This document shows positions 1 to 31,970 of a stretch of 31,970 nucleotides of DNA, in pieces. The DNA comes from a virus: positions 1 through 31,970 of the IMG/VR virus record IMGVR_UViG_3300042673_001382; one strand, written 5' to 3'. The notes beneath the pieces were generated by a model, which saw only the letters and a list, made by a program, of their open reading frames with translations, did not search any database and was not told the DNA's origin. Positions within the stretch are counted from its first letter, which is position 1, and every line of letters begins with the position of its first letter. The position numbers and the translations under genes are program-made.

Positions 1-57
1 TACACTGAGAATGTACCCCCCTACACTGAGAATGTACCCCCCTACACTGAGAATGTA
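1..57 (+). repeat. Three tandem 21-bp iteron-like repeats inside a coding frame
   Basis: The unit TACACTGAGAATGTACCCCCC occurs at 1-21 and 22-42, and its first 15 bases recur at 43-57. The core has inverted ends (TACA, seven bases, TGTA). The period is exactly seven codons, so the array encodes YTENVPP repeats in the frame of the gene ending at 501. The array may continue left of the window. Tandem repeats inside an initiator gene next to a helicase gene resemble phage origins such as lambda ori in O. An origin function here is inferred. Confidence 0.75.
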
Positions 58-501
58 ACAGAAATACACTTTAAATACAATTTGAAAAAAGAAGAAGAAG
101 AAACGCGTGAAAGTGAACTTCAAACCTTAGAAGAAGAAAAAAACAAAGAAGGATTTACTATGCCGCCCGCCGCCGCAAATTTCGCCGCCTTCGACCTGGA
201 CACCGCCGCCACCGCCCTTGCCTCCGATCCGCTATGCCGTGACCGCTACGGCCGCGAAGTAGAGCGCACCCCGGAGCAAGCCAAAGAAGAACACCCTAAG
301 GCCGTAGCCATTTTTACAGAGGATCAGCGGGCGGTGTGTACCATCTACCATAGCAACAGACAATTTAGGGCGCATTACTTCGCCTGGTTGGCAAAAAGAA
401 AACAAGCGCGGGAGCGGGATAAGCAGGTGGCGGCAAAAGCACCACAAGGCAAAACATTTGAATCCACCACCCTCCCCAAAAACCTCCCGGTATTCAGATG
501 A
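1..501 (+). CDS. C-terminal part of a candidate replication initiator (5'-truncated)
   Basis: The frame is open from base 1 to the TGA at 499-501, giving 166 visible residues, so the true start lies left of the window. It opens with two and a half YTENVPP repeats, then a Lys/Glu-rich linker (about residues 28-53), then an Ala/Pro stretch and a basic C-terminal region (KRKQARERDK). An internal ATG at 160 has a possible ribosome site (AAGGA, 6 nt upstream), so a 113-residue product from there is the alternative. I recognise no domain. The initiator role rests on the in-gene repeats and the helicase gene two genes downstream. The stop overlaps the next start as ATGA. Confidence 0.55.
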   Translation, partial: YTENVPPYTENVPPYTENVTEIHFKYNLKKEEEETRESELQTLEEEKNKEGFTMPPAAANFAAFDLDTAATALASDPLCRDRYGREVERTPEQAKEEHPKAVAIFTEDQRAVCTIYHSNRQFRAHYFAWLAKRKQARERDKQVAAKAPQGKTFESTTLPKNLPVFR

Positions 502-821
502 AAACAATACATCCAGTAGATTGGTACGCATCCATATTTAACCAGCACCACTACGAAACAGAAGGATTTACATGGGATTACGAGGCCGCAAACGATGATG
601 ATGTGTTTTGGACAAAGCCCGTTTCTCAGGAATTGATTGAATTTCTAACTACTGTAATTGTAAAGATTACAAAGCCCGAAAAACTACCTGAGCTTAAAAA
701 AAACATAGCCTACCTAATCGGCCTTAGACACCGCCAACAGGTAGCCTGGACAAACAAACTCGCAGACTTTGATAACCGCCTAAACAATACCGCAAAATGG
801 GTGCAGGAACATACACAATAG
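498..821 (+). CDS. Hypothetical protein between initiator candidate and helicase
   Basis: This 107-residue acidic to neutral protein starts at the ATGA overlap with the preceding gene and ends 25 nt inside the helicase gene, so the three genes are likely translated together. No motif is recognised. It looks soluble and mostly helical, rich in Trp, Asn and Lys, with no membrane segment. Its position in lambda-like layouts would suit a small replication accessory or helicase loader, but nothing in the sequence shows that. It shares the tetrapeptide EGFT and a 12-bp identical stretch (560-571) with the upstream gene (147-158), which may be chance. Confidence 0.7.
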   Translation: MKTIHPVDWYASIFNQHHYETEGFTWDYEAANDDDVFWTKPVSQELIEFLTTVIVKITKPEKLPELKKNIAYLIGLRHRQQVAWTNKLADFDNRLNNTAKWVQEHTQ

Positions 822-2173
822 ACGGCGAAATCCAAAAGCGCTACGAAACAGCTTTTGAAACGCTGGCTTTTCGCTGCCTTGGTGAGCCGTACAATTTCCA
901 CCGCGTTGCTCAGATGCTTTTGCCTGGTATGCTAAAGGCAGACATAACCCCGGCGCGTATTGTGTCGGCTTGTATGGCGCAATACAGCGAAAAAGCAAGC
1001 TACACACCGCAAAGCGTTGCGCTGGCCTGTGGGCTTCCCAAAGAATTGCTTTTGCAATACGCGGGTAAGGATAGCGAAATGAGCCTGCCCGATGCAATGG
1101 AAACTTTTTTAACCTACTATGGCCAATGGGTAGAGGTTAGGGTTTCAGAGCAAACGCAGGGCTATGTTATACGCGGCCTAAGCTCTGAAGAAATCCAATC
1201 TGAGCAAGCAAAAGCCCGCCGGGAATATGGCCTTTGTGCAAGGCTTGAGCAATCAGACGGGAAGGATGGATTTGAAGCAAAGTTGGCTGCCGCCTTGGAA
1301 GGTCGCATTGTGGATTACCCGGTTAAACCGTTCCTGCCTTCGCTTCGATCCGTAGTGCAGCATTACGAACCAGGGGACTATATAGCAGTTGGCGCATTGA
1401 CGGGCAACGGCAAAAGCTATTATGCCCTGAACCAGATAAAACACACTGCAGAGGCCGGAATCCCTTGCACCCTGATCAATTTGGAGAACAGCCCGGAAAA
1501 CATGCAAAAGCGCCTTTGGCAGATGGAGGCGGGCGTTTTGTTCAAAGAAGATTTGAGAGCTAATGAAACGCAAATGAGGCACTACCTGGATACATGGCAG
1601 CGCATTAAGACACTTCCGATTAAAGGTTTTAATCCCGGCAGGACGCTAAACGCAATACTAAACACAATCAGGCAGGATTTTTACGAACGTGGAACGCAAT
1701 TCGCAGTCATTGACTATGCACAATTAATAAGTGTTCCAGGCTGGAAAGGCAACCGGAATTATGAGCTAGGAGAAGTTAGCGCGGAATTGCGGTCTTTGGC
1801 TTTGGAGTTAAAAATCCCCATCATGGCGTTGGCACAATTCAAACAGGAGGTAAGCAAGACAGGCAACAAGCGCGGCGGGCTGTATGATATACGCGACTGT
1901 GCAAACTTTGCCCAAGATGCAACCTTTATGCAATCCCTTTACCGGCCGTCTGTTTTTGACATTGACACAGATGATCGGGGCGTTCCGTATCCTGAAAAGT
2001 ATGCAGATGTATTTGTGTGCAAGGGGAGGGAAACTGGAATTGCTCTTTGCGAGGCTCGCTTTGATCCAATACGCGGCTTTTATCCACCTGATGATCTACC
2101 AACCCCCACACAATTACCCACAACAGACTTCACCAACCATAGACCGCAAAACTATGCAGACATTCCTTTCTGA
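797..2173 (+). CDS. DnaB-like replicative helicase
   Basis: This 458-residue protein has the RecA-type core of the DnaB family. Walker A is GALTGNGKS (residues 199-207), an acidic strand NLEN follows near 228-231, and Walker B with the next motif is VIDYAQLI (304-311). A late motif, ALAQFKQEV (344-352), is followed by DIRDCANFAQDA (364-375), matching the DnaB pattern around the nucleotide sensor. The roughly 180-residue N-terminal part differs from cellular DnaB, as is usual for phage helicases. The C-terminal 30 residues are Pro/Thr-rich. The enzyme would unwind the fork by ATP hydrolysis as a hexameric ring. It overlaps both neighbouring genes by 20-25 nt, indicating one replication operon. 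Confidence 0.9.
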   Translation: MGAGTYTIDGEIQKRYETAFETLAFRCLGEPYNFHRVAQMLLPGMLKADITPARIVSACMAQYSEKASYTPQSVALACGLPKELLLQYAGKDSEMSLPDAMETFLTYYGQWVEVRVSEQTQGYVIRGLSSEEIQSEQAKARREYGLCARLEQSDGKDGFEAKLAAALEGRIVDYPVKPFLPSLRSVVQHYEPGDYIAVGALTGNGKSYYALNQIKHTAEAGIPCTLINLENSPENMQKRLWQMEAGVLFKEDLRANETQMRHYLDTWQRIKTLPIKGFNPGRTLNAILNTIRQDFYERGTQFAVIDYAQLISVPGWKGNRNYELGEVSAELRSLALELKIPIMALAQFKQEVSKTGNKRGGLYDIRDCANFAQDATFMQSLYRPSVFDIDTDDRGVPYPEKYADVFVCKGRETGIALCEARFDPIRGFYPPDDLPTPTQLPTTDFTNHRPQNYADIPF

Positions 2174-2324
2174 GTTCGACCTTGGGGAGACGCTTTTACA
2201 CCATAGCGGCTTTGTAAAAGTGTTTGGCCGTGAACGCGATAAAAGCGGCGTAGTGGTGTATTACTGGGTTTATGATGGGCAAAAGAGATTTACCGCAAAA
2301 CCTGAAGAACTGCAAAAAGTATGA
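2154..2324 (+). CDS. Small hypothetical protein (56 aa)
   Basis: The ATG at 2154 lies 20 nt inside the 3' end of the helicase gene, so translation is probably coupled. The same frame stays open further upstream, but only inside the helicase coding sequence, so the short start is preferred. The product begins MQTFLSEFDLGETLL and has a central beta-like segment (VVVYYWVYDGQKRF). I recognise no family. A terminator lies 25 nt beyond its stop, making it the last gene of the replication operon visible here. Confidence 0.6.
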   Translation: MQTFLSEFDLGETLLHHSGFVKVFGRERDKSGVVVYYWVYDGQKRFTAKPEELQKV

Positions 2325-2348
2325 AAAAAAATGGGGCTTTCGCCCCGT

Positions 2349-2369
2349 GCCTACATTTTAGGCTTTTTT
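2349..2369 (+). terminator. Rho-independent terminator after the replication genes
   Basis: GCCTA (2349-2353) pairs with TAGGC (2359-2363) across a 5-base loop and is followed by six T. Just upstream a tighter hairpin, GGGGC-TTTC-GCCCC (2333-2346), and downstream a short GCC-TTTC-GGC stem with T runs, may reinforce it. Only 48 nt separate it from the next start codon, so the PP-loop gene would need its own promoter or readthrough. Confidence 0.7.
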
Positions 2370-2416
2370 GTGCCTTTCGGCTTTTTGACTTTTTTCATTT
2401 TTTTAAAAAAATAGTG

Positions 2417-3190
2417 ATGGACAAATATATTGCTTTTTCGGGTGGAGTTGAAAGTACGGCAATGTGTATTTTATACGGCAAAGGTGCTACCGCAGTATTC
2501 ACCGACACGGGAAGCGAACATGCGGAAATGTATAAACGCATTGACAAGGTAGAAAAGGCGCTAATTGAATTGCACGGTGGTGGCTTTAGGCTTATTCGCC
2601 TTCGTGCCAGCGTAACGGTGAAGGGCGAAAAGGTGGACAGTCTTACAGAGGCAGTCAAAAGAAAGTCCTTTTTCCCGTCTGCAAGCATTAGGTATTGCAC
2701 GTCAGGGTTTAAGATAGCCCCACTTGACAACTTTCTTAAATCACAGGGAGAAAGCGAGTTGCTTATAGGGTTGAACGCAGACGAAACAGACAGAGAAGGC
2801 AACCACGGCCTATTGGCAAACGTACATTACCGCTACCCTTTACAGGAAGATGGATACACGCGGCAGGACTGTGTTGACTTACTTGAAAAGTATGGCTTAA
2901 AACCAGACTTCCCGGCATACATGAGACGCGGCGGCTGCATTTTTTGCCCTTTTAAAAGTAAAAAAGAATACGCTGCAATGGTACACCTTGCGCCTGATGA
3001 AATAAACCTTGTTCGGGTATTGGAAGAAAAAGCACAAGACAAACGCGGGAAATATTATCGTATTCGTCACAACATGCCAGCAATGCGGGATTTTATAGAG
3101 ATTGAAAAAAACAACCTTTTTGGCGACCTATCGCCATACTACGACGCAAGCGAGGAACAATATTCGTGTGGTGTATTTTGTCACAGATAA
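2417..3190 (+). CDS. PP-loop ATPase, PAPS-reductase-like superfamily
   Basis: This 257-residue protein opens with strand MDKYIAF and the PP-loop SGGVEST (residues 8-14), followed by FTDTGSEH (28-35), the usual acidic site after strand 2. GLNADE (118-123) fits the conserved GxxxxE region of adenine-nucleotide alpha hydrolases. Cysteines at 93, 174, 177, 251 and 255 (GGCIFCPF and SCGVFC) could bind an Fe-S cluster or zinc, as in some thiolation enzymes. The family activates substrates by adenylation or reduces PAPS. The real substrate is unknown; nucleic-acid base modification and sulfur metabolism are both possible. I chose ATG 2417 because upstream in-frame codons run through the terminator. 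Confidence 0.82.
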   Translation: MDKYIAFSGGVESTAMCILYGKGATAVFTDTGSEHAEMYKRIDKVEKALIELHGGGFRLIRLRASVTVKGEKVDSLTEAVKRKSFFPSASIRYCTSGFKIAPLDNFLKSQGESELLIGLNADETDREGNHGLLANVHYRYPLQEDGYTRQDCVDLLEKYGLKPDFPAYMRRGGCIFCPFKSKKEYAAMVHLAPDEINLVRVLEEKAQDKRGKYYRIRHNMPAMRDFIEIEKNNLFGDLSPYYDASEEQYSCGVFCHR

Positions 3191-3201
3191 CAAACAAAAT
3201 T

Positions 3202-3381
3202 ATGATCTACGCATTAACCCCATCAGAGTACCAGGCACTATACCGCCGTTCTGAAGTGCCTAACATGTGGATACGGGCTGGAATGGTCGGTCCGTGGGTA
3301 CATCTGGTAAACATGCTGAATAAGCAAGTAACGTGCAATACACTTGAAAAGCACATAGTCGCGATTCATGGAATAAACTAA
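3202..3381 (+). CDS. Small hypothetical protein (59 aa)
   Basis: The ATG at 3202 follows the PP-loop gene by 11 nt and has an A-rich leader (AACAAACAAAATT). The product begins MIYALTPSEYQALYRRSEVP and has a hydrophobic middle (GPWVHLVNML) too short and broken to be a sure membrane helix. No family is recognised. An upstream GTG in frame lies inside the PP-loop gene and is less likely. It lies in the small-gene stretch before the methyltransferase, in the same probable operon. Confidence 0.55.
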   Translation: MIYALTPSEYQALYRRSEVPNMWIRAGMVGPWVHLVNMLNKQVTCNTLEKHIVAIHGIN

Positions 3382-3388
3382 ACAGATC

Positions 3389-3628
3389 ATGAAAAAATAC
3401 CCACAATACCCCGTAACCAAATTGCAGCGCGATTTTATGCCGCTCGAAGATGATGGATTAAATACCACCCTTTCAGCAATGGCGCAAAACATCATAGAGT
3501 TCCAGGCGCCTGAAACGGCAAAGGCAAATCTTTACGAACGCATCAACAAATACCAGCCGGAATTTTTACAGCCGGTTAAAAACATGTTTAAACAATGGGA
3601 AACTTCACAACCGAACACGCAGAAATGA
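3389..3628 (+). CDS. Hypothetical protein whose 3' end meets the methyltransferase gene
   Basis: This 79-residue product is rich in Gln, Asn and Pro, with no recognised domain. It stops at an ATGA overlap with the methyltransferase start. Its last codons, encoding QWETS, coincide with one copy of a 14-bp direct repeat (3594-3607), and the other copy opens the nuclease gene at 4444. If the DNA between the copies is removed, this frame would read QWETSKGGQPNQ and stop, close to the present ending QWETSQPNTQK. That suggests the methyltransferase was inserted here. Confidence 0.65.
   Translation: MKKYPQYPVTKLQRDFMPLEDDGLNTTLSAMAQNIIEFQAPETAKANLYERINKYQPEFLQPVKNMFKQWETSQPNTQK
3594..3607 (+). repeat. 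Left copy of 14-bp direct repeat flanking methyltransferase
   Basis: AATGGGAAACTTCA is identical to 4444-4457, 850 bp away. The following bases are also loosely alike (CAACCGAACACGCAG against CAGCCGAATCAG). The pair brackets exactly one gene, the methyltransferase. Confidence 0.8.
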
Positions 3629-4443
3629 AAAAAGAACTTGCTTGCGATTTATACCGCGACCACTTCCAAAATTACAAGCGCTATTCCATCCCGAAAGCGC
3701 AGTTAATTATCGCAGACATTCCCTACAATTTAGGTAATAATGCATATGCATCAAATCCTGGATGGTATAAGGATGGTGACAATAAAAACGGAGAGAGTGA
3801 ACTTGCCGGAAAATCTTTCTTTGATACAGACGAAGATTTCCGGCCTGCGGAGTTCATGCACTTTTGTTCAACTATGCTTGTAAAAGAGCCTAAAGGCAAA
3901 AACGAGGCACCATGTATGGTTATTTTTTGCGCATTTGACCAACAAATGTATCTCATTGAATTGGGCAAGCGGTACGGGCTGAATAATTACATAAACCTTG
4001 TATTCAGGAAAAACTTTTCAGCGCAAGTTTTAAAAGCGAATATGAAGGTAGTAGGAAACTGCGAATATGGGCTTATTCTTTACCGTGACAAACTCCCTAA
4101 GTTTAGGAATAACGGCAAAATGATTTTTAACTGTATGGATTGGCCGCGCGATACGGCATCAGAAAAGATACATCCAACTCAAAAGCCGGTCGAGCTTTTG
4201 AAAAACATTATTTCAATTTTCACTGATCCTGGGGATGTGGTTATTGATCCGGTTGCGGGTAGCGCATCAACTCTTATTGCGGCTCAGGATCTTGGTCGGC
4301 CCTCTTATGGGTTTGAAATAAAAAAAGAGTTTTACACAAAAGGCAAAGCGTGGATCCAGGAAGAAAAAACAATGATAAAGGAGATAAAAGAACTTGGTTT
4401 TGCCAAAACAAAGGTTAATAAATTGTATCCAACGCTTTTTTAG
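3625..4443 (+). CDS. Site-specific DNA methyltransferase (N6-adenine or N4-cytosine)
   Basis: This 272-residue enzyme has the amino-methyltransferase motif IV as ADIPYNLG (near residues 30-37). It differs from the usual DPPY by Ile for the first Pro. The SAM-binding side appears near the C-terminus as HPTQKPVEL followed by VIDPVAGSAST, the FxGxG region. Motif IV before motif I is the beta-class order seen in Type III Mod and many phage solitary methyltransferases. No restriction partner is adjacent, so self-protection or host-restriction evasion is the likely role. ATG 3625 overlaps the previous stop; an in-frame ATG at 3595 would add ten residues but lies in the flanking repeat. Confidence 0.88.
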   Translation: MKKELACDLYRDHFQNYKRYSIPKAQLIIADIPYNLGNNAYASNPGWYKDGDNKNGESELAGKSFFDTDEDFRPAEFMHFCSTMLVKEPKGKNEAPCMVIFCAFDQQMYLIELGKRYGLNNYINLVFRKNFSAQVLKANMKVVGNCEYGLILYRDKLPKFRNNGKMIFNCMDWPRDTASEKIHPTQKPVELLKNIISIFTDPGDVVIDPVAGSASTLIAAQDLGRPSYGFEIKKEFYTKGKAWIQEEKTMIKEIKELGFAKTKVNKLYPTLF

Positions 4444-4457
4444 AATGGGAAACTTCA
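4444..4457 (+). repeat. Right copy of 14-bp direct repeat flanking methyltransferase
   Basis: It is identical to 3594-3607 and contains the start codon of the VRR-NUC gene. See the left copy for the comparison. Confidence 0.8.
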
Positions 4458-4867
4458 AAGGGTGGACAGCCGAATCAGTAAAGGCGGTCGAAAGCAAGCA
4501 ACTGGACACCCGGATAAAAGCCAAAGCGGCAAAGCAGGTGAAAGAAAGCGCCAACCGGATCACAGCTAATATAATCCGGGCTATCAATATGCAGCCTGGA
4601 TGTGTAGCGTACCGGATAAACAATGTTGGTGTATGGGATGCTGAAAAACAGGTGTACCGCAAAGGGAACACACAAAAAGGAATCTTTGATATTATGGCCA
4701 TCATCAAAGGCCGGGCTGTATGGATTGAGATAAAAGCCGGGCGCGACAAGCCCTCCACCGATCAGCTTATTTTTCAGCAGGAAATTCGGGGCGCGGGTGG
4801 CATTGCGGAGTTTGTGTACTCTACGGATGAAGGACTAAAATTAATCACTAGCATTTTGATACAATGA
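4445..4867 (+). CDS. VRR-NUC domain nuclease
   Basis: This 140-residue protein has a helical, basic N-terminal half (about residues 1-48) and a C-terminal PD-(D/E)XK core of the virus-type replication-repair nuclease family. The active-site signature is GIFDI (79-83, Asp82), WIEIKAG (93-99, Glu95 and Lys97) and DQLIFQQE (106-113, a family-typical Gln). Stand-alone VRR-NUC proteins are common in phages and probably cut branched or flapped DNA in replication or recombination; the substrate here is not shown. The in-frame upstream extension lies in the methyltransferase gene, so ATG 4445 is used. The stop overlaps the next start (ATGA). Confidence 0.88.
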   Translation: MGNFKGWTAESVKAVESKQLDTRIKAKAAKQVKESANRITANIIRAINMQPGCVAYRINNVGVWDAEKQVYRKGNTQKGIFDIMAIIKGRAVWIEIKAGRDKPSTDQLIFQQEIRGAGGIAEFVYSTDEGLKLITSILIQ

Positions 4868-5274
4868 AACAAGTGGAATTAACCGAGCAAATTTTGAGGC
4901 TGTATGTGGGGCGTTTTTTCGGCAATGGAGAAGGCAAAGTGGAAATTGTAGGGAATATACGTTTAGGCTTAGACGATTCTTGGGGCATAGAACAAATGCT
5001 CCCCCACCTTCGCCGCCTATCCAGCATCACAGAGGAGGAAGCGAATGAGTTTTGGGCATTGACAAACGATAGAGATTTCTCGAAACCTTATTCGGATAAC
5101 TTTTACGACCTAACAGAATATAAAACCGTATCAGAGTGGTTTAATGCTTTTTATGGGAAATGGGGCGTTTTGCATACTTTTTACAACGCATCCGAATTTC
5201 TCTACCTAACTGGTAGAGGCTTCGATCTGTTTGGCCTCATTGAGGCCGGACTTGCAAAGGAGGTGAGCGAATGA
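4864..5274 (+). CDS. Hypothetical acidic phage protein
   Basis: This 136-residue product is joined to its neighbours by ATGA overlaps at both ends, so it belongs to the nuclease operon. It is acidic and rich in aromatic residues (FWALTNDRDF, FYDLTEYKTV, WFNAFYGKWG), with no cysteine cluster or membrane segment. It looks like a compact soluble alpha/beta protein. I recognise no family. Position between two nuclease-like genes suggests an accessory role in DNA metabolism, but this is only context. Confidence 0.65.
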   Translation: MKQVELTEQILRLYVGRFFGNGEGKVEIVGNIRLGLDDSWGIEQMLPHLRRLSSITEEEANEFWALTNDRDFSKPYSDNFYDLTEYKTVSEWFNAFYGKWGVLHTFYNASEFLYLTGRGFDLFGLIEAGLAKEVSE

Positions 5275-5606
5275 AACACATCGTTTACATGCTAATTCAC
5301 CTGCCCTGCGTTTGGCGCGTAAAGATCGGCATAACAGGCAGGAGCAGCAAAGAGCGGGCAAAACAGGTAAGCCGGGCTATGCCGGGCGTAGCTATCCCGG
5401 TGGGCATTTTGTTTATTCCATTTTTAGCGCACCCGGTTGAACAGGCGCTGCACTCGCTTTTCCAACCACTACAAACCAGGTTCTACCGGGGCGACGGATC
5501 TACCGAGTGGTTTCTAATCTTGGTAGCCCCGGTGTTTTACGGGTTTATGTGGTTGCACATGGTAGCGTGGTGGTGGGTGTTACGGTTAATTTTTAAAACG
5601 ATTTAA
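5271..5606 (+). CDS. GIY-YIG-like (T5orf172/MUG113 type) protein with hydrophobic C-terminus
   Basis: This 111-residue protein starts with strand IVYMLI, then VKIGIT (residues 17-22) and a basic helix (RSSKERAKQVSR), and later EQALHSLF (57-64) and STEWF (77-81). That order matches the T5orf172/MUG113 branch of GIY-YIG-like domains. Members are predicted nucleases, but catalysis here is unproven because the first GIY tyrosine motif is degenerate. Residues 82-109 are strongly hydrophobic with several Trp and resemble a membrane anchor, which is odd for a DNA enzyme. It overlaps the upstream gene as ATGA and precedes the second methyltransferase by 5 nt. Confidence 0.65.
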   Translation: MKHIVYMLIHLPCVWRVKIGITGRSSKERAKQVSRAMPGVAIPVGILFIPFLAHPVEQALHSLFQPLQTRFYRGDGSTEWFLILVAPVFYGFMWLHMVAWWWVLRLIFKTI

Positions 5607-5611
5607 GAAAA

Positions 5612-6325
5612 GTGAGTAACGAAAAACAACAAATAAGCATCGTACAAAACCGGGACTGCATGGAAGCTATGGCAGAGCTCCCGGATAAGTTCTTTGAACT
5701 GGCAATAGTTGATCCGCCGTATGGGATAGGTGAAAGCCGAAGAAAAAACTACCACCCTAAGGCATATACAAATTACAAGCCTGCAGATTGGGACAATAAT
5801 AGGCCAGATCAACGATACTTTAAAGACCTTTTCAGGGTTTCAAAAAATCAAATAATATGGGGCGGTAATTACTTTGATTTGCCACCAACTGCAAAGCCGA
5901 TAATCTGGGATAAGATGCAGCCCGAAGGCATAGATCAAGCGATGTTTGAATATGCCTGGAACAGTCAAAACAAAGTACAGGCTAAAATATACAGACAAAG
6001 CGCCACGTCAAACACAAACAATGTTTCAACAAGCCGCTGGCACGCAAGTGGCAACATTCGCATACACCCAACGCAAAAGCCCGTAGCTTTATACAAATGG
6101 CTTTTATCCAACTATGCGAAGCCGGGCGACAAAATACTGGACACGCATTTGGGTAGCGGCTCCAGCCGGATAGCGGCCTGGGATATGGGTTTTGATTTTT
6201 GGGGGTATGAATTAAGTGAGCATTACTACCAAGAGCAAGAAAAGCGATTCAAAGCCCATATTTCAAAGCCTGTGCTTTTTGCACCTGAAGAAATGTACCA
6301 GGCAAAGCAAAAAACACTGTTTTAA
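5612..6325 (+). CDS. Second site-specific DNA methyltransferase
   Basis: This 237-residue enzyme has a canonical motif IV, DPPYGIG (residues 34-40), followed by a GGNYFDLP motif. HPTQKPVALY then precedes DTHLGSGSSRIAA, the SAM-binding loop, near the C-terminus. It is a beta-class amino-methyltransferase like the gene at 3625, but the two are different in sequence and are not a tandem duplicate. No endonuclease partner is visible. The start is GTG at 5612, preceded by AAGAAAA; no upstream ATG is in frame. It is the last gene before the attP-like junction and has no clear terminator before the tRNA fragment. Confidence 0.9.
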   Translation: MSNEKQQISIVQNRDCMEAMAELPDKFFELAIVDPPYGIGESRRKNYHPKAYTNYKPADWDNNRPDQRYFKDLFRVSKNQIIWGGNYFDLPPTAKPIIWDKMQPEGIDQAMFEYAWNSQNKVQAKIYRQSATSNTNNVSTSRWHASGNIRIHPTQKPVALYKWLLSNYAKPGDKILDTHLGSGSSRIAAWDMGFDFWGYELSEHYYQEQEKRFKAHISKPVLFAPEEMYQAKQKTLF

Positions 6326-6362
6326 AATATAACCCGATCCGCAGCATCCAACACGCTTCCTG

Positions 6363-6394
6363 GGGGTCGCGAGTTCGAGTCTCGTTTTCCGCTC
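6363..6394 (+). other. Candidate attP core: 3' end of tRNA-Gly(GCC)
   Basis: The segment folds as the 3' portion of a tRNA: variable loop GGGGTC, T-stem GCGAG (6369-6373), T-loop TTCGAGT, T-stem CTCGT (6381-6385), acceptor strand TTTCCGC (6386-6392), discriminator T. It matches the familiar bacterial tRNA-Gly(GCC) 3' end almost base for base. No matching 5' acceptor strand (GCGGAAA) or anticodon arm lies upstream, so it is not a gene. Phages that integrate at a tRNA carry this piece to restore the host tRNA. CCA is not encoded. Confidence 0.75.
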
Positions 6395-6419
6395 AATTAT
6401 GAGAATCAATAAGTTAAGG

Positions 6420-6454
6420 GCAGTTGTTCAGAATTACTGAATAACTGCTTTTTT
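6420..6454 (+). terminator. Strong rho-independent terminator downstream of attP candidate
   Basis: A 12-bp stem, GCAGTTGTTCAG (6420-6431) with CTGAATAACTGC (6437-6448), has one G-T wobble and loop AATTA, and is followed by six T. It lies 26 nt after the tRNA-like end. After integration it could terminate the restored host tRNA; in the phage it would insulate the left module. Confidence 0.87.
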
Positions 6455-6535
6455 GATGGATTCTAACAAAACCAGTAACAAAAGGGTAAAAACGTACTAC
6501 CTGAAAAAATTTTTAGTTAAAGTTTTAAATAAGTC

Positions 6536-6565
6536 TTGCACAATTAAAAAATGTATGTATCTTTG
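6536..6565 (+). promoter_or_regulatory. Bacteroidota-type promoter
   Basis: TTG (6536-6538) and TATCTTTG (6558-6565, a TAnnTTTG match) are 19 bp apart, fitting the sigma-ABfr consensus of Bacteroidota. Transcription would begin near 6571 and leave a roughly 45-nt leader with a small GCC-GCAA-GGC hairpin (6584-6593) before the gene at 6617. Confidence 0.8.
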
Positions 6566-6616
6566 TACTATCAATAACGAAACGCCGCAAGGCATCACAC
6601 ACTAAAATAAAACGCC

Positions 6617-6832
6617 ATGACATTCGCACAACTTTCTACCGCAAAAGCAAAACACGAAGTAGCCGCTAAAACGGCTCGTTACTGCGGATACAATGCAAAA
6701 TGTGTTAAAAACACAAATGAAGTTCAGCCTTACGAAGTTGTAGTTGTTGGCGTTTCAGTTGACCAGTGCAAAGGCCTTCAGGTTTCACTTGAAAATCTTT
6801 TGAAATATCCGGTTAACGTGGTTTGTAAATAA
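6617..6832 (+). CDS. Small protein in its own transcription unit (71 aa)
   Basis: The product begins MTFAQLSTAKAKHEVAAK and has a C-terminal alternation of beta-like and helical segments (YEVVVVGVSVDQCKGLQV). It has no known motif. Three cysteines (YCGY, KCVK, QCKG) are spaced through it and one ends the protein. It has its own consensus promoter upstream and a strong terminator 10 nt after the stop, so it is expressed alone. That arrangement next to an attP candidate suits a lysogenically expressed cargo gene or an abundant early protein. Neither can be decided from sequence. Confidence 0.7.
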   Translation: MTFAQLSTAKAKHEVAAKTARYCGYNAKCVKNTNEVQPYEVVVVGVSVDQCKGLQVSLENLLKYPVNVVCK

Positions 6833-6841
6833 ATGCCCCCC

Positions 6842-6872
6842 CCCGCCCTGAAATACGGGCGGGTATTTTTTT
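6842..6872 (+). terminator. Rho-independent terminator
   Basis: CCCGCCC (6842-6848) pairs perfectly with GGGCGGG (6857-6863) over an 8-base loop, followed by TA and seven T. It closes the single-gene unit at 6617. Confidence 0.88.
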
Positions 6873-6878
6873 ACACAC

Positions 6879-7061
6879 ATGGAAAACAAAAAGAACCCCC
6901 GGAACGCGGGAGCCAAACCAAAGCACCCAAGCGGGACAAAAGTGCGGCTCTCGCTTCGCCTCCGGGCTGACCTTTACGACAAAATCCAGGCAGACGGGCG
7001 CGGCGCGGTTGCCGTGATTGAGGAAGCGCTGGAAAGGCTTTTTGATGGGCCTGACTCGTAA
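6879..7061 (+). CDS. Small basic ribbon-helix-helix-like protein
   Basis: This 60-residue protein has a basic, Pro/Gly-rich N-terminal arm (KKNPRNAGAKPKHPSG) and then VRLSLRLRADLYDKI, a beta strand running into a helix, followed by a second helix (GAVAVIEEALERLF). That strand-helix-helix layout and size fit a CopG/Arc-type DNA-binding dimer, but the identification is by pattern only. It lies between a terminator and a new promoter, so its own promoter is unclear. It may depend on readthrough. A DNA-binding regulator would make sense at the border between early and late modules. Confidence 0.5.
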   Translation: MENKKNPRNAGAKPKHPSGTKVRLSLRLRADLYDKIQADGRGAVAVIEEALERLFDGPDS

Positions 7062-7068
7062 GCATACA

Positions 7069-7107
7069 AAAACCCGACCTTAGTCTTTGCACTTTGGCGC
7101 GGGTTTT
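7069..7107 (+). terminator. Possible terminator hairpin overlapping a promoter
   Basis: AAAACCCG (7069-7076) is complementary to CGGGTTTT (7100-7107), with a 23-base loop that holds the -33 box of the next promoter. The loop is long and the T run short, so termination would be weak. Confidence 0.38.
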
Positions 7108-7116
7108 GTATATTTG
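7086..7116 (+). promoter_or_regulatory. Consensus Bacteroidota promoter for the 7150 operon
   Basis: TTTG (7086-7089), 19 bp, TATATTTG (7109-7116) is an exact TTTG-N19-TAnnTTTG match. Transcription would start near 7122, leaving a short leader with the palindrome CACGAAGCGTG before ATG 7150. The -33 box sits within the loop of an inverted repeat. Confidence 0.85.
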
Positions 7117-7149
7117 CCCCATTGAAACACGAAGCGTGTGAGCGATTGA

Positions 7150-7803
7150 ATGGTAACAGCGAGTGAAATAGTAGCGTTTAGTTCGTCCATCTACGGGACG
7201 AAATTTGAGAAAACCCCCGGAGCGGTGAATATCCTCTACCTGGAAGGATGCACTGCCGCCACGCTGGAACCGAACCCAGACCTGCCCGACCTTTGGAATG
7301 ACACCTCCCTGATTATTCAATTTGATGCCTCCGGACTTGCATACTTTGCCCACAAAGCAGAGGCGACAAGCGAACCCGGCCTTAGCGCCACTATGTCGAA
7401 GCGATCTGCGCGGCTTGGTGGCGTTTTCCGTATTGCAATAGGATTCCACGAAAACAAATGGAGGCTTGGATTCCACCAAAGGAACACCCACCACCCGGCA
7501 CTCGTTCAGGTTGCCCCGATCACGGGACACCGCGACCGCAACCGCGACGGGAAAAGAACAGCCGACCCACTCACCCAGGATGTTACCGGATTGAATCAGC
7601 ATGGCACACGGCCCAACCTTCGCAGCGTTCGCGTAGGGGAATGGTCTTATGCGTGCCTGGTTCGCAGGATGTGGGCTGAGCACATGGAGTTTTACGGGAT
7701 GTGTGCGAACGACCCACGGGTGAAAGCAGATGTTAACTTTACATTCTCTACCACCGTGGTAGATTTTAGTGCTTTTTGGAAATGGCGTGAAAAACAGATT
7801 TGA
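7150..7803 (+). CDS. Hypothetical protein, first gene of the packaging-side operon
   Basis: This 217-residue protein starts 34 nt after a consensus promoter. The N-terminal half (to about residue 100) looks like a mixed alpha/beta fold with YLEGCTAATLEPNPDLPDLW and LIIQFDASGLAYFAHK. The second half is rich in His, Arg and Asn and contains repeated Arg-Asp pairs (GHRDRNRDGKR). No family is recognised. The opposite strand is open for 324 codons across the gene, but this strand has the promoter and matches the orientation of everything else. Role unknown; it starts the operon leading to ParB, Mom and terminase. Confidence 0.62.
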   Translation: MVTASEIVAFSSSIYGTKFEKTPGAVNILYLEGCTAATLEPNPDLPDLWNDTSLIIQFDASGLAYFAHKAEATSEPGLSATMSKRSARLGGVFRIAIGFHENKWRLGFHQRNTHHPALVQVAPITGHRDRNRDGKRTADPLTQDVTGLNQHGTRPNLRSVRVGEWSYACLVRRMWAEHMEFYGMCANDPRVKADVNFTFSTTVVDFSAFWKWREKQI

Positions 7804-7804
7804 T

Positions 7805-7984
7805 ATGGGAGCTGAGAAACAAAAGACTGAAATGTTCCAACTCAAAAAAAATTATTGCTGGTTAACCGGATTCCCGGTCAACTATTCAGAGTGGAACCGC
7901 GACCGTGAAGCGGAATACATAAGGAAAAAAAACAAACAAAACAAAAAAGAAGATGGCAAAGTACAGATTGAAACGGGAGGTTAA
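7805..7984 (+). CDS. Small basic protein (59 aa)
   Basis: ATG 7805 follows the previous stop by one base. The product begins MGAEKQKTEMFQLKKNYCWL and ends in a Lys/Asn/Gln-rich stretch (RKKNKQNKKEDGK). An upstream in-frame start at 7769 lies inside the previous gene and is less likely. It overlaps the next gene by 32 nt, and its A-rich 3' end may serve mainly as the leader for that gene. No family is recognised and coding status is only moderately supported. Confidence 0.45.
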   Translation: MGAEKQKTEMFQLKKNYCWLTGFPVNYSEWNRDREAEYIRKKNKQNKKEDGKVQIETGG

Positions 7985-8291
7985 CCCGATCGGCAAAACC
8001 TTTGAAATGACATCCTATGTGGATGGGCAAACGCATAAGCGCACCGTGAAATACCGGGTTTTTCACGTTCACGGCGCTACCAACTACACGCCGATTGAGG
8101 AGCCGATTGTGTACGCGGAAATTGCGACAAAGGAACACTACAACTCAAACCCCTTTATGTCATTGCCGCTCTCAAAGTTTGCAGAGCTGTTTCAGTTTGC
8201 CCCAGAGGAAGATATTTTCTGGGAGGCTGTGAAGCAATATGATTTTCAGGAAGTGGCAGACGGGGCAGAAATTGTGGGGGAAACGGAATAG
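7953..8291 (+). CDS. Hypothetical phage protein
   Basis: This 112-residue product starts at an ATG preceded by a purine-rich leader (AAAAAAGAAG). It has alternating strands in its first half (YRLKREVNPIGKTFEMTSY) and an acidic C-terminus (EVADGAEIVGETE). No motif is recognised. It is three bases upstream of the ParB-like gene and likely co-translated with it. Confidence 0.6.
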   Translation: MAKYRLKREVNPIGKTFEMTSYVDGQTHKRTVKYRVFHVHGATNYTPIEEPIVYAEIATKEHYNSNPFMSLPLSKFAELFQFAPEEDIFWEAVKQYDFQEVADGAEIVGETE

Positions 8292-8294
8292 GAC

Positions 8295-8900
8295 ATGGCA
8301 GATATACGAACGGTTAAAATAGCATTTAAAGACCTGGAGTTTTTGCAGGACAACCCGCGCAAAATATCCCGGCAAGACCTGGAGCGATTAGCCGGGGAGA
8401 TAAAGCGCGACCCGGAGTTCTTTAATTCCAGGCCGTGCCTTGTGAACTACCAGGACGGGCGTTATTTGGTTTATGCCGGATTCCAACGCGCACACGCGGC
8501 AAATACGGTGCTGAAGTGGAAAGAAATCCCTTGCAGCGTAGAGAACGACCTACCAACGGAAGTGATGCGCCGCAGGGCTATCCTGGATAATACCCACGCG
8601 GGCAAATGGGATGCCGATACGCTGGCAAACTGGGAGTTTGAACCGGAAGAACTGGCAGATATGTGGGTTAATCCGGCTGTATGGGGCGGGGATGGGGGAG
8701 GAGGTGGTTTAGTAGATGTAATTTTGCCGGAAATACCTCCTGAAGATGAATTGATAGCAGATGCAAAGAACAAGCCGCCAACTATGAAAATAACATTCCC
8801 AACGCCGGAAGATTTACAAAAGGCTGAAAGTGAAATTCAGGAGGTTATCAACAGGCTTTGTCCAAAGGCTTTTTATTCAGTAAGTGCTGGCGAAATATGA
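8295..8900 (+). CDS. ParB/Srx-fold domain protein (phage ParB-like nuclease family)
   Basis: Residues 10-95 carry the ParB N-terminal fold: DNPRKISRQDLERLAGEIK (19-37), a short strand pair LVNYQDGRYLVYAG, then GFQRAHAA (62-69), the GxxR-type motif that binds nucleotide in ParB relatives. A Gly run (131-138) links to a C-terminal acidic and helical tail. There is no helix-turn-helix, so it is not a partition protein. Phage stand-alone ParB-like proteins often lie next to terminase or methyltransferases. Here it is coupled by a start/stop overlap to a Mom-like gene, suggesting a joint role in DNA modification. Total length is 201 residues. Confidence 0.83.
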   Translation: MADIRTVKIAFKDLEFLQDNPRKISRQDLERLAGEIKRDPEFFNSRPCLVNYQDGRYLVYAGFQRAHAANTVLKWKEIPCSVENDLPTEVMRRRAILDNTHAGKWDADTLANWEFEPEELADMWVNPAVWGGDGGGGGLVDVILPEIPPEDELIADAKNKPPTMKITFPTPEDLQKAESEIQEVINRLCPKAFYSVSAGEI

Positions 8901-9592
8901 GAGTAGAAAGAGCCAGTTTTAAAGCAATTAAATACGCTTGCATAAATTTCCATTATGCAAAAAGATTGCCAAGCAACCCAATTGTAGCTTACTCTATTTT
9001 TGAGGGTAACATTTGGTGTGGTTGCATTTGTTTTAATTCTGGCATAGAGGGAATTAACAAGCCTTATAACTTAAAAATGGGGCAAGTAGCTGAACTTGTT
9101 AGAGTGGCACTGAATGGTAAGCAGTCAAGCACATCAAAGGCTATTTCTATTTGTTTAAGGTTGTTTAAGATTCAAAACCCACTCGTTAAAATTGTTATTA
9201 GTTACGCTGACACTGACGAGGGCCATATTGGCACAGTTTATCAAGCATCTAATTGGATTTTTGAGCAGACAAAAAAAACATCTAATGCTTTTTTTTGTAA
9301 AAAAACGGGTAGGCAGATTCACTCAAGGCAGGTTTCAAAAACTGGATTTAATATTCAGTTTGGAATAAATAAACGGTGCTTTAGCAAAAAAGACGTTTTT
9401 GAGGTAAAAAAGGGTGTTAAGCATAAATACATATACCCACTTGACAAATCAATGGTTCCATTATGCAAATCATTGAGCAAGCCATATCCAAAGAAAGCAC
9501 AACATGCGGCAGAAGCATTGATGGATGATGCGACCGGCATTCCAGCCGGGGAGGGCGTTCGATTCGACCCTGCCGCTCCAAAACAGGCGTAA
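8897..9592 (+). CDS. mom: Mom-like DNA-modification acyltransferase (GNAT-related)
   Basis: The 231-residue protein matches the Mom family pattern: HYAKRLP (19-25), KPYNL (55-59), AELVRVAL (65-72), ISYADTDEGH (101-110) and YQASNWIF (115-122), in the expected order. In phage Mu, Mom converts adenines to a carbamoylmethyl derivative and shields DNA from restriction; the same chemistry here is inferred. No Com-type translational activator is seen. The gene is visibly more A+T-rich than its neighbours up to about 9480, hinting at horizontal acquisition. The C-terminal third is Lys/Ser-rich. ATG 8897 overlaps the ParB-like stop, so expression is coupled. Confidence 0.8.
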   Translation: MRVERASFKAIKYACINFHYAKRLPSNPIVAYSIFEGNIWCGCICFNSGIEGINKPYNLKMGQVAELVRVALNGKQSSTSKAISICLRLFKIQNPLVKIVISYADTDEGHIGTVYQASNWIFEQTKKTSNAFFCKKTGRQIHSRQVSKTGFNIQFGINKRCFSKKDVFEVKKGVKHKYIYPLDKSMVPLCKSLSKPYPKKAQHAAEALMDDATGIPAGEGVRFDPAAPKQA

Positions 9593-9612
9593 AACAATTT
9601 AAAAACAGTTTA

Positions 9613-9963
9613 TTGCCACGAAAAGACATATACAAAGATGCTGTTCCTTTTAAGAAGGGCCAAAGCGGAAACCCCAACGGACGGCCTAAGAAGCTGCCTG
9701 AATTGGACAAGCTACTGGCTGGGGTATTGGGCGACGAACAGAATGGAATGACGGCAGGAGAGGCCATTTTGATGCGCCTACGCAAAGACGCATTGAACGG
9801 GAATATCAGAGCCGCCGAGATCCTGCTCGATCGGGCATACGGCAAACCGAAACAGCCGGTGGAGCATAGCGGCGACCAGGATAAGCCGATCAAAGTTCAG
9901 ACAGACAAACTAAGCCGGGAGGAGTTAGAGCTCCTCACCAAGCTAAGGGAAAAAAAGATTTAG
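9613..9963 (+). CDS. DUF5681-type protein, candidate small terminase subunit
   Basis: This 116-residue protein carries the DUF5681 signature FKKGQSGNPNGRPKK (13-27) near the N-terminus, then helices (LDKLLAGVL, AGEAILMRLRKDALNGNIRAAEILL) and a charged C-terminus. Such proteins commonly sit immediately before the large terminase gene and are thought to be small terminase subunits or DNA-recognition factors. The start is TTG at 9613, with no in-frame ATG nearby that keeps the domain. It lies 73 bp upstream of terL, with a terminator-like hairpin between them. Confidence 0.72.
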   Translation: MPRKDIYKDAVPFKKGQSGNPNGRPKKLPELDKLLAGVLGDEQNGMTAGEAILMRLRKDALNGNIRAAEILLDRAYGKPKQPVEHSGDQDKPIKVQTDKLSREELELLTKLREKKI

Positions 9964-10000
9964 GGTTTTAATTCTGCATTTTGTACTTTTTTTTGGTTTG

Positions 10001-10031
10001 GCCCGGCTCTGTCAAATGGGTCGGGCTTTTT
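10001..10031 (+). terminator. Terminator-like hairpin just before terL
   Basis: GCCCGGC (10001-10007) pairs with GTCGGGC (10020-10026) with one G-T wobble, followed by five T. It ends 5 nt before the terL start codon. A run of eight T (9987-9994) precedes it. Confidence 0.75.
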
Positions 10032-10036
10032 AATAC

Positions 10037-11449
10037 ATGGTCAAAGAAATTGAAATTTCAGAGGCTTTAATCGAACGGGCGCACCGTGAACTGGCGGCAC
10101 TCGATTTCCGCTATTTCATCCAGCAAGCCCAGCCCGATTACCAATTCAACTGGCACCATGACCGCCTAATAGATGCCCTGCAAAGATTAGCAGATAGGCA
10201 GTATAAACGGCTTATAGTAATGATGCCCCCACGTCACGGGAAAAGTCAGCTTGTTTCCCGTCTTTTCCCGGCTTGGATACTTGGGCGCAATGGGAACGAG
10301 CAGATAATACTATCGTCATACTCGCTTGACCTTGCAAGTGCAATGAATCGGGATTGCCAGCGCATTATTCAAACGCCCGCCTTTTCTGAGATGTTTCCAG
10401 GAACCCGATTATCAGACGGAACGGGCGAAGCGATAAAGACGCAAAAGAGGTTTGATATAGTAGGCAAAAAGGGCTACTATGTGAGCGCGGGCGTAGGTGG
10501 TGGTATTACGGGCGTAGGTGCTACCGTGGCCATTGTGGACGACCCGGTAAAGAACGCAGCAGAGGCAGACAGCACTACCTACCGGGATGCCGCATGGGAA
10601 TGGTACACCACGACCTTTAGAACCCGATTTGAGCCGGATTGCATAGAGGTAATATGTCAAACCCGTTGGCATGAGGACGACCTAACAGGGCGCATCCTGC
10701 AAAGAACTGCAATAGGTACAGATACTCAAATTATCAACTTCCCAGCCATCTGCGAACAAGCAGAGGAAAGCCGGAACGTAGGCGAACCACTTTGGGAAAG
10801 CAAATACAGCCTGGAAAAGCTAAACGAGATCAGGCAGGAAGTAGGAAGCCGGGCATGGAACGCACTTTACCAGCAAAGGCCGGCCCCGGATGAAGGCAGC
10901 ATTTTAAAAAAGGCATGGTTTAGGACATACCGAGCGGCCGATCTGCCAGACAGCCCGGTAAATTTCTACTTTGATACGGCATACACTGACAAAGAGGCGA
11001 ACGACCCAACGGCCGGAATAGCCTACATTAAGCGCGGGCCAGACTTCTATATTTTGGCATGTGTAGAAAAGTGGCTGGATTTTACCGGGCAAATTGCCTG
11101 GATTCAAGCTTTTGCAAACGCCAACGGGTACACACCGCGAAGCCTTATAAGGATCGAACCAAAGGCAACGGGTAAATCAGTAGTAGAGGTTATCCGAAAG
11201 CAAACCGGGCTAAACGTGAAAGAAGCGGACGCGCCCAAAGACAGTAAAACAGCGCGGGCAAACGCCGTTTCCCCCATCGTAGAGGCGGGCCGGGTGTTTG
11301 TGCCTGAAGGTATGCCGTGGGTAGATGCCTTCTTTGCCCAGATAGCAGCGTTCCCAAACGCGGCACATGATGACATGGTTGATTGCCTGGTTGGCATGAT
11401 ACAAAGCGAACAAACTACGGGCGTTCGGGTACATTCTACGGCCCGTTAA
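10037..11449 (+). CDS. terL: Large terminase subunit (TerL)
   Basis: This 470-residue protein has the packaging ATPase and nuclease. Walker A is MMPPRHGKS (62-70), with a motor strand LSSYSLDLA after it. Walker B is VAIVDDPVKN (about 164-173), and the coupling region CQTRWHEDDL is near 208-217. The RNase H-like nuclease follows: FYFDTAYTD (about 311-319) and HDDMVDCL near 444-451. The protein binds the portal and translocates DNA into the prohead, then cuts the concatemer. Length is normal for the family. A hairpin lies between it and the DUF5681 gene, so message may pass through a leaky terminator. Confidence 0.95.
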   Translation: MVKEIEISEALIERAHRELAALDFRYFIQQAQPDYQFNWHHDRLIDALQRLADRQYKRLIVMMPPRHGKSQLVSRLFPAWILGRNGNEQIILSSYSLDLASAMNRDCQRIIQTPAFSEMFPGTRLSDGTGEAIKTQKRFDIVGKKGYYVSAGVGGGITGVGATVAIVDDPVKNAAEADSTTYRDAAWEWYTTTFRTRFEPDCIEVICQTRWHEDDLTGRILQRTAIGTDTQIINFPAICEQAEESRNVGEPLWESKYSLEKLNEIRQEVGSRAWNALYQQRPAPDEGSILKKAWFRTYRAADLPDSPVNFYFDTAYTDKEANDPTAGIAYIKRGPDFYILACVEKWLDFTGQIAWIQAFANANGYTPRSLIRIEPKATGKSVVEVIRKQTGLNVKEADAPKDSKTARANAVSPIVEAGRVFVPEGMPWVDAFFAQIAAFPNAAHDDMVDCLVGMIQSEQTTGVRVHSTAR

Positions 11450-11500
11450 TTTTGTCCAATCCGTACCGCCACAACCCATAACACCCCCGCCGAAACAAGC

Positions 11501-11508
11501 TAAATTTG
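11501..11508 (+). promoter_or_regulatory. Weak candidate -7 box (TAAATTTG)
   Basis: TAAATTTG fits TAnnTTTG and lies 22 nt before ATG 11531, but there is no TTTG or TTG at the 19-bp spacing. It may be a partial promoter or chance. Confidence 0.25.
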
Positions 11509-11530
11509 TGTGCAAACAAACACAAAGACC

Positions 11531-12088
11531 ATGGCTTGTACCACATTACTCCCGGCTCTTGTAAGTAACGACGCTTGCATGACCACCAAAACCGGGCAGA
11601 TATTCAAGTTCTACCATACAAGAGCAACGTCAGCCGATGTACTTACAGACGTTACCGATGACACAGAATGGGCAACCCGCCTGAGCCAGTCAGCAGCTAT
11701 TCCAGGCAGCGGCGCCGCTCCAATACGTCAATGGTCTGTAATTGGATCAAAGGCTGAAGGCGAAGTTTCAGAAGTTGAGCTTCCTTTGAATGGCGTTTTC
11801 TCTACCAAAGGGAATACCGTTATTCAGCTTCGTTGTTACGACCTGACTACTGAAAACCTCGCAGCCGTTAAAACCTTCAACGATGCCGGAAGCAGCAAAC
11901 AAAAGGCTTGGTTTGCCTTTGATGATGTTATGGCAGGCGGCGATAGCGGGATAAATGGGTATTTGCGCATGGATGTGGTTATTCCTGAAAGCAGCCAGGA
12001 ACTTTCCCACATCGCAATTACATTCACGTTTAAAGGCTCAATAGGTGGGTTTGACACATCCCCACTCCCTGCCTTTGCTTCATACTAA
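11531..12088 (+). CDS. Probable virion structural protein
   Basis: This 185-residue protein is rich in Ser, Thr and Ala, with predicted strands throughout and few charges (VIQLRCYDLTTENLAA, HIAITFTFKGSIGGF). That composition resembles small beta-rich head or tail proteins. I recognise no specific family. ATG 11531 is preferred over the upstream GTG at 11510, since it follows an A/C-rich leader (AAACAAACACAAAGACC) of the type seen before other virion genes here. It lies alone between terL and a strong hairpin upstream of the portal gene. Confidence 0.68.
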   Translation: MACTTLLPALVSNDACMTTKTGQIFKFYHTRATSADVLTDVTDDTEWATRLSQSAAIPGSGAAPIRQWSVIGSKAEGEVSEVELPLNGVFSTKGNTVIQLRCYDLTTENLAAVKTFNDAGSSKQKAWFAFDDVMAGGDSGINGYLRMDVVIPESSQELSHIAITFTFKGSIGGFDTSPLPAFASY

Positions 12089-12110
12089 TACAAAGCGATA
12101 AACAAGCCAA

Positions 12111-12146
12111 AAAGCCCGGCCCTACCATTCGGGCGCGGGCTTTTTT
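12111..12146 (+). terminator. Strong terminator-like hairpin just before the portal gene
   Basis: AAAGCCCG plus GCCC (12111-12122) pairs with GGGC and CGGGCTTT (12131-12143) with one bulged G, loop TACCATTC, then a T run to 12146. Only 5 nt separate the T run from the portal start, leaving no room for a new promoter. Confidence 0.85.
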
Positions 12147-12151
12147 GATAT

Positions 12152-13912
12152 ATGCAGCAAGCCACCATCAATGCACGGTTAATTCAGGTTGCAGCCGGAA
12201 AGCGGACGCATACCCACTACATGCGTACTGTGGAGCTTGCACGTATGTACAGCGCACTAAGTACGGGTGAAGGGATAGAGGAGTACATGAAGCTTTACGC
12301 CCGCCGGGAAGATAAAGCCCTATTTAAGCAGCGTGTTGAAATAACCGAGCAAATAACGCCCTCCATCATTGCCAATCTTTCGGCGATCTTGGAAAAGGCA
12401 TACCGTTCGCACTATCGCCGGGAATTGACATACGGCGCGGGTGAACAGGCAGACGCACGGGCTGCGGAACTTGAAACCATGCTTGCAATGTACGCGGGCA
12501 AAATGGGGGTTGATAGGTTTTGCCAGGAGCGGCTAATTGAACTGAATTGCACAGACCCAAATACCTGGATCATTCAGGAATGGAAAGACTTTGACAATTT
12601 ACGCGACTATGCAAGCCCGTATCCTTTTGAGGTTAAATCTGACATGGCGCTGGATTTCGCCTACGAGCGCGGGGAGCTTCAATACCTGACCGCGTTAACC
12701 TACGCGGCAAACCCGAAAGACGAACGCACACCACTAAAGGTTTTAACCTGCTACCAAAAAGACTTTGCCTCAGTCCTTCGCCAAACGCCAAACACAACAA
12801 GCCGTAAGGATGCCAGCGAGTTAATACCGGGCGAAGAAATAGCCATTGACGGGCATTTGTGGACTTATACGGAATACCGGCATAACCTTGGGTTTGTTCC
12901 GGCACACAGGGCGGGATACAAGCGCGACAAACGCACGAACGGCGAAAGCTATGTTTGGCCATTTGAAGCGGCAGACCCATACCTTAAGAAAACACTCAAA
13001 ACCGTTTCTGAGCTTGACTTGACGGCCGCAAACGTGGCCATGCCGCTAACGATCCGTTATGGTGACATTTGCCAGGCTCCAGGCTGTAACGATGGATACA
13101 CAGACGGCGGCGGCACCTGCAAAAGTTGCCACGGTACAGGGCGCAAATCTTCGCCTACCTCTGTTATGGAGGAAATAGTAGTAACCCCGATGCCAGACAG
13201 CCCTGATAGGATGCTGGATTTATCCAGGCTTTACACCCACGTACACCCGGATGTATCAATCCTGGACTGGCAAAAGGCATATGTGCAAGACTTGGAAAAG
13301 AAGTGTAAAAGCGCGGTACTGAATAGCGAGTTATTTAGCAAGGACGAAGTGGCACAGACGGCAACGGGAAAGAGTATTGATCAGCAGAACGCTAACGACT
13401 TTGTTTATAAGTACTTCAGGTTTTACGCGGAGTTTTGGCGGTTTACGGTTGAAACGTTCGCAGAGATTACAGGCAAGCGAAACGGCCTAACAGCTCAAAT
13501 ATTTGTCAGCCGTGACCTTAAGCTGAAGACGGTTGGCGAATTGATGGAAGATTTGAAGTCCGCAAACGATAGCGGAGCAGGCCCGGCCACCCGGCAGAAT
13601 ATCGAATGGGATATAAACCGGGCGATGATGGTGGATAGCCAAGAAGAGTTCAAGCAGTGGGAGATCCGGGAGCGCTTCAATCCTTTTTCTGGATACACTG
13701 AAGAACAAAAGATGGCATGGGCGCAAAGCGACCTAATACCACGGGCACAACGTGTTTTGTATGCAAACCTGGGCTACATATTTGACAGTCTGGAATTTGA
13801 AAACCAGGGCTTTTACCGTTTGCCATACGAACAACAAAGGCAGTTAGTAGCGGCGAAGGTTGCGGAAATAATGGAACAAACCGGCCCGGCGGCCCCGGCC
13901 TTAGCTCTGTAA
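12152..13912 (+). CDS. Portal protein with a cysteine-rich insertion
   Basis: This 586-residue protein lies between terL and the head morphogenesis gene and has the size of phage portals. Helical regions at both ends surround a mixed central domain; the C-terminal third (LTAQIFVSRDLKLKTVGELM onward) resembles portal stem and crown regions. It is assigned mainly by position, length and general pattern. Near residues 307-334 there are four cysteines as CQAPGC and CKSCHGTG, a CxxCxGxG element like the DnaJ zinc-binding domain, which is unusual in a portal. It would form the dodecameric DNA channel at one capsid vertex. It is followed at 1 nt by the next gene. Confidence 0.78.
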   Translation: MQQATINARLIQVAAGKRTHTHYMRTVELARMYSALSTGEGIEEYMKLYARREDKALFKQRVEITEQITPSIIANLSAILEKAYRSHYRRELTYGAGEQADARAAELETMLAMYAGKMGVDRFCQERLIELNCTDPNTWIIQEWKDFDNLRDYASPYPFEVKSDMALDFAYERGELQYLTALTYAANPKDERTPLKVLTCYQKDFASVLRQTPNTTSRKDASELIPGEEIAIDGHLWTYTEYRHNLGFVPAHRAGYKRDKRTNGESYVWPFEAADPYLKKTLKTVSELDLTAANVAMPLTIRYGDICQAPGCNDGYTDGGGTCKSCHGTGRKSSPTSVMEEIVVTPMPDSPDRMLDLSRLYTHVHPDVSILDWQKAYVQDLEKKCKSAVLNSELFSKDEVAQTATGKSIDQQNANDFVYKYFRFYAEFWRFTVETFAEITGKRNGLTAQIFVSRDLKLKTVGELMEDLKSANDSGAGPATRQNIEWDINRAMMVDSQEEFKQWEIRERFNPFSGYTEEQKMAWAQSDLIPRAQRVLYANLGYIFDSLEFENQGFYRLPYEQQRQLVAAKVAEIMEQTGPAAPALAL

Positions 13913-13913
13913 G

Positions 13914-14816
13914 ATGGAAGAGCTACTGAAAAGCATACGGGAATGGATAGAAGGGTTTGACAGGGATTTTGAGAGCCTGAAAATCAAACTTGAAAAGGAT
14001 TTACGGAAAGTAGAGGCAAGCGTTTTAAGGCGGGTATTAGCGGACATTTTGCCGCTTTTGAAAGTAGAAGAGGGCGTTATTAAAAACACGGTTTCAAACA
14101 TGGCAAAGGCCAACGTAATTGATCGGGTTTTTCTTGAAATACAGGCAGACGAACTAAAGCCCATCATTCAGGCATTTTCAGAGGCTCTACTATCAATAAG
14201 CGGGCGAAATGCTGAATACTACCTAATGACAGGGTTTGATACGGCGAAGGTGAACGCTATTGCAAAGGACACGGTACTACTTAGAAGCGTAGTTGGATTA
14301 GATGAAAAGGGGGAGTTAATAAAAGGGGGCTACCTGGATAGCCTATTCAAAAGTGAAGCGGCAAAGCAGGAAGTGAAACAATACCTGTTAACCGGGATAG
14401 CCACAAAGCAGGGGGTTAACCAGTTCCAAAGAGGGTTAAAGAACCTGATAGAGGGTACAAAGGAAGTAGAGGGGGCAATGGTAGGATATTGGAGGCGGTA
14501 TGCCTTCGATCAATATGCACAGGTGAGGGAGGTTAATAACCTGCATTTTGCACAGGAGTTAAACCTCAAATATTTTGTGTATCAGGGTGGAATTATCCCA
14601 ACAAGCCGGGATTTCTGCAAAAAGAAAAACGGACGGGTGTTTTCGGATCAGGAAGCCTTAAAAGATTGGCCTAAAGACCCGGATTTGATAGATAAAAAAA
14701 CGGCCGCATCGTATAGGCCACTATTGGAAAGAGGCCGGTACAACTGTCGACACTTTTTAATGTGGATCTCTGAAGATCGGGCAATGGAACTTAAACAACG
14801 GGAAAATGGCGAATAG
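13914..14816 (+). CDS. Head morphogenesis protein, Mu gpF-like
   Basis: This 300-residue protein has a long helical N-terminal part (MEELLKSIREWIEGF onward, to about residue 215) and a C-terminal domain with YQGGIIPTSRDFC followed by NGRVFS, then RYNCRHFLMW. The T-x-DFC/CRH pattern is typical of the phage Mu F/SPP1 gp7 minor head protein family. These proteins enter the prohead with the portal and scaffold and aid assembly; the two cysteines and His may bind metal. The gene directly follows the portal gene and overlaps the next by 11 nt, as expected for this family. Confidence 0.85.
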   Translation: MEELLKSIREWIEGFDRDFESLKIKLEKDLRKVEASVLRRVLADILPLLKVEEGVIKNTVSNMAKANVIDRVFLEIQADELKPIIQAFSEALLSISGRNAEYYLMTGFDTAKVNAIAKDTVLLRSVVGLDEKGELIKGGYLDSLFKSEAAKQEVKQYLLTGIATKQGVNQFQRGLKNLIEGTKEVEGAMVGYWRRYAFDQYAQVREVNNLHFAQELNLKYFVYQGGIIPTSRDFCKKKNGRVFSDQEALKDWPKDPDLIDKKTAASYRPLLERGRYNCRHFLMWISEDRAMELKQRENGE

Positions 14817-15156
14817 TAACCTAATTAGTATCGGTGAAACTGCACACCGTCTTGACATTGCGCAAGATGTGGCGGGGGATTTCCGGTGGGCCATAGAGTT
14901 CCTGCAGGAAGGCACAGACACGCCTTTGGATGTGTCAGACGACGACTTTTTGATGGAGGTGTACGATACGGACGGCACCACGGTAATAATGACGGGAACG
15001 CAGTCTTTTCTTTCAGATAGCATTGTTCAGTTTGAGATACTAACGGGTGATTACGAAGGAACGACAGGATGCCGTTATGATTACAAGGTTTTGCAGACCA
15101 CAGCAAGCGGATTTAAAAAGGTATTGTTCAGAGGTAAATTCACGCTAACGAAATGA
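14806..15156 (+). CDS. Beta-rich probable virion protein
   Basis: This 116-residue protein starts within the end of the morphogenesis gene and overlaps the next start by 4 nt. It contains FRWAIEFLQEGTDTPLDVSDDDFLMEVYDTDG split by loops, a layout reminiscent of small beta-sandwich adaptor domains at the base of phage fibres. I cannot name a family. Being first in the appendage block, it may connect fibres to the head or baseplate; that is context only. Confidence 0.62.
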   Translation: MANSNLISIGETAHRLDIAQDVAGDFRWAIEFLQEGTDTPLDVSDDDFLMEVYDTDGTTVIMTGTQSFLSDSIVQFEILTGDYEGTTGCRYDYKVLQTTASGFKKVLFRGKFTLTK

Positions 15157-15620
15157 ACACGACAGTCCGCATAGTAAGCAATAAGACCACCCTACGTTTC
15201 CCGGCTTCATTGCCAGGCGAAAAGGGGGAGGCGGCAAACCGTAGCGGCTGCGTAATGGTCAGCCCGTCAACGTCCGGATCTTCAGCCCTGACCACAGGAA
15301 CGAGCAAGGCGGTTGTCCGTATCCCGTCCGAATTGGGCGGTATGGTGCTAACAGACGCGGGCGCCGGGCTTTCATCCCCATCAACTTCGGGCCCTGTTAC
15401 CGTTCAAATGCGGCGCGTTCGGGCGGGCGCTTCAGTCAATATGTTGACCACCGAAATAGCAATAGACCAAAATGAGTATGATAGCGTAACAGGCACGGCG
15501 GGAATTATTAACCAGTCAAATAGGGCAGTACAAGCGGGCGACCACATTCATTTTGATGTAACCAGCGCGGGTAATTCTGCTTTAGGGCTTGTTATTTCAT
15601 TCACATTCCAACCAGTTTAA
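15153..15620 (+). CDS. Probable virion surface protein
   Basis: This 155-residue Ser/Thr/Gly-rich protein has regular short strands (SELGGMVLTDAGAG, PVTVQMRRVRAGASV, HIHFDVTSAGNSALGL). It resembles small phage fibre or decoration proteins in composition. The start overlaps the previous stop (ATGA). It has no membrane segment or signal peptide. No specific family is recognised. Confidence 0.62.
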   Translation: MNTTVRIVSNKTTLRFPASLPGEKGEAANRSGCVMVSPSTSGSSALTTGTSKAVVRIPSELGGMVLTDAGAGLSSPSTSGPVTVQMRRVRAGASVNMLTTEIAIDQNEYDSVTGTAGIINQSNRAVQAGDHIHFDVTSAGNSALGLVISFTFQPV

Positions 15621-15639
15621 AACATAAAAACAAACACAC

Positions 15640-16056
15640 ATGGCTACGTTTAACAAATTCAATGCTTTTGTGGAGCATGTAGCGGAGGGAGTACACAACC
15701 TTGGGTCAAATCAGTTAGTGGTGGCGCTGACCAATAGCGCCCCGACTTCATCAAACTCTGTACTTGCTGATATTACCCAAATCAGCTACACAAACCTATC
15801 AACCCGTAATATAACCACATCAACAAGTTCCCAAACTTCGGGGCTTTATAAGTTGGTGTTAACTGACTTGACTCTGACGGCTTCCGGCGGCTCAGTTGGG
15901 CCTTTTCAGTACATCGTTATTTATAACGATACGCCAACATCTCCAGCCGATCCCCTTATAGGGTATTACAACTATGGCTCTGCTTTGACCCTTGCAAGCG
16001 GTGAAAGCCTTACCATTGATTTCGATGCTGCAAACGGCCTTTTAACCTTGCAATAA
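15640..16056 (+). CDS. Probable virion protein
   Basis: This 138-residue protein starts MATFNKFNAFVEHVAEGVHN and is then beta-rich with many Ser and Thr, ending FDAANGLLTLQ. This pattern, an N-terminal amphipathic segment then VALTNSAPTSSNSVLADITQ, is common in uncharacterised phage structural proteins. The leader (AAAACATAAAAACAAACACAC) is A/C-rich, with no Shine-Dalgarno sequence, as before other virion genes here. Specific function is unknown. Confidence 0.66.
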   Translation: MATFNKFNAFVEHVAEGVHNLGSNQLVVALTNSAPTSSNSVLADITQISYTNLSTRNITTSTSSQTSGLYKLVLTDLTLTASGGSVGPFQYIVIYNDTPTSPADPLIGYYNYGSALTLASGESLTIDFDAANGLLTLQ

Positions 16057-16097
16057 TTCATTGAAATGGCGGTTTCATTCCTAAACAATAAAATAAC

Positions 16098-16529
16098 ATG
16101 GCGGATAATGTAGGATATACACCCGGCTCTGGTGAAACAATCGCTACTGACGAAATCGGCGGCGTACAATATCAACGAGTCAAGCCCGTATGGGGTGTTG
16201 ATGGTGTTGCAAATGATGTAAATGCCACAACACCGTTGCCAGTCGAAGTCATTGGAGAATTAACCGAGGCCATTGAGGCTATGCGAATGGCTATAATTTC
16301 GCTTACCAAATCGGTCGGCCTTGCACAGGTTAACCCGTTAACGGGCCGTCTGTTGGTTGACCAGTCTGCATTAACCCAGACGGTAAGCGGTACGGTAAGT
16401 GCAAACCAGAACGGCACATGGAACATAACAAACCTAACACAAGTCGGAAGCGCAAACGCGGCCATTGTGCCGTTTTCATTAGAACGCGGTGCCGCTGATA
16501 ATTTGCGCCGAAACATAAACGTAACCTAA
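16098..16529 (+). CDS. Probable virion protein
   Basis: This 143-residue protein begins MADNVGYTPGSGETIATDEI and continues GGVQYQRVKPVWG, an N-terminal pattern I associate with widespread uncharacterised phage virion proteins. A helical segment (ELTEAIEAMRMAIISLTKSV, residues 55-74) and a Thr/Asn-rich C-terminal half follow. It could be a trimerising adaptor. It precedes the Kelch-like gene by 2 nt. Confidence 0.62.
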   Translation: MADNVGYTPGSGETIATDEIGGVQYQRVKPVWGVDGVANDVNATTPLPVEVIGELTEAIEAMRMAIISLTKSVGLAQVNPLTGRLLVDQSALTQTVSGTVSANQNGTWNITNLTQVGSANAAIVPFSLERGAADNLRRNINVT

Positions 16530-16531
16530 CA

Positions 16532-17968
16532 ATGGCCACTACAAACGGAAATAGAAAAATATTAGACCTGAAGCGATGGGAGCAGGTTAGCCCAGCTCCT
16601 TCGGCAACTGGTGCCGGGGCTTTAATAGCATCATCCAGACACTTTAAGCAGCAACAACTGTATATCAACAGTGCCACAACTGCTTGGTTATACAACCCAA
16701 GTGAAGATGGCTGGGTGGCATTGCCTACTGTTTCGCTTGCGGGAGTATTTCAGGGCGGCGCGGCGGGTGTTGCGGGGTCGTGGTCAACGGGCACAACCGT
16801 TGCAGCTTCATCGCTTACTGCTACCGGAGGCACTACGTCAACAATCATCACCAACCAAACCCTGGCCCGATCCTTGGCAGGGTATTCGGTACACATACTT
16901 TCAGGCCCAAATGCAGGGGTAACGCTTACAATTGTTTCAAATACAATAGGCGCAAATGCCACAATCACGGTAGATGCACAAGCCTCTGCCTTTACTTCAT
17001 CAACGGTTTACAGACTTTGCACTCCGGTTTGGTATGTAGTTAGCGCAGGTAGCCATGCTTCCGGGTCGTTCAAAAAATACGATTTTGCAACGAACACATG
17101 GACGACGTTGGCAATCACTGGACTGCCTGCATCGTTTGGCACAGATGGCAAATTAGTTAACACGCCAAGTTGGTTGAATACCGATTACAAAGCATTTGCC
17201 ACAGGGACGGCAACAGCGGGGGGAGCATCTACCCTTACCAATACAGCAAAAAACTGGACAACTAATCAGTGGACAAATTCTCAAATTCGTATTGTATCGG
17301 GTACGGGCGCGGGTCAGATTCGTACCATTGCGTCTAACACGGGGACGGTAATAACAACAAGTGCCGCATGGACTACACAACCCGACGCTACCTCTGTTTA
17401 TTCTATTGAAGGGAATGACGATTTTCTGTATTACATGGGTAACAACGCAGTTACCATGTACCGCTACTCAATTTCGGGAAATACTTGGAGTACCCTGTCT
17501 CCAACTGCGGCAAGAAGTGCAGCTCCAGGCTTGGGCATGTCCGCACATTGGATTCACAGTGTAACCGATACTAGATGGACAAATGAAAATTCCATCATTA
17601 ATGGGCAGCGCATTTATTCATTCAGGGGTAATACCACGACACACCTTGATTACTATGATATTGCCGCTAATACGTGGGTGTCTATAGTGCCTTATGCACC
17701 TGCGCAGGAAACATTTGCAACCGGGACAAAGTACACCTATTTGATTGATAAAATCTACATTCAAAAGGAAGCGACAAACAGGTGGTTTGAGTTTGACATT
17801 GCGCAGCAAAACATGACGGGATGGACTACAATGGCACTAACGCAAGGTGCCGCACTTGCAGGCGATACGGCGTTCGACGTGACGTATTATGACGGAGCAA
17901 CCGAGATTCATTATGTCTATATGTTGATGAACACCTCTACACTCACGTACCGACAAATGGTAATTTAA
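16532..17968 (+). CDS. Kelch-like beta-propeller virion protein with two inserted modules
   Basis: This 478-residue protein has Kelch-like blade endings of the form YD..xNTW..L: AWLYNPSEDGWVAL (51-64), YDFATNTWTTL (183-193), YRYSISGNTWSTL (310-322) and YDIAANTWVSI (374-384), with a degenerate one near 420-434. Two similar Ser/Thr/Gly-rich modules interrupt the propeller, at about 78-163 and 220-293; both contain IxSGxxAGxxxxIxSNT and then a TSSTVYRL or ATSVYSI ending. The fold would present loops on the particle surface, perhaps for carbohydrate or receptor binding, which is inferred. No secretion signal is seen, so it is a particle component rather than an exported protein. Confidence 0.72.
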   Translation: MATTNGNRKILDLKRWEQVSPAPSATGAGALIASSRHFKQQQLYINSATTAWLYNPSEDGWVALPTVSLAGVFQGGAAGVAGSWSTGTTVAASSLTATGGTTSTIITNQTLARSLAGYSVHILSGPNAGVTLTIVSNTIGANATITVDAQASAFTSSTVYRLCTPVWYVVSAGSHASGSFKKYDFATNTWTTLAITGLPASFGTDGKLVNTPSWLNTDYKAFATGTATAGGASTLTNTAKNWTTNQWTNSQIRIVSGTGAGQIRTIASNTGTVITTSAAWTTQPDATSVYSIEGNDDFLYYMGNNAVTMYRYSISGNTWSTLSPTAARSAAPGLGMSAHWIHSVTDTRWTNENSIINGQRIYSFRGNTTTHLDYYDIAANTWVSIVPYAPAQETFATGTKYTYLIDKIYIQKEATNRWFEFDIAQQNMTGWTTMALTQGAALAGDTAFDVTYYDGATEIHYVYMLMNTSTLTYRQMVI

Positions 17969-18162
17969 TGGAATCACAAAATATTGAAATCACAGCGCCC
18001 GAAGGCTTTGACAATTCTGAATTGCTGGACTTATACCGCACTCGAATAAAATTCCTTGAGGGTATAATCGAAGCGGCGACAAGCCGGGGCGATGTTGATG
18101 AAATCGTAAGGATTCAGGCAGAAATTCAGACGGTAACAGATGCTATTAACGCTCTTACGTAA
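17968..18162 (+). CDS. Small coiled-coil-like protein (64 aa)
   Basis: The ATG overlaps the previous stop by one base. The product is acidic and mostly helical (LLDLYRTRIKFLEGIIEAAT, then VDEIVRIQAEIQTVTDAINA), suggesting a short oligomerising helix pair. It overlaps the 22-residue-repeat gene by 23 nt. It may be a chaperone or stalk for a neighbouring fibre; no family is recognised. Confidence 0.58.
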   Translation: MESQNIEITAPEGFDNSELLDLYRTRIKFLEGIIEAATSRGDVDEIVRIQAEIQTVTDAINALT

Positions 18163-19411
18163 CCAAGCAAGCGGCGGCGCTTATGTACTCAGTGCCGCCG
18201 CTGCAATATTCACGCTGACGGGGCAGGATGCCGGACTAAATAGAGGTGTACGGTTAACAGCCGACCCAGTGACGTTCACGCTGACGGGGCAAGACGCTGG
18301 ATTAAGCAGAGGCGTAACCATAGCAGCCGACGGTGGTACGTTCACGCTAACAGGGCAGGATGCCGGATTAAGCAAAGGTGTACGCTTAGCGGCAGATAGT
18401 GGTACGTTCACGCTAACAGGGCAAGACGCTGGATTAAGCAAAGGTGTACGCTTAGCGGCAGATAGTGGTACGTTCACGCTAACAGGGCAAGACGCTGGAT
18501 TAATCAGAGCCTCTTTATTGACGGCTGATAGTGGAGTCTTTACGCTAACAGGCCAGGATGCGCAATTCTCGCAGGCGGGGCAACTAATTGCAAGCGCGGG
18601 CGTATTCACGCTCACTGGAAATGATGCCGGACTATTGCGGGCGATTCGCTTAACAGCGGACGCTGGAGCGTTCACCCTTACGGGCAATGATGCCGGATTT
18701 TTAACAGGGCAGCGATTGACCGCCGATGCTGGGGTGTTCACGCTAACAGGCAATGATGCCGGATTAAATAGAGGTGTACGATTAGCGGCAGACTCAGGCG
18801 CGTTTACCCTGACGGGGCGCGATGCCGGATTGGTCAAAGCATCAAAGCTGACAGCAGACGCTGGCACGTTCACCCTGACAGGCCAGGATGCGCAATTCTC
18901 GCAGGCGGGGCAACTAATTGCAAGCGCGGGCGTATTCACGCTCACGGGAAATGATTCCGGACTATTGCGGGCGCTTCGCTTAACAGCGGACGCTGAAGCG
19001 TTCACCCTGACGGGCAATGATGCCGGATTAAATAGGGGCCGGTACATTGCAGCGGACGCGGGAGCGTTCACGCTAACGGGTCGGGCGGCAGGATTGGTAA
19101 AAGCCTCAAAGCTAACAGCGGAGGCGGGAACGTTCACGCTAACTGGATACGCGGCCGGGCTTAGTGAAGCGGGTGTCTTTTCAGCCAATACCGGAACATT
19201 CACATTATCCGGGCAAGATGCCGGATTTGTAAGGTCTTTGAAAATAACGGCTGACGGTGGAGTTTTCACGCTAACAGGTAGAGATGCCGGATTTATTAGG
19301 GCGTGTGTTCTGCCTGCTGAAAGTGTAGGATTTGTTTTAAGCGGTCAGGGTGCAAACATTGTTTATTCAGGGGAGGAAATTTTTGTGCCTATTGTGGCAT
19401 TTTTTTACTAA
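18140..19411 (+). CDS. Repetitive virion protein of 17 tandem 22-residue repeats
   Basis: After a 23-residue lead, the 423-residue protein is 17 copies of a 22-residue unit with consensus FTLTGQDAGLxRGxRLTADxGT, then a partial eighteenth copy (FVLSGQGANIVYSG) and a hydrophobic tail. The regular hydrophobic, Gly and small-residue pattern fits a beta-solenoid or stacked beta fold; similar FTLTGQDA repeats recur in phage and metagenomic tail proteins. It would form an elongated surface fibre. The start overlaps the upstream gene. The first ATG is weakly supported, since the clear reading begins at GGAYVLSAAAA a few codons later. Confidence 0.75.
   Translation: MLLTLLRNQASGGAYVLSAAAAIFTLTGQDAGLNRGVRLTADPVTFTLTGQDAGLSRGVTIAADGGTFTLTGQDAGLSKGVRLAADSGTFTLTGQDAGLSKGVRLAADSGTFTLTGQDAGLIRASLLTADSGVFTLTGQDAQFSQAGQLIASAGVFTLTGNDAGLLRAIRLTADAGAFTLTGNDAGFLTGQRLTADAGVFTLTGNDAGLNRGVRLAADSGAFTLTGRDAGLVKASKLTADAGTFTLTGQDAQFSQAGQLIASAGVFTLTGNDSGLLRALRLTADAEAFTLTGNDAGLNRGRYIAADAGAFTLTGRAAGLVKASKLTAEAGTFTLTGYAAGLSEAGVFSANTGTFTLSGQDAGFVRSLKITADGGVFTLTGRDAGFIRACVLPAESVGFVLSGQGANIVYSGEEIFVPIVAFFY
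18209..19330 (+). repeat. Seventeen 66-bp coding repeats with an internal block duplication
   Basis: Units begin with the codons for FTL at 18209 and every 66 bp after. Units 3 and 4 are the same protein and nearly identical DNA. Units 6-7 and 11-12 are near-identical over about 110 bp, 330 bp apart (five units). Units 9-10 resemble 13-14, so a block of five was copied and one unit later lost. Recombination between units is the simplest cause. Confidence 0.85.
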
Positions 19412-19424
19412 CAAGAACAGAAAC

Positions 19425-19631
19425 ATGACAAAGATTCAACTACAAAACCTCGTAGCCATTTGTGATCTGGCACAAAAGGCCGGTGTTATTAACCCTGAAG
19501 ACATGCTACCGGCTGGCATATCCAGGAAGGCAGCAACCGACCTACTGGCAGAAATGACAGAGGACACGCAAAAAGTTATTATCGAAAAGGCGAACGACAA
19601 GCCAAACGCAGCAAAAGAAAAAACCAACTAA
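19425..19631 (+). CDS. Small helical protein (68 aa)
   Basis: The start ATG has an A-rich leader (AACAAGAACAGAAAC). The product is MTKIQLQNLVAICDLAQKAG followed by INPEDMLPAGISRK and a Lys/Asn-rich end. It is probably two or three helices and soluble. An in-frame extension upstream runs inside the repeat gene and is not favoured. No family is recognised. Confidence 0.6.
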   Translation: MTKIQLQNLVAICDLAQKAGVINPEDMLPAGISRKAATDLLAEMTEDTQKVIIEKANDKPNAAKEKTN

Positions 19632-19642
19632 ACACAAATATC

Positions 19643-19963
19643 ATGGAAGCAGATGCTAAAGAACTACGCGAAATTATCTCCATAAAAACAGGGATTGACG
19701 AAGACACGGTTAAGCAAGTTTTAGACGAGTTACCGCACTCAGTAGCGGGCTGGTTGCTTGGTTACGGATCAGAGGGCGTAAACGAATACCGGGGCGAAAT
19801 GCACGGCGGTTTCATTTTCACGCTAAAAGAACGCGGCGAAAGCGAAGGCCACGGAGTAGCTGAAGGGGTTACTATCCCCCCACACTTTGAACTTAACATA
19901 AAGGCTCATAAAGTCTTTTTGGACAAGATAGGCGAGCACTTTCACTTGCCTATAAAGAACTAA
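19643..19963 (+). CDS. Possible HU/IHF-like fold protein
   Basis: This 106-residue protein has two N-terminal helices (ELREIISIKTGIDEDTVKQV), then a strand pair around FIFTLKERGE and a final VTIPPHFELNIKAHKVFLDK. The order and spacing resemble HU/IHF: helix-turn-helix, beta arm, and a late xxIPxxxxxxxxxxKxxxD end. Key HU residues (GFGTF) are replaced by HGGFIF, so DNA binding is doubtful. A virion accessory using the same fold is possible. I place this as a weak pattern match. The gene lies between two fibre-related genes. Confidence 0.45.
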   Translation: MEADAKELREIISIKTGIDEDTVKQVLDELPHSVAGWLLGYGSEGVNEYRGEMHGGFIFTLKERGESEGHGVAEGVTIPPHFELNIKAHKVFLDKIGEHFHLPIKN

Positions 19964-19966
19964 CAA

Positions 19967-22054
19967 ATGGCTGTAAGGGTAAAGAAGATTGCAGACGATA
20001 GTCTATTTTCTTTCACATGCGCACAATGGGCTATGATGGAAGCGACGGATAAATCCGACTGGACTATCCTTGAAAACACATGCGGTCTTGTAACGCAATT
20101 GTCCTACCCTTACGCAGCAAGCGAATTTTTCTACACTCTTGATGGCCTGGTAGCGGCTGACGACCCATTGCAGATCCAAACGCAGGACGGTGTTAGCACA
20201 ATACTATTCAAGAATCAGGCGGCGGCCAAAGTATTGGCAGGCCCGGTTTCAGGTCCGGACGCATATCCAACGTTCCGATCACTCGAAACAACAGACCTGC
20301 CAGATATAACGGAGGTTGTGCAGGACGCAATAGGGCCGATCCTTACAGATACGGATACGGTTAACTTTACCTATACGGATTCCACCCCCGAAATAAAGGC
20401 AGACGTTCGCCTACAAATGTCGGTAACTTCCGATGCTTCAGGGGTTAAGTTGTCCGGGGATAGTGCAAGCCCTGGTAATAGTAAACTTTATGGAACGGAT
20501 GTAAGCGGCGTAAAGGGGTGGTACGATCAGCCTTCAGGCGGCGGCGGCGGCAATTACCAGACTCTACGCGACGGCGGGGTTGATGCTACGCAAAGAGCTG
20601 CAGCAAACTTTGTTGATACGGCGCGAATTTCGTTTACCCTGACAGACGACGCGGGTAATAATGAAACAGAAGTTAATGCTGATATAATTGCCAATTCGAT
20701 CGGCAACAGCCAACTAAGGCAGGGCGCGGCGGCTTCTGTGATTGGCAGAAGCGCGGCAACGGGGGGCGATGTGGCAGATATTGTAAGCAGCGCAAACCAC
20801 CAAGTATTAAAGCGTAGTGATACGGGTACTTTGATATGGGGCGCTGTGACAACTGACAACATCGCCGACAATGCCGTAACAACAGCCAAAATAGCAGACA
20901 GCGCCGTAACAACAGCCAAAATAGCCGACAGCGCCGTAACAACAGCCAAAATAAACGACTTAGCAGTTACTACGGCGAAGCTGGCTGATAATGCCGTGAC
21001 TACGGTTAAAATAACGGATTTAAACGTTACTACGGGCAAAATAGCTAACGACGCGGTTACATACGCCAAACTACAAAATGCAGCAGCCAATAACGTTGTT
21101 TTAGGGAATATAAACGGCGCTGGTACTGATTATGAGGAGTTAACGGTTGCAAACCTTTACACTCTTTTAGGCATGACAGGCACGGCAAACCGTTTTGCAC
21201 TCTGGACAGGTGCAAACACGCTAAGCTCTGATGCTGCATTTACTTTTGATGCAGGTAACGACCGGATGACCATAACAGGCACGATTGCGGGCCTTGGTGC
21301 AAACAACGCCTTTTTAAATCTCAATTCCGGCGCCATTGCAGGGGCAACCGAGTTTCTACGGATGTCCGGAAATATCACTGCGAACCTGATTGCGGGGCAA
21401 TACAATGCCAACAACGCAAACGTGGATTCAAACTGCATTTACACTATCCTGACGGGTGGAGCTAACGCGGGTGATCCTGTTATGCAGTTCACAATTTCGG
21501 GGGTGGTTACTCACTCTATCGGGATTGACAATAGTGACGCCGACAAATTCAAGATTACGCCAAATGCAGCAAGGCCGGGCGCAAATGCTAATAGCGGGCT
21601 TATTATCACTAACGCGGCGGCGGCTCGTGTGGGTATTAACAAAGATGCTCCGGCCCATGCGCTTGACGTTGCAGGAGTAACACAGGCGCACCAATTCAGG
21701 AACCACACGAACGCATGGGTGGCTGGTAATGTAGTTTTCGGCACGGGTGCAGGAACCGGCCCCGTATTAAATGAAATTGTAGGCGGTGTCAATGGTCTAC
21801 GAATACGCTTTACCACAGGCACAACCCCAACCAACAACGGCGATATTTTAACAGCTACTTACCCGACGTCGTTTGGTGGTGAAAGTTATGTAACGATGTC
21901 GGGACGCACTACGGTTGCCTACAATGACGAACGGGCAAAGTTTTACATATCAGCAGCCGGCGCAAACAACTTTACCCTAAAGGCAAACGGAACGCTAACA
22001 GCGTCTAAAGAATACCATTTACAATTTACCATCTTTGGTATAACCCTTGGTTAA
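19967..22054 (+). CDS. Large tail-fibre-like protein with 10-residue repeats
   Basis: This 695-residue protein has an N-terminal domain (about 1-190) that could attach to the particle, a Gly-rich hinge (SGGGGGNYQ), then seven 10-residue repeats of the type AVTTAKIADS (from residue 301). A long beta-rich C-terminal region ends in YHLQFTIFGITLG. AVTTAKI repeats are common in phage tail fibres, where they form the stalk, and the terminal region usually holds the receptor-binding tip. Near residues 560-570 RVGINKDAPAHALDV matches the VGIGTxxPxxxLDV motif found in many fibre proteins. Chaperone or autocleavage functions are not visible. Confidence 0.8.
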   Translation: MAVRVKKIADDSLFSFTCAQWAMMEATDKSDWTILENTCGLVTQLSYPYAASEFFYTLDGLVAADDPLQIQTQDGVSTILFKNQAAAKVLAGPVSGPDAYPTFRSLETTDLPDITEVVQDAIGPILTDTDTVNFTYTDSTPEIKADVRLQMSVTSDASGVKLSGDSASPGNSKLYGTDVSGVKGWYDQPSGGGGGNYQTLRDGGVDATQRAAANFVDTARISFTLTDDAGNNETEVNADIIANSIGNSQLRQGAAASVIGRSAATGGDVADIVSSANHQVLKRSDTGTLIWGAVTTDNIADNAVTTAKIADSAVTTAKIADSAVTTAKINDLAVTTAKLADNAVTTVKITDLNVTTGKIANDAVTYAKLQNAAANNVVLGNINGAGTDYEELTVANLYTLLGMTGTANRFALWTGANTLSSDAAFTFDAGNDRMTITGTIAGLGANNAFLNLNSGAIAGATEFLRMSGNITANLIAGQYNANNANVDSNCIYTILTGGANAGDPVMQFTISGVVTHSIGIDNSDADKFKITPNAARPGANANSGLIITNAAAARVGINKDAPAHALDVAGVTQAHQFRNHTNAWVAGNVVFGTGAGTGPVLNEIVGGVNGLRIRFTTGTTPTNNGDILTATYPTSFGGESYVTMSGRTTVAYNDERAKFYISAAGANNFTLKANGTLTASKEYHLQFTIFGITLG
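20867..21076 (+). repeat. Seven 30-bp coding repeats (AVTTAKI) in the tail-fibre gene
   Basis: The first three copies are nearly identical DNA (GCCGTAACAACAGCCAAAAT), while later copies diverge at codon third positions and in protein. The 10-residue unit alternates Ala/Val, Thr-Thr and Lys-Ile. Copy number could vary by slippage. Confidence 0.8.
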
Positions 22055-22056
22055 TT

Positions 22057-22371
22057 ATGATTGAAACAACAGGCGGCCGTTTCGTTATCGAGGATGACAG
22101 CGAACAGCAATTTAACGGCTCATCTATCATTTGTGAGCCGACCTACATAGAACTTCAGGAATCGTTTGCCGTCCGGCTTAATGTGGTGGACAGCGTAACG
22201 ACCACCGTATTAGCTTACGGATACTTGACAGTGACAAAGGCAGAGGTAGACGCTGAAACTGGAAGCGGAACGGGTGAAACGGCACCCTGGTTTTCTGCCT
22301 TGCAGGAGGCGGTAATAACCAAATTAGAAGCATTGACCGGGAATGGTAGCATAACGTTTACGGTGGTTTAA
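22057..22371 (+). CDS. Hypothetical virion protein after the fibre gene
   Basis: This 104-residue protein begins MIETTGGRFVIEDDSEQQFN. It has beta strands then an Ala/Glu-rich helix (APWFSALQEAVITKLEALTG) and ends FTVV. It follows the fibre gene by 2 nt and is the last gene of the appendage block. No motif is recognised. Confidence 0.6.
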   Translation: MIETTGGRFVIEDDSEQQFNGSSIICEPTYIELQESFAVRLNVVDSVTTTVLAYGYLTVTKAEVDAETGSGTGETAPWFSALQEAVITKLEALTGNGSITFTVV

Positions 22372-22386
22372 TTCGCCGAATCACTA

Positions 22387-22394
22387 TATTTTTG
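22387..22394 (+). promoter_or_regulatory. Weak candidate -7 box (TATTTTTG) before the scaffold cluster
   Basis: TATTTTTG fits TAnnTTTG in the 47-bp gap before the gene at 22419, but no TTTG or TTG lies at the 19-bp spacing (nearest is TTTA about 16 bp upstream). It could be a weak promoter for the scaffold and capsid genes. Confidence 0.3.
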
Positions 22395-22418
22395 ACATAG
22401 GCAAAATTTAAAGCGATT

Positions 22419-22655
22419 ATGGGGAAAATACAGGGCGAATTGCGCGGAATCCCTGCAATATTAAGGTCTAACGCTATTGACCTGGTTTGTTTTGGAGCGA
22501 TACAAATGCAAAGAGCAAGCAACCCGGATGAAAGCATTGATAAAATTGTCCAAAATGTATTGGATACATTCGGATTGAATGAAACACTTTCACACGGGGC
22601 CGCAAAAACGGCATACTTCAGGAACATAAAACTATTTGTGGAAACGGGGCTATGA
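22419..22655 (+). CDS. Hypothetical protein (78 aa)
   Basis: This small, mostly helical protein (MGKIQGELRGIPAILRSNAI, then DESIDKIVQNVLDTFGL) starts the capsid cluster. The stop overlaps the next start (ATGA). It has no membrane segment or recognised domain. Confidence 0.6.
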   Translation: MGKIQGELRGIPAILRSNAIDLVCFGAIQMQRASNPDESIDKIVQNVLDTFGLNETLSHGAAKTAYFRNIKLFVETGL

Positions 22656-22852
22656 GTGATTATATCTACGCAGAAAAAGACGGGGCAAAACAACGCTTCA
22701 CCCGCAAATCCTGGGACGTACTCGGTACTGATAAACTCGGATGGGTAGAAGTATCCCCTGCACCTCCACCCGTTCCCAAAGAGGTGGACGCGGCACTAAC
22801 ACGGCAAAGCACAAGCCTTAACCCCGAACCTAAAAAACGCGGCCGCAAATGA
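22652..22852 (+). CDS. Small hypothetical protein (66 aa)
   Basis: The product starts MSDYIYAEKDGAKQRFTRKS and has a Pro-rich middle (VSPAPPPVPKEV) and a basic tail (PKKRGRK). The next gene's product also has a Pro-Val-Pro-Lys-Glu segment (EPPVPKEI), so the two may be diverged relatives. Start and stop overlap both neighbours as ATGA. Confidence 0.58.
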   Translation: MSDYIYAEKDGAKQRFTRKSWDVLGTDKLGWVEVSPAPPPVPKEVDAALTRQSTSLNPEPKKRGRK

Positions 22853-23085
22853 TTACAATTCGCAACAAACAGACCGGACGCACACACAGGATCACACCTG
22901 AAAACCTCGGCGAACTTTATGCCAGAGGCGATCAATGGCGTACCCTTTACGAAGTTATCCAGGAGCCACCCGTTCCTAAAGAGATAAGAAAATTGTCCGT
23001 TACTAAAAAAGCGGAATCTGACAACGATGGACTTTCAATCAACAATGATGGACTTCCTCAGCAAGACGCTGGGCAAGAACAATGA
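22849..23085 (+). CDS. Small hypothetical protein overlapping scaffold
   Basis: This 78-residue product shares the EPPVPKEI segment with PPPVPKEV in the previous gene. It ends in an Asp/Asn/Gln-rich tail and overlaps the scaffold gene by up to 59 nt. This is a long overlap, so the scaffold may really start later (ATG 23045 or 23048). Confidence 0.55.
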   Translation: MITIRNKQTGRTHRITPENLGELYARGDQWRTLYEVIQEPPVPKEIRKLSVTKKAESDNDGLSINNDGLPQQDAGQEQ

Positions 23086-23932
23086 AGAGTTAACCGCGCT
23101 ACTCTTTCAAAAAGCGGATGACGGAACGCTAACCGACCAAATAAGTGATGACGCTCTTTCTCAGTTAGAAAACCTCCACCAAACACACCTTCAAAGCCTT
23201 CAGGACGACGCTGGTAAAGATCAGTACAATGAAGGCCACCAAAAGGGAAAGTTTGAAGCATTATCCAAAGAGGAGGAATGGCTCAAAAAGTCATACAACC
23301 TCCAGGGTAGAGGCAAACTACGCGACCTGATAGCAGAGGCTATCCAGGCGAGTGCAAGCCTGACAGAAGACAAGGTGCAAACGCACCCGCTTTTTGTCAA
23401 TGCCAAAACAGCATGGGAAGAGGAAAAAAGCCAACTGATTGAATCGCACACGGCGCAACTTTCAGAGGCAACAACTAAAGTAGAGCGACAAATGCGGTTT
23501 TCACAGGTGTCACCCGTCATTGACGAGGCACTTATCAAAGCCGGAGTTTCCCCCGATTTCCTTAAACCGGCCGCAAAGCGGGCTTTTCTCTCACAGTTTG
23601 AGGGTAAAGACTTTGAAGTTACTGATACGGGTATTTACATCAAAAACCCGGACGGAAAACTGGAAAAGGACGCACACGGCCACCCTGTTAAACTTGATGC
23701 CTTTGTAGGTCGGGCCGCTTCTGAGTGGTTTCCAATCGAAAAGCAACCAACGCGACAGGCTCCAGGGAATGACCCGGCAGACCCGGCAAAGCCCGCAACC
23801 AAGTGGACAAAAGAAAACGCACCAAAAACGCAAAAGGAATTTGACGCGATTTATTCAACGCTGGAAGGCGAAGAGGCGCGCGAATTTACAAGGGCGTTTT
23901 TAGATGCAAACGCACCGGAACCAGCGACATGA
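23027..23932 (+). CDS. Scaffold protein candidate
   Basis: This protein of up to 301 residues is highly charged, helical and coiled-coil-like in its first two thirds (LENLHQTHLQSLQDDAG, KTAWEEEKSQLIESHTAQLS), with a Pro-rich linker (DPADPAKPATK) and a helical acidic end. It lies immediately before the major capsid gene, the usual place for scaffolds, and has no enzymatic motif. Scaffolds guide capsid assembly and exit or are cleaved; no protease motif is seen. The likely start is ambiguous: 23027, 23045 or 23048, all ATG in frame. Confidence 0.72.
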   Translation: MDFQSTMMDFLSKTLGKNNEELTALLFQKADDGTLTDQISDDALSQLENLHQTHLQSLQDDAGKDQYNEGHQKGKFEALSKEEEWLKKSYNLQGRGKLRDLIAEAIQASASLTEDKVQTHPLFVNAKTAWEEEKSQLIESHTAQLSEATTKVERQMRFSQVSPVIDEALIKAGVSPDFLKPAAKRAFLSQFEGKDFEVTDTGIYIKNPDGKLEKDAHGHPVKLDAFVGRAASEWFPIEKQPTRQAPGNDPADPAKPATKWTKENAPKTQKEFDAIYSTLEGEEAREFTRAFLDANAPEPAT

Positions 23933-23949
23933 TGCAAGGTTAAGCGGGG

Positions 23950-23985
23950 CGCAAAACAAAAAACAAACAAACAAACACAAACACT
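23950..23985 (+). promoter_or_regulatory. A/C-rich leader of the major capsid gene
   Basis: The leader contains repeated CAAA (CAAACAAACAAACACAAACAC) directly before ATG 23986, with no Shine-Dalgarno sequence. Similar short A/C-rich leaders precede other virion genes here (for example before 15640 and 25030). In Bacteroidota A-rich leaders are associated with efficient translation without Shine-Dalgarno pairing. Confidence 0.5.
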
Positions 23986-24993
23986 ATGGCTATTACTAAT
24001 AGCGCCCTACCTCTTGTTATAGAGAAGGCCTCTACCCGCTGGCCTGGCAGTATGTCAGAGCGTGATTTTACAGCCCGCATTGACACCCTTCAGGCATTAA
24101 GCGCACAGCAAACAGCCCGCATTGAATACGCCAACCTTCCCGACGGCGTAGATGCCCGCATTGCATGGATGGATAATTGCGATCTTACTGTGGATAGCTA
24201 CGTTTCCACAGATTGCACGTTTTCCGGCCCTGAAGCGGATACTTACAAAAAGGATCTATCTATTGATCAGGCGCGGGAAACCAAGTTCAGTGTACCACTC
24301 GACGCATGGCGCGATAACCTTTTCGGGTTCTCTGACGCTGTGGCAACAAACCTCAATAAGGTAATGGTTGCGCAGGCTGAATATGTGGCAGAGTATTGCG
24401 TAGGCGTGTTTAACGCAAACCTGGGCGTTAACACATACAACAACGGCGGCAACTGGACTATTTCAGGCACTACAAACACAGTTCCGGGCGCTGAGTGGGA
24501 AAGCACCGCTATCATGGGTAAGATGCTGATTGCAGCCCGCAAAAATCGCTTTGAAAATCCTTATGTGATTTCAGGCGAAAACCTGTTCCAGCTTGCATAC
24601 ATGGCCCGTACCAGCGCGGCCAACGGCGAAGGCAAGGGCGATTTCCAGCGTGTCAACGAAATGCCGATCTACAATGACATTTGGAACGTTGACGACGTGA
24701 ACAGCGGCACTTTGATTTCCTACCTGATTGAGCGCGGCACGTTTGCCTTCCTATCAAAAGGGTACTACCCAACGACCCCGGAAACACTTAACGGCAATTT
24801 CCAACGCTTCAGCATCCGTAATCGCTTTTTCCCGGCGCTTGTGCATGATGTGGAAACGCTGACGGATTGCAGTACCGGCACCTGGAAACAGCACTGGAAA
24901 GTTATTCCACGCTACAAACTGGAAATTAACCCGACTGGATGCACGGCAACCCGTACGGGTGTAATTGCACTAACCAACGGCGGCGGCGTGTAA
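23986..24993 (+). CDS. Major capsid protein
   Basis: This 335-residue protein directly follows the scaffold candidate. It begins MAITNSALPLVIEKASTRWP and continues with a long alpha/beta region (YKKDLSIDQARETKFSVPLD, NLFGFSDAVATNLNKVM) and a late NRFFPALVHDVETLTDCSTG, compatible with an HK97-type capsid fold, but I infer the fold mainly from position and length. It would form the capsid shell. The strong A/C leader supports high expression. There is no visible prohead protease nearby, so maturation cleavage cannot be assumed. Confidence 0.78.
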   Translation: MAITNSALPLVIEKASTRWPGSMSERDFTARIDTLQALSAQQTARIEYANLPDGVDARIAWMDNCDLTVDSYVSTDCTFSGPEADTYKKDLSIDQARETKFSVPLDAWRDNLFGFSDAVATNLNKVMVAQAEYVAEYCVGVFNANLGVNTYNNGGNWTISGTTNTVPGAEWESTAIMGKMLIAARKNRFENPYVISGENLFQLAYMARTSAANGEGKGDFQRVNEMPIYNDIWNVDDVNSGTLISYLIERGTFAFLSKGYYPTTPETLNGNFQRFSIRNRFFPALVHDVETLTDCSTGTWKQHWKVIPRYKLEINPTGCTATRTGVIALTNGGGV

Positions 24994-25029
24994 GCGGCTG
25001 ACGTGACAAAAAACAAACATTTCAACACA

Positions 25030-25518
25030 ATGAAAAATAAATTCATTTTCCCGCTTTTCGTCTTTGTAGCCTTTGCTATTGGCCTTGTTGCCTGGAATTA
25101 TCCGGAGAGCGAGTACCAAACGGCGGCCACAGCGCCACTTTCACATACATGGAACAAGGACACCATTACCAACGCGGCAAACGATACGCTTTATCTGCCT
25201 TCGCGCATCCGTCCGGTAAATTCCGATTACATTATTGCCTTATCCATTCACCGTACATCTATTTCGGGTACGGCAAACCTGGCAGTAAAGGTAGAGGAAA
25301 GCGTATATTTGTATAACGGCAGTACACCACCAACACGGGGATGGGTAACATCATTTAACAACCTCGGATCAGCAGCCGACACAGACGCGACGACGGCAAC
25401 TGATGAAACGATCCGAATACCGAACGCTTACGGGCGTTCCTACCGGATTATCATTGATGGCACAGGTACGCAGTCAACGTCTTACGATGCTGCTATTCTG
25501 ATGAAAAAGAAGAACTAA
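25030..25518 (+). CDS. Signal-peptide or membrane-anchored small protein next to capsid gene
   Basis: This 162-residue protein begins with a basic, then hydrophobic segment (MKNKFIFPLFVFVAFAIGLV), a signal peptide or membrane anchor, followed by a Thr/Ala-rich, beta-like domain and KKKN at the end. ATG 25030 is used because the upstream GTG (25003) has a poorer leader. An exported or membrane-bound protein between capsid and tail genes is unusual; roles such as host-surface modification, superinfection exclusion or a membrane stage of assembly are all possible. A strong terminator follows the gene. Confidence 0.65.
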   Translation: MKNKFIFPLFVFVAFAIGLVAWNYPESEYQTAATAPLSHTWNKDTITNAANDTLYLPSRIRPVNSDYIIALSIHRTSISGTANLAVKVEESVYLYNGSTPPTRGWVTSFNNLGSAADTDATTATDETIRIPNAYGRSYRIIIDGTGTQSTSYDAAILMKKKN

Positions 25519-25540
25519 TCTGAATTTTGCCCAATATCAG

Positions 25541-25574
25541 GGGGCCGGGCTTACTTCTGGCCTGGCCCCTTTTT
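25541..25574 (+). terminator. Strong rho-independent terminator
   Basis: GGGGCCGGGC (25541-25550) pairs with GCCTGGCCCC (25560-25569), ten pairs with one G-T wobble, loop TTACTTCTG, then five T. It ends 11 nt before the start of the gene at 25586. Confidence 0.87.
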
Positions 25575-25585
25575 AATTTTCACAA

Positions 25586-26722
25586 ATGGCTGCAATAGAT
25601 ACGACATGTTTTGATGGAGTGGTAGGGCTTGCAAATTGCGCATGCCCCTGCCTTTCTGACGTTGCCCCTGAAGGGTACAACGAGGCAACAAGCGGCCTAT
25701 ACATTGCCGACATTTTGCCGCTCGAAATGGCAGACGGCGCGGATGACTGTAACGACCCAGATAATCCATGGAACGTCCTGGAGCGCGGTTTATCAGAGGG
25801 CAAAAACATGCTCGTTAAAGACCTGAACGCGGGCCTAATGAAGCGCAACCAGCTTACCAGGCAGCCGTTCAACGGGCTGATTGGGGAGAAAGTAAGCAGG
25901 GATGTAGTCACACTATCCAAAGCCTACGCAGGTATGCGCATATGGGCACCAACCATAAAAGGCGGGTATTTGCGGATAAACAAATTAGGCGGCGTATTCA
26001 ACACATCCGGCACGGTAACAGTCCGGGTGTACGATCAGTTTAACGTTCAAATAGGTAGCCCGGTTGCCATAACGGTAACAGCTGGAACGTACAGCACGGC
26101 GAACACTTCTTTTGTATTGCCTCTTTGGCAGGATGGGGGAATTGATACACAGTACTTCCTGACATACCAGGTAAGCGGTACACCGGCCCCGCGTGCAGTA
26201 CGGGCATGGTGTTCGACCTGCAACGGGGTGAGCGTTCCGCTATTCAGTACAACACGACCCTGGACAACAACAAATAAGTGGAGCCGGAATCTACAATGGG
26301 CAAACTGGCTCCAGGTGGGCGGCTTCCAAGCGGATAACCTCACTTCATTTGATCTTTTGGCAGACCAACCCGGAGCGGACAGCGTATCCAATGGCCTTGC
26401 AATGGAGGTTGAACTAACCTGCGACCCTGTGAGCGCTGTTTGTCTTTCTGGGCTTGATTATTCCGACCCGGTTTCCCTATCTATTGCCCACGCTTTGCGG
26501 TATGCAGCAGCCATTTGCACGGCTGAAAAGATAATCAGACGCACAACCCCATACCGCAACGCACAGGTAGCACGGGAGATACTGGCACAGGATATACAAC
26601 AGTGGTGGGCGGATTATAAAACAAATGTCGAGTATGCCACCTTCCATGCCAACGTTGGAAATACAGATTGCGTTTTTTGCAAGCCCGCTTTTTCAATGGG
26701 CGTACAAAGTAAATTAGTGTAG
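25586..26722 (+). CDS. Probable structural protein, cysteine-rich N-terminus
   Basis: This 378-residue protein starts TCFDGVVGLANCACPCL within its first 25 residues, then DDCNDPDNPW, so it holds a cluster of cysteines that could bind metal. The middle is beta-rich (VTVRVYDQFNVQIG) and the C-terminal third helical (SIAHALRYAAAICTAEKIIR). The order capsid, this gene, then tail genes suggests a head-tail joining or tail protein. I cannot name a family. It is followed after 1 nt by the next gene. Confidence 0.68.
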   Translation: MAAIDTTCFDGVVGLANCACPCLSDVAPEGYNEATSGLYIADILPLEMADGADDCNDPDNPWNVLERGLSEGKNMLVKDLNAGLMKRNQLTRQPFNGLIGEKVSRDVVTLSKAYAGMRIWAPTIKGGYLRINKLGGVFNTSGTVTVRVYDQFNVQIGSPVAITVTAGTYSTANTSFVLPLWQDGGIDTQYFLTYQVSGTPAPRAVRAWCSTCNGVSVPLFSTTRPWTTTNKWSRNLQWANWLQVGGFQADNLTSFDLLADQPGADSVSNGLAMEVELTCDPVSAVCLSGLDYSDPVSLSIAHALRYAAAICTAEKIIRRTTPYRNAQVAREILAQDIQQWWADYKTNVEYATFHANVGNTDCVFCKPAFSMGVQSKLV

Positions 26723-26723
26723 T

Positions 26724-27302
26724 ATGACATTCGAGGCAATAATTCAGGAGTACAGCAAAGCGGTAATTGAATCCGGGTTTGTGTCAAAGGTGGGCGGGCT
26801 TGCTCAGGTAGCAAGTGTAAGCACACCCGGAGGAAATCAGACGGTTGTCATGGCAAAACTATTGCCGTTTGAGTCCGGCACATACTCGACTATTTCACCC
26901 GACAGCAAAGAAACGGGTATTGCATTTTGGCGGGCAAGCCCAACCAGGATCACACGGCAAAGCGCCTACCTATCAGAACACCAAAACACGCTAACACTTA
27001 CTGTATGGGTGAATGGTGACAAAGTGAAGCTATCCAGTGACATGGATGCTATTATGTACCTGCAAAAATTGATTGCAGGACATAGGCCGAAAATAGACCA
27101 AAACAGCCCATACCGTAGGGTAAGTATGGAATTTATAGGCGATAGCTTAGGAGAGGTTGTAACGGGCTATGGATGGGATGGGTTAAAATTCAAATACCAC
27201 GAATTGCCGCACCGTCTTTTTAACCTTCAGTTTCGCTTTTCGGCTTTTGTCGGGGCTGGATGCACAACGCCAACGGCGCATATAGTTACTACGGTATGCT
27301 AA
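26724..27302 (+). CDS. Probable tail-completion or neck protein
   Basis: This 192-residue protein is mixed alpha/beta, with a helical start (FEAIIQEYSKAVIESGFVSK), strands (LTLTVWVNGDKVKLSS), and an aromatic C-terminus (LFNLQFRFSAFVG). Position after the connector-region gene and ahead of the tail-assembly chaperones fits a tail terminator or head-tail connector, but sequence similarity is not recognised. Confidence 0.6.
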   Translation: MTFEAIIQEYSKAVIESGFVSKVGGLAQVASVSTPGGNQTVVMAKLLPFESGTYSTISPDSKETGIAFWRASPTRITRQSAYLSEHQNTLTLTVWVNGDKVKLSSDMDAIMYLQKLIAGHRPKIDQNSPYRRVSMEFIGDSLGEVVTGYGWDGLKFKYHELPHRLFNLQFRFSAFVGAGCTTPTAHIVTTVC

Positions 27303-27631
27303 TACTCGAATCAATAAGCGCGGCGATTAGCGCCTGGGTAATATGCCGGGTGCTCATGGAGCCGGGAATGATCTTTGAAAAGTGGGGTTTGTTTGTGGAT
27401 GGGCTGGCAAACAAGGGCATGGAATGGATAGCGAAGCCCTTAGGGTATTGCGGTGTGTGCTTTTCCGGCCAATGGGGTTTTTGGTTCTACCTGATCGCAT
27501 GGCGTGACCGCTGGCAGGCGGGGGAGCTAATAGCCTTTACACTTCAGACAATAGCGGCCTTCATGGTCATTGATTACATAAAAGAAACAGGGCAAACATG
27601 GTTGAATCAATTGAAAAGAGAATCCAGTTAA
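27296..27631 (+). CDS. Small integral membrane protein
   Basis: From ATG 27296, which overlaps the previous stop, the 111-residue protein has three hydrophobic segments: LILESISAAISAWVICRVL (2-20), WGFWFYLIAW, and LIAFTLQTIAAFMVIDYI. A CGVCFSGQWG motif lies before the second. A membrane protein in the tail module is odd: possibilities include holin-like lysis, exclusion or an ejection component, none shown. An alternative ATG at 27260 would add 12 residues from within the preceding gene. It overlaps the next gene by 34 nt. Confidence 0.65.
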   Translation: MLILESISAAISAWVICRVLMEPGMIFEKWGLFVDGLANKGMEWIAKPLGYCGVCFSGQWGFWFYLIAWRDRWQAGELIAFTLQTIAAFMVIDYIKETGQTWLNQLKRESS

Positions 27632-28086
27632 CGGATAACAGCTTTGAGGCCGGAGGGGTGAAATACATCATTCACTCGAGCCTGAATATTGAACGTTACC
27701 GGCACCTGGACGAATTGCAGGTTCGGGCGGCATACGGTACAGATTACGCGGGGCTTTTTCGAGGCTTCCTAAAATGGGTAGAGCTGAAAAACGCCTCAAA
27801 GCCTTTTGATGCTGATACACATTTGCGGAATGTATTTGAGGGTGTGTTAAGAAAGCAAAACAAGCAGAACGACCCGCTTTTGTTGATCTGCACTTTGTTC
27901 TGCGATCCTGAGGGGGCAGACCGGACGGCATGGAGCGAAGAACGGGCAAACGAAACAATAGAGGCATGGAGCCGGGAAGGCTACGCGGTTGAAGATTTTT
28001 TCAAATTGGGGCTGGAATTTGTACGGCGTTATCAGGTCGCCTTTCAGCCCGATTTCCCGAATACTTCGGAAGCGGAGGAAAGCTAA
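27598..28086 (+). CDS. Tail assembly chaperone, short form (lambda G-like position)
   Basis: This 162-residue acidic, helical protein lies three genes upstream of the tape measure. Its last 94 nt overlap an open -1 frame that continues to 28274 with no early ATG. A short and a frameshifted long chaperone in front of the tape measure is the classic tailed-phage plan (lambda G/GT). It has no enzyme motifs. The zero-frame ending (PDFPNTSEAEES) is an acidic tail typical of the short form. Confidence 0.72.
   Translation: MVESIEKRIQLTDNSFEAGGVKYIIHSSLNIERYRHLDELQVRAAYGTDYAGLFRGFLKWVELKNASKPFDADTHLRNVFEGVLRKQNKQNDPLLLICTLFCDPEGADRTAWSEERANETIEAWSREGYAVEDFFKLGLEFVRRYQVAFQPDFPNTSEAEES
27996..28002 (+). 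other. Candidate -1 slippery heptamer T TTT TTC
   Basis: In the zero frame the codons are GAT TTT TTC, giving X XXY YYZ as T TTT TTC. It is the first slip site after the -1 frame opens (a TGA ends that frame at 27990-27992). Slip here would replace the last 27 residues of the short form. Confidence 0.45.
28053..28059 (+). other. Alternative -1 slippery heptamer T TTC CCG
   Basis: The codons GAT TTC CCG give X XXY YYZ as T TTC CCG, 25 nt before the zero-frame stop. Slip here would retain a natural-looking sequence (FQPDFP then EYFGSGG). I prefer this site by protein appearance, though CCC-type slips are less common than TTT ones. Confidence 0.45.
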
Positions 28087-28274
28087 AAGGGAAAGAACCT
28101 GAAAAGGAAGTGGCCATTGACACGGTGGTAAAAGATCAGGCTGGTTTTTGGATGTCGGTATTGACTACGGTTTCAACCACCACAGGAACACCATTAACAG
28201 ACGTTCAAAAAATGGATGTGTTTGATTTTTTCGCCCTATTGGGCGTAGTGGAACGAAGGAACAAGGCAAGATAA
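28059..28274 (+). CDS. -1 frame extension of the tail chaperone (GT-like long form)
   Basis: From either slip site the -1 frame continues for about 70-90 codons to TAA 28272-28274, giving a fusion of about 225 residues. Its sequence includes EYFGSGGKLKGKEPEKEVAI, then QAGFWMSVLTTVSTTTGTP and DVFDFFALLGVVERR. It ends 1 nt before the next start codon (TAATG), so the region is genuinely coding, but no ATG appears until 28152. Reinitiation at GTG 28110 or ATG 28152 is the alternative. Product: long-form tail assembly chaperone, inferred. Confidence 0.62.
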   Translation, partial: EYFGSGGKLKGKEPEKEVAIDTVVKDQAGFWMSVLTTVSTTTGTPLTDVQKMDVFDFFALLGVVERRNKAR

Positions 28275-28804
28275 TGGGTAGCATAAGCGAACAAATACAG
28301 CGAATTGAAGCCATTAAAAACCGGCTTCTAAACCTGTCCGATGCAATAGCAACGGCTGGCGCTGATTTGTGCGCTGACATTGCCGACCGGGTTATAAACA
28401 GAGGTGAACGCGGTGAAGGCGGCAAATTTAGCCCGTATTCAACGAAAGAAGTTCCGGCGTTCTGGTATATGGGTAGAAGCCTAAACGCGCAAGGTGAGGC
28501 AAGGGTTAAGGCTAAGGCTAAAGCTAAAGAGGGCATGTCTTACAAAGAGTTCCGGGAGGCGAACAACCGACCGACGGCCTTCAAAAACTTTTCCTTTTCT
28601 CAAGAGATGTGGCGGGGTTTTGGCGTGAAAAAGGTGGAGGCGAACGGCGGGGATTATACCCTTGTGATCGGCGGGCAAACGAAAGAGAGTGAGGAAAAAA
28701 TAGCCTGGATGTCCGGGCAAGAAAAGGTTTCAATCATTGCGCCGTCTGAAGAAGAGAAACGGCGGCTTTTGCGAACACTTACAAATAATGTGCTAAATGG
28801 CTAA
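28274..28804 (+). CDS. Probable tail-completion or virion morphogenesis protein
   Basis: This 176-residue protein has a helical start (ISEQIQRIEAIKNRLLNL), an Ala/Lys-rich middle (VKAKAKAKEG), and KIAWMSGQEKVSIIAPSEEE near the C-terminus. The late Ser-Ile-Ile-Ala-Pro-Ser-Glu-Glu pattern resembles tail-completion or Mu gpG-like proteins, a weak match. The start codon overlaps the preceding stop (ATAATG), and the end overlaps the next gene by 8 nt. Confidence 0.6.
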   Translation: MGSISEQIQRIEAIKNRLLNLSDAIATAGADLCADIADRVINRGERGEGGKFSPYSTKEVPAFWYMGRSLNAQGEARVKAKAKAKEGMSYKEFREANNRPTAFKNFSFSQEMWRGFGVKKVEANGGDYTLVIGGQTKESEEKIAWMSGQEKVSIIAPSEEEKRRLLRTLTNNVLNG

Positions 28805-29156
28805 GAAAAAATCTTTCAAATCATTGCCTAAAAAGGCTCAACGGGCGGCATTTGCCCAAATGGACGATGACGGGACGCGGCGCGGATCTGGGAAAGGCGG
28901 TTTTTCTTCACATGTAAAAGCATCTTCAAAAAAGTTGCCCCATATAAAAAGTGCAAGCCAAGCGGAAAAGTTAAGCCTTACACAAAAAGCGTTCAAATCA
29001 AAAGGGGCAGATAATGAACGGCAAGTAGCCGGACTTAAATTTGGAATTGATACATCAAAAAGGCTGTTAAGGTCTGGCACGTCAAGTGAAAAAAGAGAAG
29101 CGAAAGAGTTTCTTTCAACAGCAAGAGCCTTTAAAATAAAAAATAAGATAAAATAA
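28797..29156 (+). CDS. Small very basic protein before the tape measure
   Basis: This 119-residue protein is dominated by Lys, Ser and Ala (MAKKKSFKSLPKKAQRAAFA and KSKGADNERQVAGLKFG). It is probably an unstructured or helical nucleic-acid or protein binder. No known family. It precedes the tape-measure start by 8 nt. Confidence 0.62.
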   Translation: MAKKKSFKSLPKKAQRAAFAQMDDDGTRRGSGKGGFSSHVKASSKKLPHIKSASQAEKLSLTQKAFKSKGADNERQVAGLKFGIDTSKRLLRSGTSSEKREAKEFLSTARAFKIKNKIK

Positions 29157-29164
29157 GGTGCTAA

Positions 29165-31970
29165 ATGGCTGACGAAAGAATAGACATAGACGTAAGCGGG
29201 GCGCTCCGTGACATTGCCCAACTTAATACCGGGCTTTCCGGCCTCCAGGCGGGCGCAAAGAAAGCGGGGGCGGCCTTTAATGATGCCTTTAGTGCTGATG
29301 AGGCGCAAGGGGTAGCTGATGCCCTGGATGACCTGCAAAGGCAGTACGACAGCCTTAAGAAGTCAGCCGACACTTTGAGAGGTGCACTAAGGAATGCCAC
29401 GAACCCGGACTTAATAAAAGTATATGCCTCCAATATCGCAAAGCTGGAGGCTGGGATGCACAAGCTAGAGCAGACGGGCAAAGCGGCCGGGGTTAACCTG
29501 CAAAAGGTGAACGGCGCGATGGACGTTGGAAAAGAGGTTGTGCAAAATTACATCGGCGCGTTCACTAAGGCCACTATTATCATTGCCGCTATTGACGCGG
29601 TTTTAAAGTTTGGAGCGGAGGCGATAAACCTTGCAAATCAAACGGCAAAGGCTCAAAAGCAGTTTGAAGCGTTTACGGGTAGTGCTGATTCCGCCAGCAA
29701 AATACTTCAGGAATTAAAGGGGTTTGCAAATGAAAAGGTATTACCCACCGATGATGTTTTCCAGGCCGGGAAAGCGCTTTTGGCGTTTGGCGAGGAGGCC
29801 GACAACATTGTGCCGGTATTGGGCCGGATTGCTGATGTATCGAGGGCAACGGGCAAAGACTTTAACGAACTAACGACCATATACGGCAAGGCGCGGGCGG
29901 CGGGTGTGCTGTATGCTGAAGATATTAACCAGTTAGTTGATGCTGGAATTCCTATTATTCAGGAGTTCGCAACGCAAATGGGCGTTTCTAACGACCAGGT
30001 GAAGAAATTGGCCTCTGAGGGGAAAATCAGTTTTGAAGAGCTGCAACTAGCGCTCTTCAATATGACAAAAGAAGGCGGCAAATTTGCCGGTCAAGCTGAG
30101 GCAGGGGTGACGGCTGGCGACAGATTTAGTGTGTCATGGTCAACGGCACTTGAAAAAGTCGGGACGAAGTTAAAGCCCGCTTGGGATAAAATACTCGATG
30201 GGTTGTCGGGTATATTAGATAGCGTTTCTAAACTCGCAGAATCAAACAGTTTCAGCGAGTTTCTGGAAAACAGCGCAAAAACCGTTTTAAAAGTTTCCCC
30301 CATACTTGGGCAGGTTGCGAAGTTTTTTAACGTCTTTCAAGATGAGGAAAAGCAAGGGGCTTTTTTTGACTTACCAAATGCCGAACAAGCCAAAAAAGAC
30401 GCGGAAGAAAAAGAAAGAGTAGAAAAGGAGGCCGAGCAAAAAAGGAAGGATGCAGAAAAGAAACAAGAAAAAGAAAGGGCCGAACAAAGGCAAAAAGAGG
30501 CAGACAAGCGTAAAAGAGAATTAGAGGCTCAAGAAAATCAAAAGAACGCCCTCCGTATCCGGGCAATGAAGGACGGCGAAAAAAAAGAAATCGCCCAGGA
30601 AAAGCTACGCTTCGCCGAACTGAAAAAACAGCTTGAACTGTACAATCTGGACACGACAGATGCAACGGAGCAGCACGAACAAAACATCCTGAAAATACAG
30701 GCTAAATACTTTGTTGAACGGCTTAACAAGAGCCAGGAAGAGATCAGAGCCGCTGAGGCTGCATTAAAAGAGTTACAGGATCTTGAAAACAATACAGCCG
30801 CCGAACGGGTAGCCAATGCAAAGAAACGGGCTGAAGATGTTTTTAACGTCCGGGAATCTGAAATAAACCTACTGGAACAACAGTACGCCAACTACCTGGC
30901 GCAAATGCGAAGTGATGGAGCCGACGAAAAAGCCATAGGCGAACAGCAAATAAAGTTTGATAATGTAATTCAGGCAGAGCGCCTAAAGAATCAGATTGCA
31001 TTTCAAGAGGCGCTACTCTCAACACTTGACGCGGGTGACACGGCGGCAATAGAACAGGCAAAAAATAATATTGCCCGATTAAAGGCAGCTTTAGAGGGTG
31101 TATCCATAAACATCCCACGGCCGGACGGTAGCGGTGGCACTTTGTTTGAGGGCTTAGGGTTTAACGAGGATCAAATAGCAGAGATACAGCGCGGAGCCGA
31201 CAACCTTATTTCCATTATTAACGACGTTAGCGCCGCACAAGTAGAAAAGGCAGAACGGGCTATTGACGCAGCAAACCGTGAGCAAGAAGCGGCGCGGGCA
31301 TTTTATGATGAACAAAAGGCGCTAAACGAGCAAGGGTTTGCCAATGACTTTGATCTGGCAGAAAGAAGACTTCAGGCGGCGGCACAACAAGAGGAACGAG
31401 CAATTGCCCAAAAGAAAAAGGCACAGCGCCAACAAATACTAATTGAATCGGCATTGCAGGCGGCAAACATAGCGTCCGCAGCTGCAAAAACATTCAACGC
31501 CTTTCCGGGGGCATTAACCCCGATTGCTATTGGCCTTGTGAGCCTTATGATAGGCGCGTTCATCGCCTCAAAGGCCCGCGCACTTCAGGCAACCAAGTTT
31601 CGAAAAGGTGGTGAGGGGTATGTTGATGGGCGCGGCGTAATTGTCGGTAATTCCCATGAAAGCGGCGGGGTAGGGTTTGAGGCTGAAGGCGGCGAGTTCT
31701 GGGGTTCTGACGGCAAGCGGTTTGGCATTGTAAACAAGCGCATGACCGCAAAGCACTTCGATCTACTTCAGGCGATAAACACAGACAACCGGGATAAAAT
31801 GCGCGAAGCACTTTCCAATCTGGTTGCCCCGATTGACCGTGATCGTGTTATTGGCGCGGCGGGTGGATCGGTGGCTGTGGTAGTCGGCAAAGACCGCGAT
31901 ACATACAACCTACTGAAAGACTGGAAAAAAGAAGCTGGAAAGCGTAAAACGGTAACAGTTGCCAACGGGT
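29165..31970 (+). CDS. Tape measure protein (3' end beyond the window)
   Basis: The frame is open from ATG 29165 to the window end, 935 codons without a stop. The N-terminal part has a tape-measure domain with GLSGLQAGAKKAGAAF and later ATGKDFNELTTIYGKARAAG, the pattern of the tape_meas_nterm family. Residues about 405-715 form a long Lys/Glu/Arg/Gln-rich coiled coil. A hydrophobic segment (TPIAIGLVSLMIGAFIASKA, near 782-801) precedes a Gly-rich tail (FRKGGEGYV, SHESGGVGFEAEGG). It sets tail length and helps DNA ejection; the tail could be siphovirus or myovirus. Confidence 0.92.
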   Translation, partial: MADERIDIDVSGALRDIAQLNTGLSGLQAGAKKAGAAFNDAFSADEAQGVADALDDLQRQYDSLKKSADTLRGALRNATNPDLIKVYASNIAKLEAGMHKLEQTGKAAGVNLQKVNGAMDVGKEVVQNYIGAFTKATIIIAAIDAVLKFGAEAINLANQTAKAQKQFEAFTGSADSASKILQELKGFANEKVLPTDDVFQAGKALLAFGEEADNIVPVLGRIADVSRATGKDFNELTTIYGKARAAGVLYAEDINQLVDAGIPIIQEFATQMGVSNDQVKKLASEGKISFEELQLALFNMTKEGGKFAGQAEAGVTAGDRFSVSWSTALEKVGTKLKPAWDKILDGLSGILDSVSKLAESNSFSEFLENSAKTVLKVSPILGQVAKFFNVFQDEEKQGAFFDLPNAEQAKKDAEEKERVEKEAEQKRKDAEKKQEKERAEQRQKEADKRKRELEAQENQKNALRIRAMKDGEKKEIAQEKLRFAELKKQLELYNLDTTDATEQHEQNILKIQAKYFVERLNKSQEEIRAAEAALKELQDLENNTAAERVANAKKRAEDVFNVRESEINLLEQQYANYLAQMRSDGADEKAIGEQQIKFDNVIQAERLKNQIAFQEALLSTLDAGDTAAIEQAKNNIARLKAALEGVSINIPRPDGSGGTLFEGLGFNEDQIAEIQRGADNLISIINDVSAAQVEKAERAIDAANREQEAARAFYDEQKALNEQGFANDFDLAERRLQAAAQQEERAIAQKKKAQRQQILIESALQAANIASAAAKTFNAFPGALTPIAIGLVSLMIGAFIASKARALQATKFRKGGEGYVDGRGVIVGNSHESGGVGFEAEGGEFWGSDGKRFGIVNKRMTAKHFDLLQAINTDNRDKMREALSNLVAPIDRDRVIGAAGGSVAVVVGKDRDTYNLLKDWKKEAGKRKTVTVANG

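Follow-up and report, generated by a model that had tools for sequence, protein, structure and literature searches.

A phage of Bacteroidota type very probably makes a pair of tail-assembly chaperones of the lambda G/GT kind by -1 frameshifting. The pair is encoded in the window, by which we mean the whole stretch of 31,970 nucleotides that we analysed. An earlier note on this DNA had proposed a -1 programmed frameshift in a tail chaperone pair, and relatives, dual coding and distant homology now support this proposal at the level of sequence. Our analysis probably identifies the tail chaperone pair of an environmental phage clan that matches no PHROG or Pfam family, and it gives a concrete slip site. 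The frameshift trick is known in phages; the protein family is one that the searched libraries do not recognise. The more interesting part is the link of this clan to a family of unbroken homologues, together with the reverse programming suggested there.

The two frames lie where the earlier note had placed them. The zero frame, of 162 residues, runs from an ATG at 27598 to a TAA at 28084-28086. The -1 frame, open from 27993, ends with a TAA (28272-28274) that shares bases with the ATG of the next gene at 28274. The note had also counted the pair as three genes upstream of the tape measure, and two genes do intervene before 29165 (Table 1). Its estimate of about 225 residues for the fused product is exact: a computed join at T TTT TTC (27996-28002) gives 225 residues, of which the -1 frame contributes a 90-aa, T-like extension (28002-28271).

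Table 1. Features of the putative chaperone locus, in window coordinates
Feature	Position	Strand	Evidence
Small gene directly 5' of chaperone, overlapping its start	27260..27631	+	ORF; L028 homologue
Putative short tail-assembly chaperone (gpG-like), zero-frame product, 162 aa	27598..28086	+	ORF; homologues L002/L003, L028, L061, L139-L141
-1 open frame, stop-to-stop	27993..28274	+	Always -1 in L002, L003, L028, L061, L139-L141
Slippery heptamer T TTT TTC, predicted -1 shift site	27996..28002	+	Conserved in relatives
Possible stimulatory stem, 9 bp then 4 bp	28009..28050	+	RNA folding
Second heptamer T TTC CCG, rejected as shift site	28053..28059	+	Lost in L002, L003
Next gene, 176 aa, start overlaps extension stop	28274..28804	+	ORF; homologues
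119-aa gene between chaperone pair and tape measure	28797..29156	+	ORF
Tape measure protein gene, runs off contig end	29165..31970	+	Pfam TMP_3 7.9e-23; PHROG tape measure 9e-35

Elsewhere the window contains several repeats. A 423-aa protein (18140-19411) is built almost entirely from a repeat unit about 30 residues long (A-D-x-G-x-F-T-L-T-G-x-D-A-G). A 695-aa protein (19967-22054), perhaps a tail fibre, has the motif (S/N)-A-V-T-T-A-K-I repeated in series in its middle part. The left end of the contig (1-60) begins within a short tandem repeat encoding Y-T-E-N-V-P-P.

Described families offer little guidance to the locus. Among the scanned tail-region proteins, the tape measure alone meaningfully matches a described family (PHROGs, Pfam), and hmmscan against PHROG and Pfam recognises neither chaperone protein of the window. 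The short form and the extension have no tblastn match among annotated phages, a scan of genome contigs with the short form finds no match, and Rfam gives none either. For the short form, fold searches with an AlphaFold model (pLDDT 67) return no significant structural match; the few named viral fold matches, themselves non-significant, include several tail assembly chaperones.

Relatives at two distances are informative. Two near relatives, L002 and L003, come from independent metagenome contigs (IMGVR 3300020570_000049 and 3300047548_001116). Their amino acid identity to the window is 95-97% in the short form and 94-97% in the extension, and each retains both frames as well as T TTT TTC. Between the window and L003, synonymous changes in the zero frame affect 49 of the 133 codons before the slip site and 0 of the 30 codons in the overlap (Fisher p=1e-5). 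The lack of synonymous change in the overlap fits both frames being translated from the slip site on. Judged by these substitutions, selection acts on both reading frames throughout the overlap, starting at the slip site.

More distant loci were gathered by aligning the tape-measure domain, which yielded 80 viral and 26 genome loci. Five distant relatives (L028, L061 and L139-L141), with 29-36% identity in the short product, share the -1 layout and the position of a T-run slip site. In L028 the short form is 35% identical and T TTT TTC lies at the equivalent place. Its extension, about 31-33% identical and in the -1 frame, ends in a TAATG with the tape measure start. L061 (short form 31-32% identical) has an equivalent -1 layout with a T9 run, and in L139-L141 (29-32%) a T9 run again accompanies the -1 pair. 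The earlier note had asked whether homologues conserve both frames with the heptamer; they do, down to about 29-36% identity of the short product.

The neighbouring genes recur in these relatives. A homologue (44%) of the small gene at 27260..27631 is likewise found upstream of the chaperone in L028, and in Parabacteroides phage PDS1 the gene at the equivalent position is named DUF1360. L139, L140 and L141 are chaperone pairs found elsewhere in the records of L027, L029 and L105. In these three records the pair is not adjacent to the tape measure, which is 73-78% window-like in its conserved domain, and homologues of the 176-aa gene adjoin the tape measure.

The same anatomy is frequent around related tape measures. 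In 52 of 85 non-redundant loci, a -1 extension ends no more than 200 nt before the tape measure, compared to 8 for a +1 control over the same 85 loci, and 49 of the 52 have an in-phase heptamer. In a second family, comprising 23 loci, T TTT TTT lies at a Phe-Phe pair and is followed by a conserved -1 extension. Both slip-site Phe codons are TTT in all 16 loci checked, while elsewhere 62 Phe codons are TTT and 117 are TTC. Among the loci L107-L126, from Bacteroidota and other genomes, several in Bacteroides and Phocaeicola likewise place a -1 pair directly ahead of a related tape measure, with C CCT TTT or T TTT TTC as its heptamer. Comparison by hhalign gives no significant link between the window family and the Bacteroides C CCT TTT group (L107 and others). 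Hence we count that group as similar anatomy only.

A described family can be reached through the terminase. The window's terminase pointed to Flavobacterium sp. phage 1/32 (KJ018210), the two terminases being 37% identical. Phage 1/32 carries F132_37/38, by annotation a frameshifted tail assembly chaperone, directly before the tape measure. The family of this chaperone, phrog_8914, mostly consists of one unbroken frame of about 250 aa and occurs in phages of Flavobacterium (FpV9), Bacteroides (B40-8, B124-14), Parabacteroides (PDS1) and Croceibacter (P2559Y). Pairwise blastp between the chaperones of the window and of phage 1/32 finds no similarity, and hmmscan of the window protein does not detect phrog_8914; the link is made by profile-profile comparison only.

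For this comparison we constructed fused sequences. Six fused proteins of the window clan align with phrog_8914 (hhalign) along 200 columns that span the junction (Prob 96%, E 3.9e-9). The score of the fused alignment is 66, and the best of 100 column shuffles reaches 27. The extension alone, a match independent of the fusion, aligns with the C-terminus of phrog_8914 with a score of 35, compared to a shuffle maximum of 18.6 (n=100). In turn, the zero-frame form alone matches phrog_8914 up to the junction only, and the zero-frame tails do not match it (score 10). The divergent relatives brought the E-value to 4e-9; three near-identical rows only gave an unusable result (E 0.014, Prob 3%). By these profiles the fused product, read across the slip site, is homologous to the unbroken family.

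How the frame is changed is a separate question. Downstream stimulatory RNA structure is frequent, though not universal, in lambda-type frameshifted chaperones. The earlier note had suggested looking for such a structure, and in the window a stable stem begins 6 nt past the heptamer, the usual distance, with 9 bp continued by 4 bp. The 45-nt stretch at 28008-28052 folds with -18.7 kcal/mol (z -2.9); longer stretches have z from -0.6 to -1.5. The stem is identical in the window, L002 and L003, but no comparable stem lies at the equivalent place in L028. It may act as a stimulator of the shift in the window and its near relatives.

Instead of the ribosome, RNA polymerase could slip on the T-run and place an extra U in the mRNA. 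The T9 runs in L061, L139-L141 and many loci of the second family, like the A9-A11 runs in the homologous phrog_8914 family, would suit such slippage. Yet in the window and in L028 the run is just six T long with a C after it, a sequence suited to tandem slippage of Phe tRNAs, and in the window the stem lies at the usual distance from the heptamer. We regard slippage by the polymerase as unlikely here, though less so in the relatives with T9, and the shift in the window as probably ribosomal.

Still less likely is a gene of its own for the extension, with its translation coupled to that of the short form. The earlier note had stated correctly that the -1 frame has no ATG until 28152, but it did not mention the in-frame GTG codons at 28110 and 28125. 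Any of these three, or a rare start in the overlap, could serve such a gene. However, selection on the -1 frame extends back to the slip site, and a conserved R-L-x-x-R-F-P-x-Y-F lies upstream of every ATG, GTG and TTG of the window (the first at 28110). Moreover, the relatives have no start in common, and homologues encode the fusion in a single unbroken frame. According to the note, homologues in which the extension stands as a gene by itself, opened by a conserved start, would refute a frameshift; no such case was found among the relatives.

The note had listed two candidate heptamers, T TTT TTC (27996) and T TTC CCG (28053), and both do sit in the zero-frame heptamer phase. The first is kept in relatives. 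The second is not conserved: one near relative has T TTC CTG in its place and the other T TCC CTG, while the homology of the -1 frame starts upstream of 28053. We reject T TTC CCG as the shift site, leaving it only a minimal chance. A single gene split by sequencing error, which the note had named as a refutation, or by pseudogene formation is equally improbable: homologues with one unbroken frame do exist, but independent contigs and divergent relatives share the -1 break at a slip site, and selection acts on the overlap in both of its frames.

The unbroken homologues may use slippage in the opposite direction. A survey of phrog_8914 in 80 IMG/VR loci found 74 single-frame members with the junction motif KKK (58 non-redundant). 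In 74 of 74 this motif is encoded as AAA AAA AAA; one search pattern included KKK but did not prescribe its codons. Outside the motif, the 58 non-redundant genes use AAA for 650 Lys codons and AAG for 595. Both shifted frames stop within 4 codons of the A-run in 81% of the 58 genes, compared to 7.6% elsewhere in the genes. The A-run is A9-A11 in these genes (L014-L023 and L144-L223; for example, L014 near 1870-1882). In phage 1/32 and in six members (L151-L156), the gene is broken into -1 frames at the A-run.

In Thermus dnaX, slippage yields a short form from a long frame (PMC5009743). An invariant A-run with stops close behind it fits a short form made from the long frame in a dnaX-like manner. 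This pattern of codons and stops suggests that unbroken homologues make the short and long pair in reverse, by slippage on the A-run.

Taking both sides together, we lean towards a single chaperone clan that makes its pair in either direction: by a -1 shift from a broken frame, or by A9-A11 slippage into stops. The broken-frame side would comprise the window, L028, L061, L139-L141, phage 1/32 and L151-L156; in the unbroken frame, either polymerase or ribosome would slip on the A-run. If this is true, one A gained or lost would switch between the two directions of programming, and tail chaperones would have a second, reversed way of being programmed. Our literature searches on transcriptional slippage in tail chaperones yielded general papers only; subscription journals were mostly outside their coverage, and the phenomenon may be described elsewhere. 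Because the window clan is joined to phrog_8914, cultured Bacteroides phages such as B40-8 and B124-14, whose annotation shows just one unbroken protein, may also produce a short form that is hidden from view, through slippage on the conserved A-run.

For the window, we propose the following sequence of events. Most ribosomes would read 27598-28086 and make the 162-aa short protein. At T TTT TTC, a minority would undergo tandem slippage, in which both Phe tRNAs re-pair one base back (TTT TTT). After the shift, these ribosomes would stay in the -1 frame as far as 28274, yielding a long protein of 225 aa whose first 135 residues are common to both forms. That the pair acts as chaperones is suggested by synteny and by the annotation of the distant homologue. 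By analogy with lambda, many short and few long copies would cover the tape measure protein, and the tail tube protein would be recruited by the -1 part of the long copies.

In lambda, both forms bind the tape measure through their common part, and the tail tube protein is bound by the -1 part (PMC5009743). The conserved -1 frameshift of lambda gpG/gpGT is reviewed in PMC5009743, citing Xu, Hendrix and Duda 2004. Like lambda, the window has a short protein and a predicted -1 long version in the neighbourhood of the tape measure gene. Its two frames overlap, with the second in -1, and lie a short way upstream of 29165. An in-phase X XXY YYZ heptamer, conserved in relatives, lies in the overlap, and the extension is conserved as part of a fusion, with no start of its own in the overlap. 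The window differs from lambda in its slip site, T TTT TTC, which lies 27 codons before the stop, whereas the lambda slip site is close to the end of G (PMC5009743). Two genes also separate the pair from the tape measure in the window, and the window has no detectable sequence similarity to known chaperone families.

Closer counterparts are found by profile. Members of phrog_8914 share the gene position before the tape measure with the window, but mostly have an unbroken frame with AAA AAA AAA at the junction; this KKK is absent in the window, where T TTT TTC is found instead. Phage 1/32 shifts at an A10 run, in contrast to the T6C of the window, and its pair lies directly 5' of the tape measure. 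Like the window, phage 1/32 has a -1 frameshifted pair, there by annotation (158 and about 246 aa), and the fused products of the two phages are related by profile comparison.
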